Shown: positions 1 to 64,000 of the stretch, in pieces | Numbering within the stretch: the stretch's first letter is position 1 | How the letters are laid out: each line of letters starts with the position of its first letter | Assembly (NCBI GenBank): GCA_002711995.1 | Contig: PASN01000018.1 | Location: 124,001 to 188,000, forward strand | DNA from: Halobacteriovoraceae bacterium | GTDB lineage: Bacteria; Bdellovibrionota; Bacteriovoracia; Bacteriovoracales; Bacteriovoracaceae | Length of the DNA: 64,000 bases | Direction: 5' to 3' | Notes under the pieces: model-generated | Told to the model about the DNA's origin: nothing | The model's input: the letters and a program-made list of their open reading frames with translations, nothing else | Databases searched by the model: none | Program-made: the position numbers and the translations under genes

Positions 1-3000
1 TCTCCAAAAGCAGACCTCACTGGAAATTTGTTCGGAGAGGTAAGCGAACTTCATAAATATCTTGATTTCGAAAGAATTGGAAAGATTGATAAAGGAGTTC
101 TAAAAGCAAGCTTTAAAGCTCAGGGTGATATTTCAAATTATGAAGTGATTACTTCGGCCACAGTAAGTGACTTCAAAAGTGACTTTGCCTATGGAGAAAC
201 TCTTAGTGCCGAATTGAAGGTAACTCCTAATGAATTGACGCTTCTTAAGGCAAGCTTGATAGATGGTAAGCATCAGGCAAAGTTGACCCGACCATTTAAA
301 CTTTTCAATATCAAAAATAAATCTTTGGGTGAAAATAGAATCTATCTTCGTGCTAATGATTTAAAACTCGATAATACGCTTAGATATATTAGAAAGACTT
401 TATCACCTCTAAAAGGAGAACTGTCTGGGGATATAATTGTGGAGTTTGGCCCCGGAAGAGTGCGGTTTTTTAGTGAGAAATCTATAAATGTCTCAAATCT
501 TCGTTTTAAAACCAGACCTGATGCCAAAAAGATCTTGGGGGCCAAGCAGGTAGAGCTAATTAGGCCTGTCTTTTCTATAGTTAAAGGCACGTTTTTCATG
601 AATTCCAATGCAAAGACAAGTAATAGTGAGTTCAAAGTTGTCGGACAGGCATCTAAGGAAGGCATTGACTTCGTGATCAATCAAGGAAGAATCGCTCTTG
701 AAGATTTTGGTCCTTACGCTGGCCTAGACATAAAAGGCAGAGGAGAGTTCAGTCTTATTGCAAGGGGCAAAGGCAAGAACACAGTGTTAAAAATTAAAAC
801 CTCCCTTGAGAACTTTGCCTTTCAAGGATATCGACTTCGTCAGGCGAGGATGAACGTTTTGTTTGATTTTGCCAAGTCTGAGTTGGTGGTTGGCAGCTTA
901 GGAGGCTCTCAGGGCAAGGCTCGTCTTGCTGGAGAGTTAAAGTTAAACTATAAAACCCTGGACATATCTGCTAATGGAAACCTTTCTTCTCAACGCTATA
1001 GCGATGTGAAGGAAATACTTAGACCTTTATTGGGTGACGTTTCTTTTGTACCCTCCAGCCTGTATGGGAAGTGGAACTATGATTTTGTGGTCGGTGGAAA
1101 GGCCACTCTTAATGATTTGAAATTGGAAAGCGTTTTTTCGGGAGAGAATAATTATATATATGACGAAGGCTTTGAGTTCCTAGGGTTTAAGTTGGAGCTA
1201 AAAAACAAAACTCTGTCTCTTAATGAGTTTATCTTGAAAAAATCTACTGGTTTTTTTGAGGGAACCTTGGAGTACGGACTAGGTGCGAAGGCTCTGACGT
1301 ACAATCTTAATGTCTTTAATATTCCAGTGGCCGAGATATCAAACTTTTCTAAAACCCCCTTCGCATTCAATGGCCTGGTGTCTGGAAAGCTTTCAGGAAA
1401 ACGGGTTGAAGGCACTAATAAGGGCACTCTTTCCCTAAGTTTGACTGAAACGAAGCTCGCGGGAAAAGCCTATGATAATTCCAACGTCACTATCAAACTT
1501 GCAGACGATAGCATCGAATACGGCCTGAACTTTTTGGGTCAAGAAGTTGTTTCAAGGGGTGAGGTGTTTATTCGCTCAGGAAAAAGCAGAAGTAAAATCT
1601 TTCTAGAGGTGAACTCCACAGACATTCAAAAACCACTAGGCCTTTTAAAATTTGTTGATCAGGGTTCCCTTCAGGCACAAGGCGCTGTTCAATTGGAATC
1701 GAAGCTTTCATTTGACGGCCTGAGCTTCGATCAAAGTGACTTCTTTGTTAATCTTAAAAGACTCTACTTGGAAAAGGACAAACTTAAGCTTAATTATGCC
1801 AACACCGGTCAACCACAAATCATCGTAAAGAAGGGTGAAATTCAGAGATGGAATATTGAGTTGGGTGGTAGGAGAGTATTCCTAGTGTCAAAAGGCAGTG
1901 GCACTTTAGGCTCTAGTTACGACATTGATAATAAGTTTAAAATTGACGCAAGCATTCTTGAAGTGTTTAACAGTTTGGTGTCAAGCTCCTCAGGCACGAT
2001 TAGAGCAAAGGCTAAGTTTTATAAGAATATCTTTAAAGAGGATTATGAAGCTAAGGTCATAGGCAACGAAATTTCTCTAAGCTCAGACAAGCTTCCGACT
2101 GAAATTTCTAATTCTGATTTTGCAGCGTCTTATAAAAATAAAAAGCTAGACCTCATGAACTTCAAAGCACAGCTTTCTTCAGGGCAGGTGCTGGCAAATG
2201 GCTCCATTATATTCTCAGATTTAACTCCTGATGTTGAACTGAATTTGCGCCTTGTAGAGGCTGGCTTTCCAATATTGAAAAAGTCAAATCTTGTTATTAG
2301 CGGGGACGCAAAACTTACAGGCAATCAGCTGCCTTATTCCTTAACTGGTGAAGTTCAAATTCAAAAACTTTTGATAATGAATGAGATAGCGGATTTCACT
2401 AGAAATAAAAAGGCCACATTTGTTGAAGAGTTCGACTATCTTCCCGAGCAAGTTGAAAATGTAAAAAACAATTTTGTTAACATGAATGTTGATATTTCCA
2501 CAGTTTCGCCCATCCTCATAAACAATTCACTTGCTGATATCGGGCTGATAGGGAGAACTCAGGTTCTAGGTGGAGAAGAGAACTTCAAAATGGTAGGCAA
2601 ACTCTCTTTAGCTCCAAGAACAAACAAGATAACATTTAAAAACAATGAATATCTTCTAACCAAAGCGCAAATATTTTTTGACGAAAGCTCCAAGGTCTCA
2701 AATCCTGAACTTGATATTGCCGCTCATTCAGTAATTAATGACTACAAGGTTAATATAAAGGTTTTCGGACCTGTTGATAACTTTAACTTGGAACTGACCT
2801 CTGAGCCTGCGCTGACTCAAGAGGATGTGTTGTCTTTGATAGCATTCGGATACACCGAAGATTTGTCTTCAAACTTGAGTGATCAAGAAAAAGAGGCAAT
2901 GACACGTGCTGGCGTGGGATCAATCATTTTTGACAGCTTTAAAATTAATGAAACTCTAAAAAATGAATTTGGACTTGAAGTTAACCTGGGAACTGAGATT

Positions 3001-3297
3001 ACCGAAGAAGAGAGAAGCTATCTTTCCAGAGTTAATAATGATTCTGCTGTTGGAAGAGTAAGCTCTGCCACAACGATAGAAGTAAAGAAGAAGCTTAACG
3101 ACGCCATGAATCTTTCAGTGACCAGCACTGTGGGGGGAGGAATTGGCCAGAAGCAATCGATGAACCTAAACTACAATATTAACGAGAAGCTCTCCTTTGA
3201 GGGGGTCTATGAAACTAGAACATCTGACGAGGGCGAGGAAACAATAAACGACTCCTCTCTCGGAGCCGATGTAAAGATAAGGTGGTCGTTCAGGTGA
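1..3297 (+). CDS. tamB: TamB-like translocation and assembly protein (5' end missing)
   Basis: The frame is open from base 1, so this is the C-terminal ~1,098 residues of a larger TamB (DUF490/AsmA-like) protein. TamB spans the periplasm from an inner-membrane anchor and works with an Omp85 protein in outer-membrane assembly and lipid transport. The visible part is almost wholly predicted beta-strand, as in the TamB lipid-binding groove. It ends in the conserved family domain, with SEPALTQEDVLSLIAFG about 150 residues before the end and a final beta-strand ending in WSFR, typical of an outer-membrane-facing terminus. Its stop codon overlaps the GTG start of the Omp85 gene by four bases (GTGA), so the two are translationally coupled. 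The anchor helix cannot be seen. The family assignment is secure; whether transport or protein insertion is the main job here is not. Confidence 0.88.
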   Translation, partial: SPKADLTGNLFGEVSELHKYLDFERIGKIDKGVLKASFKAQGDISNYEVITSATVSDFKSDFAYGETLSAELKVTPNELTLLKASLIDGKHQAKLTRPFKLFNIKNKSLGENRIYLRANDLKLDNTLRYIRKTLSPLKGELSGDIIVEFGPGRVRFFSEKSINVSNLRFKTRPDAKKILGAKQVELIRPVFSIVKGTFFMNSNAKTSNSEFKVVGQASKEGIDFVINQGRIALEDFGPYAGLDIKGRGEFSLIARGKGKNTVLKIKTSLENFAFQGYRLRQARMNVLFDFAKSELVVGSLGGSQGKARLAGELKLNYKTLDISANGNLSSQRYSDVKEILRPLLGDVSFVPSSLYGKWNYDFVVGGKATLNDLKLESVFSGENNYIYDEGFEFLGFKLELKNKTLSLNEFILKKSTGFFEGTLEYGLGAKALTYNLNVFNIPVAEISNFSKTPFAFNGLVSGKLSGKRVEGTNKGTLSLSLTETKLAGKAYDNSNVTIKLADDSIEYGLNFLGQEVVSRGEVFIRSGKSRSKIFLEVNSTDIQKPLGLLKFVDQGSLQAQGAVQLESKLSFDGLSFDQSDFFVNLKRLYLEKDKLKLNYANTGQPQIIVKKGEIQRWNIELGGRRVFLVSKGSGTLGSSYDIDNKFKIDASILEVFNSLVSSSSGTIRAKAKFYKNIFKEDYEAKVIGNEISLSSDKLPTEISNSDFAASYKNKKLDLMNFKAQLSSGQVLANGSIIFSDLTPDVELNLRLVEAGFPILKKSNLVISGDAKLTGNQLPYSLTGEVQIQKLLIMNEIADFTRNKKATFVEEFDYLPEQVENVKNNFVNMNVDISTVSPILINNSLADIGLIGRTQVLGGEENFKMVGKLSLAPRTNKITFKNNEYLLTKAQIFFDESSKVSNPELDIAAHSVINDYKVNIKVFGPVDNFNLELTSEPALTQEDVLSLIAFGYTEDLSSNLSDQEKEAMTRAGVGSIIFDSFKINETLKNEFGLEVNLGTEITEEERSYLSRVNNDSAVGRVSSATTIEVKKKLNDAMNLSVTSTVGGGIGQKQSMNLNYNINEKLSFEGVYETRTSDEGEETINDSSLGADVKIRWSFR

Positions 3298-6080
3298 AGC
3301 CTCTCCTAATCGTTGTTTTATTTTTGTTCAGTTTGGCTTCTCATGCAGAGGAGATTGAAGTGAAGACCGTCAATCTGACCTGCAAGAAAGATGAAAACTG
3401 CTCTGAAATGTACGACACTTTTAAGCACCTTGCTAGAGTGTATGAAAGTATCAAGCACCTAAAACGCACCGTTCAGTTGTATGCTTTGAATGAGGGCATT
3501 TACGCTTTTGAGTATAATGTTATAAAAGAGCAAGAGGGCCTTTCCGTTAATATTGAGCTCGGAGTCAAAAAAGTTCTGCTTGATTATGACACCAACATCA
3601 TTGGCGATGACTATGGCATTGAACTTCCGACAATTCTTCCCGTTAGAGAAATGGAATTTTTGGATGACAAGCTCTTGTTGAAATCAAAACTACTGCTTCA
3701 GGAAGTGATCCAAAGCCAAGGGTTTCCAGACGTAAAAATTAATTATGCCTTTAAAGAGGAAGATGAAGGAGTTAGCCTGGAAATAAATATTCTTCCCGGC
3801 CCGCCTGTTGTTGTGAATGAAATTCAAATTTCATCAGATTCCGAGTTTTTAAAAGCAGTTGGCAAGCGAATGCTTAGCAGGTTTAAAGGTGAAAACTATC
3901 ACCTCCAAGAAGTAAAGAACACATTGGAAGAGCTCAGACAACTCTATATAGAATATGGGTATTATTTAGCAGAAATCTCATTGGATAGTGAGGCAATGGG
4001 TGGAAGAAAAATGAAGCTTAATGTGGCCATAAAGAGCAATGAGCTTCATGTGTTTAAGGTCGATGGAAATCAATTCTTTAATACAACAAAAATAAAAGAA
4101 CTATTGGAAAACACTGTCCTTGGCTTTAAAAGAAAGCTTTCAACGGATTCTGTCTCCCAAAGCGTAAAGGGACTATACGCAGAGGCCGGCTTTACTAAAG
4201 CCGATGTGGAGACCCAGTTGGAGAGCTATAAAAATATCAATGGCGAGAAAGTAAATTTCTACAAGATTAAAATTGATGAAAACATCAGAACCAAGATTCA
4301 GAGCATTGAATTCAATGGAAATAGTGTTTTAAGTTCGAAAAGGCTCAGGGCCTTGTTTTTTAAAGAGGCTCCGTCTGTAGTTAAGACAGGTTTCTTTCAG
4401 CAAGAATACGTTAATAGCTTTACCTCTCTTCTGAGAAAAGAATACATCATAAGGGGCTATGTTAATGTCCTCGTGGAGGATCCCCGCCTAAATCTTGTAA
4501 ACGGAAAGGTCTATATAACCTATAGGTTGCGTGAAGGTGTGAAGGCCGTAGTGGAAAAGCTTACAATAAAAGGTGTAGGTGAAGATCTTGAACAAGAATT
4601 GATTTCAATGCTTACTAATACAGAAAAAAAGTTCTTCAACCCAACAACCTTTAAGACTGATCTGGAAATGATAGAGAATAGGTTGAGACAAAAAGGCTTC
4701 TACTACGCATCGATCAAGAACAAAAACAGTGGAAATATCGTTCGCTATAAAAATGAAAACTCGAATGTTTTAATAAACATTGAAATTGATTTGGATAAAG
4801 TCTTTTACGTGGACCAAGTAATTATTGTGGGCAATAGAAAAACAAGAACGAAGCTCATCAGGCGGGAGTTGGAGTTAAAGAGTGGGGATGTTGTCACGAG
4901 GGAGGCGATTCAACAATCCCAAACAAACCTTTTAGGGCTTAATATTTTTGCTAGTGTTCTTATAGAGCCGATACCAAACAGAGCAAACACTGCTGACATA
5001 CTTGTCAGTGTGCGGGAGAAAGATTTTGGCATAATAGAGATAGCCCCAGGGGTAAGAACGGATATAGGACTAAAGCTTTCAACAAATGTGACCTATAACA
5101 ATCTGGATGGAATGAATAAACGAATTTCATTTAAAGGTCAGGTTAACAAAAGATTTAATCTTAACAGCTTGGATGAAAGAAGAAGAGAGGAATCCAGCTC
5201 TCTTATAGAGTACGATTTGGCCGTCGATTATGCAGAGAACCATATATTTAACTCTGATGTCGATTTTAGCTCGTCTATTTCATCATCAAGAAGAAGGTTT
5301 TTTTCTTTTGACGCTGATATTAGAAGAATCAACTACACTATAAATAAGGACTTCACTCCGTGGTTTTCCGCTTCTTTAAGGCAGCAGTTTGAAAATATTG
5401 AACAGTTTGATGCTTCCGTCGAGAGAGAAGAAGGCACCTTCAGAATTGGCTCTATTACACCAAGCGTAACCTTTGATTTTAGAGATAATAGGATAAACCC
5501 AATCTCCGGTTCTTGGTTTAACCTTTCAATGGAAACTGCAAATCCTGCCCTTTTTAGCCAAGATGATGAAGAGCTCACTATTAATTATTACAAAGTAATT
5601 TCAAGAAATAGGTTTTATGTCCCAATGGGTCTTGGAACATTTGCAATATCCTTAGCTGCCGGCATGCAGGAAAACTTGGCCAAAGAGGATGGATATATCC
5701 CTAATATCAAGGTTTTCCGTCTAAACGGTGTGGATGTTGTTCGCGGCTATGAAGATGATGAAATTAATAGGCTGCCAAGTGGAATGGATATTAGCGAAGT
5801 CCAAGTCGACAATAAGGCGTACATGGCCGTTCTCAAATTGGAACCTAGGTTCTTTATTAGTGATACATCAATGTTTGGGGTGTTTTATGACACTGGGCGC
5901 GTATTTGTAGACTCCTATGACACTTCAGAATTAAGATCTTCAGTTGGTTTCACTTTCAAATATCTCACACCGGTTGGATCTTTAGATTTTGACTATGGTA
6001 TAAAACTCTTGAGAAAAAAGGACGAAAGTGGTAGTCTTGAGAGCCCTGGAAGGCTTCATGTGTCAATTGGCTTCTTCTAA
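3294..6080 (+). CDS. tamA: Omp85-family outer-membrane assembly protein, TamA/BamA-like
   Basis: This is an outer-membrane beta-barrel insertase of the Omp85 family. I place the start at the GTG at 3294, because it overlaps the tamB stop and begins a clean signal peptide (MKPLLIVVLFLFSLASHA). After it come repeated POTRA-like units, clearest near residues 250-330, 330-415, 415-500 and 505-580, with one or two more before them. A 16-strand-type barrel follows from about 580 to the end. The barrel holds the Omp85 lid-lock motif as VVRGY (near 5736-5750). The protein is 928 residues, much longer than E. coli TamA (about 577), because of the extra POTRA repeats. Its position next to tamB argues for a TamA role, but length and POTRA number are more BamA-like. 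No terminator separates it clearly from rplM. Confidence 0.85.
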   Translation: MKPLLIVVLFLFSLASHAEEIEVKTVNLTCKKDENCSEMYDTFKHLARVYESIKHLKRTVQLYALNEGIYAFEYNVIKEQEGLSVNIELGVKKVLLDYDTNIIGDDYGIELPTILPVREMEFLDDKLLLKSKLLLQEVIQSQGFPDVKINYAFKEEDEGVSLEINILPGPPVVVNEIQISSDSEFLKAVGKRMLSRFKGENYHLQEVKNTLEELRQLYIEYGYYLAEISLDSEAMGGRKMKLNVAIKSNELHVFKVDGNQFFNTTKIKELLENTVLGFKRKLSTDSVSQSVKGLYAEAGFTKADVETQLESYKNINGEKVNFYKIKIDENIRTKIQSIEFNGNSVLSSKRLRALFFKEAPSVVKTGFFQQEYVNSFTSLLRKEYIIRGYVNVLVEDPRLNLVNGKVYITYRLREGVKAVVEKLTIKGVGEDLEQELISMLTNTEKKFFNPTTFKTDLEMIENRLRQKGFYYASIKNKNSGNIVRYKNENSNVLINIEIDLDKVFYVDQVIIVGNRKTRTKLIRRELELKSGDVVTREAIQQSQTNLLGLNIFASVLIEPIPNRANTADILVSVREKDFGIIEIAPGVRTDIGLKLSTNVTYNNLDGMNKRISFKGQVNKRFNLNSLDERRREESSSLIEYDLAVDYAENHIFNSDVDFSSSISSSRRRFFSFDADIRRINYTINKDFTPWFSASLRQQFENIEQFDASVEREEGTFRIGSITPSVTFDFRDNRINPISGSWFNLSMETANPALFSQDDEELTINYYKVISRNRFYVPMGLGTFAISLAAGMQENLAKEDGYIPNIKVFRLNGVDVVRGYEDDEINRLPSGMDISEVQVDNKAYMAVLKLEPRFFISDTSMFGVFYDTGRVFVDSYDTSELRSSVGFTFKYLTPVGSLDFDYGIKLLRKKDESGSLESPGRLHVSIGFF

Positions 6081-6120
6081 TCCCCGTTCAGAAGAAGGCA
6101 AGTAATTATGGTAGGCAATC

Positions 6121-6156
6121 TTGACATCTGAGCCCAGAGGCCGCTATGAATAGCGG
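6121..6156 (+). promoter_or_regulatory. Candidate rplM promoter and leader hairpin
   Basis: A perfect -35 TTGACA (6121-6126) is followed after 18 bases by TATGAA (6145-6150), a weak -10. The same place holds a perfect inverted repeat, CCGCTA-TGAA-TAGCGG (6141-6156), 31 bases before the L13 start. The repeat could be an operator, or a leader hairpin of the kind used in ribosomal-protein autoregulation if transcription starts further upstream. I cannot choose between these. Confidence 0.45.
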
Positions 6157-6186
6157 GAATTTTCAACCGTATTTAAAGGAAATGGT

Positions 6187-6630
6187 ATGTATACTCAAAA
6201 ATCTTTCGTAGCTAGAAAGGAAGACGCCGATAAGAAATGGTGGGTTATTGACGCTACAGACGTTGTAGTTGGTAGATTAGCCTCCGAAGTGGCAACATTG
6301 TTAAGGGGAAAGCACAAGCCAACTTTTACTCCAAACCAAGAGTGTGGGGATTTTGTTGTTGTGACTAACGCGGATAAAATCAGATTTACTGGTGATAAGC
6401 TTAATAAGAAAAATTATTACTGGCACACTGGTTTCATCGGTGGAATCAAGAGCAAAACTGCTCGTGAAATGATGGAAAAAACTCCTGATAGAGTTGTTTC
6501 TGAAGCTGTTAAAGGCATGCTTCCAAAAACTTCTTTAGGTAGAAAGCAATTAACCAAGTTAAAAGTTTTCGCTGGAGCTGAACATTCTCACGAAGCTCAA
6601 AAACCAGAAAAATACGAAATTAACGGTTAA
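6187..6630 (+). CDS. rplM: Ribosomal protein L13 (uL13)
   Basis: This is the 147-residue large-subunit ribosomal protein L13, at the usual family length. Typical phrases are WWVIDATDVVVGRLAS near the N-terminus and HTGFIGGIKS in the centre, followed by the MLPKTSLGRKQLTKLKVF segment. Those contact 23S rRNA in other bacteria. The start is preceded by an AAAGGAAA ribosome-binding site. It forms the universally conserved pair with rpsI 13 bases downstream, and both end at a shared terminator. Confidence 0.98.
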   Translation: MYTQKSFVARKEDADKKWWVIDATDVVVGRLASEVATLLRGKHKPTFTPNQECGDFVVVTNADKIRFTGDKLNKKNYYWHTGFIGGIKSKTAREMMEKTPDRVVSEAVKGMLPKTSLGRKQLTKLKVFAGAEHSHEAQKPEKYEING

Positions 6631-6643
6631 TAAGGAATAAATT

Positions 6644-7045
6644 ATGGCTAAGGGAAAAACTTATTTAGGTCATGCTGTTGGTAGAAGAAAATCTTCAATA
6701 GCTAGAGTATATGTAGCTGAAGGCACAGGAAAAATCACTGTTAACAAAAGAGAGCTAACAGATTATTTTCCAAAGGCAACATCAAGATATGTTGTTGAGC
6801 AACCTTTCAAGCTTTTAGAGCTTGGTGACAAGTATGATGTAAACATCAATGTAAAAGGTGGCGGGATTACTGGTCAAGCTGGTGCAATTAGACTTGGAAT
6901 TGCTAGAGTTTTGGCTGCTCTTAACGACGGAAACAGATCTCCACTTAAAGCTGCTGGATTTCTTACTAGAGACGCTAGAAAGGTCGAAAGAAAGAAGTAC
7001 GGTCTTGCTGGTGCCAGAAGATCTTACCAATTCTCGAAAAGATAA
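6644..7045 (+). CDS. rpsI: Ribosomal protein S9 (uS9)
   Basis: This is the 133-residue small-subunit protein S9. The N-terminal GRRKSSIARVY, the central GGGITGQAGAIRLGIARVL and the basic C-terminal tail ending YQFSKR are diagnostic; the tail reaches the ribosomal P site. An AAGGA ribosome-binding site lies before the ATG. It is co-transcribed with rplM, and a strong terminator follows 25 bases after the stop. Confidence 0.98.
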   Translation: MAKGKTYLGHAVGRRKSSIARVYVAEGTGKITVNKRELTDYFPKATSRYVVEQPFKLLELGDKYDVNINVKGGGITGQAGAIRLGIARVLAALNDGNRSPLKAAGFLTRDARKVERKKYGLAGARRSYQFSKR

Positions 7046-7070
7046 TATCATTCAATATATCTTTTATATC

Positions 7071-7101
7071 AAGGCCCGCCTTTTTGGTGGGCCTTTTTTT
7101 T
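7071..7101 (+). terminator. Rho-independent terminator of rplM-rpsI
   Basis: A ten-pair stem (AAGGCCCGCC with GGTGGGCCTT, one G-T pair) with a five-T loop is followed by a run of eight T. It ends 13 bases before the next start codon. Confidence 0.93.
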
Positions 7102-7114
7102 GGTATAAAGACCT

Positions 7115-9682
7115 ATGAGTGAAAATGTTATTCGCATAAGAGGCGCAAGGGTTAACAACCTAAAATCAATAGACATAGACCTGCCAACCAAGGCCATAAC
7201 CTGTTTTGGAGGGCCATCTGGATCAGGTAAGACTTCCTTGGCTTTCCACACGGTCTACAATGAATCAAAAAGACGATTTTTAAATTCATTCCCAAATTAT
7301 TTGAAGTTTTTTTCAGACCGACCAGCTCCTGTCGATGTTGATGAGATTTTTCCGGTTCTTCCGGTATTTGGCCTTCCCCAGATTAATCCAGTTATGGGCA
7401 CACGCTCAGTAATTGCGGATACAATGAGGCTTAGTGAGATCTTCCAAAATCTATATTTTCATCACGCTAATGAATACTGTCCGGAACACATGATTCCCTT
7501 GGAAAGGCTAAGCTTTGCACAAGTCTTAGAAACTCCTCTTAGTGAGTACGATGAAGGAGCGAAGTTTCATTTAGCGATATCAAGATCAGACTTCTTAAAG
7601 TTCTTTTCAAACGCTCCATACCCTTCAAGATCATTTGGAGAGAAGATTAAAGACTTTGAGGCCTCGGACCCTTATTGGGAAATTCTGAGGTTTAAAAAGA
7701 AAAACATTTCCAAACTCGATCAGAAGCTTATCCCTTATCTTGAGAAAGAAATCGATATCTATTTAATAGACGAGGCCAATAACATCTCGAAAACTCCGGT
7801 TGTTAAACAAAAAATATGCCCTAAATGTCATAGGGGAGGGCTTGTTGCCAAGAGTCCCGCTAACTTTACCGCTTTCAATGCTCTTGGTGCTTGTGGAAAA
7901 TGCAATGGCTTCGGAGCAACACTAGAGTACGATAAAGAAAAGCTGGTGGATAATAAAATCTCAGTTAAAGATGGAGGGGTTAAATTTCTAGAGTACAAAC
8001 GCTTTTCCCAAGAATATAAAGACCTGATTCGTGTGCTTAAAGCGCAGAAAATCTCAACCACAAAACCAATAGCTGAGCTTCCCGGCTCCTTCTGGGATAT
8101 TTTATATAAAGGTAAAAGTAGCTACTGTGGACTAAACGCTCTCTTTGATTGGCTTGAAACTAAAAAGTACAAACCAAGTGTTCGAATATTTGTGAGGGGC
8201 AAGCAAAAAGAGGTTAGTTGCAACACTTGCCAGGGCACTAGAATATCACCAGAGGTGGAGCACTTTTATCTTGAAGAAGAGACTTCTTTCTATGATCTCT
8301 GGAAGATGGATCTCTCGGAAGTTTACGATTATTTCTGCTCATTTGATCAAAGGGCAATGTCAAAAGACTTTAGATTGTTGCTAAAGTCGCTAATCAACAT
8401 TCTGGAGACGGCGATTGGAATAGGACTTGGTCATTTGAAGCTTACTCGCAAGGTGAAATCTGTTTCAGCAGGTGAGTACCAGCGATTACTCCTCTTAAAA
8501 CATCTGTCCTATGAGGGAACTGGAGCGTTGTTTATCTTTGATGAACCTAGTCTCGGTTTAAGTGAAAAAGAGAAAGAGAAGCTCTTTAAGGGACTAAAGA
8601 ACCTTGTCTCTCAAGGCAATACTGTCTTTCTGATTGATCACTCGGAGTACTTTCATAAACGAAGTGACCGTTTTGTCTTTATAGGTCCTGAATCAGGAAG
8701 CCGTGGCGGGGAAGTCCTTTTTAATGGCAGCTATAAAGACTTTGTTGGAAAGCATCCATTTAAGATTGAAATATCCCCTCTAAATTCAAACAAAAGGGAG
8801 AGGATCAAAGTCGAAGAACCTAACGTTTACGGTAAGACTTTTTCTGACTTTAAGCTTCCTTTGAACGAGATTACTTGGGTCAAAGGCGCTTCTGGCAGTG
8901 GAAAAACAGCAAGAATAATTAATGTTTTAGCTAGTGAGCTATATTACCGCGCTTATGGCCAGTCCCTAGATGTGACCAAAGGCACTGCAAAATCCATTAA
9001 CTCTGACCAGGCAATTCAAGACGTTTTTGTGGTGGACGCCAACCTTAACCGATACACATCTAGATCCACGTTCGGCTCTATGACAGACATGTTCTCCATT
9101 GTTAGAAAGCATTTCTTGAAGACACCCACTGCGAAATCCATGGGTCTTAAAGAGGGTCATTTGTCTCCAAACTCAGCGCTTGGGCATTGCCCTGCATGTG
9201 AGGGACGGGGGTATAAAGTCGTGGAGATGCAATTTTTAGAGGATATCATTATTGAATGTGAAGACTGCAAAGGCCTTAAGCTTAAACCTGTGTATGCGTC
9301 TTTATCTGACGGAGAAATGACCGTTGCTCAGGCCTACTCCATGCCAATAAGTGAAGTGGTTAAAAAGATAAAGCTAACTCCAAAGTACAGAAGAATAAAT
9401 GAATACCTTAAAATCCTAAAGCTTGATTACCTGTCCCTGGATAGAGCGGTGAACTCACTATCTGGTGGAGAAAGGCAAAGGTTGTACCTTTTAAGCCAGC
9501 TTCAAAAAGAGATCTATAACTCATTCTTGGTGTTTGAGAATCTATCATTTGGCCTCTCTAGAAGAGAGCTGCAAGCAGTTAGCCTCTTTCTTCAAAAGCT
9601 TACATCTCAAAACAATACTATTGTCCTTATCGATCAAAACGACTTCTATAAGCATGTTGCTAGCCACACGCTAGAGTTTTAA
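7115..9682 (+). CDS. UvrA-like ABC ATPase with a degenerate second ATP site
   Basis: This 855-residue protein has the whole UvrA plan: two ABC ATPase halves with zinc modules. The first half has Walker A GPSGSGKT (33-40), a C235/C238-C260/C263 zinc module, another CxxC (369/372), signature SAGEYQ (451-456), Walker B FIFDEP and an H-loop His509. The second half has Walker A GASGSGKT (591-598), zinc cysteines 692/695 and 715/718, and signature SGGERQ (783-788). Its Walker B, however, is FLVFEN (804-809): the Asp is Glu808 and the catalytic Glu is Asn809. The H-loop His is Gln841. It is shorter than housekeeping UvrA (about 940 residues), so I read it as a UvrA paralogue, perhaps for DNA damage recognition or drug tolerance, and not the repair-pathway uvrA itself. 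It stands alone, with no uvrB nearby. Confidence 0.85.
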   Translation: MSENVIRIRGARVNNLKSIDIDLPTKAITCFGGPSGSGKTSLAFHTVYNESKRRFLNSFPNYLKFFSDRPAPVDVDEIFPVLPVFGLPQINPVMGTRSVIADTMRLSEIFQNLYFHHANEYCPEHMIPLERLSFAQVLETPLSEYDEGAKFHLAISRSDFLKFFSNAPYPSRSFGEKIKDFEASDPYWEILRFKKKNISKLDQKLIPYLEKEIDIYLIDEANNISKTPVVKQKICPKCHRGGLVAKSPANFTAFNALGACGKCNGFGATLEYDKEKLVDNKISVKDGGVKFLEYKRFSQEYKDLIRVLKAQKISTTKPIAELPGSFWDILYKGKSSYCGLNALFDWLETKKYKPSVRIFVRGKQKEVSCNTCQGTRISPEVEHFYLEEETSFYDLWKMDLSEVYDYFCSFDQRAMSKDFRLLLKSLINILETAIGIGLGHLKLTRKVKSVSAGEYQRLLLLKHLSYEGTGALFIFDEPSLGLSEKEKEKLFKGLKNLVSQGNTVFLIDHSEYFHKRSDRFVFIGPESGSRGGEVLFNGSYKDFVGKHPFKIEISPLNSNKRERIKVEEPNVYGKTFSDFKLPLNEITWVKGASGSGKTARIINVLASELYYRAYGQSLDVTKGTAKSINSDQAIQDVFVVDANLNRYTSRSTFGSMTDMFSIVRKHFLKTPTAKSMGLKEGHLSPNSALGHCPACEGRGYKVVEMQFLEDIIIECEDCKGLKLKPVYASLSDGEMTVAQAYSMPISEVVKKIKLTPKYRRINEYLKILKLDYLSLDRAVNSLSGGERQRLYLLSQLQKEIYNSFLVFENLSFGLSRRELQAVSLFLQKLTSQNNTIVLIDQNDFYKHVASHTLEF

Positions 9683-9690
9683 GAAGAAGA

Positions 9691-9754
9691 ACCCCAAAGT
9701 TCAAGATTGCTCAAGTTTTAGCCGAATAGTTAGTGGAGACTGGTACTTTGGGGT
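9691..9754 (+). repeat. Long-range inverted repeat covering a ribosome-binding site
   Basis: ACCCCAAAGT (9691-9700) is perfectly complementary to ACTTTGGGGT (9745-9754), with 44 bases between. The right arm includes the GGGG that would serve as ribosome-binding site for the ATG at 9759. A TTT tail follows, so it could also be a weak terminator for the UvrA-like gene. Confidence 0.55.
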
Positions 9755-9758
9755 TTTC

Positions 9759-10457
9759 ATGTTTAAGTGTATGATTTTATTGACATTTCTTGGTTTGCAA
9801 TGCTTCGCCACGACATTCGCTCCTATGAGTGTAAAAGACCAACTGCTTAGCTCTAAAGGGGTGGTTCAGGGGGAAGTTTTAAGCACAACTTCTCTTAGAG
9901 ACCCCAAGTTTGGCATAGTTACAAAGGCGTTCATTAGAGCTGATATGTGGATGGGAACAGATGTCTCAAATGGGCATGTGGAGTTATTCTTTCCGGGGGG
10001 AAGTTTGGGCGAAGAGGCTAGAAGGGTTCCTGGCGCGCCGAGATTTTCAATTGGTGAAAAGGTTGTTGTCTTTACAAGCTCTCATGAAAATAAAAACTGG
10101 GTGTACAACCTGGGTCTTGGCAAGTTTTCACTTAAAAAAGTGGGCACCAGTTTTGTGATGGTAAATCAAGTATTTCCGCAAGTTCCAGACGTGGGGCAGA
10201 TGGTTTTTAGAAACTTTGTGGACATGGCGCAAAGACTCAAAGGTGAAAAGTTCCAAAAAAGATTTAAAGATAAGTATGAGAGAGCTGTGGAGAATAAAGC
10301 TTCCCATCAAATAAAATCAGCCAATTCAAGATCAATAGCTTCAGCAAGTTCCTCTTCGGTCCAGGTTGCGGATGAAAACAGCTCATTTTGGCTAGTGCTT
10401 CTTCTTGGGGCCATGGGCTTTACCTTTAGACTCAGTAGTAGAAAAAACAAATCATGA
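9759..10457 (+). CDS. Exported, C-terminally anchored partner of the matrixin protease
   Basis: This 232-residue protein has an N-terminal signal peptide (MFKCMILLTFLGLQCFA), a beta-rich domain of about 150 residues, a Ser-rich linker (about 185-205) and one C-terminal membrane segment (about 207-224) before a short basic tail (SSRKNKS). That tail architecture resembles sorting or anchoring tails such as GlyGly-CTERM, but I see no exact motif. A second possible start is the ATG at 9771. Its TGA overlaps the ATG of the matrixin gene (ATGA), which implies coupled translation and perhaps a joint function. I do not recognise the main domain; a role as protease partner or inhibitor is only an inference from the coupling. 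Confidence 0.7.
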   Translation: MFKCMILLTFLGLQCFATTFAPMSVKDQLLSSKGVVQGEVLSTTSLRDPKFGIVTKAFIRADMWMGTDVSNGHVELFFPGGSLGEEARRVPGAPRFSIGEKVVVFTSSHENKNWVYNLGLGKFSLKKVGTSFVMVNQVFPQVPDVGQMVFRNFVDMAQRLKGEKFQKRFKDKYERAVENKASHQIKSANSRSIASASSSSVQVADENSSFWLVLLLGAMGFTFRLSSRKNKS

Positions 10458-12196
10458 AAAAGTTACTGCTAGTTCTTCTTCTATCCCATCATGCTATGGC
10501 CTATCTTTACTCCACAGGAGTTGACGGTAAAAAACTTAGGTGGAATGGATCAAGAACAAACATAAATCTATATGCTAATCCAGTTGACCAAAATTCTTTA
10601 AACATAAACTCTGACGATGTTCAAGCGGCTATCAATGAAGGAGTGGATGAATGGAATAAAGTCTCACCTCTAAAAGTCAATCCAGTCTTTACGTCTTATC
10701 CTCCAGAGCTGGGTGCTGGTGCAAGTTTCAGGTTTTCAAACAATCCGGCCTTTTTTGGAAAAGGTGTTCTCGCAATCACGAGCATTAATTATGATAGCTC
10801 CAATGGCTCTATAATGAGTGCCGATATTTTAATGAATGAGTCTTTCTACAGTGGAGCCAGTTTCACTTCAGACAAGTCTAGCTCTTCTGGACCGGTCGCC
10901 TATGTAGGGGATGTCATCACCCACGAGTTGGGGCATCTCTTAGGGCTGAACCACTCCGAAGTGCATGACTCTTCCATGATTTACTCTATTTTTAAAGGCC
11001 AGCATTCCATTCATTCAGACGACAAAAGTGGAATTAAAAGTCTTTATGATCTCTCCAGCGAAACCGGCATTAAAGGCAAGGTTTTGCGTGAAGGCCATTC
11101 ACCTGTGTTTGGGGCCCATGTGCAGGCCATAAATCTGGAGACTAATGAGGTGGCAATGGGAGTCTTTACTGAAGAAGACGGAAGCTTTGAGATTAAAGGG
11201 CTTGATGCAAATGAAAGTTATGTTCTGTTTATGGCGCCTATGCGCTCAAAGGCTAATCTTTTAGAAAGGTTTACAACAGTTCAATCAAATTACTGTGGTG
11301 GGAAGGTCTATTCTCCAAGTTTTTTCTCTAAATGTGGTGCAAGACACATGGGAAACGCACAAGCAATTTACGTCACCCAGTCAGAAATGGTTGATGTCGG
11401 TGTGTTTAGCGTTAAATGCTCCACACCTGCAAAGTCGGAATACCTAGTGCAAAAACTTGATGAGTCTGCGGACGCAGCAGTGGTTCACAGCTACTTTGAA
11501 GAAAGCAAGCTTCACACCACCTTTACAGGTTATTTTACTGAGAGTGAAATAAAAGATGGAACCGACCCAGACAAATTGATTTTAGATTATAGCGGCCTTG
11601 ACGTTGGGGCCTGGGGACAGCTGTATTTAAAAGTTAACGTTTCAACTAGAAAACTTGGTTCGGCAATAGGGCTTAATCTTCACTCTAAAAGAGCGGATGA
11701 GGCAACCAGTAGCTCTTATAGTGTCTCTTCTGATCCAGTCACAGCTAAGTTGCTTCTTGATTATGAATTTTCAAGGCCATTATCATCACTAAATTCTAAT
11801 AATATTTTTGAGCTCAATATCTATCCGCAAGAACTAACCTCAAGCGAGAAAACAGAAATATTCGCCTCTCAAAAATCTTTAACAAATGAAAGATCAATTT
11901 ACTTTATTTCCGCTACGATAGTGGATAGCTTTGGCAATCAGTTGGAGGCCTTTGATGATACTCCCTACGAAGATAACTCTCTTTGTATGGAGGGTGATGC
12001 TGGCCCAGGTTCCAAGGCATATGAACCACTGTCGAACGTTTCCTCAACTCTTGGACAACAACAGGGAATGTCATGTGCCACAATAAAGGATGCTGGAGAG
12101 GGGAATAATCAGGGTACATTAAGTTTTATTTTCGGCCTGATCGTTGCTATCAGCTTTTTTGCGCTCTGCAAAAAGGGAAACGATTCCTTTGTCTAA
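10454..12196 (+). CDS. Secreted matrixin-type zinc metalloprotease
   Basis: This is a 580-residue exported protease. A short signal peptide (ends near HAMA, residue 16) is followed by a matrixin (M10-like) domain. It contains the metzincin zinc motif HELGHLLGLNH (His157, Glu158, His161, His167) and a Met-turn as SSMIYSI. After it comes a carboxypeptidase-regulatory-like beta domain (about 210-275, GIKGKVLREG...GSFEIKGL). A further beta domain follows, then a C-terminal hydrophobic helix (about 555-573) and a CKKG basic tail. It probably acts outside the cell or anchored at its surface, degrading proteins, which would fit a predatory lifestyle. It is coupled to the preceding gene, which has the same kind of C-terminal tail. 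No propeptide cysteine switch is obvious. Confidence 0.88.
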   Translation: MKKLLLVLLLSHHAMAYLYSTGVDGKKLRWNGSRTNINLYANPVDQNSLNINSDDVQAAINEGVDEWNKVSPLKVNPVFTSYPPELGAGASFRFSNNPAFFGKGVLAITSINYDSSNGSIMSADILMNESFYSGASFTSDKSSSSGPVAYVGDVITHELGHLLGLNHSEVHDSSMIYSIFKGQHSIHSDDKSGIKSLYDLSSETGIKGKVLREGHSPVFGAHVQAINLETNEVAMGVFTEEDGSFEIKGLDANESYVLFMAPMRSKANLLERFTTVQSNYCGGKVYSPSFFSKCGARHMGNAQAIYVTQSEMVDVGVFSVKCSTPAKSEYLVQKLDESADAAVVHSYFEESKLHTTFTGYFTESEIKDGTDPDKLILDYSGLDVGAWGQLYLKVNVSTRKLGSAIGLNLHSKRADEATSSSYSVSSDPVTAKLLLDYEFSRPLSSLNSNNIFELNIYPQELTSSEKTEIFASQKSLTNERSIYFISATIVDSFGNQLEAFDDTPYEDNSLCMEGDAGPGSKAYEPLSNVSSTLGQQQGMSCATIKDAGEGNNQGTLSFIFGLIVAISFFALCKKGNDSFV

Positions 12197-12249
12197 GCCC
12201 TTATTTTTATATATGATTCTTACAAGAACAGTTTTAACCAAGGAAGGGT

Positions 12250-12720
12250 ATGAAATTTTTGATTCTTATTGCGCTAGCGTTAAGTAGTTTTGCCAGTGCT
12301 CAAAATCTTTTAACAGAAAGAATTTGGAAGATCTCATCAAGAAAAAGGTCCATTTTCTTTGACCAGGGAGTTTTTCACTCCGACCTTAAGCCTGGACCTA
12401 AAACCTTAATATCGATCAGAAACAGTTATAGATCTTCAAAAGGTTATGAAAGAATTGTCTTTGACTTCGGTTCAGCAACTCCCCCAAAGGTCTACGGACA
12501 TATTTCCCAAGAAGATAAGAAAATCCGAATGGATTTCTTTAATACAGATCTTCAAAGATCAATGAAGTCTGTCAGCGATGTTAAATATCTTAAAGACATT
12601 AGTTTTTTCAATATTGATAAAGAGAACCTTTCAGTGGAAATTTCATTTAAGTCCGATGTCAGCTTTGACATCTTTTACTTGGAAAACCCTGGAAGAATTG
12701 TAATAGACGCAAAAAAATAA
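12250..12720 (+). CDS. Exported AMIN-like domain protein
   Basis: This is a 156-residue protein with a signal peptide (MKFLILIALALSSFASA). The rest is one beta-sandwich resembling the AMIN domain, with ERIVFDFGSATPP and a closing FYLENPGRIVIDAKK. AMIN domains localise amidases and secretins to peptidoglycan or the envelope. Here the domain stands alone without an enzyme. A strong ribosome-binding site (AAGGAAGGG) precedes the ATG. It lies 16 bases before lon1 and may be co-transcribed with it. The domain call is by pattern only. Confidence 0.7.
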   Translation: MKFLILIALALSSFASAQNLLTERIWKISSRKRSIFFDQGVFHSDLKPGPKTLISIRNSYRSSKGYERIVFDFGSATPPKVYGHISQEDKKIRMDFFNTDLQRSMKSVSDVKYLKDISFFNIDKENLSVEISFKSDVSFDIFYLENPGRIVIDAKK

Positions 12721-12736
12721 AAATTAGGAGTGTGCA

Positions 12737-15280
12737 ATGTCATCAAAGAATGACGCTAAAATAAAATTGAACCCTCAGGTTGAACAACTGACCGAGATGC
12801 CAAAAGAAGTGGTTGTTATCCCTATAGTTAATAGCCCCATTTTTCCTGGAATGATTGCTCCAATTATTTTAAGCGAAGAAAAATTTACGCCTGAGTTGGA
12901 TCAACAAATTGGCAAATCTGGCTATGTGGCCTTGAACTTAGTTAAGTTTAAAGAAGTGCAAGAGGTTATGGAGAGTCTTGGAGAGGTTGACGAAGACTTC
13001 GAGGAAGAGGAAGAAACCAATATCCAAGAGTACGAAGTTGAGGCGTATGATCCTGATCTTAAAGATTTAAGCTCAAAAGATATCTATAAAGTTGGTGTGC
13101 TCTGTAAGGTTGTTAAAAAGTTAAAACTGCCAGATGGATCTGTTAACTTGCTTGTCCACGGTCTTAAGCGCTACAGAATCACAAAGTTCACCCAAGAGTC
13201 CCCACTATTAGTGGTGAAGAGTGAAATTTTTGAAGATGTTCACGAAGCAGATGAAGAGCTTGACGCTTACACTAGAAGTGTTATCAACCAAGTTAAAAAA
13301 CTCAGTGAAATAAATCCTTATTTTAATGAGGAGATGAAGCTTGCGATGTTGAATTCTCCTTCCCCGGGCTCTTTAGCTGACTTGGTTGCATTTGCGCTTT
13401 CTTTAGATGTTCCGGAAGCTCAAGACTTTCTTGAGACTTTGGTCGTAAAAAAGAGATTTGCAAAGCTACTAGTTTACCTAAAAAGAGAAAAAGACGTCGC
13501 TGATATACAAAAGAAAATTACTGATGAAGTTAACGACAAGGTTAACAAGTATCAAAGGGAATATTTTCTAAGAGAGCAGCTTAAGGTCATTCGTTCAGAG
13601 CTTGGGATGGATGAAGATGAAAAGTCCCGAGATCTGAAAAAGTTTAAAGAGGAAATTGAGGAAAGTGGCATGCCTGAGGAGGCTAAAGAAGCTGCGATGG
13701 AAGAGCTTGAGAGACTTGAATCAATTCCAGACTCTTCGCCTGAGTATAATGTGACTAGGACATACTTAACTTGGATGACTCAACTTCCTTGGAACAAACA
13801 TACTGAAGACAAAGTGGACATTTCAAAAGCGAAAAAGCTTTTAGAAAATGATCACTATGGCCTTGAAAAGGCGAAACAAAGGATATTAGAGTTTCTTGCT
13901 GTGAGACAGCTCAAGCCGGAATATGATGGAACGATCCTATGTTTAGCTGGGCCTCCAGGTGTTGGTAAGACATCCCTGGGACACAGTGTGGCCAACTCTT
14001 TGAACAGAAAGTTTTACAGATTTAGCCTCGGTGGCATGAGAGATGAAGCTGAAATTAAAGGTCACAGAAGAACCTATGTTGGCGCGATGCCTGGGAAGCT
14101 GATTCAGGCCCTAAAAAGGGTGGAGGTTAACAACCCAGTAATCATGCTTGATGAAATCGACAAGCTTGGTAGATCTTACCAGGGTGACCCTTCTTCGGCC
14201 TTGCTTGAAGTGTTGGATCCAGAACAAAACAAAACTTTTATTGATAACTATCTTGATGTGCCGTTTGATTTAAGCAAAGTTTTATTCATTGCAACTGCGA
14301 ACTATATTGGGGAAATTCCTGAAGCGTTGCTGGACAGAATGGAGCTTATCGAGCTTAGTGGCTACACCATGGAAGAAAAGGTTCATATTGCAAGTAAGTG
14401 GGTTATTCCAAAGCAGCTTAAAAAGCACGGCCTAAACTCAAGGGATTTCGGATTAACTAAAACCACTCTGAAAGCTCTTATTCAGGACTATGCCCGTGAA
14501 CCTGGTGTGAGAAGAATGGAGCAGTTTGTTGCCAAACTCTGCAGACATGCAGCTCTTGAGAAAGTCTCAGCCAAAGGGAAAGCCAAAAAGTTCTCTCCAG
14601 CAGTTAAAGACCTTGAAGAGATTTTAGGTCCTAAAAGATTTCAGAGTGAAGTCGCTCAAAAACCTCTTAATCCAGGTGTGGTTACTGGCCTTGCATGGAC
14701 TTCATATGGTGGGGAAATTCTTTTTGTTGAAACCCTTCCACTTCAAGGAAAAGGCTTCAAGCTAACAGGCCAACTTGGAGAAGTTATGGGAGAGTCTGCA
14801 AGCTTAGCATATAGTTATATTAAAGGACTTCTTCAAAAAGAGCTTGAGGAAGCAAAGTCAGGGAAAAAACTTTCTAAAACCAAAAGAAAGCAAACATCTG
14901 AAGAGAAAAACCCAGAAGAGTCTTTGGACTTTTTGGCAAATCATGAAGTTCACCTTCACTTGCCTGCTGGTGCTACTCCAAAAGATGGTCCGAGCGCGGG
15001 TATAACGATGGCCCTGGCCCTTTATTCTCTAGCAAAAAATAAAAAGGTAAGAGGACAGGTTGCTATGACAGGTGAGCTTAGTCTTACAGGAAAGGTCCTG
15101 CCTGTTGGTGGAATCAAAGAAAAAGTTTTAGCCGCAAAAAGGGCGGGGATAAAAGAAATTATTCTTCCTCATCAAAACGAAAAGGATCTGAAGGAAGTAC
15201 CTGATCGCCACAGAAAAGGTGTTAAGTTCTACCCAGTCCAGCATTTTGATGAAGTTCTAAAGATAGCTCTAAGGAAATAA
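12737..15280 (+). CDS. lon: ATP-dependent protease Lon (copy 1)
   Basis: This 847-residue Lon has an N-terminal substrate domain, an AAA+ domain (Walker A GPPGVGKT 405-412, Walker B VIMLDEID) and a serine-lysine peptidase domain (PKDGPSAG with Ser753; Lys796 in GGIKEK). Two insertions set it apart from lon2 in this window. One is an acidic stretch around residues 80-112 in the N-terminal domain. The other is a Lys/Glu-rich linker (about 715-735) between the AAA+ and peptidase domains. It degrades misfolded and regulatory proteins in the cytoplasm. An AGGAG site precedes the start, and a bidirectional terminator follows at once. Two Lon genes also occur in myxobacteria, where one is developmental; a specialised role here is inference. 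Confidence 0.97.
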   Translation: MSSKNDAKIKLNPQVEQLTEMPKEVVVIPIVNSPIFPGMIAPIILSEEKFTPELDQQIGKSGYVALNLVKFKEVQEVMESLGEVDEDFEEEEETNIQEYEVEAYDPDLKDLSSKDIYKVGVLCKVVKKLKLPDGSVNLLVHGLKRYRITKFTQESPLLVVKSEIFEDVHEADEELDAYTRSVINQVKKLSEINPYFNEEMKLAMLNSPSPGSLADLVAFALSLDVPEAQDFLETLVVKKRFAKLLVYLKREKDVADIQKKITDEVNDKVNKYQREYFLREQLKVIRSELGMDEDEKSRDLKKFKEEIEESGMPEEAKEAAMEELERLESIPDSSPEYNVTRTYLTWMTQLPWNKHTEDKVDISKAKKLLENDHYGLEKAKQRILEFLAVRQLKPEYDGTILCLAGPPGVGKTSLGHSVANSLNRKFYRFSLGGMRDEAEIKGHRRTYVGAMPGKLIQALKRVEVNNPVIMLDEIDKLGRSYQGDPSSALLEVLDPEQNKTFIDNYLDVPFDLSKVLFIATANYIGEIPEALLDRMELIELSGYTMEEKVHIASKWVIPKQLKKHGLNSRDFGLTKTTLKALIQDYAREPGVRRMEQFVAKLCRHAALEKVSAKGKAKKFSPAVKDLEEILGPKRFQSEVAQKPLNPGVVTGLAWTSYGGEILFVETLPLQGKGFKLTGQLGEVMGESASLAYSYIKGLLQKELEEAKSGKKLSKTKRKQTSEEKNPEESLDFLANHEVHLHLPAGATPKDGPSAGITMALALYSLAKNKKVRGQVAMTGELSLTGKVLPVGGIKEKVLAAKRAGIKEIILPHQNEKDLKEVPDRHRKGVKFYPVQHFDEVLKIALRK

Positions 15281-15313
15281 AAAAGGCCGGTTAAAACCGG
15301 CCTTTTCTTTTTT
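15281..15313. terminator. Bidirectional terminator between lon1 and rpoZ
   Basis: GGCCGGT and its complement form a GC-rich hairpin flanked by A-runs on the left and T-runs on the right. It can therefore stop transcription of lon1 (plus) and rpoZ (minus), whose stop codons lie on either side. Confidence 0.9.
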
Positions 15314-15328
15314 ATATAAAAATAAAAT

Positions 15329-15541
15329 TTAAAATTCTTCTGAATCGTATTCTTCAACTGGAGCGTGAGTAACTTTGTCTGCTGCGATTTCTCTTAAAGC
15401 TGTAACAACTTCTTTGTTTTTACTGCGAACTAGAGAGTCAGCGCCTTCTCTAAGTTGTTTAACTCTTTTTGCAGTCAAATGAACAAGTTCGTATCTATTT
15501 TCTACTTTTTCTAGGCAATCTTCGATTGTTACACGAGCCAT
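15329..15541 (-). CDS. rpoZ: RNA polymerase omega subunit
   Basis: This is a 70-residue omega subunit, which helps assembly of RNA polymerase. [20 protein letters not shown] is the classic N-terminus, and [10 protein letters not shown] is the conserved helix further on. AGAGGTG precedes the ATG as ribosome-binding site. It has its own near-consensus promoter (15577-15605) and ends at the shared terminator. The usual neighbours gmk and spoT are absent here. Confidence 0.96.
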
Positions 15542-15576
15542 TAAGCACCTCTTAAATTAATTCAATTAAACAACAA

Positions 15577-15605
15577 TTTATAAAGCTGTTCTGTTTATTT
15601 GTCAA
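15577..15605 (-). promoter_or_regulatory. Sigma-70 promoter of rpoZ
   Basis: On the minus strand, TTGACA (15600-15605) is followed after exactly 17 bases by TATAAA (15577-15582). This is a near-consensus housekeeping promoter, about 30 bases upstream of the rpoZ ATG. Confidence 0.8.
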
Positions 15606-15608
15606 AAC

Positions 15609-17429
15609 CTAATCTTGATACATTGCATCTATTTCTCCACTAAAGTCCTTTATTAGTTCTTTTTTCTTAACCTTTAATGATGGAGTTAAGTAATTCTCAT
15701 TGGTTAGCTCTAGTGGGAGAATGTAGTATTCTTTTATGGTTTCAAACTTTGCAAGCTCAGAGTTAACGGTCTCAAGTTCAGAGCTGATGATTTCATGAAC
15801 TTCAGGAAGCTTCACTATTTCAGAAATGTCCATATCTTTGGAAATTCCCAGTTCAGAAAATTCTCTTTCAAAGAGCTCTTTCTCTATGGAGATTAGTGCT
15901 GTGAGATACTTTCTCTTTTCACCTACAAGAATGCATTGAGCTATATGGGGCTGAAGTTTTGCGAGGTTTTCAATCTTTTGTGGGGCAACGTTTTTTCCGC
16001 CACTTGTGATAATGATGTCTTTTTTTCGATCCGTAATCACAAGGTAGCCATCCTTTGTAAACTTTCCTATGTCGCCAGTGTGAAACCAACCATCTTCATC
16101 AATGACTTCTTCGGTTTTTTCAGGTTCCTTATAATACTCTGTAAATAGTGCTTCAGACTTTACAAGGATCTCTCCATCTTCGGCAAAGCTGATTTGAACA
16201 TCTCCCATTGGTTGCCCAACACTTCCAGGAAGCTGCTTTGGGAAAGGGTTTAAAACACATGGAGCAACAGTTTCCGTAAGGCCATAACCTTCAAGAATAG
16301 TAAGGCCTGAGTAGCGAAGGAAGTAGATTATCTCCTTGCTAAGAGGCGCTCCTCCACTTATGAAGTAGCGTATTCGGCCACCAAACATATTGTATATTTT
16401 GCTAAACACAAGTTTATAAGCAAGCTGATATTGCAAAATTGTGGATGTCGGAGGGGTTTTGTCACTATCGAGGCATGCAAAGTACTCCTTGGCCTTTTCA
16501 GTTGCCCAGTCAAACAAGTGTTGTTTTACAAGATTGCTTTGCTCCAGTGATTGATTAATCTTTGCATATATCTTTTCAAAAATTCTAGGGACAGACAGCA
16601 TTATAGTCGGTCTCACAAGAGCTATGTCATCAATGATTGTCTGTATTGATCTAGCGTACACGCACTCCCACCCAAAGATTAGTGGCAAAAATGAGTCGGC
16701 CCTTCCAAATACATGTGAAAGAGGAAGGAAAGTGAGGGAGCGATCATTAGAATCAAAAGCATGATGTGAAAATCTATGCACATTTAGAAGCATTTGGGTG
16801 AAGGCCAGTTGCTTAATTGCCGCACCCTTTGGTTTGCCTGTAGTGCCTGAGGTATAAATAATTGTGGCCAAGTCAGATTCTGGTGTTTCGGTGATTATAG
16901 TCTCAAAAACATCAGGATGGTACTGAGCTTCTTCCTGGCCTTCGGACAACATGTCTTCATAATTATACAGGGATACTCGCTCAGGTAAGATCTTGTTTGA
17001 GCCTGTGGATGCCTTTATCAAAACAACTTGTTTTAAGTGTTTAAGCTTATCCATAACGGAGGCAACTTTATTTAAAAGTTTAAGATCCTCAACTACAAGA
17101 ATTTTAGATTCGCTATGATTGAGTATGTATGCAATCTCATCTGCAGTGTAGGTGTGATAGATTGGAACAACTATAGCGCCGGAGCATAAGAGCGAAACAT
17201 CACAGAAATGCCACTCTTTTGTGGTATTCCCTAAAATCGCAACCTTGTCCTGGCGATCAAGTCCGTGTTTTCTAAAGGCAAGAGCTAGGGATTCAACGGT
17301 GTCATAATACTGTTGAAAGTCTATGAACTTAATAACGTCATCTTCTATCCAGCCTATAGAGTTTGAGTCTGAAGACTTCTTCACTCTATCTAGAAATAAG
17401 TCACCTATTGATCTCTTCTTTAACTTCAT
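15609..17429 (-). CDS. Long-chain acyl-CoA synthetase (AMP-forming)
   Basis: This 606-residue enzyme activates fatty acids with ATP to acyl-adenylate and then acyl-CoA. The P-loop-like IIYTSGTTGKPKG, the adenine-binding EGYGLTETV and the hinge GWFHTGDIG...DRKKDIIITSGGKNV are all present. It matches the FadD15/long-chain type, with the lid domain before the hinge. I choose the ATG at 17429 (MKLKKRSIGDLF) because AGGAG lies seven bases upstream; a longer frame reaches 17471 but has no such site. It sits upstream of rpoZ on the same strand, though rpoZ has its own promoter. The chain-length preference cannot be read from the sequence. Confidence 0.93.
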   Translation of the reverse strand: MKLKKRSIGDLFLDRVKKSSDSNSIGWIEDDVIKFIDFQQYYDTVESLALAFRKHGLDRQDKVAILGNTTKEWHFCDVSLLCSGAIVVPIYHTYTADEIAYILNHSESKILVVEDLKLLNKVASVMDKLKHLKQVVLIKASTGSNKILPERVSLYNYEDMLSEGQEEAQYHPDVFETIITETPESDLATIIYTSGTTGKPKGAAIKQLAFTQMLLNVHRFSHHAFDSNDRSLTFLPLSHVFGRADSFLPLIFGWECVYARSIQTIIDDIALVRPTIMLSVPRIFEKIYAKINQSLEQSNLVKQHLFDWATEKAKEYFACLDSDKTPPTSTILQYQLAYKLVFSKIYNMFGGRIRYFISGGAPLSKEIIYFLRYSGLTILEGYGLTETVAPCVLNPFPKQLPGSVGQPMGDVQISFAEDGEILVKSEALFTEYYKEPEKTEEVIDEDGWFHTGDIGKFTKDGYLVITDRKKDIIITSGGKNVAPQKIENLAKLQPHIAQCILVGEKRKYLTALISIEKELFEREFSELGISKDMDISEIVKLPEVHEIISSELETVNSELAKFETIKEYYILPLELTNENYLTPSLKVKKKELIKDFSGEIDAMYQD

Positions 17430-17521
17430 TCGACTCCTAAGCGATGGGAAAAGCATTACGCGAGGTTGCAAACCGATTAAAAAACAATAACTTATTTTAC
17501 CCTTAAATTACCATTATTTGA

Positions 17522-17776
17522 ATGCAATCAAGGGTTATGAGGAATAAAAAAATTTACATTATTGCGACTTGCTTAAAGGTAATTGGAACAAATCGCTATG
17601 ACTTTCACTTTAAGGGGTGGTTCATGGGCCAAAGAGTGGAGCGTTTGGTGTTAGAGGGCCAAAGCTTTGAGATCTGCAAAGAGTACCTGGTCAGTGCTAA
17701 CGTTATAAATTGCCATGAAGGGGTGCTGGTTTGCGAGACGATTACATCTAAACCAATATTTAATCGTTCACACTAA
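17522..17776 (+). CDS. Small protein of unknown function
   Basis: This is an 84-residue frame with a plausible compact fold: a basic N-terminus, an IYIIATCLKVIG strand and a VLEGQSFEICKEYLVSANV segment that looks OB- or barrel-like. A second ATG at 17537 is possible; neither has a good ribosome-binding site. It overlaps the 3' end of the convergent FlgT-C-like gene by 17 bases. I do not recognise a family. Its residue composition looks like a real protein and not an antisense shadow. Confidence 0.5.
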   Translation: MQSRVMRNKKIYIIATCLKVIGTNRYDFHFKGWFMGQRVERLVLEGQSFEICKEYLVSANVINCHEGVLVCETITSKPIFNRSH

Positions 17777-18164
17777 CACTAACGTGATCGCCAATCATAA
17801 AGTTTTCAATTTCAAAAAGTGGAGTGTCCTTGCCTTGGTTTAGCTTCTCTAATGCTCCAATGGCAGCTTCTTCATCTGCATGTAGAACTTTAAGTTCTCC
17901 GATCTTTACCCTATGATTAATTCTTTTTTGATTCTCATAAGGGTTGAGCTTTGAGATCACTCTATAAACATCAAGTACAGTGCCTTGCTCAACTCCTTGG
18001 TTTTGACCAATGTTGACGTAATAGTTCTTTTTATTCACTTCATTCTCATATCCCATCGGAACCTCTTCCATTATGGAATATATTTGATGCTCCCTAGATA
18101 GGGCCGTGGTGGTTAAAAGCAGTCCGCAAATTGCGGTAAATAATGTCATGCAGGATCTTTTCAT
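17760..18164 (-). CDS. Exported FlgT C-terminal-like protein, predicted flagellar regulon
   Basis: This is a 134-residue protein starting at the ATG at 18164, which has AAGGA upstream and lies 26 bases downstream of a predicted sigma-28 start site. A longer frame to 18191 would begin at the transcription start. The signal peptide (MKRSCMTLFTAICGLLLTTTALS) is followed by a small beta domain. Its phrases YYVNIGQNQGVEQGTVLDVYR, KIGELKVLHADEEAAIG and FMIGDHVSV match the pattern of the FlgT C-terminal domain. FlgT is a periplasmic flagellar-motor ring protein in Vibrio. The two N-terminal FlgT domains are missing. The promoter supports a flagellar or motility role, but the exact function is inferred. 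Confidence 0.7.
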   Translation of the reverse strand: MKRSCMTLFTAICGLLLTTTALSREHQIYSIMEEVPMGYENEVNKKNYYVNIGQNQGVEQGTVLDVYRVISKLNPYENQKRINHRVKIGELKVLHADEEAAIGALEKLNQGKDTPLFEIENFMIGDHVSVSVND

Positions 18165-18196
18165 CACTCTTTTCCTTGAGCTTTGGTTCACTAAAC

Positions 18197-18223
18197 TTTA
18201 CGGCTTTGTAGGGTAAAACTTTA
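18197..18223 (-). promoter_or_regulatory. Sigma-28 (FliA)-type promoter of the FlgT-C-like gene
   Basis: On the minus strand TAAA (18220-18223) is followed after 15 bases by GCCGTAAA (18197-18204). The consensus is TAAA, 15 bases, GCCGATAA; six of eight -10 bases match, and the -35 continues as TAAAGTTT, the full E. coli-type element. Confidence 0.72.
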
Positions 18224-18270
18224 GGAGCTGATCAAGATGAAAAAGATTAGCAACATTTAAAGGTCGGGTA

Positions 18271-19983
18271 TTAGTCTAATCTTAGGTATTTATACATGTT
18301 AAACACAATGTCGGAGTACCGGAAATTTTTTACCCTTTTGTGAGAAAGGACATAACTCCGAGCGTAGTATTGCATTATCCATGGAAGGTCTGAATTGATC
18401 TGTTTTTCTATCTTCATCATTATAGGGCCAGGGTTTGCCTCTCTCTTAAGTTTGGAAAGCGATTGATAAAGCTTATCCACCTTTGGATTTGAGTAGTAAG
18501 AAGTGTTGGGCCCTGGAGGGTGATTGCCGCTAATGAGGAGTTGACCAATATTTTCAGGATCTGGGTAGTCCATCGTCCAGCCACCTTGCCAAAACTGTAG
18601 CTGTCCATTTTGAGCTTTCTTAAGGAAGGCTGGAAAGGTGTTGATATTGATTTTGATTTTTATACCAATTTTTTCAAGTTCACTTTTTATAAATTCTGCC
18701 ATTTGCCTTGAGGTAGAGCTTGCTCCTCTTACATCGTAGGAGAGAGCTGAGAGACCTTTTCCATTAGGGAAACCGGCCTTAGAAAGAAAGCTTTTGGCCT
18801 TATCAAGATCATAGCTATATGGCAGTTCACTGGATGGACTGTAGCCTGGAATTCCCGGTGGAAAGATTGAATTGGCCTTGAGCCCAGTGTTATTTGTAAA
18901 GATTTTGATGAACCTCTCATTGTCTATAGCGTGGGCGATGGCTTTTCTGAGGTTTAGATTTTTCCCAACAATGGAATCTTTCATATTAAAGGCAAGCCAC
19001 CAATAGGTAAGTGTTGGCGCTACTTGAAGGGATACTCCCTTTTCTTTTAATTCTTTTTTAAGCGCACCCTTATAGTTTAGGGCCATTTGTAAATAGTCTT
19101 TGGTTAGAACGATGAAGTCCAAATTGCCTTTTAAAAAGTTTTGCATCCTAGGCCTGGCCTCGTTTATCACATGAAATCTTATCCCATCCAGAAATGGAAT
19201 TTTTTTGCCAGCATCTTTTAGAAGATTGTTCTCATATGAAAATCTGTCTCCTGACTTAGGAAAAGTGTTGCTGTGATAGTTGGGATTGGCGGCCAAATTA
19301 ACCTCCAAATTCTTTTCCCAATTTAAAAATAAAAAAGGTCCTGTTCCTATGGGAATTTGGGATAAATCATTTTCAAAGTGCTTGATAAGCTCAAGGGGTG
19401 TTGGAGCGGTAAAGCTCATGGCCAGAGCGTATAGCAGTTGCGGGTATTTCGTTTCAAGTTTTATTTGAAGTGTATTGTCGTTTAGGGCCTTGAGTCCCTC
19501 AACCTTAGTACTTTCAAACTCTCTTAAATTATCAACCTTTGATCTAAAATCGTTTAGACCCTTGATTTTATCTGCGAAAAGCCACCAACCGGGGCTTTGA
19601 GTTTTTTTATAGGCAATTCGTTTTATTTGATTAACAAAGTCTTGTGCCTTTAAAATTCTTGTTTCTTTTAATGCCGGGTGCGGATGATATTGTACGTTCT
19701 TTTTAATTTGAATTGTGTAAGTCAGACCGTCGTCCGTTATTTTGGGAAGCTCTTTTGCGAGTAGAGGCTTTATAGAGTATGGCCTAATGAGGTAGTCATA
19801 CTCATATAAAGTTTCATGTACTTGATAAACGACTTGAGCGCTGACAGTGTCATAAGATATTGCTGGATCAAGCCCTGATAATTTAGCGGTCAGAACCACA
19901 TCTAAAATGTTGTCTTGTTTCTTTTTCTTGGCGCTATCACAGCTGATAGCGCCAAGAATCAAAAAAACAAGAAGTAGTCTCAT
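18271..19983 (-). CDS. Family-5 extracellular solute-binding lipoprotein (peptide/nickel type)
   Basis: This 570-residue lipoprotein has a lipobox AISC (Cys15) after a short signal sequence and the SBP_bac_5 fold of oligopeptide-binding proteins (OppA/DppA). Typical phrases are LDPAISYDTVSAQVVYQVHETL and LRKAIAHAIDNERF. Such proteins deliver peptides to an ABC permease, but no permease or ATPase gene is next to it, so it may serve a distant or shared transporter. Its ATG overlaps the alaS stop (TAATG), so it is co-translated with alaS, an odd pairing. The predator could use it to take up prey peptides; that is inference. Confidence 0.9.
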   Translation of the reverse strand: MRLLLVFLILGAISCDSAKKKKQDNILDVVLTAKLSGLDPAISYDTVSAQVVYQVHETLYEYDYLIRPYSIKPLLAKELPKITDDGLTYTIQIKKNVQYHPHPALKETRILKAQDFVNQIKRIAYKKTQSPGWWLFADKIKGLNDFRSKVDNLREFESTKVEGLKALNDNTLQIKLETKYPQLLYALAMSFTAPTPLELIKHFENDLSQIPIGTGPFLFLNWEKNLEVNLAANPNYHSNTFPKSGDRFSYENNLLKDAGKKIPFLDGIRFHVINEARPRMQNFLKGNLDFIVLTKDYLQMALNYKGALKKELKEKGVSLQVAPTLTYWWLAFNMKDSIVGKNLNLRKAIAHAIDNERFIKIFTNNTGLKANSIFPPGIPGYSPSSELPYSYDLDKAKSFLSKAGFPNGKGLSALSYDVRGASSTSRQMAEFIKSELEKIGIKIKININTFPAFLKKAQNGQLQFWQGGWTMDYPDPENIGQLLISGNHPPGPNTSYYSNPKVDKLYQSLSKLKREANPGPIMMKIEKQINSDLPWIMQYYARSYVLSHKRVKNFRYSDIVFNMYKYLRLD

Positions 19984-22592
19984 TACAATTGCCTTAGAGT
20001 TTTTTCAAAGATTTGGATGAATGCATCTTTGGCAATGTCACCAGAGCCCTGTGCCATGTCCTTTCGTCCCCCGCCACGGCCATTGAATTCACTTTGAGCG
20101 GCTTTTAAAGCACTTGAGCAGTCAACGACTGCATTGGCCTTATGCGTTCTGCAAAGGTAATTTGACTTGCCGTCTTGCTCGCTCACAAGCAAGAGAACGT
20201 CTTTTTTGTTTTGATCAACGAATTTATCAGAAAGGTTCCTAAAGCTTTTAGGGCTCTCATTACCTAAGTCAGCAACTACAAGTCCATATTCTTTGCCAAT
20301 GTCTTTCACATCGCTGAAGAGGTCTTTACTTTTTTGTGCCTGCAACTTGTCTTGCATTGATTTGATCTCTTTGGATTTAGTTTTAACTTCTTTTTGAAGT
20401 CCCTCCACTTTTTCCAAAACTGCAGAGGTCTTGCAGGCAAGTTTTCTTTCCACCTGCTCAAGAACTTCGGAACGATTGGTAAGGTAGTCCAACGCTCCTG
20501 TTGAAGTCATCGCCTCCATTCTTCTAACGCCACTTGAAAGTGAAGTTTCATTCGTGATTACGAATAAACCAATATCGGAGGTGTTGGATACATGTGTTCC
20601 ACCACATAACTCCATTGAAAATTCTCCCATTGTTAGAACTCTTACTTCGCTTCCGTATTTTTCTCCAAATAATGCCATTGCGCCTTTTTCCTGCGCCTCT
20701 TTCATGCTCATGTATTGAGCTTCTACTGGAAGTGACTTTTGAATTTGAAGATTTACTAGTTTTTCAACTTCCTTTATTTCTTCTTTGGTCATTGCCTTAG
20801 GATGAGTAAAATCAAATCTTAATCTATCCTTGCTAACCATTGAGCCGGCCTGTTTAATGTGATCACCTAGAACGCTTATTAAGGAAGCTTGAAGAAGGTG
20901 AGTGGCCGAATGGTTTCTCATTGTGAGCTGGCGGTTTTCGAAGTCTATTTTAAGTTCGAATTCGCCGTGGTTTATCTCATTCTCATCCACAATTTCACAG
21001 ACATGAGCAATAAGGCCTTCCACAGGTATTTGAGTGTCCAAAACCTTAGCAACGAGTTTTCCGTTTTTAAAGATCTCGCCTTTGTCACCTGCTTGACCAC
21101 CGCTCTCGCCGTAAAATGGTGTTTGGTCAAAAATAAGAAAGTCGACGCCATTTATGTTCTCTTTAGCAACTAGCTTCGCAACAGAGTCAATTTGATCGTA
21201 TCCAAGAAACTTCGTTGGACCAGAACTCTCTTTAATGGAGTAGAATGTTTTAAGATTATCTTCGCCTGCCTGAAACTGAGAAGCCTGCTTTGAGCGACTT
21301 TTCTGTTCTTCCATTGCCTTCTTAAATCCTTCCTCGTCAACCTCTAGGTTGTTTTCTTCCAGGATGGTTTGAGTAAGATCCACAGGGAATCCATATGTGT
21401 CATAAAATTTAAAAGCTGTTTTCCCATCGAGAATGGTCTCTTTCTGTTCCTTTAGCTTTTTCATTTGTTTGTTAAGCAGGTCAAGCCCTGTAGAGAGAGT
21501 CTGTCTAAAGTTCTCTTCCTCAAGCTTTAAGTAGTTCTCTGCAAGCGCCTGGTTCGCGGCGTTTTGTGGATATTCTTCGCCAAGAATGTTGAAAACTATC
21601 GGAATTAATTTTGGTAGCGTTGTCTCTTTAATACCTAATACATCAAGGTGTCTTACACCTCTTCTGATGATTCTTCTTAGCACATAGCCACGTCCATCAT
21701 TGGAAGGAATAACCCCATCAGTTAGTAGCATCGTGGCACTTTTGACATGGTCGGCAATGACTCTCATGCTGGAGCTAAATTCAGCGTACTTTTTACCAGA
21801 AATTTTTTCGAGTTCATCTATTAATGGCATGAAAAGGTCTGTGTCATAGTTCCAGTATACGCCATTTATAACTGCTGACAGTCTTTCCAGTCCTGCACCT
21901 GTGTCAACGCTTGGCCTTGGGAGGTTTCTTTTTTTGATCTCTCCATCCTCTCTATATTTTTCATACTGCATAAATACGAGGTTCCAAATTTCCACGTATC
22001 GACTTTCGTCATCCAATATACATTCAGAAGTGTCGGATCCATCGCTATGCTCTTGGCCATGGTCATAGAATATTTCAGAGGAAGGGCCACAAGGGCCAAG
22101 GTCTCCCATTTCCCAAAAGTTGTCTTTGTCACCTCTAAAGAAAATTCGATCTCGCGGAACACCTTCCTGCTCATGCCAGATATCGGCCGCTTCTTGATCT
22201 GTGTGGTGAACGGTCACGTATAATTTGTCTTTATCGATTTTTAATTCTTTTGTAAGAAACTCCCACGCAAAAGAGATCGCTTCTTTTTTAAAGTAGTCAC
22301 CAAAGGAGAAGTTTCCAAGCATTTCGAAAAAGGTATGATGGCGGGCCGTAAAACCCACATTCTCAAGATCGTTGTGCTTACCTCCGGCCCTCACACATTT
22401 TTGAATGGATGTGGCCCTTGGGTTTTGAGCTTTAGCCTTGCCAGTAAAGTAGTCTTTAAACTGGTTCATTCCTGCATTGTTGAAAAGCAGGGTAGGGTCA
22501 TTCAGCGGTACCAAAGAAGATGAAGGAATCTTTGAATGTCCTTTTTCGCTAAAATATGATGTAAACTTTTTTCTAAGCTCTTTTGCTTGCAT
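19983..22592 (-). CDS. alaS: Alanyl-tRNA synthetase
   Basis: This is an 869-residue class II alanyl-tRNA synthetase. The N-terminal aminoacylation domain begins MQAKELRKKFTSYF and holds motif 2 around ARHHTFFEMLGNFSFGDYF. The editing domain carries the zinc-site motifs HSATHLL and CGGTH, and the C-terminal C-Ala domain holds the RGGGRKDMAQGSG loop. The start at 22592 has GAGGTGATT directly before it; a longer frame to 22613 lacks a site. It is the first gene of a two-gene unit with the solute-binding lipoprotein. Confidence 0.98.
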   Translation of the reverse strand: MQAKELRKKFTSYFSEKGHSKIPSSSLVPLNDPTLLFNNAGMNQFKDYFTGKAKAQNPRATSIQKCVRAGGKHNDLENVGFTARHHTFFEMLGNFSFGDYFKKEAISFAWEFLTKELKIDKDKLYVTVHHTDQEAADIWHEQEGVPRDRIFFRGDKDNFWEMGDLGPCGPSSEIFYDHGQEHSDGSDTSECILDDESRYVEIWNLVFMQYEKYREDGEIKKRNLPRPSVDTGAGLERLSAVINGVYWNYDTDLFMPLIDELEKISGKKYAEFSSSMRVIADHVKSATMLLTDGVIPSNDGRGYVLRRIIRRGVRHLDVLGIKETTLPKLIPIVFNILGEEYPQNAANQALAENYLKLEEENFRQTLSTGLDLLNKQMKKLKEQKETILDGKTAFKFYDTYGFPVDLTQTILEENNLEVDEEGFKKAMEEQKSRSKQASQFQAGEDNLKTFYSIKESSGPTKFLGYDQIDSVAKLVAKENINGVDFLIFDQTPFYGESGGQAGDKGEIFKNGKLVAKVLDTQIPVEGLIAHVCEIVDENEINHGEFELKIDFENRQLTMRNHSATHLLQASLISVLGDHIKQAGSMVSKDRLRFDFTHPKAMTKEEIKEVEKLVNLQIQKSLPVEAQYMSMKEAQEKGAMALFGEKYGSEVRVLTMGEFSMELCGGTHVSNTSDIGLFVITNETSLSSGVRRMEAMTSTGALDYLTNRSEVLEQVERKLACKTSAVLEKVEGLQKEVKTKSKEIKSMQDKLQAQKSKDLFSDVKDIGKEYGLVVADLGNESPKSFRNLSDKFVDQNKKDVLLLVSEQDGKSNYLCRTHKANAVVDCSSALKAAQSEFNGRGGGRKDMAQGSGDIAKDAFIQIFEKTLRQL

Positions 22593-22725
22593 AATCACCT
22601 CAATCCTTTTCACTTTATTAGCATAAAAGAGACAATTTTTATAATCCTTGAATACTTATGAATTTCCAAAAAACTGTGTAAAAATAATACTATAACTTGT
22701 TCATTATACGTTTTGCGGAGCGCAA

Positions 22726-23736
22726 TTGGAAGTCGCGGTTTTAATTTTAACTCATGGAAGGGTGGAGTTGCTGATTGAATGCCTTAAAAGCATTGAAAAC
22801 CAGAGGGAAAATCCTTTTAAAATTGAATATTACATCCTTTTAAACGGAAAGGATGAGAAAACGGCATCGTGGCTAAATGAGCAAAAACTGAACTACAGGT
22901 CACTGAATACTCCTCTCCCAGTGGGGGAAGCAAGAAATCTTCTGATCAAGGATGTTAAGCAAGATTATATATGCTTTTTAGATGACGATATCACTCTGCC
23001 TTTAGACTATTTTTCAAAAGCACATTCATTTATTCAAAATAATCCTGGTGTGGATATATTTGGAGGTCCTGATCAAAGCGGCGCTAAGTCCTCTGGCTTT
23101 CAAAATTGCCTAGGCCATGTAATGGAGAGCTTTCTTGCCACTGGCCCAACCAATAAGAGGCATAAGGTCGAAAAAGATGGCGCTGTTGAGGAAGCAGATG
23201 AGACAACTTTAATTCTCTGCAATTTTTGGGCAAAGCGAAATATTTTCAAAACAAGAGGCTTCCCAAAGCATTTTAGAAGAAATGAAGAGAATTATCTTTT
23301 AAGCATACTCAAGGATGAGGGACATATAATGATGAGAGTTCCTCATTTGTACTTATATCATAACCGCAAAACATCGCTTTTTAAGATAATGAGAGTCTTA
23401 TTCTTGGCAGGCATTTATAGAAGTGTGAGCATTGTGGCCTATCCCAAATCTTTTAGGCCGTGGTTTATTGCGCACCATGTTTTTCTATGCGCTTTGTTCG
23501 GCACTGCTTTTTGGAGTCCATTGTATTTTTACGCCTTGCTTGGCATTTACCTCTTGGCGATATCTGTAAATTCATTGTCCATATTTCTTAAAACCAAAAG
23601 AGTGCTGGATATTCCCACGGCCATGTTATTATTTGTAATATTCAATTTCTCATATCCTGTGGGGCAGACTCTGGGATATGCCGTAGGTGGAGTTGCCAGG
23701 TTAAGAGGAAAAAGCTTTGATGAAGAAATACTTTAA
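22726..23736 (+). CDS. Family-2 glycosyltransferase with C-terminal membrane segments
   Basis: This 336-residue protein uses a TTG start with GCGGAG just upstream. The GT2 (GT-A) fold is clear: VAVLILTHGRVELL at the N-terminus, LPVGEARN before the sugar-nucleotide site, and the metal-binding Asp triplet in FLDDDITLP (86-88). About residues 225-320 hold two or three hydrophobic segments, so it is probably attached to the inner membrane from the cytoplasmic side. It is the first gene of a three-gene unit with an HprK-like protein and a nucleotidyltransferase-glycosyltransferase fusion, overlapping the next start by 17 bases. The acceptor is unknown; surface polysaccharide or a glycolipid is likely. 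Confidence 0.85.
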   Translation: MEVAVLILTHGRVELLIECLKSIENQRENPFKIEYYILLNGKDEKTASWLNEQKLNYRSLNTPLPVGEARNLLIKDVKQDYICFLDDDITLPLDYFSKAHSFIQNNPGVDIFGGPDQSGAKSSGFQNCLGHVMESFLATGPTNKRHKVEKDGAVEEADETTLILCNFWAKRNIFKTRGFPKHFRRNEENYLLSILKDEGHIMMRVPHLYLYHNRKTSLFKIMRVLFLAGIYRSVSIVAYPKSFRPWFIAHHVFLCALFGTAFWSPLYFYALLGIYLLAISVNSLSIFLKTKRVLDIPTAMLLFVIFNFSYPVGQTLGYAVGGVARLRGKSFDEEIL

Positions 23737-24736
23737 CTTTCATGGATTCACTATAAAAGTAGAGCTTGAGTCTGAAGAGATGGCAAATCTCTTAATAAAG
23801 GACTTTGCATATTTTCAATCCCAGGAGACTGGGGAAGTTGACCTATCAATAAAAGCAGAGATTACCGAAGAAATTGATGAAAAAGTTCCGACTGGACTAG
23901 CGACGGTAAAGCAGAACGTTAGGGCCATGACATTTGAAAAGGGAAATCTCCGCTATAACTATTTCTATGGACAGGCAGTTTCAATAATAAATTACAGAAC
24001 AAATGTGATTGAAGTATTTGCTAAAACCGAATCTTATTTGCACGAGATAATATATTTGGCAATCCTATCACGAGAGACCAAATATCATGACCAGAATGGA
24101 CTGCACAAAATTCATGCCTTTGGAGTTTCCAAAGGTGATACGGCCTTGATTGGCATGATGAACATGAAGGGGGGAAAAACAACTTTATTCTCCTACTTTT
24201 TAGACGAAGATGGTTATGAGCTTCTTTCGGATGATACTCCTTTGATAAATGCTAGAGGGGAGGTTCTCCCGTTTCCTATAAGGCTTGGCTTTGAGCTTAA
24301 TAGCTATACCCAAGAAAAGCTTTCTAAATACAAAAACAAAGCATATCGGTTCGAGAGGGTGGAATACGGGCCTAAGGACCTCATTAATATTCTTGAGTTT
24401 AAAAACAAGGTCTCAGCACCCAAGAAAAAAACCGTACTATTCCAGGGAATCAGAGTTCATCGCGATGGACACCCCGAGGTTAAAGAAATTAAGAAATTAA
24501 AAATGTTAAAATACTTGGTTAAGAATATGATCGTTGGGGTGGGACTGCCAATGGTCATAGAATATTATTTGGAATCAAGTTTTAAAGATAAATTAATAAA
24601 TATTAAAACTATTTTGATGAGAAGTTTTGCTGCACTTTCACTTTTGCGAAATTCACGCTGCTATGAAGTTTATTTAACAAATGAGCCCCAAAAAAACTTC
24701 TTGGGAGTAAAAGGATTGTTGGATAGCTATGAATAA
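23720..24736 (+). CDS. HPr-kinase/PEP-carboxykinase-like P-loop protein
   Basis: This is a 338-residue protein. The middle part looks like the C-terminal half of HPr kinase/phosphorylase. A P-loop variant MNMKGGKTTL (147-156) is followed by LLSDDTPLI (around 168-176), the place of the conserved acidic residues, and then by LPFPIRLGFEL. The first Gly of the P-loop is Met, so the loop is not canonical. Stand-alone HprK-like proteins occur in many polysaccharide and peptide-modification clusters, where their substrates are mostly unknown. The start at 23720 (second Met of the frame) overlaps the GT2 gene; its end overlaps the next gene by eight bases. I infer a kinase or sugar-phosphate role in the same pathway. 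Confidence 0.68.
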   Translation: MKKYFNFHGFTIKVELESEEMANLLIKDFAYFQSQETGEVDLSIKAEITEEIDEKVPTGLATVKQNVRAMTFEKGNLRYNYFYGQAVSIINYRTNVIEVFAKTESYLHEIIYLAILSRETKYHDQNGLHKIHAFGVSKGDTALIGMMNMKGGKTTLFSYFLDEDGYELLSDDTPLINARGEVLPFPIRLGFELNSYTQEKLSKYKNKAYRFERVEYGPKDLINILEFKNKVSAPKKKTVLFQGIRVHRDGHPEVKEIKKLKMLKYLVKNMIVGVGLPMVIEYYLESSFKDKLINIKTILMRSFAALSLLRNSRCYEVYLTNEPQKNFLGVKGLLDSYE

Positions 24737-27440
24737 TGAAGGTCTGCTTAATGGTTTGTATATGATCGGGAGGACTGCTCCTGGGAAACTACTCTTTAAT
24801 CTTGGGTATAAACTAAGTTATCTATGTGCCAGAGCTTACATGAAAGCCTTCACATGTGGTGACTATTTGTACCTTAAAGGCAGTTATGCCTGTGGAAATT
24901 GGGAGCCAGTCGTAAGTGACTTGGACTTTGTTCTTATATATGAATATGACAAACCTGAAAGTGACGATAAAAGAATATCAATAATTAAAAAACTCCTTCC
25001 TGTAGTGAAAGATGTTGATACTTACACCCTGGATGAGCTTAAGAATCAAATTAGATATGGAAGCTTTAAAAACAGTGACTTTGAAAGCTGGATGCCACTT
25101 GGAAGGAAGTTGGAGATTAAGGCAAAGAGGTTATCCTACCCCAAAAAAAATATACTAGATCGCTTAGATGATGTTTATTTTTATGTGGAGTGGCTTTTTA
25201 TAAATCTCAAACCTGGAAATGGTGAAATCAACTCCTATAGAATTGCCTGTGCTAAAAGAAATCTCATAAGGGTGGGAAAGATTATAGAAAAGCTTGCAAC
25301 TAGCTTTGACTTTGAAGAATTTGAAACTAGCAAGAGCATGGGCAATCTTAGATCTCGAGAAGATGTCATTAGAACTTTGTCATTTCTTTTGTCCAATTTA
25401 GATGTGAACAAGCTGAAAGAAACTCTGGGAATTCAAATTGACAATGCTTCTATAGAAAAGATTTTAAAAAGGGACTACTACAAAGGTCACTTTTCACTAA
25501 GTGAGGAGCTTGATTCAGGAAAGATTTGTTTGTCTCGAGAGTGCTTTGGTCTTTTTTACTTTCTTGGAATTATAGACTCTTACGTTTTATATGAAAACTC
25601 GAAGCAATTTGAAGATCAGGTTTTTAACTCCTTATGCATGGTCAAATATGCTTTGAAACTTCGTGATGGAAAGACAAATCACATTCATGAAGATTTAGGA
25701 GATCTAGAGCTGCAAAAAAGACTTGAATCATCCCTTAAAGAGCTTGATCAAGTTGAAAGTTTGAATATGTTTGAGAACGCTTTTGAAAAGGATGTGTTTA
25801 TCACTGCAAGCTGGGGGCAGGGCTACCTCGAAGTTTTGCGAAAATGCCACATGAATCTTAAACAGAATTGTCCAAGCGTTCATCACCTGCATGTCTCAAT
25901 AGATGGAGACTCTTCGGCATTTAAAGGCCTTAAAGACTTGTCCACCATAAGAATAAAAGAAAATAAGGCCTATGAAGGGTTATGGCATAAAGAGTCGCTT
26001 TTTAATTTGGCAATTAATGTGTGTGCCGGTGCCCGAACCTATATTTTCTCAGATATTGATGTGATTATAAATAGCTCTAGTTGGATTGATAATCTTTTAA
26101 AGAAGTTGAAAACAAAGGATGTCGTTCAGCCATTTTCATTCTTCATTGATGAGACTACGGGCAAGAAGACGCTTTCTAGCGTGAAGGCAATTGAAGTAGG
26201 AGAGGAGTCTTTCTATGCGCCGGGGTTGATATGGGCGTTTAACCACAGTGGAATATCAAAACTAGGGAAGTTCTTTGATCTCTTTCATGATGGAAGCAAT
26301 GATGGAATCCTTTTTAAAAACATTACTAAGGCCGACCTTGGTGTCATCGAAACCTTAACCTGGACCTCAAAAGATATTTTTGAAAATCAAAATAAAGAAA
26401 GCTTTAATTACGGCTATATCGATGATGAATTAGGTCATGTAAGCCATCCTGCGCCAAAACAATATGATAATATGATTCAATTGTTCAACTTGATGTTGCC
26501 AGAACTTAAGAGGAGAATTGAAAGGGACCATTTTGGCATTTGGAGATGGAAGGATTCAGAAAGCGAGTTTAAAAAACTATTTTCTATCTTTCTTAGGGAA
26601 AGAGGTCTGTTTTCAAACACTTTTAAAGAGCTTATCTCTAAAAACAAAAAGTTTCTTTTGAATAATAAAATAGCACCTTCAAAACTCTATTTAGACGAAA
26701 CCAAGAAAATCTATACTTGTTCAGGGGTGCACAAATTATCTTTTTTAACTTCTGAAATAAATGAAGAGTTTAAACTTGCTCAAATAGGCGACAGTGATTC
26801 TGAGAAGAACAAAATATTTTTTGAGTTGGAAGAGCTTGAAGCAGGAAAAACTTATTCTGCATGCTTTGTCTTTGAAGATTTGGTCAACGTTAGAGGACCA
26901 CTATGCGCTGGTTTAGTTAACTGCTTTTCAGACGACATTGTTTTCGAATCATTCACTTTGAATAAAAAACTCTCTGCAATGGGCATTAACTTTTACGCTT
27001 TTGAAAACTTTAAGGACCCTAAGGTCTATATAGAGTTTAAAGGTGAAGAAGATCTAGAGTTTAACTTTAAGTCCTTTCAAATTGATGTCAATGATGACCA
27101 GCATAAAGAAAACTGGAGTTGGATTGGTGAAAATAAGTCAAAGGAAGTCTCTTCGGACAATGAATGCTTGGTTGCATTTCAGAAAACTTTGAAGCCAACC
27201 TGGCATAAAGTTAGTATTAAGCTTGGCAACCTGAAGTCCTCCCAGTACAAAGTTTCCATACTTGCTGGTGAGGGGCAAGTACTCACTTCACCAAGAATTC
27301 AAAAAAACATAGAAGGCTACATTAGCTTGGTCTTTAAGATTCCAGTGGTCATGACGAAGATTCTAATCAAATTCGAATTCGAAACTGAAGAAGAATTTGA
27401 GAAAGACATTGTTTACTTTGTGGAAAAGAAGATCTCATGA
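24729..27440 (+). CDS. Nucleotidyltransferase-glycosyltransferase fusion protein
   Basis: This is a 903-residue multidomain protein. Residues about 40-110 form a pol-beta-type nucleotidyltransferase core: GSYACGNWEPVVSDLDF (51-67) with Asp64 and Asp66, and a candidate third acidic residue near DVDTY (97). A helical region follows to about 330, as in aminoglycoside nucleotidyltransferases. Residues about 345-600 look like a GT-A glycosyltransferase, with FITASWGQGY, DLSTIRIKEN and the metal motif FSDIDV (Asp442, Asp444). The last 250 residues are beta-rich, perhaps a carbohydrate-binding module. No membrane segment is seen. It overlaps the HprK-like gene by eight bases and converges on the GT-C-like gene with a 28-base overlap. 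The two catalytic assignments are by motif; the joint product is unknown. Confidence 0.72.
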   Translation: MNNEGLLNGLYMIGRTAPGKLLFNLGYKLSYLCARAYMKAFTCGDYLYLKGSYACGNWEPVVSDLDFVLIYEYDKPESDDKRISIIKKLLPVVKDVDTYTLDELKNQIRYGSFKNSDFESWMPLGRKLEIKAKRLSYPKKNILDRLDDVYFYVEWLFINLKPGNGEINSYRIACAKRNLIRVGKIIEKLATSFDFEEFETSKSMGNLRSREDVIRTLSFLLSNLDVNKLKETLGIQIDNASIEKILKRDYYKGHFSLSEELDSGKICLSRECFGLFYFLGIIDSYVLYENSKQFEDQVFNSLCMVKYALKLRDGKTNHIHEDLGDLELQKRLESSLKELDQVESLNMFENAFEKDVFITASWGQGYLEVLRKCHMNLKQNCPSVHHLHVSIDGDSSAFKGLKDLSTIRIKENKAYEGLWHKESLFNLAINVCAGARTYIFSDIDVIINSSSWIDNLLKKLKTKDVVQPFSFFIDETTGKKTLSSVKAIEVGEESFYAPGLIWAFNHSGISKLGKFFDLFHDGSNDGILFKNITKADLGVIETLTWTSKDIFENQNKESFNYGYIDDELGHVSHPAPKQYDNMIQLFNLMLPELKRRIERDHFGIWRWKDSESEFKKLFSIFLRERGLFSNTFKELISKNKKFLLNNKIAPSKLYLDETKKIYTCSGVHKLSFLTSEINEEFKLAQIGDSDSEKNKIFFELEELEAGKTYSACFVFEDLVNVRGPLCAGLVNCFSDDIVFESFTLNKKLSAMGINFYAFENFKDPKVYIEFKGEEDLEFNFKSFQIDVNDDQHKENWSWIGENKSKEVSSDNECLVAFQKTLKPTWHKVSIKLGNLKSSQYKVSILAGEGQVLTSPRIQKNIEGYISLVFKIPVVMTKILIKFEFETEEEFEKDIVYFVEKKIS

Positions 27441-29071
27441 ACCTTTTCTAAGTTACTTTTGGAGTTTTTCCTGATTTTTGTCTGCAGCATTGCTCTGTAA
27501 AGTACACGCTCTTCATAGGAAAGAGCTTTGCCGAGTTTATCCAAGAAAATAGAGGCCTTTATTTCTTTATCTGTTGAGATCAAAAAGTTTAAATATTCTC
27601 TAAGGTCTCTTACAAGGCTGTTGTCTAGAGGGCCCTCTATAGACATTCTTAGTTTGGTTTTAGTTGTGATTGGAGTGTCTTCTCCATTTGCCATTGCAAG
27701 CATTTGTGCCATTTTATGGCCACCTTCGTAGCGTTTTTGCTTCTCAAAAGTTTCCATCTTGTATGCAAATAATAGAGGGTTTTTTACTTTGTTAAGGCTA
27801 TAGTCTATCGCCTTTTCTGTGCTGGTTAGGTTAAAGGAAGTGACTAGGAAATGTGTGCAGATGCTGGAGCACACTATTAGTTTAACCCACTTTGACCTAT
27901 CAAAAATGATTAAGGTTAAAGCAAATGGCAAGGCCATGTAAAACCAGTGATGAGAAATATATGAGTATTTCATATAAGGAATATAGAAGAGTCCACTCAC
28001 TGGAATAAAAAATATGAGCAGCAGTCCTGTTTCTTTTATTCTATCCTTGGAAAAACTAAACAGCAGGAAAAGAAATCCCATCAATGGAAAGACTACAAAG
28101 TTGTAAATGTTTAAGCTTTCATAGTTAGACTCATACAGCAAAGCGAATGTGCTAATTCCAACAGTTGACGCCATATACCTTCCAAAAGTGAAAAGGGATA
28201 AGAGGCTCTTTTCTCTTAATGACTCTAGCTTAGTGAACTGGCCACCTAGGTTTTGGAGGGAATGCCTAAGTTGCTCTTTAAAGGGCACTCCGACATAGCT
28301 CTTTAGTTCTGGCCCATCTGGCTCATCCTCCGAGACCTTGCCTGAGTTGGGATACTCTACAATCGATTGAGAGGCCCTAGTCTTTTCCTCAAAAAAAGAG
28401 TCAATACCTTTGACATTAACAAGTCCATAGTAACCCGATACTAAAAAGTAGATGGCGGTGATTGATAGATGGCCAATTCTTGTTTTGTAATTTTCCCTCT
28501 TAGTTAAAAGATAAAAAGGCAGTAAAACACAAGCAATCTTGCTGTTGATTGCTAAGATAAATGAAGTAAAAGCACCGAGCTCTATTAAGTTGTCATCCTT
28601 CTTCTTTCTTTCAATCAAATTCAAGAAAAGCAATGTGAAGAACATGCATAATAGAGTCTTTATTTGAAAGATCCAGTTGTGCGTAAAGTAGGAAATTGGA
28701 TGAATGAGAAAAAGTAAAAATACAATAAAGTACCCTCCGTCTTTGCCGGACGGTTTAATTTTCTTCAGAAAGCTTAGAAATAAAAACGAATTACCTAAGT
28801 GCAGAATTAAATTTAATATTCGATAGGGGATAACATTTTGCTCAAAGGTATTAAACATCACTGTCAAAACAGAGTAGGATAAAGGCCAACTTTTAAAGAA
28901 GTTACTCTTTGGATTCCAAAAGCTAAAAATGCTGTCCACATATTGGAGGAAGCTGTCAAAAATAAACTGATTATCATCCCCATAGGGCAAATTGTTCAGG
29001 GAAGGCAGTACTAGTGTAATAAATGCCAGTGTAGATATAATGTATTTATGTTTACTAAAATAGCGCATCAT
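27413..29071 (-). CDS. Polytopic membrane protein, GT-C glycosyltransferase-like
   Basis: This 552-residue protein has about ten to twelve hydrophobic helices followed by a soluble C-terminal part of about 120 residues. After the first helix comes LPYGDDNQFIFDS; an Asp-Asp pair in the first extracytoplasmic loop is the hallmark of lipid-sugar-using GT-C enzymes (PMT/TMTC-like). That suggests transfer of a sugar from a polyprenyl carrier to a protein or glycan outside the inner membrane. Divergent from the next gene and convergent with the fusion protein, it probably belongs to the same surface-sugar locus. No good ribosome-binding site is visible before the ATG. Family assignment is tentative. 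Confidence 0.6.
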   Translation of the reverse strand: MMRYFSKHKYIISTLAFITLVLPSLNNLPYGDDNQFIFDSFLQYVDSIFSFWNPKSNFFKSWPLSYSVLTVMFNTFEQNVIPYRILNLILHLGNSFLFLSFLKKIKPSGKDGGYFIVFLLFLIHPISYFTHNWIFQIKTLLCMFFTLLFLNLIERKKKDDNLIELGAFTSFILAINSKIACVLLPFYLLTKRENYKTRIGHLSITAIYFLVSGYYGLVNVKGIDSFFEEKTRASQSIVEYPNSGKVSEDEPDGPELKSYVGVPFKEQLRHSLQNLGGQFTKLESLREKSLLSLFTFGRYMASTVGISTFALLYESNYESLNIYNFVVFPLMGFLFLLFSFSKDRIKETGLLLIFFIPVSGLFYIPYMKYSYISHHWFYMALPFALTLIIFDRSKWVKLIVCSSICTHFLVTSFNLTSTEKAIDYSLNKVKNPLLFAYKMETFEKQKRYEGGHKMAQMLAMANGEDTPITTKTKLRMSIEGPLDNSLVRDLREYLNFLISTDKEIKASIFLDKLGKALSYEERVLYRAMLQTKIRKNSKSNLEKVHEIFFSTK

Positions 29072-29083
29072 TTCTTTATTCTA

Positions 29084-29494
29084 ATGAAAAAAGCTAAGTC
29101 TTATCGGGTGCGCCTCATTTTTGCCGCTTTGTATTTTGCAACATTCTCTTTTTTATTTTATGACTTTCCTGAAAAAGTGGAAAAAGCACAGAATCTCAAT
29201 AAACTGACCAAGATTCATTACTATTCTCTCAAAGAGTTGAACTCCTACCTGGATTTCAATACCTGCAACCCTCGGTTTAATGACGGGGGAAAGCTTGCAA
29301 AGGTTGGGAAAGCTCATACAGACATAGGTGCTAAGACTAAACTTGATATCGACCCTTATATTGAGCGCTCAGGAGTTGTTCTCTCAAAGTTGACCTTTAG
29401 CTCATCTTTCCAAAAATTTGATGATGAAATCTTAACTAATGGTTATCTCCTTACTTACCGAAATAGTAATAAATGTTTTGGAATATTGTACTGA
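29084..29494 (+). CDS. Single-pass membrane or exported protein of unknown function
   Basis: Starting at the ATG at 29084, this is a 136-residue protein with a basic N-terminus and one hydrophobic segment (about residues 9-25), then a soluble domain with two cysteines. A longer frame starts at 29048 but would overlap the divergent membrane-protein gene. Neither start has a clear ribosome-binding site. I do not recognise a family. It ends 130 bases before the prepilin chimera. Confidence 0.55.
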   Translation: MKKAKSYRVRLIFAALYFATFSFLFYDFPEKVEKAQNLNKLTKIHYYSLKELNSYLDFNTCNPRFNDGGKLAKVGKAHTDIGAKTKLDIDPYIERSGVVLSKLTFSSSFQKFDDEILTNGYLLTYRNSNKCFGILY

Positions 29495-29513
29495 TGCCTT
29501 AAAAGTTGGGCGC

Positions 29514-29541
29514 TAAATACGCTCTAGCTTTATGAGGATAA
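29514..29541 (+). promoter_or_regulatory. Weak sigma-28-like element before the prepilin chimera
   Basis: TAAA (29514-29517), 16 bases, then GAGGATAA (29534-29541). Six of eight -10 bases match, but the CC of the core is lost. An extended -10 (TGTTATGAT, 29591-29599) closer to the gene is an alternative housekeeping promoter. Either may be used. Confidence 0.3.
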
Positions 29542-29624
29542 ATTAATTGGTCGTTAAATCAATAGCTTACACTTTTCCATTAGTAATTAGTGTTATGATG
29601 GTAAAAAAGTAAAAGAGTGGAATT

Positions 29625-31544
29625 ATGAGTATGTTTAAATTAAATCAAAACGGTATCTCTCTAATTGAAGTCATGGTTGCGGCCGGGATTTCGTCTGTTA
29701 TCGCACTCGGCACAATGAAAATTAACGAGAATGCTCAAAAAGGCATGCGTAGTGTTGCAACGAAGGCCGAACTTTCCAGCTACATAAGTCAGAGGTTTCC
29801 AAACATGCTGGAGGACAACGCAGTTTGTTTGGCGGCATGGGATGTTAATAATGACGGCAACCCAGGCGACAATATAAACCTGGCAGCGGGAAACACTATG
29901 CCTATTGCTGGGATTTACGCCAATGGTATTACCCTTGCAGAGACGGGAGAAAGATTACCATCTACCAGTGGAGAATATAATGTAGATGGATTAACTCTGA
30001 GTAGAATAAACGATACTTCATGTGAGGTCATTTTTGACCTATCCAGAAATGATAATGCAGCTGGGGCGAATAAGATTGGAGCAAGAAATAAGAGAGAAAG
30101 AGTTCCATTAGCTTGTTCATGGAATGGGGCTCCAAACCTAATGATTTCCTGTTCGACTGAGTCCACAGCACTTGGCCGCTGGGACTATGACACTATCGGT
30201 GGGGTTGAGTGGCTAGAAAATCCATTTAAATCTGCCGTAATAGGTGACTATGACACTGCTGGACCTGATTCTCCTAGTCCACCTGCAAGGTTTGTAATAA
30301 CACCTAACGCAGTATCGACACCTTGGGGTATCCCTGCCTTAATGGATGCCGTGGGGATTCCTGCCAACTATGTCGTCAGATGGGGCAATGAAAGAGCCGA
30401 AGATAATGGTGTCGGCATGTGGGGGCAAGGTGACTGTATAAACCTCGCTACTGCTGGAAATGCTGGTACTCCATTTATGGAAACATGTGATGCTGCAGGC
30501 ACTACAATCAGAAATAGTCTTACCGTTGAAAGTGGTGGATTAACTGTTACCGCTGGCGGTGCAGATATAACTGGAAATACCGACGTTAATGGAAATCTTC
30601 ATGCAACAGGCACTGGAAGAATTGACGGTGCCACTGATATCAATAACACCCTTACAGTGGACGGGCTTACGACAATCAATCACCATTTGGTCGTGGCGGG
30701 AGCTAATAGAGATTTGTCTGTTGGTAGAAATGCAACAATTACAAGAGACTTAACAGTAGGTAGACATGCAGATATTGATGATGACCTGAGTGTGGGAAGG
30801 GATGCGACGATTACAAGAGATTTGGCGGTAAATAGACATCTAAATGTCGATGACAACTTAACTGTTAACGGTTCGTCTACCCATAACAGTGGACTTACTG
30901 TTACAGGTGGTCTGGCCAATCTAAATAATGGACTTACAGTCAATGGAGCAGTGACAAATTTAAACAACGGCCTTTCTGTAAACTCCAGCAACACATCACT
31001 TGGTGGTTCTCTTGCAGTATCTGGTACAGCATCAGTAAACAATACAATTTATACTGTTGGGGAAGCTGTGTTTGATGGTGGATTCAGGTCTTTTGCAGAT
31101 AGTGAGGTTCATGGAAACCTATGGGTATCTGGAACAGTAACCTCATCAGACGTGAACCTAAAAGAAGAAATAAAGCCTATAGATAAGTCTCTTGAAAGTA
31201 TTCTTTCTTTACAGCCTGTTAGGTACTTTTGGAAAGATAGAGGGCTTAGAGGGGAAAAAGAGCAATTTGGATTTATCGCTCAGGAAGTTCAAACGGTTTA
31301 TCCTGAATTAGTTTCTGAGAATAAAGATGGCAACTTCCTTGGAGTAAACTACGTTGGCCTAATAGCTCCAATTGTAGATTCGATTAAGACTTTATACTTT
31401 AAGATTGCTAAACTCTTTTCTGAGGTTGAAGACAACCAAAGAGAAATTGCTTCTATTAAAGAAGAGAACAAAAAGCTAAAAGCTGAGAATGAAGAGCTTA
31501 AAAAGCAAATGCTAAGAATAGAGAAAGCTTTAAATCTAGAGTAA
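29625..31544 (+). CDS. Type IV prepilin fused to a repeat fibre and an S74 self-cleaving chaperone
   Basis: This 639-residue chimera begins with a class III-type N-terminal prepilin signal: MSMFKLNQNG with cleavage before ISLIEV, Glu at mature position 5, and a hydrophobic helix after it. Residues about 30-290 are a globular domain. About 295-490 are short beta repeats rich in LTVxG and NLNNGLTV, as in phage and adhesin fibres. From about 505 the Peptidase_S74 intramolecular chaperone follows: S508-D509 with Lys513 five residues on (the spacing of the Ser-Lys dyad in phage endosialidase), then QPVRYFWK and EQFGFIAQEVQTVYPELV. A coiled coil (about 595-637) ends it. I infer a trimeric fibre that folds, cleaves off its chaperone and is displayed through a pilus or pseudopilus. 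It is a single-gene unit with a terminator. Confidence 0.85.
   Translation: MSMFKLNQNGISLIEVMVAAGISSVIALGTMKINENAQKGMRSVATKAELSSYISQRFPNMLEDNAVCLAAWDVNNDGNPGDNINLAAGNTMPIAGIYANGITLAETGERLPSTSGEYNVDGLTLSRINDTSCEVIFDLSRNDNAAGANKIGARNKRERVPLACSWNGAPNLMISCSTESTALGRWDYDTIGGVEWLENPFKSAVIGDYDTAGPDSPSPPARFVITPNAVSTPWGIPALMDAVGIPANYVVRWGNERAEDNGVGMWGQGDCINLATAGNAGTPFMETCDAAGTTIRNSLTVESGGLTVTAGGADITGNTDVNGNLHATGTGRIDGATDINNTLTVDGLTTINHHLVVAGANRDLSVGRNATITRDLTVGRHADIDDDLSVGRDATITRDLAVNRHLNVDDNLTVNGSSTHNSGLTVTGGLANLNNGLTVNGAVTNLNNGLSVNSSNTSLGGSLAVSGTASVNNTIYTVGEAVFDGGFRSFADSEVHGNLWVSGTVTSSDVNLKEEIKPIDKSLESILSLQPVRYFWKDRGLRGEKEQFGFIAQEVQTVYPELVSENKDGNFLGVNYVGLIAPIVDSIKTLYFKIAKLFSEVEDNQREIASIKEENKKLKAENEELKKQMLRIEKALNLE
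30520..31085 (+). repeat. Degenerate short beta-repeat array inside the prepilin chimera
   Basis: About ten imperfect units of roughly 15-20 codons recur, with cores such as NLTVNG, DLTVGR, DLSVGR, GLTVTG, GLTVNG and GLSVNS. Two neighbouring DNA units (around 30735 and 30805) share nearly identical stretches encoding ATITRDL. The pattern suggests duplication of a stacked beta-fibre unit. Confidence 0.75.
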
Positions 31545-31550
31545 TTATAA

Positions 31551-32216
31551 TTAAAGGGCCCAGTCAATGGGCCTTTTATTATTGACCCTCAAGTATTCAT
31601 TTGTCTTCGAAAAATGTTTGTTCCCATGAAAGTTTCTTGCAGAAAATGGTGAAGGGTGAGCACATTCTAGTACAAGATGCTTTTGTCTATCGACTGATTC
31701 TGCTTTCTTCTGAGCATCCCTACCCCAAAGAATAAAGACTAATCCTTCTTTTTGCTTGTTTAGCTCTTCAACGATTGCATCTGTGAAGCTTTCCCAGCCC
31801 TTCTTTCTATGAGAGCCGGCCTCTGACTTTCTAACTGTGAGCACTGAATTTAAAAGTAGGACACCTTGTTTGGCCCACTTTTCAAGATTACCGTGATCTG
31901 GAGGATCTATGCTTAGATCACTCTTTAATTCTTTATAGATATTCTTTAAGGAAGGAGGGACTTTCACTCCTTTTTTAACCGAAAAGGCGAGCCCATGCGC
32001 TTGTCCCTCACCGTGGTAAGGATCCTGTCCAAAGATTACGACCTTCACGTCATCGAAGGAGCAAAGATTAAAGGCCTCAAAGATATTGTCCTTTTGAGGA
32101 AATACAGATTTATCGTCGTATTCTTTATTCAAAAATGTGGACAAGTTTGAAAAATATTCTTTCTTAGTCTCTGGCCCTAAAATTAAAGACCAGTCCTTTG
32201 GGAGATCGTTGATCAT
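31551..32216 (-). CDS. ung: Uracil-DNA glycosylase
   Basis: This 221-residue family-1 uracil-DNA glycosylase removes uracil from DNA in base-excision repair. The water-activating loop GQDPYHGEGQAHGLAFSV (Asp65), LLLNSVLTV and the DNA-intercalation loop HPSPFSARNF are all present, and the length is normal. Its ATG directly follows the recX stop (TAAATG), so it is the last gene of a recA-recX-ung group on the minus strand. Confidence 0.97.
   Translation of the reverse strand: MINDLPKDWSLILGPETKKEYFSNLSTFLNKEYDDKSVFPQKDNIFEAFNLCSFDDVKVVIFGQDPYHGEGQAHGLAFSVKKGVKVPPSLKNIYKELKSDLSIDPPDHGNLEKWAKQGVLLLNSVLTVRKSEAGSHRKKGWESFTDAIVEELNKQKEGLVFILWGRDAQKKAESVDRQKHLVLECAHPSPFSARNFHGNKHFSKTNEYLRVNNKRPIDWAL
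31553..31582 (+). terminator. Terminator of the prepilin chimera
   Basis: GGCCCA-GTCAA-TGGGCC extended by three A-T pairs and one G-T pair, then TTTTATTATT. It overlaps the 3' end of the convergent ung gene, whose stop codon is at 31551-31553. Confidence 0.75.
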
Positions 32217-32693
32217 TTATATACACTCACCGGTTCTAAGCCACTTATCAATTTGTTCCTGAGACTCCTCAAGATTGTGTCCTTTAGAAGCTAAAAAGTT
32301 AAGAAGTTTATGCTTTAGCTTTAATAGTTCATTATCGCAGACCGGTACTTCTTTGTGACGCATCTTCTTTCGAATAAGCTCTTCAATAGAAGATGCTTCC
32401 CCAAGACCATTGTCCTCTTTTACTTGATTAATAAGATCGTCGCTGACCTTCAGCTCTTCATTTTCCAGCTTCAGTTTAATCAAAGAGTTTGAGTTGCCAC
32501 TGATGAGTAAGCTTTTTATTCTTATTCGAGCATACTCCTCTTCTCGGAGAAAGTTTTTCTCTAGAAGTAGTTCTATGGCCTCTTCTATCTCCTCATCTGA
32601 AAATCTAGAGGCCAGCTTCTGACGAAGCTTGAACTTGCTGTAGTCGCGTTTTGCTAAAAGTTTAAGAGAGTAGTTATATGAATCTGTAGACAT
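32217..32693 (-). CDS. recX: Regulatory protein RecX
   Basis: This 158-residue all-helical protein has the RecX pattern: YNYSLKLLAKRDYSKFKLRQKLASR at the N-terminus, followed by a FLREEEYARIRI unit. RecX limits RecA filament growth. It starts 38 bases after recA, beyond an intrinsic terminator that would keep its expression well below that of recA, the usual arrangement. Ung follows without a gap. Confidence 0.87.
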   Translation of the reverse strand: MSTDSYNYSLKLLAKRDYSKFKLRQKLASRFSDEEIEEAIELLLEKNFLREEEYARIRIKSLLISGNSNSLIKLKLENEELKVSDDLINQVKEDNGLGEASSIEELIRKKMRHKEVPVCDNELLKLKHKLLNFLASKGHNLEESQEQIDKWLRTGECI

Positions 32694-32695
32694 AA

Positions 32696-32723
32696 AAGAA
32701 AAAGGGGAGATTGCTCTCCCCTT
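32696..32723 (-). terminator. Terminator between recA and recX
   Basis: AAGGGGAGA and TCTCCCCTT form a nine-pair stem with a four-base loop. On the minus strand it is followed by a T-rich tract (TTTCTTTT) that runs up to the recX ATG. It is likely partly read through to give recX and ung. Confidence 0.85.
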
Positions 32724-32731
32724 AAATTGGT

Positions 32732-33853
32732 TTATTGAATAGTTTTCTTAGACTTTTTTGTGGCCTTTTTTGTTTTAGCAGGAGCTTCTTCTTCTAAAAT
32801 CTCTCCTGTTTCCATGTCCACATTTGGCTCAGGCAAAGTTGCAAGTCCATGCTTAGCAAGAACCTTAGTTTTCACTTCATCCATTACCTCTGGATTGTCC
32901 ATAAGGAATTGCTTAGCATTCTCACGACCTTGACCAATTTTAGTATTCTCATAAGAGTACCAAGCACCGGCCTTATCAACGATCTTTTCTTTTACGGCAA
33001 GGTCAAGAACGTCACCTTCTTTAGAGATACCAGCACCATACATGATATCAAATTCAATCTCTCTAAATGGAGGAGCTACTTTGTTTTTAACAACTTTCAC
33101 TCTAGTTCTATTTCCAATCACATTGTCGCTATCTTTAATTGCCCCGATTCTTCTAATGTCCATTCTTACAGAAGAGTAGAACTTAAGTGCGTTACCACCT
33201 GTAGTTGTTTCTGGGTTTCCAAACATTACACCGATCTTCATTCTTAGTTGGTTAATGAAGATAACGGTACAGTTTGATCTAGAGATTGAACCTGTTAGCT
33301 TTCTCAAGGCCTGAGACATTAGTCTTGCTTGAAGACCCATATGAGAGTCACCCATATCACCTTCAAGTTCAGCTCTTGGAGTTAAGGCCGCAACAGAATC
33401 AACGATCAAAAGGTTAACTGCGCCTGATCTTACAAGCATGTCAGTAATTTCTAGGGCCTGCTCACCACTGTCTGGTTGAGAGATCAAAGTATTTGGAATA
33501 TCAACACCAAGCTTTGCAGCGTATTGAGTATCAAGTGCATGCTCAGCATCAACGAATGCAACTGTTCCCCCTTGCTTTTGACATTCAGCCGCAATGTGAA
33601 GAGTTAAAGTTGTTTTACCGGAAGATTCTGGCCCATAGATTTCCATAATTCTACCCTTGGGAATACCGCCAATGCCAAGTGCAAGGTCAAGGCCTAAACA
33701 ACCAGTAGGGATAGAAGGGATTTTTGGAGCCTCTCCGTCGGAGCTAAGCTTCATGATGGCGCCTTTACCGAATTGTTTCTCAATTGTGGAAAGGGCTAGA
33801 TCAAGAGCTTTTTTCTTGTTGTCATTACTCATTTGATTTGAACTTGTTGCCAT
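32732..33853 (-). CDS. recA: Recombinase RecA
   Basis: This 373-residue RecA has Walker A GPESSGKT, the Walker B-type [12 protein letters not shown] and the L2-type loop [15 protein letters not shown]. It polymerises on single-stranded DNA for strand exchange and induces the SOS response. The C-terminus after GEILEEE is lysine-rich ([12 protein letters not shown]), unlike the acidic tail of E. coli RecA. AAGGAGA precedes the ATG by eight bases. I find no TTAC-N3-GTAA LexA box of the Bdellovibrio type upstream, only a tandem repeat described separately. Confidence 0.99.
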
Positions 33854-33924
33854 CTACTTGTCTCCTTAAAAATAAATTAGATTGGTTAAAAAATAGCATC
33901 ATAAGACCTATTCGCCAAGCAATT

Positions 33925-33943
33925 TACGGAAAAAGTACGGAAA
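33925..33943 (-). repeat. Tandem 8-bp repeat upstream of recA
   Basis: On the minus strand TTTCCGTA occurs twice with starts 11 bases apart (one helical turn). It lies just upstream of a possible promoter (TTGCTT, 18 bases, TGCTAT) of recA. Such phased repeats often bind a dimeric regulator. Confidence 0.4.
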
Positions 33944-33970
33944 TTTTAAGTGACTAAAATTGTTGGAAAT

Positions 33971-34462
33971 TTAAGGATTCAAGTAGTAATTATTTAGGGC
34001 CCACAGTATAAAACCGGCCATGATCCCACTTACAATATCATCAACGATCGTGCCAAAGCCATGTTTAATCTTATTATCAAAATAACTCGCCGGCCAAATC
34101 TTTATAATATCAAAGAGCCTAAAAAGACCTAGAACTGGAATAAGAACTTTATAGTCAGTGGAAGGAAAGACAAATGCCCACGTTACAAGCATGCCAATAA
34201 CTTCATCCATCACTATCCATTGAGGGTCATGGGTTTTAATCATTCTTTGAACATATTCAGCGCTGATGCTTGATACTATTGTAAGAATGATGATTAAAGC
34301 GATAAGGGCGTTGAAAGAAATACCTAAGTGAGATAATAAAAGTATAAAAGGTAGCGTTGCAATGCTTCCAAAGGTTCCTGGCGCTTTTCTTATAAAACCA
34401 ACGTAAAAAAAGCTTAAGAACCACTTCGAAATGATAAAGGGCATATTGTTTTGATATTTCAT
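33971..34462 (-). CDS. pgpA: Phosphatidylglycerophosphatase A
   Basis: This 163-residue inner-membrane enzyme dephosphorylates phosphatidylglycerol phosphate in phospholipid synthesis. KAPGTFGSIATLP, DPQWIVMDEVIGM, FRLFDIIKIWPA and FGTIVDDIVSGIMAG are the family's conserved acidic and Gly-rich motifs, among four hydrophobic helices. The family more often has KP-P in place of KIWPA. It stands alone upstream of recA on the same strand. Confidence 0.93.
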   Translation of the reverse strand: MKYQNNMPFIISKWFLSFFYVGFIRKAPGTFGSIATLPFILLLSHLGISFNALIALIIILTIVSSISAEYVQRMIKTHDPQWIVMDEVIGMLVTWAFVFPSTDYKVLIPVLGLFRLFDIIKIWPASYFDNKIKHGFGTIVDDIVSGIMAGFILWALNNYYLNP

Positions 34463-34517
34463 TCCTATTAGGATAACTTCTTGCTCAATATTATCAAGGC
34501 TAAATAGTTAGAATTAT

Positions 34518-35762
34518 ATGAATCGACCAGATTATCTAGAGAGTTACAAATTCAATTGGGAAACCTTTGAAATAATGGCAGGTGGAAAATCCTCTCTGGA
34601 TGCCAAAAACTACCTTTCGCATTTCGACGGCTCAAATGCCGCTTATGAGTTTCTAATTGGATATGGTTTTGATGTCCATGACCCTGTTCAAAAAGCCGAG
34701 CTCTTTGGGATCTATCAAGAAGCAATTCAGTTTATTAAAAGATACTTTTTAAAGGAAGGTAATGCACAAGGCCTAGACGTATCAGTGCCTAACAGGTTCT
34801 ACGCTATTCTGGATGTGGAAGAACTGTTGATGATTGCAACAAATAAAAAAACAGAAGATCAGTCTTCGAAAGAGGAGATGATTTGGGCCGGAGTGATATT
34901 AAAAGTCATGCACACTATTCTGCACGCAGACAAAGATCTTCGATATCGATACTTCTCCACCATTCAAACACAAATTTTTGATAGATTTTATAAATTCATA
35001 CAAAGAGATGAAAACGACAATCTGTACCTAGGCACTGGAGATGAATCGAGTGCGATTCCACTCATTGAATTTGAGACTAAGGCCAAAAAAACTCGAGAAA
35101 GCATTATCATAAAACTTCTCCATAAAAGAGAAAATGTGGCAGAGGAGCTCTTTGACAGAATTGGCGTGAGGTTTGTTACTAAAACTAAGGTGGATTCACT
35201 AAGAGTTCTTAAGTTTCTTTACCAAAACTACATAACTATAGTTAATAATATTAAACCTTCCAGGTCTCATAACACACTCGTTGATATGGAAAAGTTTAAG
35301 ACCGGCTACTTCGAAATCTTAAAAGAAAGCTTAAAGTCTGAGGTGGAGGAAGTTAAATTTGCCGAAAAGCTTGAACATCTGGCCGAAGAGTGTTCGGTTT
35401 ATGCAAAGCCTGATGGGGTTAATGTTCACTCTTCTTCCGAGTACAAGGCGATCCATTTCACTTGTAGACAGTTGATCAAATATAGAAATCCCTTCCTTAA
35501 AGACTTCAACGAGGTGAAAAAACTCGCTAAAGAACAAGAGGACTGTGACTTGGCAAAAAAGATACTTTCGCTTGATACATCATCGATAGCTAGGGATGTA
35601 AGATTCTTTTATCCATATGAAGTTCAGATCACAGACATCGCCAGTCATCTCAAAAATACCGAGGGCGAGGCAAGCCACCTAGAGTATAAGAAGTCTCAAC
35701 TCAAGTCAGCAATGAAACGCTTGTTTAGACCTCTTATCGAGTTTAAAAACCTTGAAACTTAA
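34518..35762 (+). CDS. RelA/SpoT-fold nucleotidyltransferase-like protein
   Basis: This 414-residue protein has, from about residue 185 on, the ordered motifs of a RelA/SpoT synthetase domain. They are KAKKTRESIIIKLLHKR (188-204), FDRIGVRFV with Asp213 (like the DIAGIR motif), EYKAIHFT (Tyr309, His313; like GYRALH), YEVQITD with Glu368 (like EIQIRT) and GEASHLEYKK (383-392; like AEHGIAAHWRYK). The 185 residues before it are helical and do not show the HD-hydrolase motif; no TGS or ACT domain follows. It resembles an uncharacterised family that I recall as TIGR04552 in myxobacteria and Bdellovibrio. It may make an alarmone or modify RNA. Product and activity are unknown. It has no clear ribosome-binding site and converges on the hydrolase gene with a four-base overlap. 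Confidence 0.68.
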   Translation: MNRPDYLESYKFNWETFEIMAGGKSSLDAKNYLSHFDGSNAAYEFLIGYGFDVHDPVQKAELFGIYQEAIQFIKRYFLKEGNAQGLDVSVPNRFYAILDVEELLMIATNKKTEDQSSKEEMIWAGVILKVMHTILHADKDLRYRYFSTIQTQIFDRFYKFIQRDENDNLYLGTGDESSAIPLIEFETKAKKTRESIIIKLLHKRENVAEELFDRIGVRFVTKTKVDSLRVLKFLYQNYITIVNNIKPSRSHNTLVDMEKFKTGYFEILKESLKSEVEEVKFAEKLEHLAEECSVYAKPDGVNVHSSSEYKAIHFTCRQLIKYRNPFLKDFNEVKKLAKEQEDCDLAKKILSLDTSSIARDVRFFYPYEVQITDIASHLKNTEGEASHLEYKKSQLKSAMKRLFRPLIEFKNLET

Positions 35763-36646
35763 AGACTTTGAGTTAGAAAAAGGTCTATTCTTTCATTTAT
35801 AAAACTTGGAAAGTCTACCTGTGGAACATGGCTTCCTTTCCTTACCAGATAAAGCTTGGCGTTTGGAAGCTCTTTAACCAAAAGTTTCTGTAGGTAATTT
35901 GGAATAACCTTGTCCTGGTCGCCACCTATCACCAACGTTTCAGACTCTATTTGAGGCAGGTAGGATAAAATGTCATGTTTGTTCATTTGTTCTATTAGTT
36001 GAAAAAAGAGTTCAGGTCCAAGCACTCCAAGACGATTTAGATAAATCTCAATAAACTCTTCTGGCACGGTGTCGACATTGACCCCACCATGATGAACAAT
36101 TTTTTTTACTATTGGGTTCCCCCCGCCATACTTCCAAGCAGATTTAAATATGGTGGGAAACTTGGACAATCCCTTAATCAGTGCGGGAGTGACCTGCTCG
36201 GTGAGATTTGTATCGAACATAATGTTATAAACAGGAATCGCCGTTCCTGAGATTACAACAACTTTTTTAGTGAGCTCAGGCCATCTGCGAGCAAACTCAA
36301 GGGCCACATTCACACCCATGCTGTGGCCAATCTGAACAGTGGATTGAATTCCCAAATAATCACATAGCTCTTTCATGTCTGAAGCTATGTTCTTGAAGGT
36401 GATGTTTTCCAACTGGCTTTTCCCTGTTGATTGATAATGCCCTCTATAGTCATGAATGAGAATTTTGTAGCCTTTTTCATCGAAGAAACTTAACTGCTTG
36501 GACCAGTGATGGTTGCTGCATACCAACCCGTAGTTAAACATGAGAACAGTGTCGTCAGAAGTTAGCTCTCTTGATGAAAAATTTGTTGAGTAGAAAATCT
36601 GCTCGCCGTCAGTTGTTTTAAAATAGTTGGCCGTCTCAACATTCAT
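35759..36646 (-). CDS. Alpha/beta-hydrolase
   Basis: This 295-residue protein has the alpha/beta-hydrolase fold: an oxyanion region near FNYGLVCSNHHW, a strand-turn DYRGHYQSTGKS, the nucleophile elbow GHSMG, a late acid near GGDQDKVIP, and GSHVPQVDFP with the catalytic His. No signal peptide is present, so it acts in the cytoplasm. Substrate is unknown; an esterase or lipase-like role is usual for the family. It is the last gene of a minus-strand operon (greA, recG, FHA, hydrolase) and its ATG overlaps the FHA stop (ATGA). Confidence 0.85.
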   Translation of the reverse strand: MNVETANYFKTTDGEQIFYSTNFSSRELTSDDTVLMFNYGLVCSNHHWSKQLSFFDEKGYKILIHDYRGHYQSTGKSQLENITFKNIASDMKELCDYLGIQSTVQIGHSMGVNVALEFARRWPELTKKVVVISGTAIPVYNIMFDTNLTEQVTPALIKGLSKFPTIFKSAWKYGGGNPIVKKIVHHGGVNVDTVPEEFIEIYLNRLGVLGPELFFQLIEQMNKHDILSYLPQIESETLVIGGDQDKVIPNYLQKLLVKELPNAKLYLVRKGSHVPQVDFPSFINERIDLFLTQSL

Positions 36647-37050
36647 GCTTTTTCCTGCAGATTTTTAATGTAGCTCAAAAGAGGGGAGTTACTCTTAATG
36701 AGCTCCTCTGTGTTTCGGTTTAAACGTTCTCTTTTACTCTCAATAGGCATATTGAGAAAGTTAACAATTTTGAATTTTGTTTCACCAATTTGAATCGTAT
36801 CACCAACTTTTAAACTTTTTATGCCAGCTGTTCTCTTTCCATTGACCCAGAAAAGATCGCTCTCTTCAGAGGCCGCTGCGTTAAGTTGGTTGTCTTGGAT
36901 GTCCAAAACCAAATGATTTTTTTTTATTTGTTTGTCATTAAGGCAAAACTCAACACTTTGACCTGAGCCAATTCTTATAAAGCTTTTATAGAAGCTAAAC
37001 TGTCCTAAATAATCCTGATCTGGGCATTCCAGAACTTCGATGACGATCAT
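36643..37050 (-). CDS. FHA-domain protein
   Basis: I start this gene at the ATG at 37050 (MIVIEVLE), giving 135 residues; a longer frame to 37137 would overlap recG heavily. The forkhead-associated fold shows in IRIGSGQSVEFCLND, KKNHLVLDI and FWVNGKRT, with the usual Arg and Ser/His loop residues partly kept (IRIG, QIKKNHL). FHA domains bind phosphothreonine peptides. A C-terminal tail of about 30 residues is helical. It lies 25 bases from recG and overlaps the hydrolase gene. No Ser/Thr kinase gene is in this window except the UbiB-like one. Confidence 0.82.
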   Translation of the reverse strand: MIVIEVLECPDQDYLGQFSFYKSFIRIGSGQSVEFCLNDKQIKKNHLVLDIQDNQLNAAASEESDLFWVNGKRTAGIKSLKVGDTIQIGETKFKIVNFLNMPIESKRERLNRNTEELIKSNSPLLSYIKNLQEKA

Positions 37051-37075
37051 AGTCAGATTATAAGACACATGATGG

Positions 37076-39169
37076 CTAGATGGTAGATGAAACTTTTTGA
37101 TCCTTTGCAATGGCCACAAGAATATCATTAAGCTCATCAGGGCGAGCTTTTGCTATCTTAGCAATATCTTTGTTGACCTGATCAAAAATATCAAAGTGTT
37201 CAAAGATGCTTGCCACCTTCTTTGTGGAGATCATTCCAGATTGAGAGACTCCAAATAAGTCCCCCTCGCCTCTGTTTTTGAGATCGGCCTCTGCTATATG
37301 AAATCCGTCAACACTTTGCTCTATAACCTTCAACCTGTTCATGGATTCGGGGGATATTCTTTGTGTGGAGACAAGAAAACAAAAGCCCGGACGATCTCCT
37401 CTTCCAACTCTTCCTCGCAATTGATGAAGCGAGCTAAGTCCAAAGCGTTCCGGATTGTAAATACTCATGACAGTGGCCGATGGCACATTTACACCAACTT
37501 CCACAACAGATGTTGAAATTAAAATATCGATTTTTTGAGATGAGAAATCCTTGAAAATTCTCTGCTTTTCCTCGGGTTTAAGTTTTCCGTGAAGACACTC
37601 AATACTGTGTTCAGAAAAATACTTCTTATATTCAGTCTCAATTCCTTGAACATGGGTTATATCGAGAACTTCAGACTCAGATATGGCGGGAACGACAATG
37701 TATACTTGCTCTTTCAAGGCCAGCCGTGTCTTAATAAAGCTAAGGTACTTCTCGTAAGTGCCTTCAGTGACAATCCTGGTTTTTATGCCCTTCCTGCCCG
37801 AGGGCATTGTTCGAATTGTTGAGATGTCCAAATCTCCATATTGCGCCATTTGGAGAGTTCTCGGTATGGGGGTGGCGCTCATAATAAGAGTGTGAACTCC
37901 ATCGCCTTTGAGTGACAGTTTATGTCTTTGTTCAACACCAAACTTGTGCTGCTCATCAATGATACATAACTGTAGATTATTAAATTTAACACTGTCTTGA
38001 ATTAAGGAGTGGGTGCCGATAACAACCTGGCAACTTCCACTTTCTAAGGAAGCGTAAATCTCTTTTTTTCTAGAAGGTTTTGTGCTCCCTAAAAGCAGTT
38101 CTGGTTTGAACTTCTCGGGCAGAACTTGGTTTAATGTCTGAAAGTGCTGCAAGGCCAAAGACTCTGTGGGACACATCATAGCAACCTGGCCACCTTGTTC
38201 GGCGGTCATGGCCATGGCCAAAAAGGCAACTGTTGTTTTACCGCATCCAACATCTCCTTGTACCATCCTCATCATAGGGCTGCCTTGGGTCATATCTTTT
38301 TTTACTTGGGCGACAACTTCGCATTGATCTTGAGTAAGTGTGTAGGGGAGAGATTTAAGGAAGCCTGTATACGACTTATCATCCCAAGCAATCTTGGGAG
38401 CCTTTAAAGACTTATTGGCCGTTTTTCGGGCGTGTACCTTTAATTGATCATGAAAGAACTCCCAGTAAATTATATCCTTTTTGGCCTTCTCTCTTTCTTC
38501 TTTTGTGGAGGATACCCGGCCGTGCAAAATGCTGAATGACCTATGCAAAACAATATCTTGATTTATAACTAAGGTGGGCGTCGACAGCTCGGTATCCCAT
38601 AAAGCATCGGGAATTTTTTCAACGATTCCTTTAACAAGCCTTCCGGAAACGCCATTAACTGTAGGGTACTCAACGAGCATTCCATCTGAGGATTGAACAT
38701 CTTTCGGATCAATCTTCGGGTTGGTTATTTGGATGCTTCCTTTGTAAACATTTGGCACACCCATAAAACTGAATGCCTTTTTGCTCTCAAATTGTTTTTT
38801 GAAACTTGGGTATGTGTTGAAAAATTTCAGGACCGCGATTTCTTCTGAGATTGAGTCTTTTACTGTAACTGTCGCGTTAAAGAGTTGAACTCGCCCTTTG
38901 CCTCGTTTTCCAAAGGCCGGAGAAAGGTCTAGGCCAAGCAAAGTGCCCTCTCCAAGAAAAAGTTCGCCCTCTTGCATTTGATGAAAAGGCCTTATTGAAG
39001 GGGCACTTTGCACCCTCAGAGGAAGAACCCAGAGAAGGTCCTCTATTTTTTCTATACCTGCATCCTTGAGTTTCAGAAGTGACTGTGAAGGACGCGAAGT
39101 TTTGGATAGTGACAAGAGATCACTATCCCAGAGAATATTCTTATTTGTACTCAATTTCTTCGACGACAT
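37076..39169 (-). CDS. recG: ATP-dependent DNA helicase RecG
   Basis: This 697-residue helicase remodels stalled replication forks and Holliday junctions. The N-terminal wedge region begins around [21 protein letters not shown]. The helicase core holds Walker A GDVGCGKT, the DEQH box ([13 protein letters not shown]), SATPIPRTL, and the RecG motif [10 protein letters not shown]. The ATG at 39169 has GGAG nine bases upstream; an ATG at 39178 sits directly on that site and is less likely. It overlaps the end of greA by 29 bases. Confidence 0.97.
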
Positions 39170-39614
39170 AGTGAACATCTCCTTTCGGAGCTTTTACTAT
39201 GACCTCATCGCCCTCTTCTTTGCCAAGAAGAGATTTACCTAAAGGGCTGCTGTAGGATATTTTATTCTTATTAGTCTGCGCTTCATCTTCACCGACAAGT
39301 TGATAGACGAAGCTTTCCTCTTTTTCTTCACTAAAGAGGGTTACGGTTGCGCCAAAGACAACCTTTTCTTGATCTAATTTCGATACGTCAATTACATTTG
39401 CATTGGCGAGTTTGGACTGTAACTCGGCAATCCTGCCTTCAATATGGGACTGCTTCTCCTTGGCCGCATGGTATTCTGCGTTTTCTTTCAAGTCGCCATG
39501 CTCACGAGCTTCAGCTATTGCTATTTTTACTTCCTCGCGGTCAACTTTAATTAGTTGATCAAGCTCTTCTTGTAGCATGTTTTTACCAACAAGGGTCATA
39601 GGGTGATTTGCCAT
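39141..39614 (-). CDS. greA: Transcription elongation factor GreA
   Basis: This is a 157-residue GreA. The N-terminal coiled coil carries the acidic tip [20 protein letters not shown], whose Asp-Leu-Lys-Glu-Asn segment reaches the polymerase active site to release backtracked complexes. The C-terminal FKBP-like domain ends [26 protein letters not shown] precedes the ATG. It is followed by recG in the same operon and preceded by two small genes. Confidence 0.98.
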
Positions 39615-39629
39615 TTTATTCTCCAGTTT

Positions 39630-39917
39630 TTACTTTTTAAACAAAGCGTTGGCCTGCGCTAGGAGATCTACTTTTGGATTCTCCTGGCCATTCTTTGCGC
39701 CTAATTTAAAAAAGTCGCAAAAATTTGCTTTTTCCTTTTCAACTATTCTATCCGCTGTAGGCTCTCTGCACTCATTGTAAGCGCTCTTATCGTAAAAAGA
39801 GCACATCTTGCAGCACCTAAGATCGGTATAACATTTCTCGCACTCTTCGGTTCTGGCGACATCCATATTAGGGCTCAGGTCCAAAGAGGTCTGGCAATTA
39901 TAACATTTTACAGACAT
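39630..39917 (-). CDS. Small cysteine-rich, probably zinc-binding protein
   Basis: This 95-residue protein has CYNC at the N-terminus and CEKC, CCKMC and a later Cys in FCDFF, enough for one or two zinc sites. The phrases DLRCCKMCSFYD and YNECREPTADRIVEKEKANFCDFF look like a conserved family of unknown function that I have seen in several proteobacterial lineages; I cannot name it. It has no signal peptide. It sits two bases after the next upstream gene and 15 bases before greA, so it is in that operon. Confidence 0.75.
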   Translation of the reverse strand: MSVKCYNCQTSLDLSPNMDVARTEECEKCYTDLRCCKMCSFYDKSAYNECREPTADRIVEKEKANFCDFFKLGAKNGQENPKVDLLAQANALFKK

Positions 39918-39918
39918 T

Positions 39919-40413
39919 TTAAAACTCCTGGTTAAGTCCTACACCAAAACCCGCAGTGTTTCCATCGCCGTATGGAGAGAAGAAAATTTGGGGGCGGTTT
40001 CTTTTGTTGTATTGATCCACCGCTTGCTTGAGAATCCCTTCATTATTGTACTGAATGGTTTTTGATGTCAGGTAGGTAATGGCTACTAAGATTCCACCGC
40101 CATATAAAAGTGTGTTTCTATTGGCGATGCCGTCGCTATCGCCAGTTTGGGTTAGGCCAGCAAGAACCATAAGAGATCCCAGGGTACTGGTTCCCGCACT
40201 CCACGCACTTGGGCGGTTTTTCTCCTGGTATTCGTCTAAGAGCTCTTTGGCGACTTGGTCTTTTTCTAAGTAGAATCTTAAACCTTCTCCTTTTTTACTC
40301 GAGCCCGCATCAACTAAAACTTCTTGGTAGTTGATTACAGCAACCCGTGAGCAGGTTTCCACTGCAAAAGAGTTGGCAATTCCAAGTAAAAAGATCAGGT
40401 AAAAATATCTCAT
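39919..40413 (-). CDS. Exported or membrane protein of unknown function
   Basis: This 164-residue protein has a signal peptide (MRYFYLIFLLGIANSFA), a short amphipathic region, and two weak hydrophobic stretches (about 72-86 and 103-120), so it may be membrane-associated. It ends FGVGLNQEF, a terminal Phe as in outer-membrane proteins. I do not recognise a family. It is the first gene of the operon that runs through greA and recG to the hydrolase. Confidence 0.6.
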   Translation of the reverse strand: MRYFYLIFLLGIANSFAVETCSRVAVINYQEVLVDAGSSKKGEGLRFYLEKDQVAKELLDEYQEKNRPSAWSAGTSTLGSLMVLAGLTQTGDSDGIANRNTLLYGGGILVAITYLTSKTIQYNNEGILKQAVDQYNKRNRPQIFFSPYGDGNTAGFGVGLNQEF

Positions 40414-40512
40414 ATTTCAATTCTAATAGGATAAGAGGATTTAGTCATAGGAAAAATTGGCTATCATTTTTGTCTAAGTTGTAGAAAACCCGATGCTTGA
40501 TAAACTTACTGT

Positions 40513-42231
40513 ATGGATATAGTTAAAACAGGTATTGGCCTGACAAAAACGATTCGAAATGTTGGCCGCTTTCGGGAGATTCTCAATGTCTTTTGGAGAA
40601 ACGGATTTGATGAATTTATCATCAAAACCAACCTGCATACTAAAATACCTGGAATCGTGCTTCCTAAGAAGAGAATCCTCGCCGCTTTGGAAGAGGATCC
40701 AGAGTCAAAAACATTTTGGCACTCACTTGGGTTTCGCCTTCGTAAAAGCTTTGAAGAGCTAGGTCCAAGCTTTATTAAAGTCGGCCAGCTTCTTTCCACA
40801 AGAGAAGACATACTTGACCCTGCACTTATAGAAGAACTGCGCAAACTACAAGACAAGGTCGCGCCAATTAGCTTTGATGTGGCGCGCGCTCAGCTTGAAA
40901 GCTCTCTTGGAAAGAAGCTTGAAGAGGTATTCGCATCAATAGATGAGGATCCAATCGGAGTGGCCTCCATTGGTGTGGTGTATAAGGCAAAATTAATTAG
41001 TGGAGAAGATGTCGTAGTTAAGGTTAAGCGTCCAAAAATTGCGTCTCATATTAAAACTGACTTTGAGATCATCGCGTTTATGATAGCCCAGGCTGAGAAA
41101 GTCTCAACGGATATAAAGTATCTTGGAATATCAAGGGCCATAGAGGATTTCTTTAAAAGCATTCAATTAGAGCTGAACTTTCTTTTGGAAGCTCAAAATT
41201 GTGAAACCTTAAAAGCAAACATTGAAAAAATTGACGAAGAAGGAATCTTTAAGATTCCAAATATTCACAATGAACTCTCGACTCCTGATGTACTGATAAT
41301 GGAGTTCCTTGATGGAAAACCATTCACATCAATAAGAAACATAAAAGAAGAAGACCCAGAGCTGGAAGACAAACTTGGCAAATGTGTAAAAATGTTTACC
41401 CACACCATGCTTGTTGATGGGTTCTTTCACGCTGACCTGCACGGTGGGAACTTCTTTCTTCTGAAAGACAAAAGAATTGGCCTTATCGACTTTGGACTCA
41501 TGGGCTCTCTAAGTCGGAAAAATAGAACGAATTTAGTAGCGATTCTATTTGCTCTGGTGACGAACAATTATGAAAATCTTGTTTATGAGTTTTTGGATGT
41601 CGCCGACTACGACGTCATCCCCGATCATGAAGTGTTGCAGAGAGACATTAGAGACGCCCTTGCACCTTACTTAGGTTTAAGCGTTCAACAAATCGACATA
41701 ACGTCAATGACTCACTCAATTGTTCTAACTCTAAGCAAGCATCAAATATACCTGCCAAGGGAGTGGTTTGTTATCTTTAGGGCGCTGATGACCCTAGATG
41801 GTGTGGGCAAGTCTATAAATATCGATTTAAACATCTTTGAGATTCTTGATGATCAAATTAAAGATGTAATGAAAGATCTTGTCTCTAAAGAAACCCTGAT
41901 GGAAGAGGCCATGTGGATAGGTCGAGATGCTGTAAATAGCGCTAGAATTATTCCTAGACATCTTAGGTGGCTTTTAAAGGAATTTGCTAGAAAGAAGTAC
42001 GTCTTAGATATTAAACTCAATGGCATTCAAAAAGAGATTAAGCAAGTCTCAAACGGGTTGTATTTTCTGGGGATGATGGTTTTTGCGGCGACCTTGGTCT
42101 TCTCTGGAGTGTTTCTTCTAAAGGACTTTGACTATCAAAGACTTTCAAATATTCCGGTCATAGTTTACATCTTGTGGGCAATTGCAGGCGCCACGATTGT
42201 TCAGGCCAGTGTATTCTTCAGACAAAAATAA
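40513..42231 (+). CDS. UbiB/ABC1 family atypical kinase
   Basis: This 572-residue protein belongs to the ABC1/UbiB/ADCK family. Marks are the KxGQ-type motif LGPSFIKVGQLLSTR near residue 90, the Ala-rich loop region GVASIGVVYKAKL, the lysine strand VVVKVKRP, the catalytic HADLHGGNFF and the metal-binding IDFGLMG. Two hydrophobic helices close to the C-terminus (about 520-565) anchor it in the inner membrane. Family members act in quinone biosynthesis by an ATPase or extraction role. No ubi gene is adjacent. It converges on the GNAT gene two bases away. Confidence 0.92.
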   Translation: MDIVKTGIGLTKTIRNVGRFREILNVFWRNGFDEFIIKTNLHTKIPGIVLPKKRILAALEEDPESKTFWHSLGFRLRKSFEELGPSFIKVGQLLSTREDILDPALIEELRKLQDKVAPISFDVARAQLESSLGKKLEEVFASIDEDPIGVASIGVVYKAKLISGEDVVVKVKRPKIASHIKTDFEIIAFMIAQAEKVSTDIKYLGISRAIEDFFKSIQLELNFLLEAQNCETLKANIEKIDEEGIFKIPNIHNELSTPDVLIMEFLDGKPFTSIRNIKEEDPELEDKLGKCVKMFTHTMLVDGFFHADLHGGNFFLLKDKRIGLIDFGLMGSLSRKNRTNLVAILFALVTNNYENLVYEFLDVADYDVIPDHEVLQRDIRDALAPYLGLSVQQIDITSMTHSIVLTLSKHQIYLPREWFVIFRALMTLDGVGKSINIDLNIFEILDDQIKDVMKDLVSKETLMEEAMWIGRDAVNSARIIPRHLRWLLKEFARKKYVLDIKLNGIQKEIKQVSNGLYFLGMMVFAATLVFSGVFLLKDFDYQRLSNIPVIVYILWAIAGATIVQASVFFRQK

Positions 42232-42232
42232 C

Positions 42233-43207
42233 TCAGATACTATCTAATCCACTAATAAAGATTGGTGGCAAATCCGCCAACTCTTCAAATCGATTAGGAC
42301 CCAAGATTCCTTGTAAAAAATCTTCGTGGCCAAGTGAGAAAGTTGTCTCTTGAAATTTAAACTTTATCTCTTCTCCGACAGATTCAACCTCAACCCTGGA
42401 GTCACTTAATAGTGCTATCGCCTCTTTAAAGTCTGTCTCATTTCCAATTTTTGCAAGGCAGCCAAAGAGGGAGATGGATTCTCTTTTTTGAACGGGCGAC
42501 CATACCTTGCCATGAGCGCGCATTTCATTTAGATCTGAAAGATCGCCATACTCATGAATAATCCCTGTCAGGTCCTGTCCATTATTAATAAAGAAATAAT
42601 TGGCAATGCCCTCATTGTTCTTCTTTATAAATAGCTCTGTACTTTTGATAGAAGCTATATTTTTCCAATCATTGTCGGAGCGTGCCAGGCGGTGCTCTTT
42701 GGATTGTTTGTAAAGCTTCTTTATATCTTTTAGTTCACTTTGAGAAAGTTCCTCAAAGCAAACTTTCTTAAAACTACTTTTAGAATCTGTCTTGGAGAGT
42801 TCATAAAGTCCAACACATGGAATGAATCCAAGCTTTCTATACATTTCGATCTTCTCGCTCCACAAAACTTGAAATGCCAAGTCGCTATGTTCTTCAAGAA
42901 TATGCCTTAAAAGGGTGGAGCTATGTCCCTGGCCTCTGTGATTTTCATCAACGGCCACTCCGCCAATCAAAAGTATCTCAATGTCTTTATTTAATATGGA
43001 GATATTCCTTCTCATACACCCACTATGAGCGACAACTTTATCGTTTTCTGAAAGAAGAACCCAGCAGTTCTCTAAATTACCTTTCTCAACAAGGGGATAG
43101 AAGTCTTCTTTAAAGCTATTTTGCTCCGAGTAGTTGAATGAACGCTCAATTAACTCCATGGTGTCTATGAATTTGTCGGGACGTGTGGCCAGATTGGTCA
43201 GTTTCAC
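42233..43207 (-). CDS. GNAT-family N-acetyltransferase
   Basis: This protein has a GNAT domain with GGVAVDENHRGQGHSSTLLRH as the acetyl-CoA pyrophosphate-binding motif and YRKLGF later. The C-terminal 150 residues form a second domain, as in Eis-like or two-domain acetyltransferases. I start at the GTG at 43207 (324 residues) because AAAGGA lies six bases upstream. A GTG at 43222 gives five more residues but overlaps that site. The acceptor is unknown. It converges on the UbiB-like gene and faces away from the flagellins. Confidence 0.85.
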   Translation of the reverse strand: MKLTNLATRPDKFIDTMELIERSFNYSEQNSFKEDFYPLVEKGNLENCWVLLSENDKVVAHSGCMRRNISILNKDIEILLIGGVAVDENHRGQGHSSTLLRHILEEHSDLAFQVLWSEKIEMYRKLGFIPCVGLYELSKTDSKSSFKKVCFEELSQSELKDIKKLYKQSKEHRLARSDNDWKNIASIKSTELFIKKNNEGIANYFFINNGQDLTGIIHEYGDLSDLNEMRAHGKVWSPVQKRESISLFGCLAKIGNETDFKEAIALLSDSRVEVESVGEEIKFKFQETTFSLGHEDFLQGILGPNRFEELADLPPIFISGLDSI

Positions 43208-43352
43208 AAGGTTTCCTTTCACTATTTTGACTAATCTTAAGACAATAAAACCCAGGAGGCAAATCCTGCCCAGCCTTAAGTTGTTGAAATTGCAGATGTT
43301 TTTGTGGTTTTAGTGGGGTTTTGAAAAATGTCTAATTATTTTACGATTTTTC

Positions 43353-43379
43353 TAAAGGCTTGGACGGTTTGGACGAAAA
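43353..43379 (+). promoter_or_regulatory. Sigma-28 (FliA)-type promoter of flagellin 1
   Basis: TAAA (43353-43356), 15 bases, then GACGAAAA (43372-43379), six of eight to GCCGATAA. Transcription would start near 43386 and leave a leader of about 75 bases before the flagellin ATG. Flagellin genes are classic sigma-28 targets, which supports the motif. Confidence 0.75.
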
Positions 43380-43459
43380 GCTTAGTGACGGTTAATTCAA
43401 CTGAATTTTCGTCTCCAATGCCACGGAAGGCAATGGGTCCCGTATCAAGGAGGATTAAT

Positions 43460-44305
43460 ATGGGTTTACGTATTAACACCAATGTTTCGTCTCTAAACGC
43501 GCAAAGGAACTTGCACAAAACGAGACTTGGAATGCAGAAGACTTTGGAACAATTGTCTTCAGGTCAAAGAATTAACCGAGCTGGCGACGACGCAGCAGGG
43601 TTGGCAATCTCAGAAAACTTAAAAGCACAAATTAGAGGTCTAGGCCAAGCTGAAAGAAACGCAGCTGACGGCATCTCTCTAGTTCAAATCGCGGAAGGCG
43701 GGCTTACAGAAGTTTCAAACATCCTTATTAGACTTAGAGAGCTTGCGGTACAAGCAGCTTCAGACACCATCGGATCAACAGAGAGAAAGTTCTTAAACGT
43801 TGAATTTGAGCAATTGGTATCTGAAATGGACCGTATTGCAAACTATACAGAATTTAACCGAGTTCCACTTCTAAACGGAACCGGAGCTGTATTTGATATT
43901 CAAATTGGAACAAGAAATGATCCTTTAAGTGACAGACTTACATTCGACGCTTCAAGCGCTGACGTAAATGTGGCCGCTTTGGGACTTAACCTAGCATCAG
44001 TTGCGGACAAGATCTCCGCTCAAAACTCTCTATCGGCGATCGACCAAGCAATTGTATCGGTTTCAGGTATTAGAGCTGACTTTGGTGCGCTTCAAAACAG
44101 ACTTCAGTCAACGGTTAACAACATTCAAATCAGTGTTGAAAACCTAAGTGCTGCAAACTCTCGTGTAAGAGACACGGACGTGGCAAGTGCGACTGCTGAG
44201 TTGACTAAAAACAACATCTTGATGCAAGCGGGCACTTCCGTACTAGCTCAAGCGAATCAGTCGACAACCAGCGCGTTGAACTTGATTCAAGCGGCAGCAA
44301 GCTAA
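43460..44305 (+). CDS. fliC: Flagellin (copy 1)
   Basis: This is a 281-residue flagellin, the filament subunit. It has the conserved N-terminal D0-D1 helices (MGLRINTNVSSLNAQRNL, then EQLSSGQRINRAGDDAAGLAIS) and C-terminal D1-D0 (NSRVRDTDVASATAELTKNNIL, ending ALNLIQAAAS). The exposed D2-D3 part is almost absent, so it is a minimal flagellin. The start at 43460 has AAGGAGGA just upstream; an in-frame ATG at 43328 lies before the promoter and is not used. It is followed by a second flagellin 217 bases on. Confidence 0.97.
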   Translation: MGLRINTNVSSLNAQRNLHKTRLGMQKTLEQLSSGQRINRAGDDAAGLAISENLKAQIRGLGQAERNAADGISLVQIAEGGLTEVSNILIRLRELAVQAASDTIGSTERKFLNVEFEQLVSEMDRIANYTEFNRVPLLNGTGAVFDIQIGTRNDPLSDRLTFDASSADVNVAALGLNLASVADKISAQNSLSAIDQAIVSVSGIRADFGALQNRLQSTVNNIQISVENLSAANSRVRDTDVASATAELTKNNILMQAGTSVLAQANQSTTSALNLIQAAAS

Positions 44306-44463
44306 TAGCCCCCAAAGCTTAAGCTTGCTTTTGCAAAACTGATGTAAAAAAATCCTGCAACCGTTAATGAACGAATTAACGACTTACGTGGAAATGTGTG
44401 ACGTCGTAAGTGGTTTAGCAAAGTTGGCAAGTAAACAAACAGTGTCAACTAATAACAACTTAA

Positions 44464-44485
44464 GAGCATGATGCTCGAATTTTTG
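44464..44485 (+). terminator. Small hairpin with T-tract in the flagellin 2 leader
   Basis: GAGCA-TGA-TGCTC followed by GAATTTTT, just upstream of the AGGAGG of the mini-ORF. The stem is short, so it may be a weak terminator, an attenuator or only a leader structure. Confidence 0.35.
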
Positions 44486-44499
44486 AACAGGAGGTTTAT

Positions 44500-44520
44500 A
44501 TGTATAACGACGGAGCTTAA
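44500..44520 (+). CDS. Six-codon leader peptide ORF (MYNDGA) before flagellin 2
   Basis: AGGAGG lies five bases before an ATG at 44500, followed by TAT AAC GAC GGA GCT TAA. The stop at 44518-44520 is two bases before the flagellin 2 ATG. The GGAGC inside the mini-ORF is the only ribosome-binding site candidate for flagellin 2. This suggests translational coupling: ribosomes finishing the leader would reinitiate on flagellin. Whether the peptide itself matters is unknown. Confidence 0.55.
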   Translation: MYNDGA

Positions 44521-44522
44521 AT

Positions 44523-45356
44523 ATGGGATTAAGAGTAAATACAAACGTGGCGAGTCTTTCGGCTCAAAGAGCACTAGGCAAAACCACAAGAGATTTAAAT
44601 AGTAACTTGAGAAAATTGTCTTCTGGGTCGAGAATAACTCGAGCAGCGGACGACGCCGCAGGGTTGGCGATTAGTGAAAAACTAAAGTCGCAAATCCGAA
44701 GCATACAACAGGCAAAAAGGAACGCGGAAGATGGCATCTCACTTGTACAAACAGCAGAAGGCGGATTGTCGGAGGTATCAAATATTATCATCCGATTGCG
44801 CGAGCTGGCAGTGCAAGCGGCATCTGACACGGTCGGAGACACTGAGAGAAGCTTTTCAAATATTGAGTTTGAACAGCTTAAAGAAGAGATTCAAAGGATC
44901 TCTAAGTCCTCAGAGTTCAACGGAACCAAATTGCTTGATGGGCAAGGCGGAATGCTTGAAATACAAATTGGAATTGGCAACAATCCGTTTAATGATAGGC
45001 TTAAATACGATGGATCTATCATTAACTCGACTCTTGAGTCCTTGGGATTGTCGGCAGAATCTGTGGCAACACAAGAGAACGCCCAGATGTCACTCCAAAG
45101 ACTTGACGACGCTTTGGTTCAAGTCAACGGATTTCGAGCGGAACTGGGTGCTCTTCAAAACAGGCTCACTTCAGTTGGAAACAACTTGGGGGTCACTGAA
45201 GAGAACTTTTCTCAGGCCAATTCAAGGATTAGAGATGTCGATGTGGCAGCCGAAACAGCTAAAATGACTAAGAACCAGATTCTTAATCAAGCAGGTGTTT
45301 CAGTGTTGTCCCAAGCGAATCAAGCGCCAAACTTTGCGCTAAAACTACTAGGCTAA
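44523..45356 (+). CDS. fliC: Flagellin (copy 2)
   Basis: This 277-residue flagellin starts MGLRVNTNVASLSAQRAL and ends ANQAPNFALKLLG, with the conserved D0 and D1 helices (LSSGSRITRAADDAAGLAIS; NSRIRDVDVAAETAKMTKNQIL) and little else. It differs from copy 1 mainly in the middle and the extreme C-terminus. I find no sigma-28 box in the 217 bases before it, so it may be transcribed from the copy 1 promoter. Translation seems tied to the mini-ORF just upstream. Two flagellins are usual in Bdellovibrionota, where the polar filament is built from several types. Confidence 0.97.
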   Translation: MGLRVNTNVASLSAQRALGKTTRDLNSNLRKLSSGSRITRAADDAAGLAISEKLKSQIRSIQQAKRNAEDGISLVQTAEGGLSEVSNIIIRLRELAVQAASDTVGDTERSFSNIEFEQLKEEIQRISKSSEFNGTKLLDGQGGMLEIQIGIGNNPFNDRLKYDGSIINSTLESLGLSAESVATQENAQMSLQRLDDALVQVNGFRAELGALQNRLTSVGNNLGVTEENFSQANSRIRDVDVAAETAKMTKNQILNQAGVSVLSQANQAPNFALKLLG

Positions 45357-45374
45357 AAGTCACACACTACACGA

Positions 45375-45405
45375 AACCTTGCCGCGAATGCGGCAAGGTT
45401 TTTTA
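45375..45405 (+). terminator. Terminator after the flagellins
   Basis: A perfect 11-pair stem (AACCTTGCCGC and GCGGCAAGGTT) with the loop GAAT, followed by a T run. This is one of the strongest terminators in the window. Confidence 0.93.
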
Positions 45406-45495
45406 TATTTCTATAGTTTTAAATTACCCGACCCCATTCATTCCGGCCTCATTTTCCTTATGTATTAATAAGCTTCAAGCGGCTAAAATATTTCT

Positions 45496-46467
45496 ATGAA
45501 AACCAAAAAGACAGTGTTGATCTTCGGAATTTCATCTTTTCTAGGCTCAAATTTGGCCGAGCAACTCAAGGATGAATACAGAGTCGTGGGAACGTACTTT
45601 TCCACTCCGGTTGATATTCCAGGCATTTTATCAATTAAATGTGATGTGCATGACAAAGACATGGTTCAAAAGGTTGTGTTCTTGTTCAAACCTGATGTGA
45701 CTGTGTATTCTGTGGGATTAAGCGATATGAACGCCTGTCAAAAGTTTCCAAAAGTTGCGGACGCTCTTAACACTGCGGGTGTCTTCAATGTGTCTTCCGC
45801 ATCTGAGAGGTATAAGTCAAAGTTTGTGTATTTTTCCACAAGCTTTATCTTTTCCGGAGAAAACACTCTATTTAGAGAAAATGACACTCCAATGCCCTCA
45901 AGTGTGTATGGGAATACTGTGGCGTCGGCTGAATTTTATATTCAGAAATCGTGTCTGAATTATCTAATCTTTAGGTGTGCTCCGATAATGGGGAGGTCCT
46001 ATAATCCGCATGATTTAACATGGCTGGAGGCCGTGGAGAAGCTTAGTTTTAAAGGCGAAAAGATAGTCTGCGACACAAAAATCAATCACGGATTCATTGA
46101 TGTTTGGACCGTTGTGGACATTTTTAAAAAGGCAATTGAACAGAACATAACAAATAGACTTTTTCAGCTTAGTTCAAAGAACCTTGCCAATAGGTATGAA
46201 TTTACAAAATCTTATTTGGAGAAAAGTGGGGGAGACGTAGCACTTCTTTCAAGGGGGGATTGGCAATTTCCAAGAACTGAAAACAGGATCGCTCTTCAAA
46301 GCCTCGGAGAGGAGATGTACTTTGCCATGGACACTGAAAACGTTGAACAAAGCTTTGGAATTTCAATGCCAACATGGGAAGAGGTTGCAGAGAATATTTA
46401 CAAAAGGTTTATGGGCAAGGTTTCGTCTAAGAAGTCTGCTCAGGGAAGTGGAGTAACATTTATCTAG
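45496..46467 (+). CDS. RmlD-like short-chain dehydrogenase/epimerase lacking the catalytic lysine
   Basis: This 323-residue protein has an NAD(P)-binding Rossmann fold with GISSFLGSNLAEQL at the N-terminus and resembles dTDP-4-dehydrorhamnose reductase and other extended SDR enzymes. The usual YxxxK is VYGNTVASAE: Tyr138 is present, but residue 142 is Val. It may therefore be a binding protein or use another residue. No rml genes are close by. It lies alone after the flagellins and overlaps the next, convergent gene by eight bases. A role in glycosylating the flagellin is possible from position only. Confidence 0.78.
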   Translation: MKTKKTVLIFGISSFLGSNLAEQLKDEYRVVGTYFSTPVDIPGILSIKCDVHDKDMVQKVVFLFKPDVTVYSVGLSDMNACQKFPKVADALNTAGVFNVSSASERYKSKFVYFSTSFIFSGENTLFRENDTPMPSSVYGNTVASAEFYIQKSCLNYLIFRCAPIMGRSYNPHDLTWLEAVEKLSFKGEKIVCDTKINHGFIDVWTVVDIFKKAIEQNITNRLFQLSSKNLANRYEFTKSYLEKSGGDVALLSRGDWQFPRTENRIALQSLGEEMYFAMDTENVEQSFGISMPTWEEVAENIYKRFMGKVSSKKSAQGSGVTFI

Positions 46468-46987
46468 AACTGTGTTTGATAAACTCTGTAAGATAGTGCT
46501 TTACCAAAGCGTCCAAATTAATTGATTCGCCCTTAAACTTCCACACTATATTATTGAACGGTCCTACATGTGCTTTAATCTCATGAATTTTTCTAGAAGA
46601 CCCTTCCTCAAAGTTCATTCTAGCTGCGAAGGTACCACCAGTATTGGAAAGAAACCCAATGGATATTACGTCTTCGCTTCTTCTTGCAACGACAAGCTTA
46701 AGTGTATTTCTGTAGAGCATGAAGTCATTGACCGTATTGGAGATCTTAAACATTTTTATAGAACTGGAGTTGTCTTTGCTCCCTCTAAACTCATTGAACT
46801 TGGTGGTGTAGATCTCAAAAAGCTCTTTTAAGCTTTCCATCAGCTCTATTGAAGACTCTTCCAAAAGACGCAACGGATTCAGGTGGTCATTGAAGTTGAT
46901 TACTCCAGATTCCTCCATGTTGATCTCGTCTAAAGCAAGATTTTCAATCCAAGTTGTAGAAATATTGTTTGAAGGGACTTTTTCCAT
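46460..46987 (-). CDS. Cytoplasmic protein of unknown function
   Basis: This 175-residue protein has no signal peptide or membrane segment. The first half is helical (LRLLEESSIELMESLKELFEIYTTKFNEFRG), and the second half is beta-rich (FMLYRNTLKLVVARRSEDVISIGFLS). I do not recognise a family. Convergent with the RmlD-like gene, it lies 354 bases from the sigma-70-like promoter of the Tad cluster, on the other strand. Confidence 0.7.
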   Translation of the reverse strand: MEKVPSNNISTTWIENLALDEINMEESGVINFNDHLNPLRLLEESSIELMESLKELFEIYTTKFNEFRGSKDNSSSIKMFKISNTVNDFMLYRNTLKLVVARRSEDVISIGFLSNTGGTFAARMNFEEGSSRKIHEIKAHVGPFNNIVWKFKGESINLDALVKHYLTEFIKHSSR

Positions 46988-47340
46988 ATTTAAATCATCA
47001 AGGTATTTGCAAGAAGTGTCAAGCGCTTGAAAAGAGGAAAAGAAATGAAGACCTGGGGGAAGACTTCGGTTTCGCGCCCCTTCAAAGAAGGTGGGCGCAA
47101 TTAGTAATCACTTTAGGCTTCCCATTTATCAATCGCAATTCCACGATTGTTGGGCATGCTCACTGTGATCAGGGACAGCTCCCGAAAAATACATTGTAGG
47201 GCGAAACTCGTATTATGCTTCATCCCCAGGTCTGTCTTTATTGTACCAGATAATTGGCAAGGTTGTTACAGGGAAAATTGCTTGAACATTGCTTTATCCC
47301 TGTCTTTACAGGCGTTTAGAGTACTTTGTAGCGCTTCGCG

Positions 47341-47369
47341 TTGAATTGGTTGTTGATAACTGATATAAT
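47341..47369 (+). promoter_or_regulatory. Sigma-70-type promoter of the Tad cluster
   Basis: TTGAAT (47341-47346), 17 bases, then a perfect TATAAT (47364-47369). Start would be near 47376, leaving a 75-base leader before the Flp pilin. Confidence 0.65.
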
Positions 47370-47393
47370 TTATAAAAAAGGGAAAATAACCTT

Positions 47394-47421
47394 TAAAGTT
47401 TTTAAGGGCTCCACCCGAAAA
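47394..47421 (+). promoter_or_regulatory. Sigma-28 (FliA)-type promoter of the Tad cluster
   Basis: TAAA (47394-47397, continuing as TAAAGTTT), 16 bases, then CCCGAAAA (47414-47421), six of eight to the GCCGATAA box. The start near 47428 would give a short leader with GAGGAG before the pilin ATG. Spacing equals that of the promoter before the YD-repeat gene. Confidence 0.6.
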
Positions 47422-47451
47422 GTAATTGTATCCAATAGAGAGGAGCTGACT

Positions 47452-47634
47452 ATGAAAAATAAAATTGTGGAATTTCTCAAAGACGAGAGTGGACAAACTT
47501 CAACTGAATACATTCTTCTTGTAGCGGTTGTTGCTGTTATTATTCTAAAGTTTAAAGATACTTTACAAGAAAAGCTTGAAGGCCTTATTGGTAGTGTCTT
47601 TACAAGAGCTGATCAAGAACTTGGAGAGCTTTAA
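47452..47634 (+). CDS. flp: Flp-type pilin
   Basis: This is a 60-residue Flp pilin, the major subunit of the Tad pilus. A short leader (MKNKIVEFLKDESG) is followed by QTSTEYILLVAVVAVIILKF, with Glu at position 5 after the Gly cleavage site and a Tyr beside it as in all Flp pilins. The charged C-terminal part is short. GAGGAG lies nine bases upstream of the ATG at 47452; a longer frame to 47341 covers the promoters and is not used. It is first in the cluster and has its own promoters, which would allow high expression. Confidence 0.93.
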   Translation: MKNKIVEFLKDESGQTSTEYILLVAVVAVIILKFKDTLQEKLEGLIGSVFTRADQELGEL

Positions 47635-47702
47635 GTATAAAGAGTTTCAGGCAAATTTTTCTCTATTGGGTAAATACACTCTAGATCTTCTATAATTTAA
47701 GC

Positions 47703-47927
47703 ATGAAAAAGCTAAATAAATTCAGCCAAGGTGGTCAGGCCTTGGTTGAATATCTTTTCGCGCTTATGTTCCTTGTTCTCATTTCAACAAAGTTATTAGG
47801 CTCATTCACCGACTTCATGAGGGATTCCTTTGGAAACCTGGCCCATGTTATGACTATGAATCTCATGACAGGCACTTGCGAGACTCAGTGCTTTTGGAAT
47901 GGATACAGAAACGGATACAGACAGTGA
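47703..47927 (+). CDS. Flp/TadE-like prepilin
   Basis: This 74-residue protein starts MKKLNKFSQGG, then QALVEYLFALMFLVLIS, with Glu5 and Tyr6 after the Gly site. A pair of cysteines (CETQC) near the end is unlike the Flp pilin. The ATG has no ribosome-binding site. A candidate promoter (TTGGGT, 19 bases, TATAAT at 47691-47696) would place the transcript start at or next to the ATG, so it could be leaderless. Its stop overlaps the prepilin peptidase start (GTGA). It may be a minor pilin. Confidence 0.82.
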   Translation: MKKLNKFSQGGQALVEYLFALMFLVLISTKLLGSFTDFMRDSFGNLAHVMTMNLMTGTCETQCFWNGYRNGYRQ

Positions 47928-48427
47928 TTCCATGGCCTATATACATTTTCATCTTGTTAGAGCTTATTGTTGTTTCTTACGGGGATATTAAAACCAATAA
48001 AATACCAAATCTTTGGTCATTCTTGAACCTTGGAGCTTTTGCTGTATTGCTACTGGTTGCTCCGCAGTACTACTCTTTGGAGCCTCAAGCGTTTATGTAT
48101 TCTGGCGCATTTTTGTTTGTGGGCTTTATTTTGTTTCTTCTAAATATTATGGGAGGAGGGGATTCAAAGTTTTTGTTTACCTTCTTTTTATTGGTGCCAA
48201 TAGGCCTGCAGGATAGAGTTTTCTATTACCTTCTACTTTCCACAGTTCTTATTGGAACATTTCTATTGATTCAGAATACCTTAGGTAACTGGAACACTCT
48301 GGTTAATGCATTGAAAATCAAAGATATAAAGACGGTAAAAAGTTGCTTCGGTACAAAATTTTCTTATGCCCCTGTTATACTTATTGCATGGCTATGGATG
48401 GGATTAAGCATAAGAGCAACATTTTAG
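47924..48427 (+). CDS. tadV: Prepilin peptidase TadV/CpaA (A24 family)
   Basis: This 167-residue membrane protease cleaves the leader peptides of Flp and TadE-like prepilins. The two catalytic aspartates lie in YGDIKTNKIPN and GGGDSKF, in the usual A24 order. About six hydrophobic segments cover the rest; there is no methylase domain, as in other TadV/CpaA. I use the GTG at 47924, overlapping the previous stop by four bases; a TTG at 47876 gives a longer, cytoplasmic N-terminus. The length is normal for TadV. Confidence 0.9.
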   Translation: MIPWPIYIFILLELIVVSYGDIKTNKIPNLWSFLNLGAFAVLLLVAPQYYSLEPQAFMYSGAFLFVGFILFLLNIMGGGDSKFLFTFFLLVPIGLQDRVFYYLLLSTVLIGTFLLIQNTLGNWNTLVNALKIKDIKTVKSCFGTKFSYAPVILIAWLWMGLSIRATF

Positions 48428-48708
48428 ATCAACAGGGACAAACTTTAGTGGAGTATATTCTACTTCTTGCCGTTGTTGTCTCTCTTACGACATTTGTTTT
48501 TAAGTCCGACTACTGGCAATCCTACTTTGGCCCTGATGGAAAATTCGACTCAGTTTTTAGAGCAAGAATAGAGTATTCTTATAGGCACGCCTTGGGAGGA
48601 AAAGACTTCTATTCACAACCAAACTATGGAGACCGAAATCACGACTCGTATTACGGCAATGGCGCCACGAGATTCTTTAGACCAAGAGAGGCGTATCCTG
48701 CAAACTGA
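48388..48708 (+). CDS. TadE/Flp-like prepilin (minor pilin)
   Basis: The frame is open from 48343, but the cleavable leader is MAMDGIKHKSNILDQQG with QTLVEYILLLAVVV after it, so I choose the ATG at 48388 (106 residues). Glu5 and Tyr6 are conserved. The C-terminal 60 residues are Tyr- and Arg-rich (FDSVFRARIEYSYRHAL, then RFFRPREAYPAN) and unlike a Flp pilin. It overlaps tadV and probably the next gene. No ribosome-binding site is clear, so it is likely translated by coupling. Confidence 0.75.
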   Translation: MAMDGIKHKSNILDQQGQTLVEYILLLAVVVSLTTFVFKSDYWQSYFGPDGKFDSVFRARIEYSYRHALGGKDFYSQPNYGDRNHDSYYGNGATRFFRPREAYPAN

Positions 48709-49207
48709 TCAGAAGGGACAGGCCTCTATTGAGTTTATTTTAACCTTTGCCTTTGGCATAGGATTGTCATTATTGTTTGTGAGCTTGGCCATAAATATGA
48801 CCCGCGGATACCTTGTTCATTATGCAAACTTTATGGCCTCAAGAACCTTTTTGTCCTATGACAGCGGTAGTACCAACACCGTGGACGCAAGTATCGCCTC
48901 GGCGGCCAATAGAGCAAGAGACACATTTAATCGATACCCTTTGGCATCATTTGATATCGAAGCGATATTCAAAGTTAATGTGCCAATCGAAAACGCCCAG
49001 GCCATGTCTGGCTCCACGGCCATGTTTAAAGAAAGAACCACCCCGCTAAACCTGGTTGGGGGGACTAATGAAGCAAATTTTCTGTCAGAGTCGTTTCTTG
49101 GCAAAGAACCTGTGCGGCTGCAGTGCATAAGAAGCACCTGTGGTGCAATGGGGCTTGGTGGCTGCGGCTCAGTTATGGATGTTACGGTGTTTGACAATGG
49201 CTGCTAA
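48659..49207 (+). CDS. TadE-like pseudopilin
   Basis: This is a TadE-like protein of 182 residues from the ATG at 48659 (or 193 from 48626). The prepilin signal QTDQKG-QASIEFIL has Glu5 and Phe6, followed by a long hydrophobic helix and an extracytoplasmic domain with four or more cysteines (CIRSTCGAM, GGCGS, NGC). Its start lies inside the previous gene. TadE and TadF are minor pseudopilins needed for pilus assembly. Which of the overlapping genes is TadE and which is TadF cannot be fixed from the sequence. Confidence 0.78.
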   Translation: MAPRDSLDQERRILQTDQKGQASIEFILTFAFGIGLSLLFVSLAINMTRGYLVHYANFMASRTFLSYDSGSTNTVDASIASAANRARDTFNRYPLASFDIEAIFKVNVPIENAQAMSGSTAMFKERTTPLNLVGGTNEANFLSESFLGKEPVRLQCIRSTCGAMGLGGCGSVMDVTVFDNGC

Positions 49208-49718
49208 GAAAAAAATATTGAACCAAAAAGGCCAGGCCTTAATGGAATTCATCTTATTTCTGCCGTTTTTACTGATGATGTATTCGGTTACCATGAGTAT
49301 TGCAAATGCGATAAACGCATCCATTAACCAGCAAAAAGTTACGAGAGCATACTTTTACTATCGTCTTCAGAACAACTCTTCGGCTCCAGTTGCCTACCGC
49401 GGGCAGGGACCACCTCCATTCAATCGCTTTGGACAGCATGTGAACCTTTGGGGTGAAAGACAAATAGGGGATGTACCTCTTGCCGCTTGTTTTAAACTCA
49501 ACATACCTCTGGGAAATCGTGAGGAGGACTCATGTGAGGAGTCCTATGAATCGGCCACAACTCAGTACATTAGAGTTGGCACTGTTTACGGCATCTGCGG
49601 TGCTACATATGTGAGAGAGGGAACTAATTTAGTCAGACTTCCAAATATCTCTTTAACTGGATCACAGATATCCTCTCCTGCTGAAGTTATTGATCAGGCC
49701 AGCTGCATAGCAATGTAA
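49197..49718 (+). CDS. TadE/TadF-like pseudopilin
   Basis: This 173-residue protein starts at the ATG at 49197, inside the end of the preceding gene (11-base overlap). The leader MAAKKKILNQKG is followed by QALMEFILFLPFLLMMY, again with Glu5-Phe6. The exported domain has six cysteines (CFKLN, DSCEE, YGICG and a late C). It closes the run of four prepilin-like genes. A hairpin (ATGGAG, 8 bases, CTCCAT, 49722-49741) follows, without a T run, before cpaB. Confidence 0.78.
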   Translation: MAAKKKILNQKGQALMEFILFLPFLLMMYSVTMSIANAINASINQQKVTRAYFYYRLQNNSSAPVAYRGQGPPPFNRFGQHVNLWGERQIGDVPLAACFKLNIPLGNREEDSCEESYESATTQYIRVGTVYGICGATYVREGTNLVRLPNISLTGSQISSPAEVIDQASCIAM

Positions 49719-49805
49719 AGAATGGAGTTTTCTTCCTCCATATCGTTAAGCCCTTGAAAATTATAAAATAGAAGAGAAACCAACGTTTGTTGAAAAGGAA
49801 AGTTT

Positions 49806-50615
49806 ATGAATAGTAGAGCTTTCACGCTTAGTCTGTTGATCGCTGGTATAGCCATGTTTATGGTTTACTCTTATATTGACGGGGTTGAGTCTGGCTTTAA
49901 AGAACAGTACGGAAGTGAAGTTCCGGTTCTGGTAGCAAAGACTGATATCAAAGAGCTTGAACTTATCGATGATAGAAAAGTTACGCTTATCAATGTTCCT
50001 CAAAAATTTAAAATGCCTGGATCTTTCAATAGCCCGGAAGAGGTCTACAACACCATAGCGGCAGTTCCTATTAAAGAGGGGGAGCAGATCACAAAGCCTA
50101 GAGTCACATGGCCTGGAGAGAGGACTGGACTCTCAAGACAGATTAGTGTGGGAAAAAGAGGTTTTAGTGTTCAGGTGGATGAGCAACAGGCCGTAAGTCG
50201 TCTCCTCAAGCCGGGTGATAGAGTGGATGTCCTGACCATGGTTGACTATGCTGGCGGAAGAAAAGAAATGTTGAAAGTTAAAACGGTTCTTCAGGATGTT
50301 TATGTTCTTGCCACGGGAAAATATGTCACTAAAGAAATTCCCATGATCGGAAACAAGATTGATAAAGAAGTTAAGGCCATGAACCTTAACACATATACAA
50401 ACTTTAATACGGTCACGTTGGAGCTTACTCCATATGAAGTGCAGAAACTTATCTTTTTAATAACTGCTGGAAATGGAATTTTCCTTTCTCTTAGAAACAA
50501 TGACGATAAAGCGATAGAAAGAATTTCTGGCACAAGACTCTTTGATGTTCTAGGTGAAGACGCTGCTGAGGCAAAGGCATACTTCTCAGAACAGGCCGAT
50601 AGAAGAAGACAGTAA
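49806..50615 (+). CDS. cpaB: Flp pilus assembly protein CpaB/RcpC
   Basis: This 269-residue protein has one N-terminal membrane segment (about 6-24) and an exported part with the SAF/CpaB pattern: VPVLVAKTDIKELELID, an AAVPIKEGEQITKPRV stretch, then GFSVQVDEQQAVSRLLKPGDRVDVLTM. CpaB works in the periplasm with the secretin CpaC. AAAGGAAAG precedes the ATG. Its last codons lie just before the cpaC start. Confidence 0.92.
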   Translation: MNSRAFTLSLLIAGIAMFMVYSYIDGVESGFKEQYGSEVPVLVAKTDIKELELIDDRKVTLINVPQKFKMPGSFNSPEEVYNTIAAVPIKEGEQITKPRVTWPGERTGLSRQISVGKRGFSVQVDEQQAVSRLLKPGDRVDVLTMVDYAGGRKEMLKVKTVLQDVYVLATGKYVTKEIPMIGNKIDKEVKAMNLNTYTNFNTVTLELTPYEVQKLIFLITAGNGIFLSLRNNDDKAIERISGTRLFDVLGEDAAEAKAYFSEQADRRRQ

Positions 50616-50616
50616 T

Positions 50617-52125
50617 ATGAAGTTAATCGCCGCAATAGTTTTATTATATTCCTCTTTATCATTCGCCCAAGTGGCGGAAATAAAAGAAACTCCACTCGAG
50701 GTGGCGATTGGGATCGATGAGATCATAAAGCTAGACTACAAATTCAACACGAAAGTATCTGTCGGAGACCAGAGCAAGCTTCGTTTAATTCTGTCTCCCG
50801 CAAAACAAGAAATTACTTTTAGAGGAGTAAAGCCCGGCAAAACCTCTGTCACGATAAGAGACGGCTCCGGGGACATTCGAGACAAGTATATTGTGACAGT
50901 AACCTCTGATGGGAAGTCAAACGTTGTTAGGGAACTTAGAGACCTTTTAGGTGATGTAGAGGGCATAGAGATTGGAATTAAAGGTGGAAAGGTTGTTCTG
51001 GAAGGAGCGATTGTTGTGCCTGGAGACATTGGGAGAATTGCAACGGTTCTGGCCGCTTACCCCGATGTTCTTCCATTGATTGAGATGTCCAATCAGACTC
51101 AAAGAATTATCGCTAGAAAAATGCAGGAAGAAATTAATCGAAACAACATGAAAGATGTTCGAGTGAGAGTCGTAAACAAAGACTACTGGCTTGAGGGTGT
51201 TGTAAATAGTGCCGCTAAGAAAGATCTTGCAACAGAGATTGCCAAAGGATTAATTCCTGGCACAATTCAAAGTTTAGCCAGAGCTCAGGGGGGAGAGAGA
51301 TTTCGTGAAACTGAAGTTGGAGAGCTTTTAAACTACATTGCTGTAAATGAAAAAAAAGACCCAGCTCCACCACCAAAGCTGATCAAAGTTACTTCACAAT
51401 TTGTTGAACTCACAAAAGACTATCAGAAGATATTTGCCTTCCAGTGGAACCCTCTAATGAATCAGTCAGGCAGTATTTCTTTTGGAAAAAGCGAGCAAGG
51501 TGGAATTGTTACAAAAAGTGACGGCACTTTGTCTGGCACCATCTCAAATCTTTTTCCAAAGCTAAGTAGCGCCAAATCTGCAGGCTACGCTAGGGTGATT
51601 CAATCCGGGATGGTCGTGACTCAAGAAAATCAAGAAGCGACTATAAATAAAACAAGAGAAATTCCTATTCAAGTAGGCTCTGGAGAGTTCGCACAGGCGG
51701 ATAAAACAACTTTGACCTACACAATGAAAGTAACCCCTTCCGTTGGAGAGGGGGAGAATGTTTTTTTGAGAGGTCTAAGCGTGACAGTGGCACTTCCAGG
51801 AAGTGACGCCGCAGGTGGACAGCCGACCTCAATCCAAAACTCTATAACGACAAATTTAGTTGTGAAGTCGAAAGAGTCTGCTGCGATTGGTGGGATTGTT
51901 CAAAATTCATCAAGCACAAACTACGATAAGAACCTTCCAAGTGGAGGGACCTCTGGAGTCAGCGGAGAAGAAGAGGGGGCTTCAGTCCTATTCAATCTAT
52001 TGAGAAGTAAGGGATACAACACTTCAAAATCTCAGTTCGTGGTGTTTATTACTCCAGAGCTTGTGCAATCCGCTGCAACTGGAACTGAGGAAATTAGAAA
52101 AAAGTTTAGGAAAAGGCAAAGATAA
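50617..52125 (+). CDS. cpaC: Tad secretin CpaC/RcpA
   Basis: This 502-residue outer-membrane secretin forms the channel through which the Tad pilus passes. The signal peptide (MKLIAAIVLLYSSLSFA) fixes the ATG at 50617. N-terminal domains (the pilus-assembly beta domain with LSPAKQEITFRGVKPGKTSVTI and BON-like units at about 100-240) lead to the secretin core from about 255, with GGIVQNSSSTNYDK and FVVFITPELV as the last strands. The stop overlaps the next ATG by one base. Confidence 0.93.
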   Translation: MKLIAAIVLLYSSLSFAQVAEIKETPLEVAIGIDEIIKLDYKFNTKVSVGDQSKLRLILSPAKQEITFRGVKPGKTSVTIRDGSGDIRDKYIVTVTSDGKSNVVRELRDLLGDVEGIEIGIKGGKVVLEGAIVVPGDIGRIATVLAAYPDVLPLIEMSNQTQRIIARKMQEEINRNNMKDVRVRVVNKDYWLEGVVNSAAKKDLATEIAKGLIPGTIQSLARAQGGERFRETEVGELLNYIAVNEKKDPAPPPKLIKVTSQFVELTKDYQKIFAFQWNPLMNQSGSISFGKSEQGGIVTKSDGTLSGTISNLFPKLSSAKSAGYARVIQSGMVVTQENQEATINKTREIPIQVGSGEFAQADKTTLTYTMKVTPSVGEGENVFLRGLSVTVALPGSDAAGGQPTSIQNSITTNLVVKSKESAAIGGIVQNSSSTNYDKNLPSGGTSGVSGEEEGASVLFNLLRSKGYNTSKSQFVVFITPELVQSAATGTEEIRKKFRKRQR

Positions 52126-54227
52126 TGGCCGGACACATAATCAGCATTGTTGGAGGAAAAGGCGGCGTGGGCAAGTCCCAGTTTGCCGCGAACCTTGCCT
52201 TCGCCTTCGCTTCTGAAAATAGGCAAAAGGCCCTATTGTTGGACTTTGATCAAAAGGCGTGTGGTGATCAAGGCCTAATTACCGGAATTAAAAGTAAAAA
52301 GACAGTAAAAGAGCTAAGTGAATTCAGCGGGGCAATAGATCCCAAATCAATAAATATGTTTATTGGCATGCATAAGGCCGGCGTTCACTATATAGGAATG
52401 CCAAGTGATAGAACTGCCGCAGACCAAGTTAATCCTGAAGGACTTGGGAAATTTCTTAAAGCGGTAACAAGTCTCTACGCGGTTACAATAATTGATGTGG
52501 GAAGTGAGCTAAATGAACTTGCTCTGAAGGCCTTGGAGTACTCAACGATGATTAACATCGTAGTGACACCTGATCTCTTAGCGGCAAATCAGTCCAAGAG
52601 ACTCTACTCCGAACTCGCCACACTCCTTTTTCCAAAAGAGATGATCCAAATCGTAATGAACCAATATCAGAAGGGACATCCAGTTGGACCTGATGTTGTG
52701 GGCAGACAGATTGGCAAGCCTGTGTTTGGAGTTGTTCCAAGGGATGATCAAACTTGTGCAAGAGCGTTAAGCTCGTCCACTCCTTTAATGACCATTGCTA
52801 AAAATTCGCCATTTGCTCAGGGTGTTGTTGATATTGTTAGAAAGCTAAAGCAGAAAAATGTTTTAAAGTCCCTTGAGAGGCTCAAAAAACCCGAAGGCAC
52901 CGCAGCTTCTAAAAGTAGTGCTAGCGCCACAACCTCACGCTCAGGAAAAGATCCTTGGACTGAATTAAAATCCAGAATTCATAAGTCTCTCGTTGAAGAG
53001 ATGGATATGAAAAAACAAGATGACAGTGATCCAAAAGCACAGATTATTTTGCGCGAAAAAACCAAAAAATTAGTAGTTGAACTTCTTGGCAAAGAGGACA
53101 CAAAAACTCTTTTAAAAGGTCGAGAAGATATGAATAGAATCGTAAAAGAGATTCTGGACGAGGCCTTGGGATTAGGTCCACTCGAGGATATGCTAGCGGA
53201 TAAATCGATCTCAGAAATTATGGTTGTAGGGCCTAAGAAGATCTACTACGAGCAGGCCGGAAAAAATAAAAGAAGTGAGATTACTTTCACCAATGATCGC
53301 CAGGTTCTCAATGTAATTGAAAGAATTGTGGCCCCCCTGGGCAGAAGAATTGACGAGAAAACACCATACGTTGATGCAAGACTTGCAGATGGTTCTCGAG
53401 TGCACGCCATAATTCCTCCATGTGCCCTAGATGGTGGAACAATTACAATTAGAAAGTTTCCTGAGAACAGACTTACGTACAAGGATTTGATTCAGTTTGG
53501 TTCAATGACTCAAAACATGGCCGACTTTTTAAGAATCTCGGTTGAGGCACATCGAAACATGGTTGTCTCTGGTGGTACGGGCTCTGGTAAGACAACTCTG
53601 ATCAACATGCTTGGTGGTTTTATTCCGGCCAATGAAAGAATCATCACATGTGAAGATTCGGCGGAATTGGACTTCCCACAGGATCACGTGGTGCGACTTG
53701 AAACCAAACCACCGTCACTTGAGGGAGAGGGTGCCGTTGATATTAGATGTCTTGTGAAGCAAACGCTTAGAATGAAGCCAGATAGAATTGTGGTTGGAGA
53801 GTGTAGAGGGGGAGAGACTCTAGATATGCTTCAGGCAATGAATACTGGGCACGACGGAAGTTTAACCACTGTGCACTCCAACACTCCAAGAGATTGTATG
53901 TCCAGACTGGAAACTCTTGTTCAATATGCAGGTGCGGGCATCTCGCCAAAGGCAATTAAAGAGATGATTGCCTCCGCTGTGCACATGGTGGTTCAACAAT
54001 CCAGGCTGGAAGATGGCTCTCGTAAAATCATGAACATTACTGAAGTGGGTGGTCTGCAAGGTGAGGTAATAACTCTTCAAGATATCTTTGTGTATAAACA
54101 AGAGGGAATGAGTAAACAGGGTAAAATCATAGGCAAGTTCATGGCAACCGGCTTTATCCCCAAGTTTATCGAGTCTCTAGAGAAGAAGGGTTATAAAGTG
54201 CCAAGAGGTCTTTTTAAGAATGATTAA
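52125..54227 (+). CDS. TadZ-TadA fusion: MinD-like localiser and pilus ATPase in one chain
   Basis: This 700-residue protein joins two Tad proteins that are normally separate. Residues 1-255 form a MinD/ParA-type ATPase like TadZ/CpaE, with deviant Walker A GGKGGVGKS (10-18), LLLDFDQKACGD and IIDVGSEL. A linker (about 255-300, Ser/Thr-rich) follows. Residues about 300-700 are TadA/CpaF, the hexameric secretion ATPase: GPLEDMLADKSISEIMV, Walker A GGTGSGKTT (483-491), the Asp box ITCEDSAELDF, Walker B-like RIVVGECRGGET and the His box TGHDGSLTTVHS. It energises Flp polymerisation at the inner membrane. In other Tad systems TadZ places TadA at the pole, and here both are in one chain. It overlaps tadB by eight bases. 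Confidence 0.93.
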   Translation: MAGHIISIVGGKGGVGKSQFAANLAFAFASENRQKALLLDFDQKACGDQGLITGIKSKKTVKELSEFSGAIDPKSINMFIGMHKAGVHYIGMPSDRTAADQVNPEGLGKFLKAVTSLYAVTIIDVGSELNELALKALEYSTMINIVVTPDLLAANQSKRLYSELATLLFPKEMIQIVMNQYQKGHPVGPDVVGRQIGKPVFGVVPRDDQTCARALSSSTPLMTIAKNSPFAQGVVDIVRKLKQKNVLKSLERLKKPEGTAASKSSASATTSRSGKDPWTELKSRIHKSLVEEMDMKKQDDSDPKAQIILREKTKKLVVELLGKEDTKTLLKGREDMNRIVKEILDEALGLGPLEDMLADKSISEIMVVGPKKIYYEQAGKNKRSEITFTNDRQVLNVIERIVAPLGRRIDEKTPYVDARLADGSRVHAIIPPCALDGGTITIRKFPENRLTYKDLIQFGSMTQNMADFLRISVEAHRNMVVSGGTGSGKTTLINMLGGFIPANERIITCEDSAELDFPQDHVVRLETKPPSLEGEGAVDIRCLVKQTLRMKPDRIVVGECRGGETLDMLQAMNTGHDGSLTTVHSNTPRDCMSRLETLVQYAGAGISPKAIKEMIASAVHMVVQQSRLEDGSRKIMNITEVGGLQGEVITLQDIFVYKQEGMSKQGKIIGKFMATGFIPKFIESLEKKGYKVPRGLFKND

Positions 54228-55185
54228 ATGGAAAGCATCACTACTATTATTGTTCTTCGCAGCTAACGCTTTCGCCCAAAAGAGTGCAGGAAGCATTAAC
54301 TTTTTCTCTGATATTTTGGGACGGAAAGGAATTTTGATCGCCGTAGGTTTAATTTTCTTTCTCTACTCTTATAAAAACTCTTTAAAACTTTTTGCTTGGA
54401 TCGAGGACCAAACCTTTGGGACAAGAGATTATATTATGCAAAAGCTAGAGCTTTTACATGTTGAAATAGAATCAAAAAACATCACATACGCACTTCTGTT
54501 TTTATCCTTTGGACTTGGGGTCATTGTGCTGGGGATTTTTGCCCTTATGGGAAAGTTCACCGCCGGTCTTTTTGTTGCATCTGCCGTCTCAATTGTGGGC
54601 TGGAAGTCCCCAAGACCTATAATTGATCACTTAGTGAGCAGAAGAGTAAAGAAGTACGAAGGACAAATGGTCGACGCTTTAAACCTTTTATCCAACGGGT
54701 TGAGAGCAGGACTTTCTGTGCCGCAATCTCTTGGTCTTGTTGTTGATGAGCTTCCCGCGCCAGTTAGCCAGGAATTTAACACTATCTTGCAACAGACCAA
54801 AATCGGTGTTCCTTTAGAGGAGGCATTTGAGAATTTGGTAAAAAGAGTGCCTACACAAGATAATCAAATGTTTGTATCCAGTGTGAATATATTAAGGGAA
54901 ACAGGTGGTAACCTTGCCGAGGTATTTGACACCATCACCCAGGTTATCCGTGAAAGGGTAAGACTGGCACAAAAAATTGACACCTATGTAGCCCAAGGCA
55001 AGTTCCAGGGCTATATCATTTTCTGCATGCCCTTTGCTATGATGGGGATCTTTACAAGCTCCGATCCTGAGGCCATGGATGCTTTGTATGGCACTGTAAT
55101 TGGAAACATCGTTCTGGCAATTGCCGTGGGACTGTCATTTGCAGGCCTTGCGGTAATTCTAAAAATCGTAAAAATCAAGGTTTAG
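54220..55185 (+). CDS. tadB: Tad inner-membrane platform protein TadB
   Basis: This 321-residue protein is a T2SSF-domain platform: four membrane helices, a cytoplasmic domain with YEGQMVDALNLLSNGLRAGLSVPQSL and NILRETGGNLAEVFD, and hydrophobic helices at the C-terminus. TadB normally pairs with TadC, but no second T2SSF gene follows; TadC is either elsewhere or replaced by TadB dimers. A short N-terminal hydrophobic stretch ends in FAQKSAG, like a signal peptide. It is the last gene of the pilus block. Confidence 0.9.
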   Translation: MIKWKASLLLLFFAANAFAQKSAGSINFFSDILGRKGILIAVGLIFFLYSYKNSLKLFAWIEDQTFGTRDYIMQKLELLHVEIESKNITYALLFLSFGLGVIVLGIFALMGKFTAGLFVASAVSIVGWKSPRPIIDHLVSRRVKKYEGQMVDALNLLSNGLRAGLSVPQSLGLVVDELPAPVSQEFNTILQQTKIGVPLEEAFENLVKRVPTQDNQMFVSSVNILRETGGNLAEVFDTITQVIRERVRLAQKIDTYVAQGKFQGYIIFCMPFAMMGIFTSSDPEAMDALYGTVIGNIVLAIAVGLSFAGLAVILKIVKIKV

Positions 55186-55201
55186 CGCGCTAAAATAGTC
55201 T

Positions 55202-55229
55202 TAAAGCTTTTCAATAATCCTGCCGATAA
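55202..55229 (+). promoter_or_regulatory. Sigma-28 (FliA)-type promoter of the YD-repeat gene
   Basis: TAAA (55202-55205), 16 bases, then GCCGATAA (55222-55229), a perfect match to the -10 consensus. The start near 55236 leaves a leader of about 33 bases with AAAGGAAAGGG before the ATG at 55269. The -10 box sits between AATCCT (55216-55221) and AGGATT (55231-55236). The flanking pairs, with CTTTT/AAAAG outside and TTTTT after, also form a weak terminator for the pilus operon. Confidence 0.82.
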
Positions 55230-55268
55230 TAGGATTGAGCAAAAGTTTTTAATGCAAAAGGAAAGGGC

Positions 55269-56906
55269 ATGAGAGGAACAAAAATTTTATTATTTCTTGT
55301 CGCTGGGGCATTGAGTTTATCAAGTTATGCCGGAGTTAATCTGAAGAATGGTAACTTCTATATCTCTTACTCCGACATTGTGGGATTCGACTTAAAAAGA
55401 ACCTATAATTCTAAATCCACATCTGTGGGATGGTACGGATTTGGTTGGGGTACTGTCTATGAGACAAAGCTAGTGCCTTCCGCAGATGGATGTGTGGTTA
55501 TTCACGAATATGGAGCAGGTGGTAAAACAAGATTCTGCCCTAAAAACTCTGTTGACGCCGACGCCGCCGCAAAGAAAATCGTTGAAGTTATGAGAAAGAA
55601 AAATAAACTTCCAGCTTCATCGGTTAAGCCATTGCTTAAAAGACTTAAAAATAATGCAGAGCTTAGACATGCTTATGCTCAAAATTTTAACGTGAAAACA
55701 AAGATCGCCGCTGGATCTGAGCTTTACTCCAATCAACGTGGAATTCAAAAAGTAGTGGTTCAGAAGACTGGCTATAAAAGAATTTCAAACGATGGTAAAG
55801 AAGAGCACTTTGACAAGGCCGGTAATCTGACAAAGGTGAAGACTAAAGGCAATTATACTGTTGAGCTTGTTTACAACAAAAATAAGCTTAAAAGTATTAA
55901 AGACTCCAAAGGAGCTCAGGTTTACTTTGACTGGTATTCCAATGGTAAGAGAATCAAGCACCTTTGGACAACTGGCGAGAAAAAAGCAACGTTTAAGTAC
56001 GACGGAGAAAACCTAGTTTACTCAAAAGATATTCAAGGCAACGAGTATGAGTATCGCTATGATACCAACCACAACATGGTTAGAGTTGTTTATAATCCAA
56101 GTAGAAAGAAAGGTGAGCCTGAAGATTTCATGAAGATGGATTATGAGGATAAAACCTTCTTTGTATCTGAAATCAAAGACAGAAATGGCGATGTAACCAA
56201 GTATAAGTATGGCAGTAACCCTAAGAAACCAAATGACCACTACTGGACTGAGGTTACTAAGACTGGTTTTAACGGGAAGCCTGTTACAAACAAGTACGAA
56301 TATGAAATCAAAACTAAGCCAGATGGCGCAAGATACACTTATAGAATCGCCACTAAGATTAATGGCATCAAAACTGAGACCATCTACTCTGAGTGTTGTG
56401 GACTTCCTCTAAAAATTGCTAGAGGCAAGCACGTAACAAACTTTGAATACAATGATGATGGCCTGTTAACTAAAAAGACATCCACTAAAGGTGACTTCGT
56501 TCAAATTGAATACGATAAGAAGCACAAGAAAATCAAAAAAGTTACCAATGCCAAAGGTTGGACGAAATTTGCTTACAATGATCAAGGAAACCTCGAGAGA
56601 GCGGTTAACTCTGCAGGAAAAGCGGTTCTTTTGATCTATAACAGCAAAGAAAAGATCTCTAAAATGGTGGATAAAGACAAAAAGACTAAAAAGGTTAGAA
56701 CTCTGTCTTTCGAGTACAACGCTCTAGACAAGCCAGAGGTTATAAAAATGGATAAGGTTGGACAGATTCGCGTAACGTACGACAACTACGGCGATATCAA
56801 AAGAGTTGAGTCTAAAGCAGGCCATAAGATGGCAATGCAGGTTACTCAGGCCTTTCAAAACCTTCTGGCCATTGTTAAGCCAGCTGGCGTTAACTTAAAC
56901 ATGTAA
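55269..56906 (+). CDS. Exported YD-repeat (RHS-type) protein, hit-locus Bd0109-like
   Basis: This 545-residue protein has a signal peptide (MRGTKILLFLVAGALSLSSYA), then an RHS N-terminal-like segment (GFDLKRTYNS, WYGFGWGTVYET) and from about residue 170 a series of YD/RHS units. Examples are HFDKAGNLTKVKTKGNYTV, YNDDGLLTKKTSTKG and YNDQGNLERAVNSAGKAV. No toxin domain or RHS core-ending PxxxxDPxG motif is found; it ends in a helix (MAMQVTQAFQNLLAIV). It probably forms a beta shell or surface layer outside the cell. Its place after the Tad cluster and before small secreted peptides matches the Bdellovibrio hit locus, where I recall Bd0109 as the YD-repeat protein that binds Bd0108. A FliA-type promoter precedes it. 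Confidence 0.82.
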   Translation: MRGTKILLFLVAGALSLSSYAGVNLKNGNFYISYSDIVGFDLKRTYNSKSTSVGWYGFGWGTVYETKLVPSADGCVVIHEYGAGGKTRFCPKNSVDADAAAKKIVEVMRKKNKLPASSVKPLLKRLKNNAELRHAYAQNFNVKTKIAAGSELYSNQRGIQKVVVQKTGYKRISNDGKEEHFDKAGNLTKVKTKGNYTVELVYNKNKLKSIKDSKGAQVYFDWYSNGKRIKHLWTTGEKKATFKYDGENLVYSKDIQGNEYEYRYDTNHNMVRVVYNPSRKKGEPEDFMKMDYEDKTFFVSEIKDRNGDVTKYKYGSNPKKPNDHYWTEVTKTGFNGKPVTNKYEYEIKTKPDGARYTYRIATKINGIKTETIYSECCGLPLKIARGKHVTNFEYNDDGLLTKKTSTKGDFVQIEYDKKHKKIKKVTNAKGWTKFAYNDQGNLERAVNSAGKAVLLIYNSKEKISKMVDKDKKTKKVRTLSFEYNALDKPEVIKMDKVGQIRVTYDNYGDIKRVESKAGHKMAMQVTQAFQNLLAIVKPAGVNLNM

Positions 56907-56922
56907 AAACACGAGGTACGAT

Positions 56923-57105
56923 ATGAAAAAACTATTTGTAATTAATCTTTTCCTAGCAATGTTTGCAGTGACTGGTTTTGCCAATGAGGTGGAAACAGAT
57001 CCAGGAGCCGATAAGTGTGCTACTGAAAGAAGTGCTGAGGGTGAAGAGGCTACCGTAGCCGCCGAGAATGAAGAGGCTCAGGGTACGACGGTCAATAAAG
57101 ACTAA
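56923..57105 (+). CDS. Small secreted peptide 1, candidate Hit (Bd0108)-like protein
   Basis: This is a 60-residue protein with a signal peptide (MKKLFVINLFLAMFAVTGFA) and a mature acidic peptide of about 40 residues with one cysteine (DKCATERSAEGEE). It lies 16 bases after the YD-repeat gene and shares its transcript. It is a paralogue of the peptide at 57349: same length, MK-x-LF start and C-x2-(E/D)RSA core. By position and size it is the counterpart of Bd0108, the hit protein whose changes free Bdellovibrio from prey; direct sequence identity to Bd0108 I cannot test. A 10-bp direct repeat lies in the coding sequence. Confidence 0.7.
   Translation: MKKLFVINLFLAMFAVTGFANEVETDPGADKCATERSAEGEEATVAAENEEAQGTTVNKD
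57042..57078 (+). repeat. 10-bp direct repeat inside small secreted peptide 1
   Basis: TGAAGAGGCT occurs at 57042-57051 and again at 57069-57078, starts 27 bases apart. Recombination between the copies would delete 27 bases, that is nine codons in frame, from the peptide gene. Confidence 0.8.
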
Positions 57106-57127
57106 AAACGCTTAAAACCTAAATAAG

Positions 57128-57152
57128 AGCCGCTCATGTAGCGGCTTTTTTT
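57128..57152 (+). terminator. Terminator of the YD-repeat/peptide 1 unit
   Basis: AGCCGCT-CATGT-AGCGGCT followed by a run of seven T. It separates peptide 1 from the promoter of peptide 2. Confidence 0.9.
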
Positions 57153-57297
57153 ATGCCTATATCATCACCCATATTGGTTCGCGCTACAACATCTTCATAT
57201 AATCCCTAAACTTGATCATTTTCTAGTCAGTGTAAATAAAATAAACAATTTATATAAAATTATTAGCGTAAAAACAGTAGTTTAGCGTTTGACCATT

Positions 57298-57314
57298 TTG
57301 GCACGGTATTCGCA
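57298..57314 (+). promoter_or_regulatory. Sigma-54-type promoter of small secreted peptide 2
   Basis: TTGGCACGGTATTCGCA matches the consensus TTGGCAC, five bases, TTGCA with one mismatch; the invariant GG and GC are ten bases apart. The start would be near 57326, 23 bases before the ATG. An enhancer-binding activator would be required. Confidence 0.72.
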
Positions 57315-57348
57315 TTAATAAAGGCAAGAGATTAAACAAGGAGAGAAC

Positions 57349-57531
57349 ATGAAAAACCTATTTTACACATTACTTGCCACTGCATTATTTACTACATCAG
57401 CGCTTGCTGCGGGTGTGGATCACGTAGACACTAATGGTGCAATTTGCGGCGACAGATCTGCAGGTAAAGCAGTTGCAACTGGAGAGGTTGAAGAAGTAAT
57501 TTCAGAAGGTGCTTCTGCAACAGGAAACTAA
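57349..57531 (+). CDS. Small secreted peptide 2, paralogue of peptide 1
   Basis: This 60-residue protein has a signal peptide (MKNLFYTLLATALFTTSALA) and a mature part of about 40 residues with one cysteine (AICGDRSAGKAVAT). It shares with peptide 1 the overall length, N-terminus and C-x2-DRSA core, but not the acidic repeat. AAGGAGAG precedes the ATG. It has its own sigma-54-type promoter and terminator, so it is regulated apart from peptide 1. I infer that a hit-like gene was duplicated and put under different control; function is unknown. Confidence 0.68.
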   Translation: MKNLFYTLLATALFTTSALAAGVDHVDTNGAICGDRSAGKAVATGEVEEVISEGASATGN

Positions 57532-57590
57532 AAAAGAAAATGGTGGCCTTCGGGCCATTATTGATACCCCTTTCCCCATTTTCCCAAAAG

Positions 57591-57620
57591 CCACGCTCTC
57601 CCCGGAGCGTGGTTTTTTTT
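57591..57620 (+). terminator. Terminator after small secreted peptide 2
   Basis: CCACGCTC and GAGCGTGG form a perfect eight-pair stem with a six-base loop, followed by eight T. A second hairpin with a TTCG loop (57538-57561) lies just after the peptide 2 stop, without a T tract. Confidence 0.92.
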
Positions 57621-58002
57621 ATTCGTTTTCCATAATAATTTTAGAAAGTCCGTCTTTTTCTTCTTTTCGAAGCTCCTCAAGAAATGACTCTTGAGACTCT
57701 TTGACGAATCGTTGGGCCTTAGGAAGCCTCTTCTTAAGTGCGGACTGAGTCTTGTCAACTGTGTCTTCTATTGTTGCCTCAAGGTCTTGAGGTCTAGAGT
57801 TGTTAAAAACCTGTTTGCCGTAGGTCTTGGTTTTATCCCAGGTGTGAGAAGCACTGTCAGATAAAACCATTTGAATGTTTGTGCCGACAGGACCTGTGAT
57901 TCTATTTAAGTGGTCAAATATGTATGCATCATTAATTTGGAAGGAGAGAAGTATGTAACTAACACTAAAAGCAATTGTTGATTTGAAAATAATGCCAATC
58001 AT
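57619..58002 (-). CDS. Membrane-anchored helical protein of unknown function
   Basis: This 127-residue protein has an N-terminal hydrophobic helix (about 5-25), a variable region and a long charged helix near the C-terminus (about 70-120, Glu/Lys-rich). I do not recognise a family. It lies five bases after the CheX-like gene, on the same transcript. Possibly it is an inner-membrane partner of the CheX/CheY-like pair; that is a guess from position. Confidence 0.55.
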   Translation of the reverse strand: MIGIIFKSTIAFSVSYILLSFQINDAYIFDHLNRITGPVGTNIQMVLSDSASHTWDKTKTYGKQVFNNSRPQDLEATIEDTVDKTQSALKKRLPKAQRFVKESQESFLEELRKEEKDGLSKIIMENE

Positions 58003-58007
58003 TTGTT

Positions 58008-58517
58008 CTACACCTCTTTTCCATTAATCTCGTTTGCCAAGATATATATACGACAATTGTACGATTCTTGATTTGATATTAGCTTGTAGCCTAAAGACAT
58101 TTTTAAATCACTGTTAGCGCCGGAGTTGCTAAATGTTTCTGATCGAGAAATGAGTTTAGGGGACGTGATAACACTCATGATTTCCGTCTCTTCCTCAAAA
58201 TTTGTAAGAAGTTGACCTAAAAGGATATTCATACTCTCTGAGAAAAGAGAGTGAAGTCTGTTTACATCATTTGAGTTAATTTCCTTGCCGTACAAATCAA
58301 TAAGACAAATCGCTTTCCCTGAAAGCTCACCTTCAATATTGAAAATGACACCTATTTCATTATTGGTTTTTTTATGAATTCGCGATGCTCTGACTAAAGG
58401 TCTTTCAAGCTCTAAATGCGCTTGATTATAAATATTCACCTCAGGGCAAATGGAGCTTTGAATCCCTTCCATTAGAAAGTGATCTCTAGTTTTTTTGGTT
58501 ACCACTTCCAGTCTCAT
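58008..58517 (-). CDS. CheX/CheC-like chemotaxis phosphatase
   Basis: This 169-residue protein has a CheC/CheX-type domain. The family's active-site motif S-x3-E-x2-N appears as SLFSESMN (Ser90, Glu94, Asn97), with a Gly-rich GELSGKAICLIDL strand before it. CheX and CheC remove phosphate from CheY-type regulators. Only one motif copy is present, as in CheX. The gene follows the CheY-like gene without a gap (TAAATG), so the regulator next door is its likely partner. Confidence 0.7.
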   Translation of the reverse strand: MRLEVVTKKTRDHFLMEGIQSSICPEVNIYNQAHLELERPLVRASRIHKKTNNEIGVIFNIEGELSGKAICLIDLYGKEINSNDVNRLHSLFSESMNILLGQLLTNFEEETEIMSVITSPKLISRSETFSNSGANSDLKMSLGYKLISNQESYNCRIYILANEINGKEV

Positions 58518-58907
58518 TTATTCCTCCTCGATAGTTGAGGCAATCTTGCCCAGAGAGCTTAATAGGATCTCTTTATCGAAAGGCTTTTGAAGAAAGTCGG
58601 ATGCTCCGGCCGAGATGGCGTCCATAATAATGTTTTCTTGGGCCAGAGAAGAGATCATAACAATATTTATTGAGTTAAACATATCAGTGAGTTGATCAGC
58701 GAGTTCAATGCCGCTTACCTCAGGCATAACAACGTCAACGATTGCAATGTGAGCTTTTCTGTCTTTAAGAATATTAATAGCTTCATTGGCGCTGGCCGCT
58801 TCACCAATCACATTGTAGCGGGTGCCTTCGAGCATTTTGGCTATGTTGTTTCTGGAAAAGTCAGAATCATCAACAACAAGCACTCTCAATTTTGAATTAG
58901 CTTCCAT
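58518..58907 (-). CDS. CheY-like response regulator
   Basis: This is a 129-residue single receiver domain. The acidic pocket Asp13-Asp14, the phosphorylation site Asp58 (IVDVVMP), Ser86 or Ser87 (MISS) and Lys108 (LQKPF) are all present. There is no output domain. The start at 58907 has GGAG seven bases upstream; an ATG at 58919 lacks a site. It is coupled to a CheX-like phosphatase, so it probably works in chemotaxis or another motility-related phosphorelay. The kinase is not in this window. Confidence 0.9.
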   Translation of the reverse strand: MEANSKLRVLVVDDSDFSRNNIAKMLEGTRYNVIGEAASANEAINILKDRKAHIAIVDVVMPEVSGIELADQLTDMFNSINIVMISSLAQENIIMDAISAGASDFLQKPFDKEILLSSLGKIASTIEEE

Positions 58908-58925
58908 GCTTTTCTCCATGTGAGT

Positions 58926-58955
58926 ATTGTAGCGAAATTAAAGAGGATAATGCAA
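58926..58955 (-). promoter_or_regulatory. Candidate sigma-70 promoter of the CheY-like gene
   Basis: On the minus strand TTGCAT (58950-58955), 18 bases, then TACAAT (58926-58931). The -10 is good, the -35 weak. Confidence 0.5.
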
Positions 58956-58960
58956 AGTAA

Positions 58961-58990
58961 AAAAAAAAGAGGACCGTTATGGTCCTCTTT
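58961..58990 (-). terminator. Terminator of lon2
   Basis: AAAGAGGACC and GGTCCTCTTT form a perfect ten-pair stem with loop GTTAT. On the minus strand it is followed by a long T run (opposite the A run before 58966), ten bases after the lon2 stop. Confidence 0.93.
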
Positions 58991-58999
58991 TATGAAATC

Positions 59000-61408
59000 T
59001 TAAGCTGCCGCTCGATTTGGTCTTGATGGTCTTTGAGGTTTTTCGGTAACCTCTTTTTGTGGCTCCCAGTCAAGGAGTGCCACCGCTAGAACCTCTTGAA
59101 AGTTCTTTACTGGCACGAAATTAAGCTTCTTGCGATACTTCTCTGGAATCTCCACCAGGTCTTTCTGGTTTTTCCATGGAATGATGATTGTTTCAATTCC
59201 ACATCTCATCGCCGCAAGGGCCTTTTCTTTAATTCCTCCAACCGGCAAAACTTTCCCAGTCAAAGTGATCTCACCAGTCATCGCTATATCTTTGCTCACA
59301 AATGAGTTGGTCAATAGAGAGACAATTGAAGTTGCTAGGGTGATACCGGCACTTGGGCCATCCTTAGGTATCGCTCCCGCAGGCAAGTGAATATGAATCT
59401 CATTGCTGTCAAAAAGATCTTCATCAACACCAAGGTCTTTTGCATTGCTTCTGATGTATCCAACTGCTGCCTGTGCAGACTCTTTCATCACATCGCCAAG
59501 CTGGCCTGTAAGGGTCATGCCTTTGCCTTTCATTTTGGTTGCTTCTATGAAAAGGATCTCTCCTCCAGCCGCAGTCCACGCAAGGCCTGTGGCAACCCCA
59601 ATCTCGTCAAATTCTTTGCCATCTTCTTTTGAGTACATGGCCGGTCCAAGCAATTCTTCAACTGTTGGAGAAAGAATATGAGTCTTGGAGTTTTCGCCTG
59701 AAGCGATCTTTTTTGCAACTTTTCTACAAAGCGCTCCAATCTGTCTTTCAAGGTTTCTTAGTCCGGCCTCTCTAGTAAAGCCGTCAATTACGCTTACTAC
59801 ACCCTCATCATGAAATTCAACGTGATCATGGGTGATGCCGTTTTCATCCATTTGTTTTGGGATAAGGTATTGCTTTGAAATCGCAAGCTTTTCCTCTTGG
59901 GAGTATCCACTTAAATTTATAACTTCCATTCTGTCTCTTAGAGGACCTGGAATGTTTTCCAAAACATTTGCGGTTGCCACAAACATTACGTTGGAAAGAT
60001 CATATGGAACGTTTAAGTAGTGATCTCTGAAGCTTGTGTTTTGCTCAGGATCAAGTACTTCTAATAGGGCACTTGAAGGGTCGCCTTTGTAGTCGGATCC
60101 AAGCTTGTCCACCTCATCCAGCATAATGACAGGATTGTTGGTTTTAGCTTGCTTCATTGCTTGTATAAATCTTCCGGGCATTGCTCCAACATAAGTTCTT
60201 CTATGACCTCTGATCTCTGACTCGTCCTTTACACCACCTAGAGAAATTCTTACAAACTCTCTGCCTGTGGCCTTGGCGATTGACTTTCCAAGTGAGGTTT
60301 TACCTACCCCTGGAGGCCCTGAGAAACAAAGGATTGGGCCTTTAACCTTGCCGCCCTTCAATGATCTAACAGCAAGATACTCTAGTATTCTTTCTTTTAT
60401 TTTTTCTAAGTCGAAGTGGTCTTTGTCCAAAACCTCTTTGGCAAAAGCAAGCTCTGTTAACTCCTCTGAAGCTTCTGACCAAGGAAGATCAGTCATCCAC
60501 TCCAGGTACGTTCTAAGAATGCTGGATTCACTTGAATCTGGATGCATTCTTTCAAGTCTCGCAAGCTGCTTAAGGGTCTCTTTCTCAGCTTCTTCTGGCA
60601 TTCCTTTGGATTGGATTTTGTCACGAAGTTCAGAAAACTCGTCTACAACTTCTTCATCTCCAAGTTCAGATTTTATTGCTTTGATCTGTTCTCTAAGGAA
60701 ATATTCTTTTTGAGTTTTGCTTATCTCGCCTTTAGCGCTGGACTTGATCTTCGCTTGCATTGCGTAGATTTCAAGCTCACGGTCTAAAATGTCATTGATT
60801 CTATGAAGACGCTCTGTTGGATCCAAAGTTTCCAAAATGATTTGCGCCTCTTCAACTTTCAAGTTTAAATTGGAAGCAATTAAGTCTGCGAGCCTTCCCG
60901 GATCTTGAATATCCTCAAGCACCATTAGTATGTCTGGCGATAAAACCTTGCCAACATTGATTACTTTTTCCAGATTTTCTCTGGCGCTTCTCATCAATGC
61001 TTCGATAACATTTTGGGTTTCTTCCGGCTCCACTGGATGAACTTTTTCAACGTTTACGTTGTAAAACTCAGAAGTGTCGGTGAAAGAAGTAATTCTCGCC
61101 TTAGTCAAACCTTGAACTAGAATCTTAACTCTTCCGTCTGGAAGCTTTCTCATTCTCATGATCATTGCTACCGTACCCATCTCGTAGATTTCGTCTGGGG
61201 TAGGGCGCTCGGCCTGAATGTCTTTTTGACTGGCAAGCAAGATTAATCTGTCTGTGTTGTTTAAGGCTTCTTCAACCGCTTTAATCGAGGAATCTCTACC
61301 TACAAATAATGGCAGGATCATAAAAGGGTAAACAACTAAATCTCTAATAGGCAGGAGAGGGAGCGGTTCTTTAAACTCAATGCTGTCACCCTCGTAATTT
61401 GTAACCAT
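59000..61408 (-). CDS. lon: ATP-dependent protease Lon (copy 2)
   Basis: This 802-residue Lon has the standard plan: N-terminal substrate domain, AAA+ module (GPPGVGKT at 364-371, VIMLDEVDKL), and peptidase with Ser686 (DGPSAG) and Lys729 (GGIKEK). It lacks the acidic insert and lysine-rich linker seen in lon1, and so is closer to the housekeeping form. The ATG at 61408 has GGAGG ten bases upstream; a TTG at 61423 lies inside that site. The C-terminal tail is basic (RPSRPNRAAA). Confidence 0.97.
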   Translation of the reverse strand: MVTNYEGDSIEFKEPLPLLPIRDLVVYPFMILPLFVGRDSSIKAVEEALNNTDRLILLASQKDIQAERPTPDEIYEMGTVAMIMRMRKLPDGRVKILVQGLTKARITSFTDTSEFYNVNVEKVHPVEPEETQNVIEALMRSARENLEKVINVGKVLSPDILMVLEDIQDPGRLADLIASNLNLKVEEAQIILETLDPTERLHRINDILDRELEIYAMQAKIKSSAKGEISKTQKEYFLREQIKAIKSELGDEEVVDEFSELRDKIQSKGMPEEAEKETLKQLARLERMHPDSSESSILRTYLEWMTDLPWSEASEELTELAFAKEVLDKDHFDLEKIKERILEYLAVRSLKGGKVKGPILCFSGPPGVGKTSLGKSIAKATGREFVRISLGGVKDESEIRGHRRTYVGAMPGRFIQAMKQAKTNNPVIMLDEVDKLGSDYKGDPSSALLEVLDPEQNTSFRDHYLNVPYDLSNVMFVATANVLENIPGPLRDRMEVINLSGYSQEEKLAISKQYLIPKQMDENGITHDHVEFHDEGVVSVIDGFTREAGLRNLERQIGALCRKVAKKIASGENSKTHILSPTVEELLGPAMYSKEDGKEFDEIGVATGLAWTAAGGEILFIEATKMKGKGMTLTGQLGDVMKESAQAAVGYIRSNAKDLGVDEDLFDSNEIHIHLPAGAIPKDGPSAGITLATSIVSLLTNSFVSKDIAMTGEITLTGKVLPVGGIKEKALAAMRCGIETIIIPWKNQKDLVEIPEKYRKKLNFVPVKNFQEVLAVALLDWEPQKEVTEKPQRPSRPNRAAA

Positions 61409-61624
61409 AACGTGTTCCTCCAACTTACAATAATTGAACGCGCGGACAATTCCATTTGCTTATAATGTTTCGGGTCAAGCTAAAGGAATCTTTATGATAT
61501 TTTTTTGTTTTTGGAGATAATTTGTCCCAGCTAAAGGTGTTTTCTTGTCAGTATTATTTGATAAGATAAGTATGAAAAACTTAATTTTAACAACTTAGAG
61601 ATATTTTTAAACAATAGGTGTTTT

Positions 61625-63022
61625 ATGGCCGACTCATTAGGTATAGTAATATTAGCTGCAGGTAAAGGAACAAGGTTGAAGGTGGATATTCCTAAATCTT
61701 TATGCCCAATGCTTGGAAAACCCCTCATAGACCATGTTTTATCCAATTTAGATTCATTTCAAAACGAATACGAATTACAAGCAAAAATTTCCGTAGTGGT
61801 TGGACATAAGAAAGAAGAAGTGAAGAAGAGCATTTCAAGCAACTGGGCAGATGTATCTTTTGTTACCCAGGAAGAACAAAAAGGAACCGCTCACGCTCTT
61901 CAGTGTTATTTTGAACAGAACAAAGACGCATGGGATTCAAAATACACCTTGGTAGTCTGCGCAGACACTCCACTTATTGGCAAAGAAGAGTTTGGCAAAT
62001 TGTTTAAGGCCTTGCAAGATGATGAAGACGCTCAGGCCAGCGCTGCTGTTTTCAACACACCCAATCCCACTGGCTATGGGCGCATTGTAATGGGAGGTCA
62101 AGGATTTGATATCGTTGAAGAAAAAGACGCCAGTGAGGACCAAAGAAGGATTAACCTCGTTAATAGTGGACTGTACTTTTTTAGAACATCGCACATTAAA
62201 GAACACTTGGGCTCTATAGAAAATGAAAATAAATCGGGTGAGTTCTATTTAACAGACCTTTTTAAAAAGAGCTTCAATGTAAAGGCCGTAAACTATGAGG
62301 ATTCCTACAAATTTTTGGGGATAAACAACCTTGTTCAACTAGAAGAGGCCTCTCTTATAAAACAAAGGAATATAATTCTGAAACATCAGTTAGCTGGTGT
62401 CAGGTTTATCAACTCAAGCTCATGCTATATTGAAGAAAGTGTAGAGATCGGTGCAGGCAGTGTTGTTTATCCAGGAGTTACACTTGAAGGAGAAACCACA
62501 ATCGGCCAAAACTGCATATTAGAGTCTGGTGTGGTGATTAAGAACTCTGAAGTCCAAAATAATTGCTCAATTTTTGCGAATAGCTACTTGGAGAAAAGTC
62601 TCATTAAAGAAGATGTTAGAATTGGCCCAATGGCAAGAATAAGGCCTGGGTCTGAAATTGGCGCAGGCTCTAAGATTGGAAATTTTGTTGAAACTAAGAA
62701 TGCAAAGCTAGACAAAAAAGTAAGCGTTTCCCACTTAAGCTATGTGGGGGATGCCAATATTGGGGAGAACACAAACCTTGGCTGTGGGTTTATTACCTGT
62801 AATTATGATGGGGTGCAAAAACACCTTACAACCATAGGGAAAAATAGCTTTATTGGCTCTGACTCTCAAATGATAGCTCCAATTACCTTGGGCGATGAAG
62901 TGTATGTCGCAAGTGGATCCACCATTAATAAAGATATTCCTAGCGGAGGCTTTGGAATCGCTAGAGGCAGACAAGTTACGAAAGAGGGGATGGCAAAGAG
63001 ATTTCTAAAGAAAAAAGATTAA
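61625..63022 (+). CDS. glmU: Bifunctional GlmU (N-acetylglucosamine-1-phosphate uridyltransferase / acetyltransferase)
   Basis: This 465-residue enzyme makes UDP-GlcNAc for peptidoglycan and lipopolysaccharide. The N-terminal pyrophosphorylase has LAAGKGTRL and VVCADTPLI; the C-terminal left-handed beta-helix acetyltransferase has hexapeptide repeats, NFVETKNAKL, and the SHLSYVGDANIG and CNYDGVQKH stretches with the catalytic His region. Length is normal. It is followed 73 bases later by glmS, the preceding step of the same pathway. Confidence 0.97.
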   Translation: MADSLGIVILAAGKGTRLKVDIPKSLCPMLGKPLIDHVLSNLDSFQNEYELQAKISVVVGHKKEEVKKSISSNWADVSFVTQEEQKGTAHALQCYFEQNKDAWDSKYTLVVCADTPLIGKEEFGKLFKALQDDEDAQASAAVFNTPNPTGYGRIVMGGQGFDIVEEKDASEDQRRINLVNSGLYFFRTSHIKEHLGSIENENKSGEFYLTDLFKKSFNVKAVNYEDSYKFLGINNLVQLEEASLIKQRNIILKHQLAGVRFINSSSCYIEESVEIGAGSVVYPGVTLEGETTIGQNCILESGVVIKNSEVQNNCSIFANSYLEKSLIKEDVRIGPMARIRPGSEIGAGSKIGNFVETKNAKLDKKVSVSHLSYVGDANIGENTNLGCGFITCNYDGVQKHLTTIGKNSFIGSDSQMIAPITLGDEVYVASGSTINKDIPSGGFGIARGRQVTKEGMAKRFLKKKD

Positions 63023-63095
63023 TTCTTGCTGCGCAAAAAACTGGCTTCTATGCCTTCTAAATGGTAAAAATTGACCTTTAAACGAAGGATATTTT

Positions 63096-64000
63096 ATGTG
63101 TGGAATTGTTGGATACTGCGGCTCCCAAGATGCTATTGCACCTGTGCTTGAAGGTCTTAGCCGCTTAGAATATAGAGGATACGACTCGGCAGGAATTAGT
63201 TTTCAAACGTCTGAGGGATTAAGAACATTAAAAAAGGAAGGAAAGCTTGAAAACCTCAAAGCTGTAGTGGCCAAAGAGAGGCCAACTTCCCATACTGCAA
63301 TCGGGCATACTCGCTGGGCGACCCACGGGAAAGTTAACGATACTAACGCCCACCCCCATCAAAATGAGACATTTTCAATCGTTCATAACGGAATCATCGA
63401 AAATGCTAATAAAATCAAATCTTTTTTAGAGGATAAAGGCTTTAAGTTTCAGACTGAAACAGACTCGGAAGCCTTTCTTAATCTTTTGACCTATACCTAT
63501 GAAAAAGAAAAAGACATTAGACTGGCCATTATTGAAACTTTTAAACAGATAGAGGGCAACTCTGCCTTTGTCGTGATGAAGAAAGGTGAAAATACTATTT
63601 GGTCAATTAAAAGTTCCGCTCCTCTAGTTTGTGGGTTTAATCCAAAATCCCGCGAAGTTTACGCTTCGTCTGACCCCTATGCATTAGTGGGATTTGCTGA
63701 GGACATATACTTTCCTGGAGATGAAGTCCTATGTCAGTGCTCTTATGAAAACAAAGGTGACGAAGTACTGTTTTTTGATTTGGAAAATAAACCAACCTCC
63801 AACTATAAGATGCAGCAAAAAAAGGTTGAGCTGGACGTTGTCAGCAAAGGAAACTTTGAGCATTTCATGCTTAAAGAAATCCATGAGCAGCCAGCATTGA
63901 TTAAAAAGCTTGTTGAACATTACTTGGAGGGAGAGGGAAAGGAAGGCTTAAGCTCAATTTCAAATGATTTCCCTTATATCCATATTGCGGCCTGTGGAAC
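63096..64000 (+). CDS. glmS: Glucosamine-6-phosphate synthase GlmS (3' end missing)
   Basis: The frame is open from the ATG at 63096 to the end of the window (301 codons). The N-terminal glutaminase begins MCGIVGYCGSQ with catalytic Cys2, followed by EYRGYDSAGI, GHTRWATHG and HNGIIEN; the sugar-isomerase part starts after FEHFMLKEIHEQP. The enzyme converts fructose-6-phosphate and glutamine to glucosamine-6-phosphate, feeding GlmU. Its ribosome-binding site is GAAGGA. The last visible codons read IHIAACG, the start of the first isomerase domain. Confidence 0.96.
   Translation, partial: MCGIVGYCGSQDAIAPVLEGLSRLEYRGYDSAGISFQTSEGLRTLKKEGKLENLKAVVAKERPTSHTAIGHTRWATHGKVNDTNAHPHQNETFSIVHNGIIENANKIKSFLEDKGFKFQTETDSEAFLNLLTYTYEKEKDIRLAIIETFKQIEGNSAFVVMKKGENTIWSIKSSAPLVCGFNPKSREVYASSDPYALVGFAEDIYFPGDEVLCQCSYENKGDEVLFFDLENKPTSNYKMQQKKVELDVVSKGNFEHFMLKEIHEQPALIKKLVEHYLEGEGKEGLSSISNDFPYIHIAACG

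Follow-up and report, generated by a model that had tools for sequence, protein, structure and literature searches.

A hit-type locus of Bacteriovoracaceae encodes two secreted peptides, the second behind a predicted σ54-type promoter

Bd0108 has been tied for decades to the choice of Bdellovibrio between obligate predation and free growth. Bd0108 mutants grow without prey, as is known for B. bacteriovorus only, and bd0108 is mutated in 32% of 44 sequenced host-independent strains (PMC11323537). The protein is disordered (PMC4267844) and binds Bd0109 (PMC3818213, PMC4267844). A bd0108 mutation is absent from many host-independent isolates, and Bd0108 itself appeared to be missing from related predators. 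A locus of similar order in a Halobacteriovoraceae bacterium (family Bacteriovoracaceae) raises the question of whether these predators have a hit locus of their own, and what the two peptides encoded there might do.

We analysed a window of 64,000 nt from contig PASN01000018.1 (GCA_002711995.1), in whose coordinates all positions are given. A first-pass annotation had described a Tad cluster, an exported YD-repeat protein and two secreted proteins of 60 residues, and all of these genes are present. The cluster start needed correction: position 47341 is merely the first TTG of the frame, and the Flp pilin begins at 47458. Pfam recognised the components of a Tad pilus locus, namely Flp, a prepilin peptidase, CpaB, a secretin, TadA and TadB/C, with both Flp matches slightly under the curated cut-offs. 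The features of the locus are as follows.

47458..47634, + strand: Flp pilin, first Tad gene (PF04964, E 1.1e-6; Flp1_like, E 3e-6; Flp motif DESGQTSTEYILL)
47876..48427, + strand: TadV-type prepilin peptidase (A24; PF01478, E 1.4e-7)
48626..49718, + strand: two TadE/F/G-like minor pilin genes (48626-49207 and 49140-49718), assigned from prepilin-like starts and cluster position, with no match in the Pfam search
49806..50615, + strand: CpaB/RcpC (PF16976, E 2.7e-21)
50554..52125, + strand: secretin CpaC/RcpA (PF00263, E 4.6e-18)
52125..54227, + strand: MinD/TadZ-like domain fused to the TadA ATPase (PF00437, E 3.8e-60; PF01656, E 1.9e-14)
54220..55185, + strand: TadB/C-type inner-membrane protein (PF00482, E 6e-20)
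55269..56906, + strand: exported RHS/YD-repeat protein, Bd0109-type (PF05593, RHS_repeat, E 1.4e-13; DUF6531)
56923..57105, + strand: peptide 1, a secreted one-cysteine protein at the place of Bd0108, beginning 16 nt past the YD stop
57125..57149, + strand: terminator-like hairpin and T run closing the YD-peptide 1 unit (fold -13.8 kcal/mol, z -3.2)
57231..57247, + strand: degenerate copy of the upstream palindrome, 9/14 by motif scoring, at the phased distance
57299..57314, + strand: σ54-type -24/-12 site TGGCACGGTATTCGCA (11/12 consensus positions)
57349..57531, + strand: peptide 2, secreted, one cysteine
57586..57617, + strand: terminator 3' of peptide 2 (14-pair stem and T tract, z -6.2)

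The MinD/TadZ-TadA fusion recurs in relatives, and the B. bacteriovorus genome has it as well. No riboswitch or other RNA reached the gathering score near the peptide genes.

The Tad cluster, the Bd0109-type YD protein and a small secreted peptide share one strand, and as an arrangement this is a hit locus. The order that the first-pass annotation gave for hit, with Tad genes followed by the YD protein and a tiny secreted peptide, matches the genome of B. bacteriovorus (G154) from bd0119 to bd0108. The annotation had also called for a gene-order comparison, in which a lack of this order in relatives would count against it; the order is kept across the phylum, so that objection falls away. The YD protein was found in 343 of the 369 genomes of the phylum. 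Among 90 loci of relatives, mostly MAGs and not established as predators, a secreted peptide lies at most 230 nt past the YD gene in 82, a second lies behind a σ54-type site in 75 and both are present in 71. Because relatives repeat the arrangement to this extent, the window peptides are not chance frames. Tandem peptide copies occur in 21/90 loci.

The Tad-YD-peptide gene order is not new. Synteny of the Tad locus across predators has been published, with bd0109-bd0113 among the syntenous attack-phase core genes (PMC5430801), and a Bd0109 homologue with 'two small neighbors' has been reported from Bacteriovorax marinus SJ (PMC4267844). These genes, BMS_0182-0184 of Bacteriovorax (Halobacteriovorax) marinus SJ, resemble the window in that two small proteins with signal peptides are encoded next to a YD homologue, but they are only mentioned there, with no analysis of promoter, tail or family. 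The hit locus proper, bd0108-bd0109 with the flp/Tad operon bd0110-bd0119 (PMC3818213, PMC4267844), shares with the window its gene order, its direction and the exported YD protein, as well as a small, secreted, disordered-looking cysteine peptide straight after the YD protein and a σ54-linked second peptide. The first peptides themselves differ: peptide 1 of the window has 60 residues, one cysteine and no RTVNPGEDPNEA-like stretch, whereas Bd0108 has 101 residues and a CxxC motif.

We compared the two window peptides with each other and with Bd0108. They align over leader and core (E 7e-5). The common core C-x2-(E/D)RSA proposed earlier holds for peptide 1 (C-x2-ERSA, CATERSA) but not for peptide 2, which reads C-x1-DRSA (CGDRSA); since the sister genome has CAEERVA and CADRSS, the conserved part shrinks to C-x(1-3)-(E/D)-R. 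A single cysteine is present in 118/120 sequences of peptide 2. The suggestion that both are diverged copies of Bd0108 was not supported, with BLASTP giving E 14 and family-to-family profile tests weak or nil. Against the NCBIfam profile NF053838 (hit_Bd0108; curated cut-off 40 bits), which scores the B. bacteriovorus peptide (G154) at 102 bits, peptide 1 reached 15.9 bits (E 0.014) and peptide 2 gave no match. The window peptides, with one cysteine each, have neither the CxxC motif nor the conserved N-terminal stretch of hit_Bd0108, and profile tests found no sequence link between the peptides of the two predator families. By these sequence comparisons the window peptides are not demonstrable Bd0108 homologues.

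The peptide had further been described as duplicated. There are indeed two secreted peptides; the second, though, is a separate unit with a predicted σ54 promoter and not a lineage-specific duplicate, and B. bacteriovorus also carries a σ54-linked second peptide beside bd0108, encoded by a 66-aa gene that lies about 190 bp past it. Bd0108 and peptide 2 of Bdellovibrionaceae have a common motif that follows the cysteine (z 8.7 and 13.6; hhalign E 7e-5). In B. bacteriovorus this motif overlaps the host-independence deletion, which spans residues 73-86 (residue numbers taken from PMC4267844).

Peptide 2 is predicted to be transcribed by itself, from a promoter of the σ54 -24/-12 type. The site has the -24 GG and -12 GC of σ54-dependent promoters at exact spacing and is conserved in relatives. 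Over 177 kb of loci, sites scoring at least 10 numbered 108 on the forward and 2 on the reverse strand, and a hold-out of 60 loci gave 36 strong sites vs 0 on the opposite strand. A total of 119 sites precede a secreted peptide gene by 26-78 nt, every tandem copy having its own, and an RpoN gene is present in 38/40 genomes. The predicted sites would be expected to function as promoters. In the window itself the predicted σ54 site is clear, the palindrome is degenerate and a tail match is not evident.

Upstream of the promoter, and helically phased, lies a 17-bp palindrome, TGTCTMANNNTKAGACA. It scores at least 11/14 in 104/121 upstream regions vs 3/121 controls, and its positions recur with a period of ~10 bp (R 0.73, n=83). 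The window copy, at 9/14, is alone not above chance; the sister genome has 12/14 at the same place. We considered tracing the activator of peptide 2 through genomic palindrome sites and set this aside, as the motif is not enriched in the window's genome (5 vs 4 control). Control of flp1 by the same palindrome was likewise rejected, the motif being present there in B. bacteriovorus and absent in Bacteriovoracaceae. PilR was proposed as the activator from the TGTC half-site, which we take to be PilR's, and a literature search gave no confirmation.

The last five residues of both peptides of one genome match position by position, while the bodies do not. Tail similarity within a genome is 6.68 vs -0.38 when permuted (sd 0.49), also holds against close relatives, and remains in a non-redundant set (z 14.2, order-dependent) and in the hold-out (z 5.3). 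The tails vary among close relatives yet agree inside one genome, where they are similar but rarely identical (33% identity vs 13% permuted). The match is confined to positions -1 to -5 and to codon positions 1 and 2, with nothing past the stop; gene conversion or a DNA element was rejected, since codon position 3 and the bases past the stop hardly match. A composition effect was also rejected, the match being lost when the five residues are shuffled. The window tails, TVNKD and SATGN, show no clear match, and in other families tail matching was not significant (n=10, z 1.5). Across 20-kb loci the tail recurs only in 11 further members of the family (1.3 expected), and in the 3.3 Mb of the L080 genome no frame besides the two peptides has their tail. 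In one genome a 258-aa exported protein bears the same tail.

It is unusual for five C-terminal residues to change in step in two proteins that otherwise differ, and this points to a reader of the tail. No pilin, TadA, secretin or YD C-terminus has the tail in common. Co-variation between YD columns and the tails did not exceed the null, and Bd0109 leaves the C-terminus of Bd0108 (89-101) unaffected in vitro (PMC4267844); the reader is therefore probably not Bd0109.

Apparently new here are the σ54-type unit of peptide 2, the phased palindrome and the tail matching. Within the open-access literature, the published hit-locus accounts consulted make no mention of a second peptide beside bd0108 or of its promoter, and work on Bd0107, σ54 in Bdellovibrio and peptide pheromones gave no earlier description. 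With a second secreted peptide beside bd0108, predicted to be separately controlled and, in most of the family, matched to its neighbour by the tail, a genetically tractable predator offers a specific gene, its promoter and a motif at the level of residues.

On balance we lean towards a reading in which two differently regulated periplasmic ligands with one common partner modulate pilus or prey signalling. The locus would represent hit as it occurs in Bacteriovoracaceae and serve the Tad pilus as a periplasmic control module. It would comprise the Bd0109-type RHS/YD shell protein and a small disordered peptide 1 made with the pilus operon, while peptide 2 would be made separately, from the σ54 promoter and upstream activator site, upon an activator signal. 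Both peptides would carry a genome-specific five-residue tail read by the one partner, so that peptide 2 could take the place of peptide 1, strengthen its effect or compete with it, thereby shifting the pilus or prey-contact signal. We infer that there is a common reader, that both peptides act on one complex and that prey dependence in the window's group is affected at all.

It is possible, if somewhat unlikely, that the locus is a Tad accessory which outside Bdellovibrio has no connection with prey dependence; bd0108 would then owe its hit role to a lineage-specific use. The YD protein is indeed spread more widely through the phylum than proven predators, but the place of bd0109-bd0113 in the attack-phase core argues for a tie to predation. 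A bolder, tentative and rather unlikely extension of the two-ligand reading takes the hit locus as phylum-wide peptide signalling, in which exported one-cysteine peptides share a fast-changing five-residue code, peptide 2 is induced through σ54 and the phased activator site, and Bd0108 is one of two ligands, the second having been overlooked.

PDZ domains and tail-specific proteases typically read the last four to five residues. The tail might thus protect from, or deliver to, a periplasmic protease or PDZ-type binder common to all exported proteins that bear it, leaving the peptides no signalling role, and the tagged 258-aa protein would fit. We regard this as unlikely: housekeeping readers are conserved, so rapid in-step tail change in two genes would be unexpected, and in the L080 genome only the two peptides have the tail.

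Short exported precursors whose informative C-terminal end differs between lineages are known from Phr and PapR of Bacillus. By analogy, the five residues could be cleaved off the secreted 55-70 aa precursors and sensed as a pheromone particular to each lineage, with the activator-dependent σ54 promoter closing an autoinduction loop via an NtrC-type activator. The restriction of similarity to exactly the last five residues, the divergence of tails between close relatives with agreement inside a genome, and the tandem copies are consistent with this. Several precursors of one pheromone should agree, however, and these tails are rarely identical; no protease or receptor was found, and the tagged 258-aa protein fits a general tail reader better. 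The setting is also Gram-negative and periplasmic, we claim no homology, and we consider this reading quite improbable.

In the two-ligand reading the shell would be the YD protein, which is 33% identical to its B. bacteriovorus counterpart (E 7.7e-73). That it is a polymorphic toxin with the small genes as immunity proteins, as RHS repeats with small genes downstream might suggest, is hardly credible, since alignments show a conserved PAGVNLNM at its end and no variable toxin domain, the small proteins are exported and have one cysteine and a tail tag, and Bd0108 is disordered (PMC4267844). Although half the size of the Rhs cages of type VI effectors and TcC proteins, with neither toxin domain nor visible autoproteolysis module and with low TM-scores (at most 0.43 over the query), it shares their RHS/YD repeats, and both its profile and its structure model match Rhs cages.

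The Tad cluster, the exported YD protein and the two peptides follow one another on the forward strand of the window.

Features of the Tad and hit-like locus in the window
47458-55185, forward strand, Tad cluster, from the Flp pilin to a TadB/C-type gene (main parts by Pfam)
55269-56906, forward strand, exported YD protein (RHS repeats by Pfam)
56923-57105, forward strand, peptide 1, 60 residues
57125-57149, terminator-like hairpin between peptide 1 and peptide 2
57349-57531, forward strand, peptide 2, 60 residues
57586-57617, strong terminator after peptide 2

The first-pass annotation had begun this region at 47341, but that position is a TTG ahead of the true start of the Flp pilin at 47458. 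Both 60-residue peptides were retained, but the C-x2 core given to them does not hold for peptide 2, which reads C-x1-DRSA. Immediately ahead of the Tad cluster, a 6S (SsrS) RNA lies on the opposite strand (47046-47235, Rfam RF00013, 54 bits). The TadA ATPase (52125-54227) carries an N-terminal MinD/TadZ-like domain as a fusion, which is also found in 35 of the 50 relatives with readable TadA and in the B. bacteriovorus genome.

The YD protein is present in 51 of 59 relatives and, across the phylum, in 343 of 369 genomes; MAGs form the majority of the loci compared, and signal peptides were assigned by a simple rule. The relatives with names are Bacteriovoracaceae or Halobacteriovoraceae, including Bacteriovorax sp. 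BSW11_IV (locus L105) and an isolate of Halobacteriovorax marinus (L106). The peptide of one genome, G154, ends in the published RRHDDTVSREIKGSSATPGGSEKAGTGRQ, scores 102 bits against NCBIfam hit_Bd0108 and lies at 97 kb, which together suggest a B. bacteriovorus of the HD100 type. G154 shares the order flp, Tad, YD and peptide with the window. Much of the order and distribution of the locus is already known, including Tad-locus synteny among predators (PMC5430801) and two small neighbours of BMS_0182, reported to be without significant homology to Bd0108 (PMC4267844). Genome G041 (single contig of 2.7 Mb, likely B. exovorus) contains two YD proteins, one a strong and one a weak match, and two YD proteins are on record for B. 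exovorus (PMC4267844).

When all loci are compared side by side, another secreted peptide is seen some hundreds of bases downstream, in B. bacteriovorus too; the B. bacteriovorus peptide 2 has 66 residues and lies 510 nt past the YD stop. Rather than being merely duplicated, as had been proposed for the window, the peptide appears as a separate unit with a σ54-type site, in B. bacteriovorus too. A σ54 -24/-12 element, TGGCAY-N6-(T/C)GCW, precedes peptide 2. We scored this element over 12 positions, with GG and GC obligatory, and took the reverse strand of these loci as the control. Sites scoring at least 10 numbered 108 on the forward strand and 2 on the reverse (119 distinct loci), and the identical code found 36 forward and 0 reverse sites in 60 additional, held-out loci. 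A small secreted peptide starts 26-78 nt downstream of 119 sites (score at least 9, 95 loci). Where peptide 2 occurs in two or more tandem copies, as at loci L021, L024, L047, L053, L128, L129 and others, every copy has its own σ54-type site. RpoN was found in 38 of 40 genomes tested, and in 118 of 120 cases the mature form of peptide 2 carries a single cysteine. Peptide 2 would form its own unit behind a predicted, presumably active, σ54 promoter. The window's genome as a whole is strongly enriched in σ54-type sites (76 versus 6 for the reversed pattern), many ahead of exported proteins and one ahead of a flagellar rod-like protein.

A 17-bp palindrome is located within 200 bp upstream of the peptide 2 promoters. 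In Bacteriovoracaceae it reads TGTCTAAANTTTAGACA; the Bdellovibrionaceae form is TGTCTCANNNTGAGACA. It scores at least 11/14 in 104 of 121 upstream regions versus 3 of 121 controls, taken as stretches within the YD gene. In Bacteriovoracaceae the distances to the -24 element cluster near 57, 67, 76, 87 and 97 bp. They thus repeat every ~10 bp (R 0.73, n=83, kinship among loci ignored), the pattern expected of a protein bound on one helix face. The window's local palindrome is degenerate (9/14) and the sister genome has 12/14 at the same position; no palindrome enrichment was found across the window's genome. B. bacteriovorus has 50 near-matches versus 4 for the reversed pattern. Among these, palindromes lie ~98 nt ahead of flp1 (G154 106426-106442, L316) and ~223 nt ahead of a fliA-like gene (G154 3233775-3233791, L354), both genes recognised by product sequence, hinting at a possible global regulator.

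In Bdellovibrionaceae, Bd0108 and peptide 2 have a common motif, C-x(n)-(R/M/L)-(L/F)-x-(D/N)-x-T, above shuffled controls (z of 8.7 and 13.6; hhalign E of 7e-5). This is RRHDDT in HD100, the beginning of residues 73-86, which are lost in the common 42-bp host-independence deletion (PMC4267844). Because the link between peptides 1 and 2 is weak in the window's family, and a peptide link across families was not demonstrable by sequence comparison, we regard the window peptides as equivalents by position, promoter, cysteine and leader, rather than as proven homologues.

The ends of peptides 1 and 2 are alike within a genome. Among the 90 genomes carrying both, similarity of the last six residues was 6.68 versus -0.38 permuted (sd 0.49), and +6.4 versus close relatives; permutation leaves some relatedness effect, offset in part by the close-relative comparison and the hold-out. 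Inner stretches, cysteine core and leader differed little from permutation in the same genomes. Examples are the tail pairs of loci L140 (DSKERG/GSKERG), L080 (GSKVRGQ/GSKVRSQ) and L043 (VKGTR/VRGTR) and the trio of L070 (RVVPE/SVVPQ/NVVPQ). The match extends over positions -1 to -5, falling off at -6; at the DNA level it lies in the first two codon positions and does not continue past the stop codon. It recurs in the hold-out loci (z 5.3; Bdellovibrionaceae z 4.4; not significant in other families, n=10) and after redundancy removal (z 14.2, 93 genomes), and requires residue order. Eleven other frames in the 20-kb loci carry the tail versus 1.3 expected, all further family members, and one whole genome has no tail carriers besides its two peptides. 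The window pair, TVNKD and SATGN, has no clear match, so the tail match belongs to the family and not to the window.

The AlphaFold2 model of the YD protein (pLDDT 80.5, pTM 0.67, 36 sequences) is a strand-rich repeat, and the protein is without a toxin domain. The model resembles Rhs cages and teneurins with a probability of 1.0 but low TM-scores, so any overall closure of the shell is tentative. Bdellovibrio Bd0108 binds Bd0109 weakly via its N-terminal half, while its C-terminus remains free (PMC4267844); if the same holds here, the tail would be open to another partner. The most economical account of the gene order, sites and co-variation, which are direct evidence, would be a two-ligand periplasmic pilus control module with a possible role in prey dependence. 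Peptide 1 would be produced together with the pilus operon and peptide 2 upon a σ54 signal, and a putative common partner would read both through their tails. At locus L362, an exported protein of 258 residues has SSNTSK at its C-terminus, as do the peptides of that genome, and the tail code may extend outside the hit-like locus.
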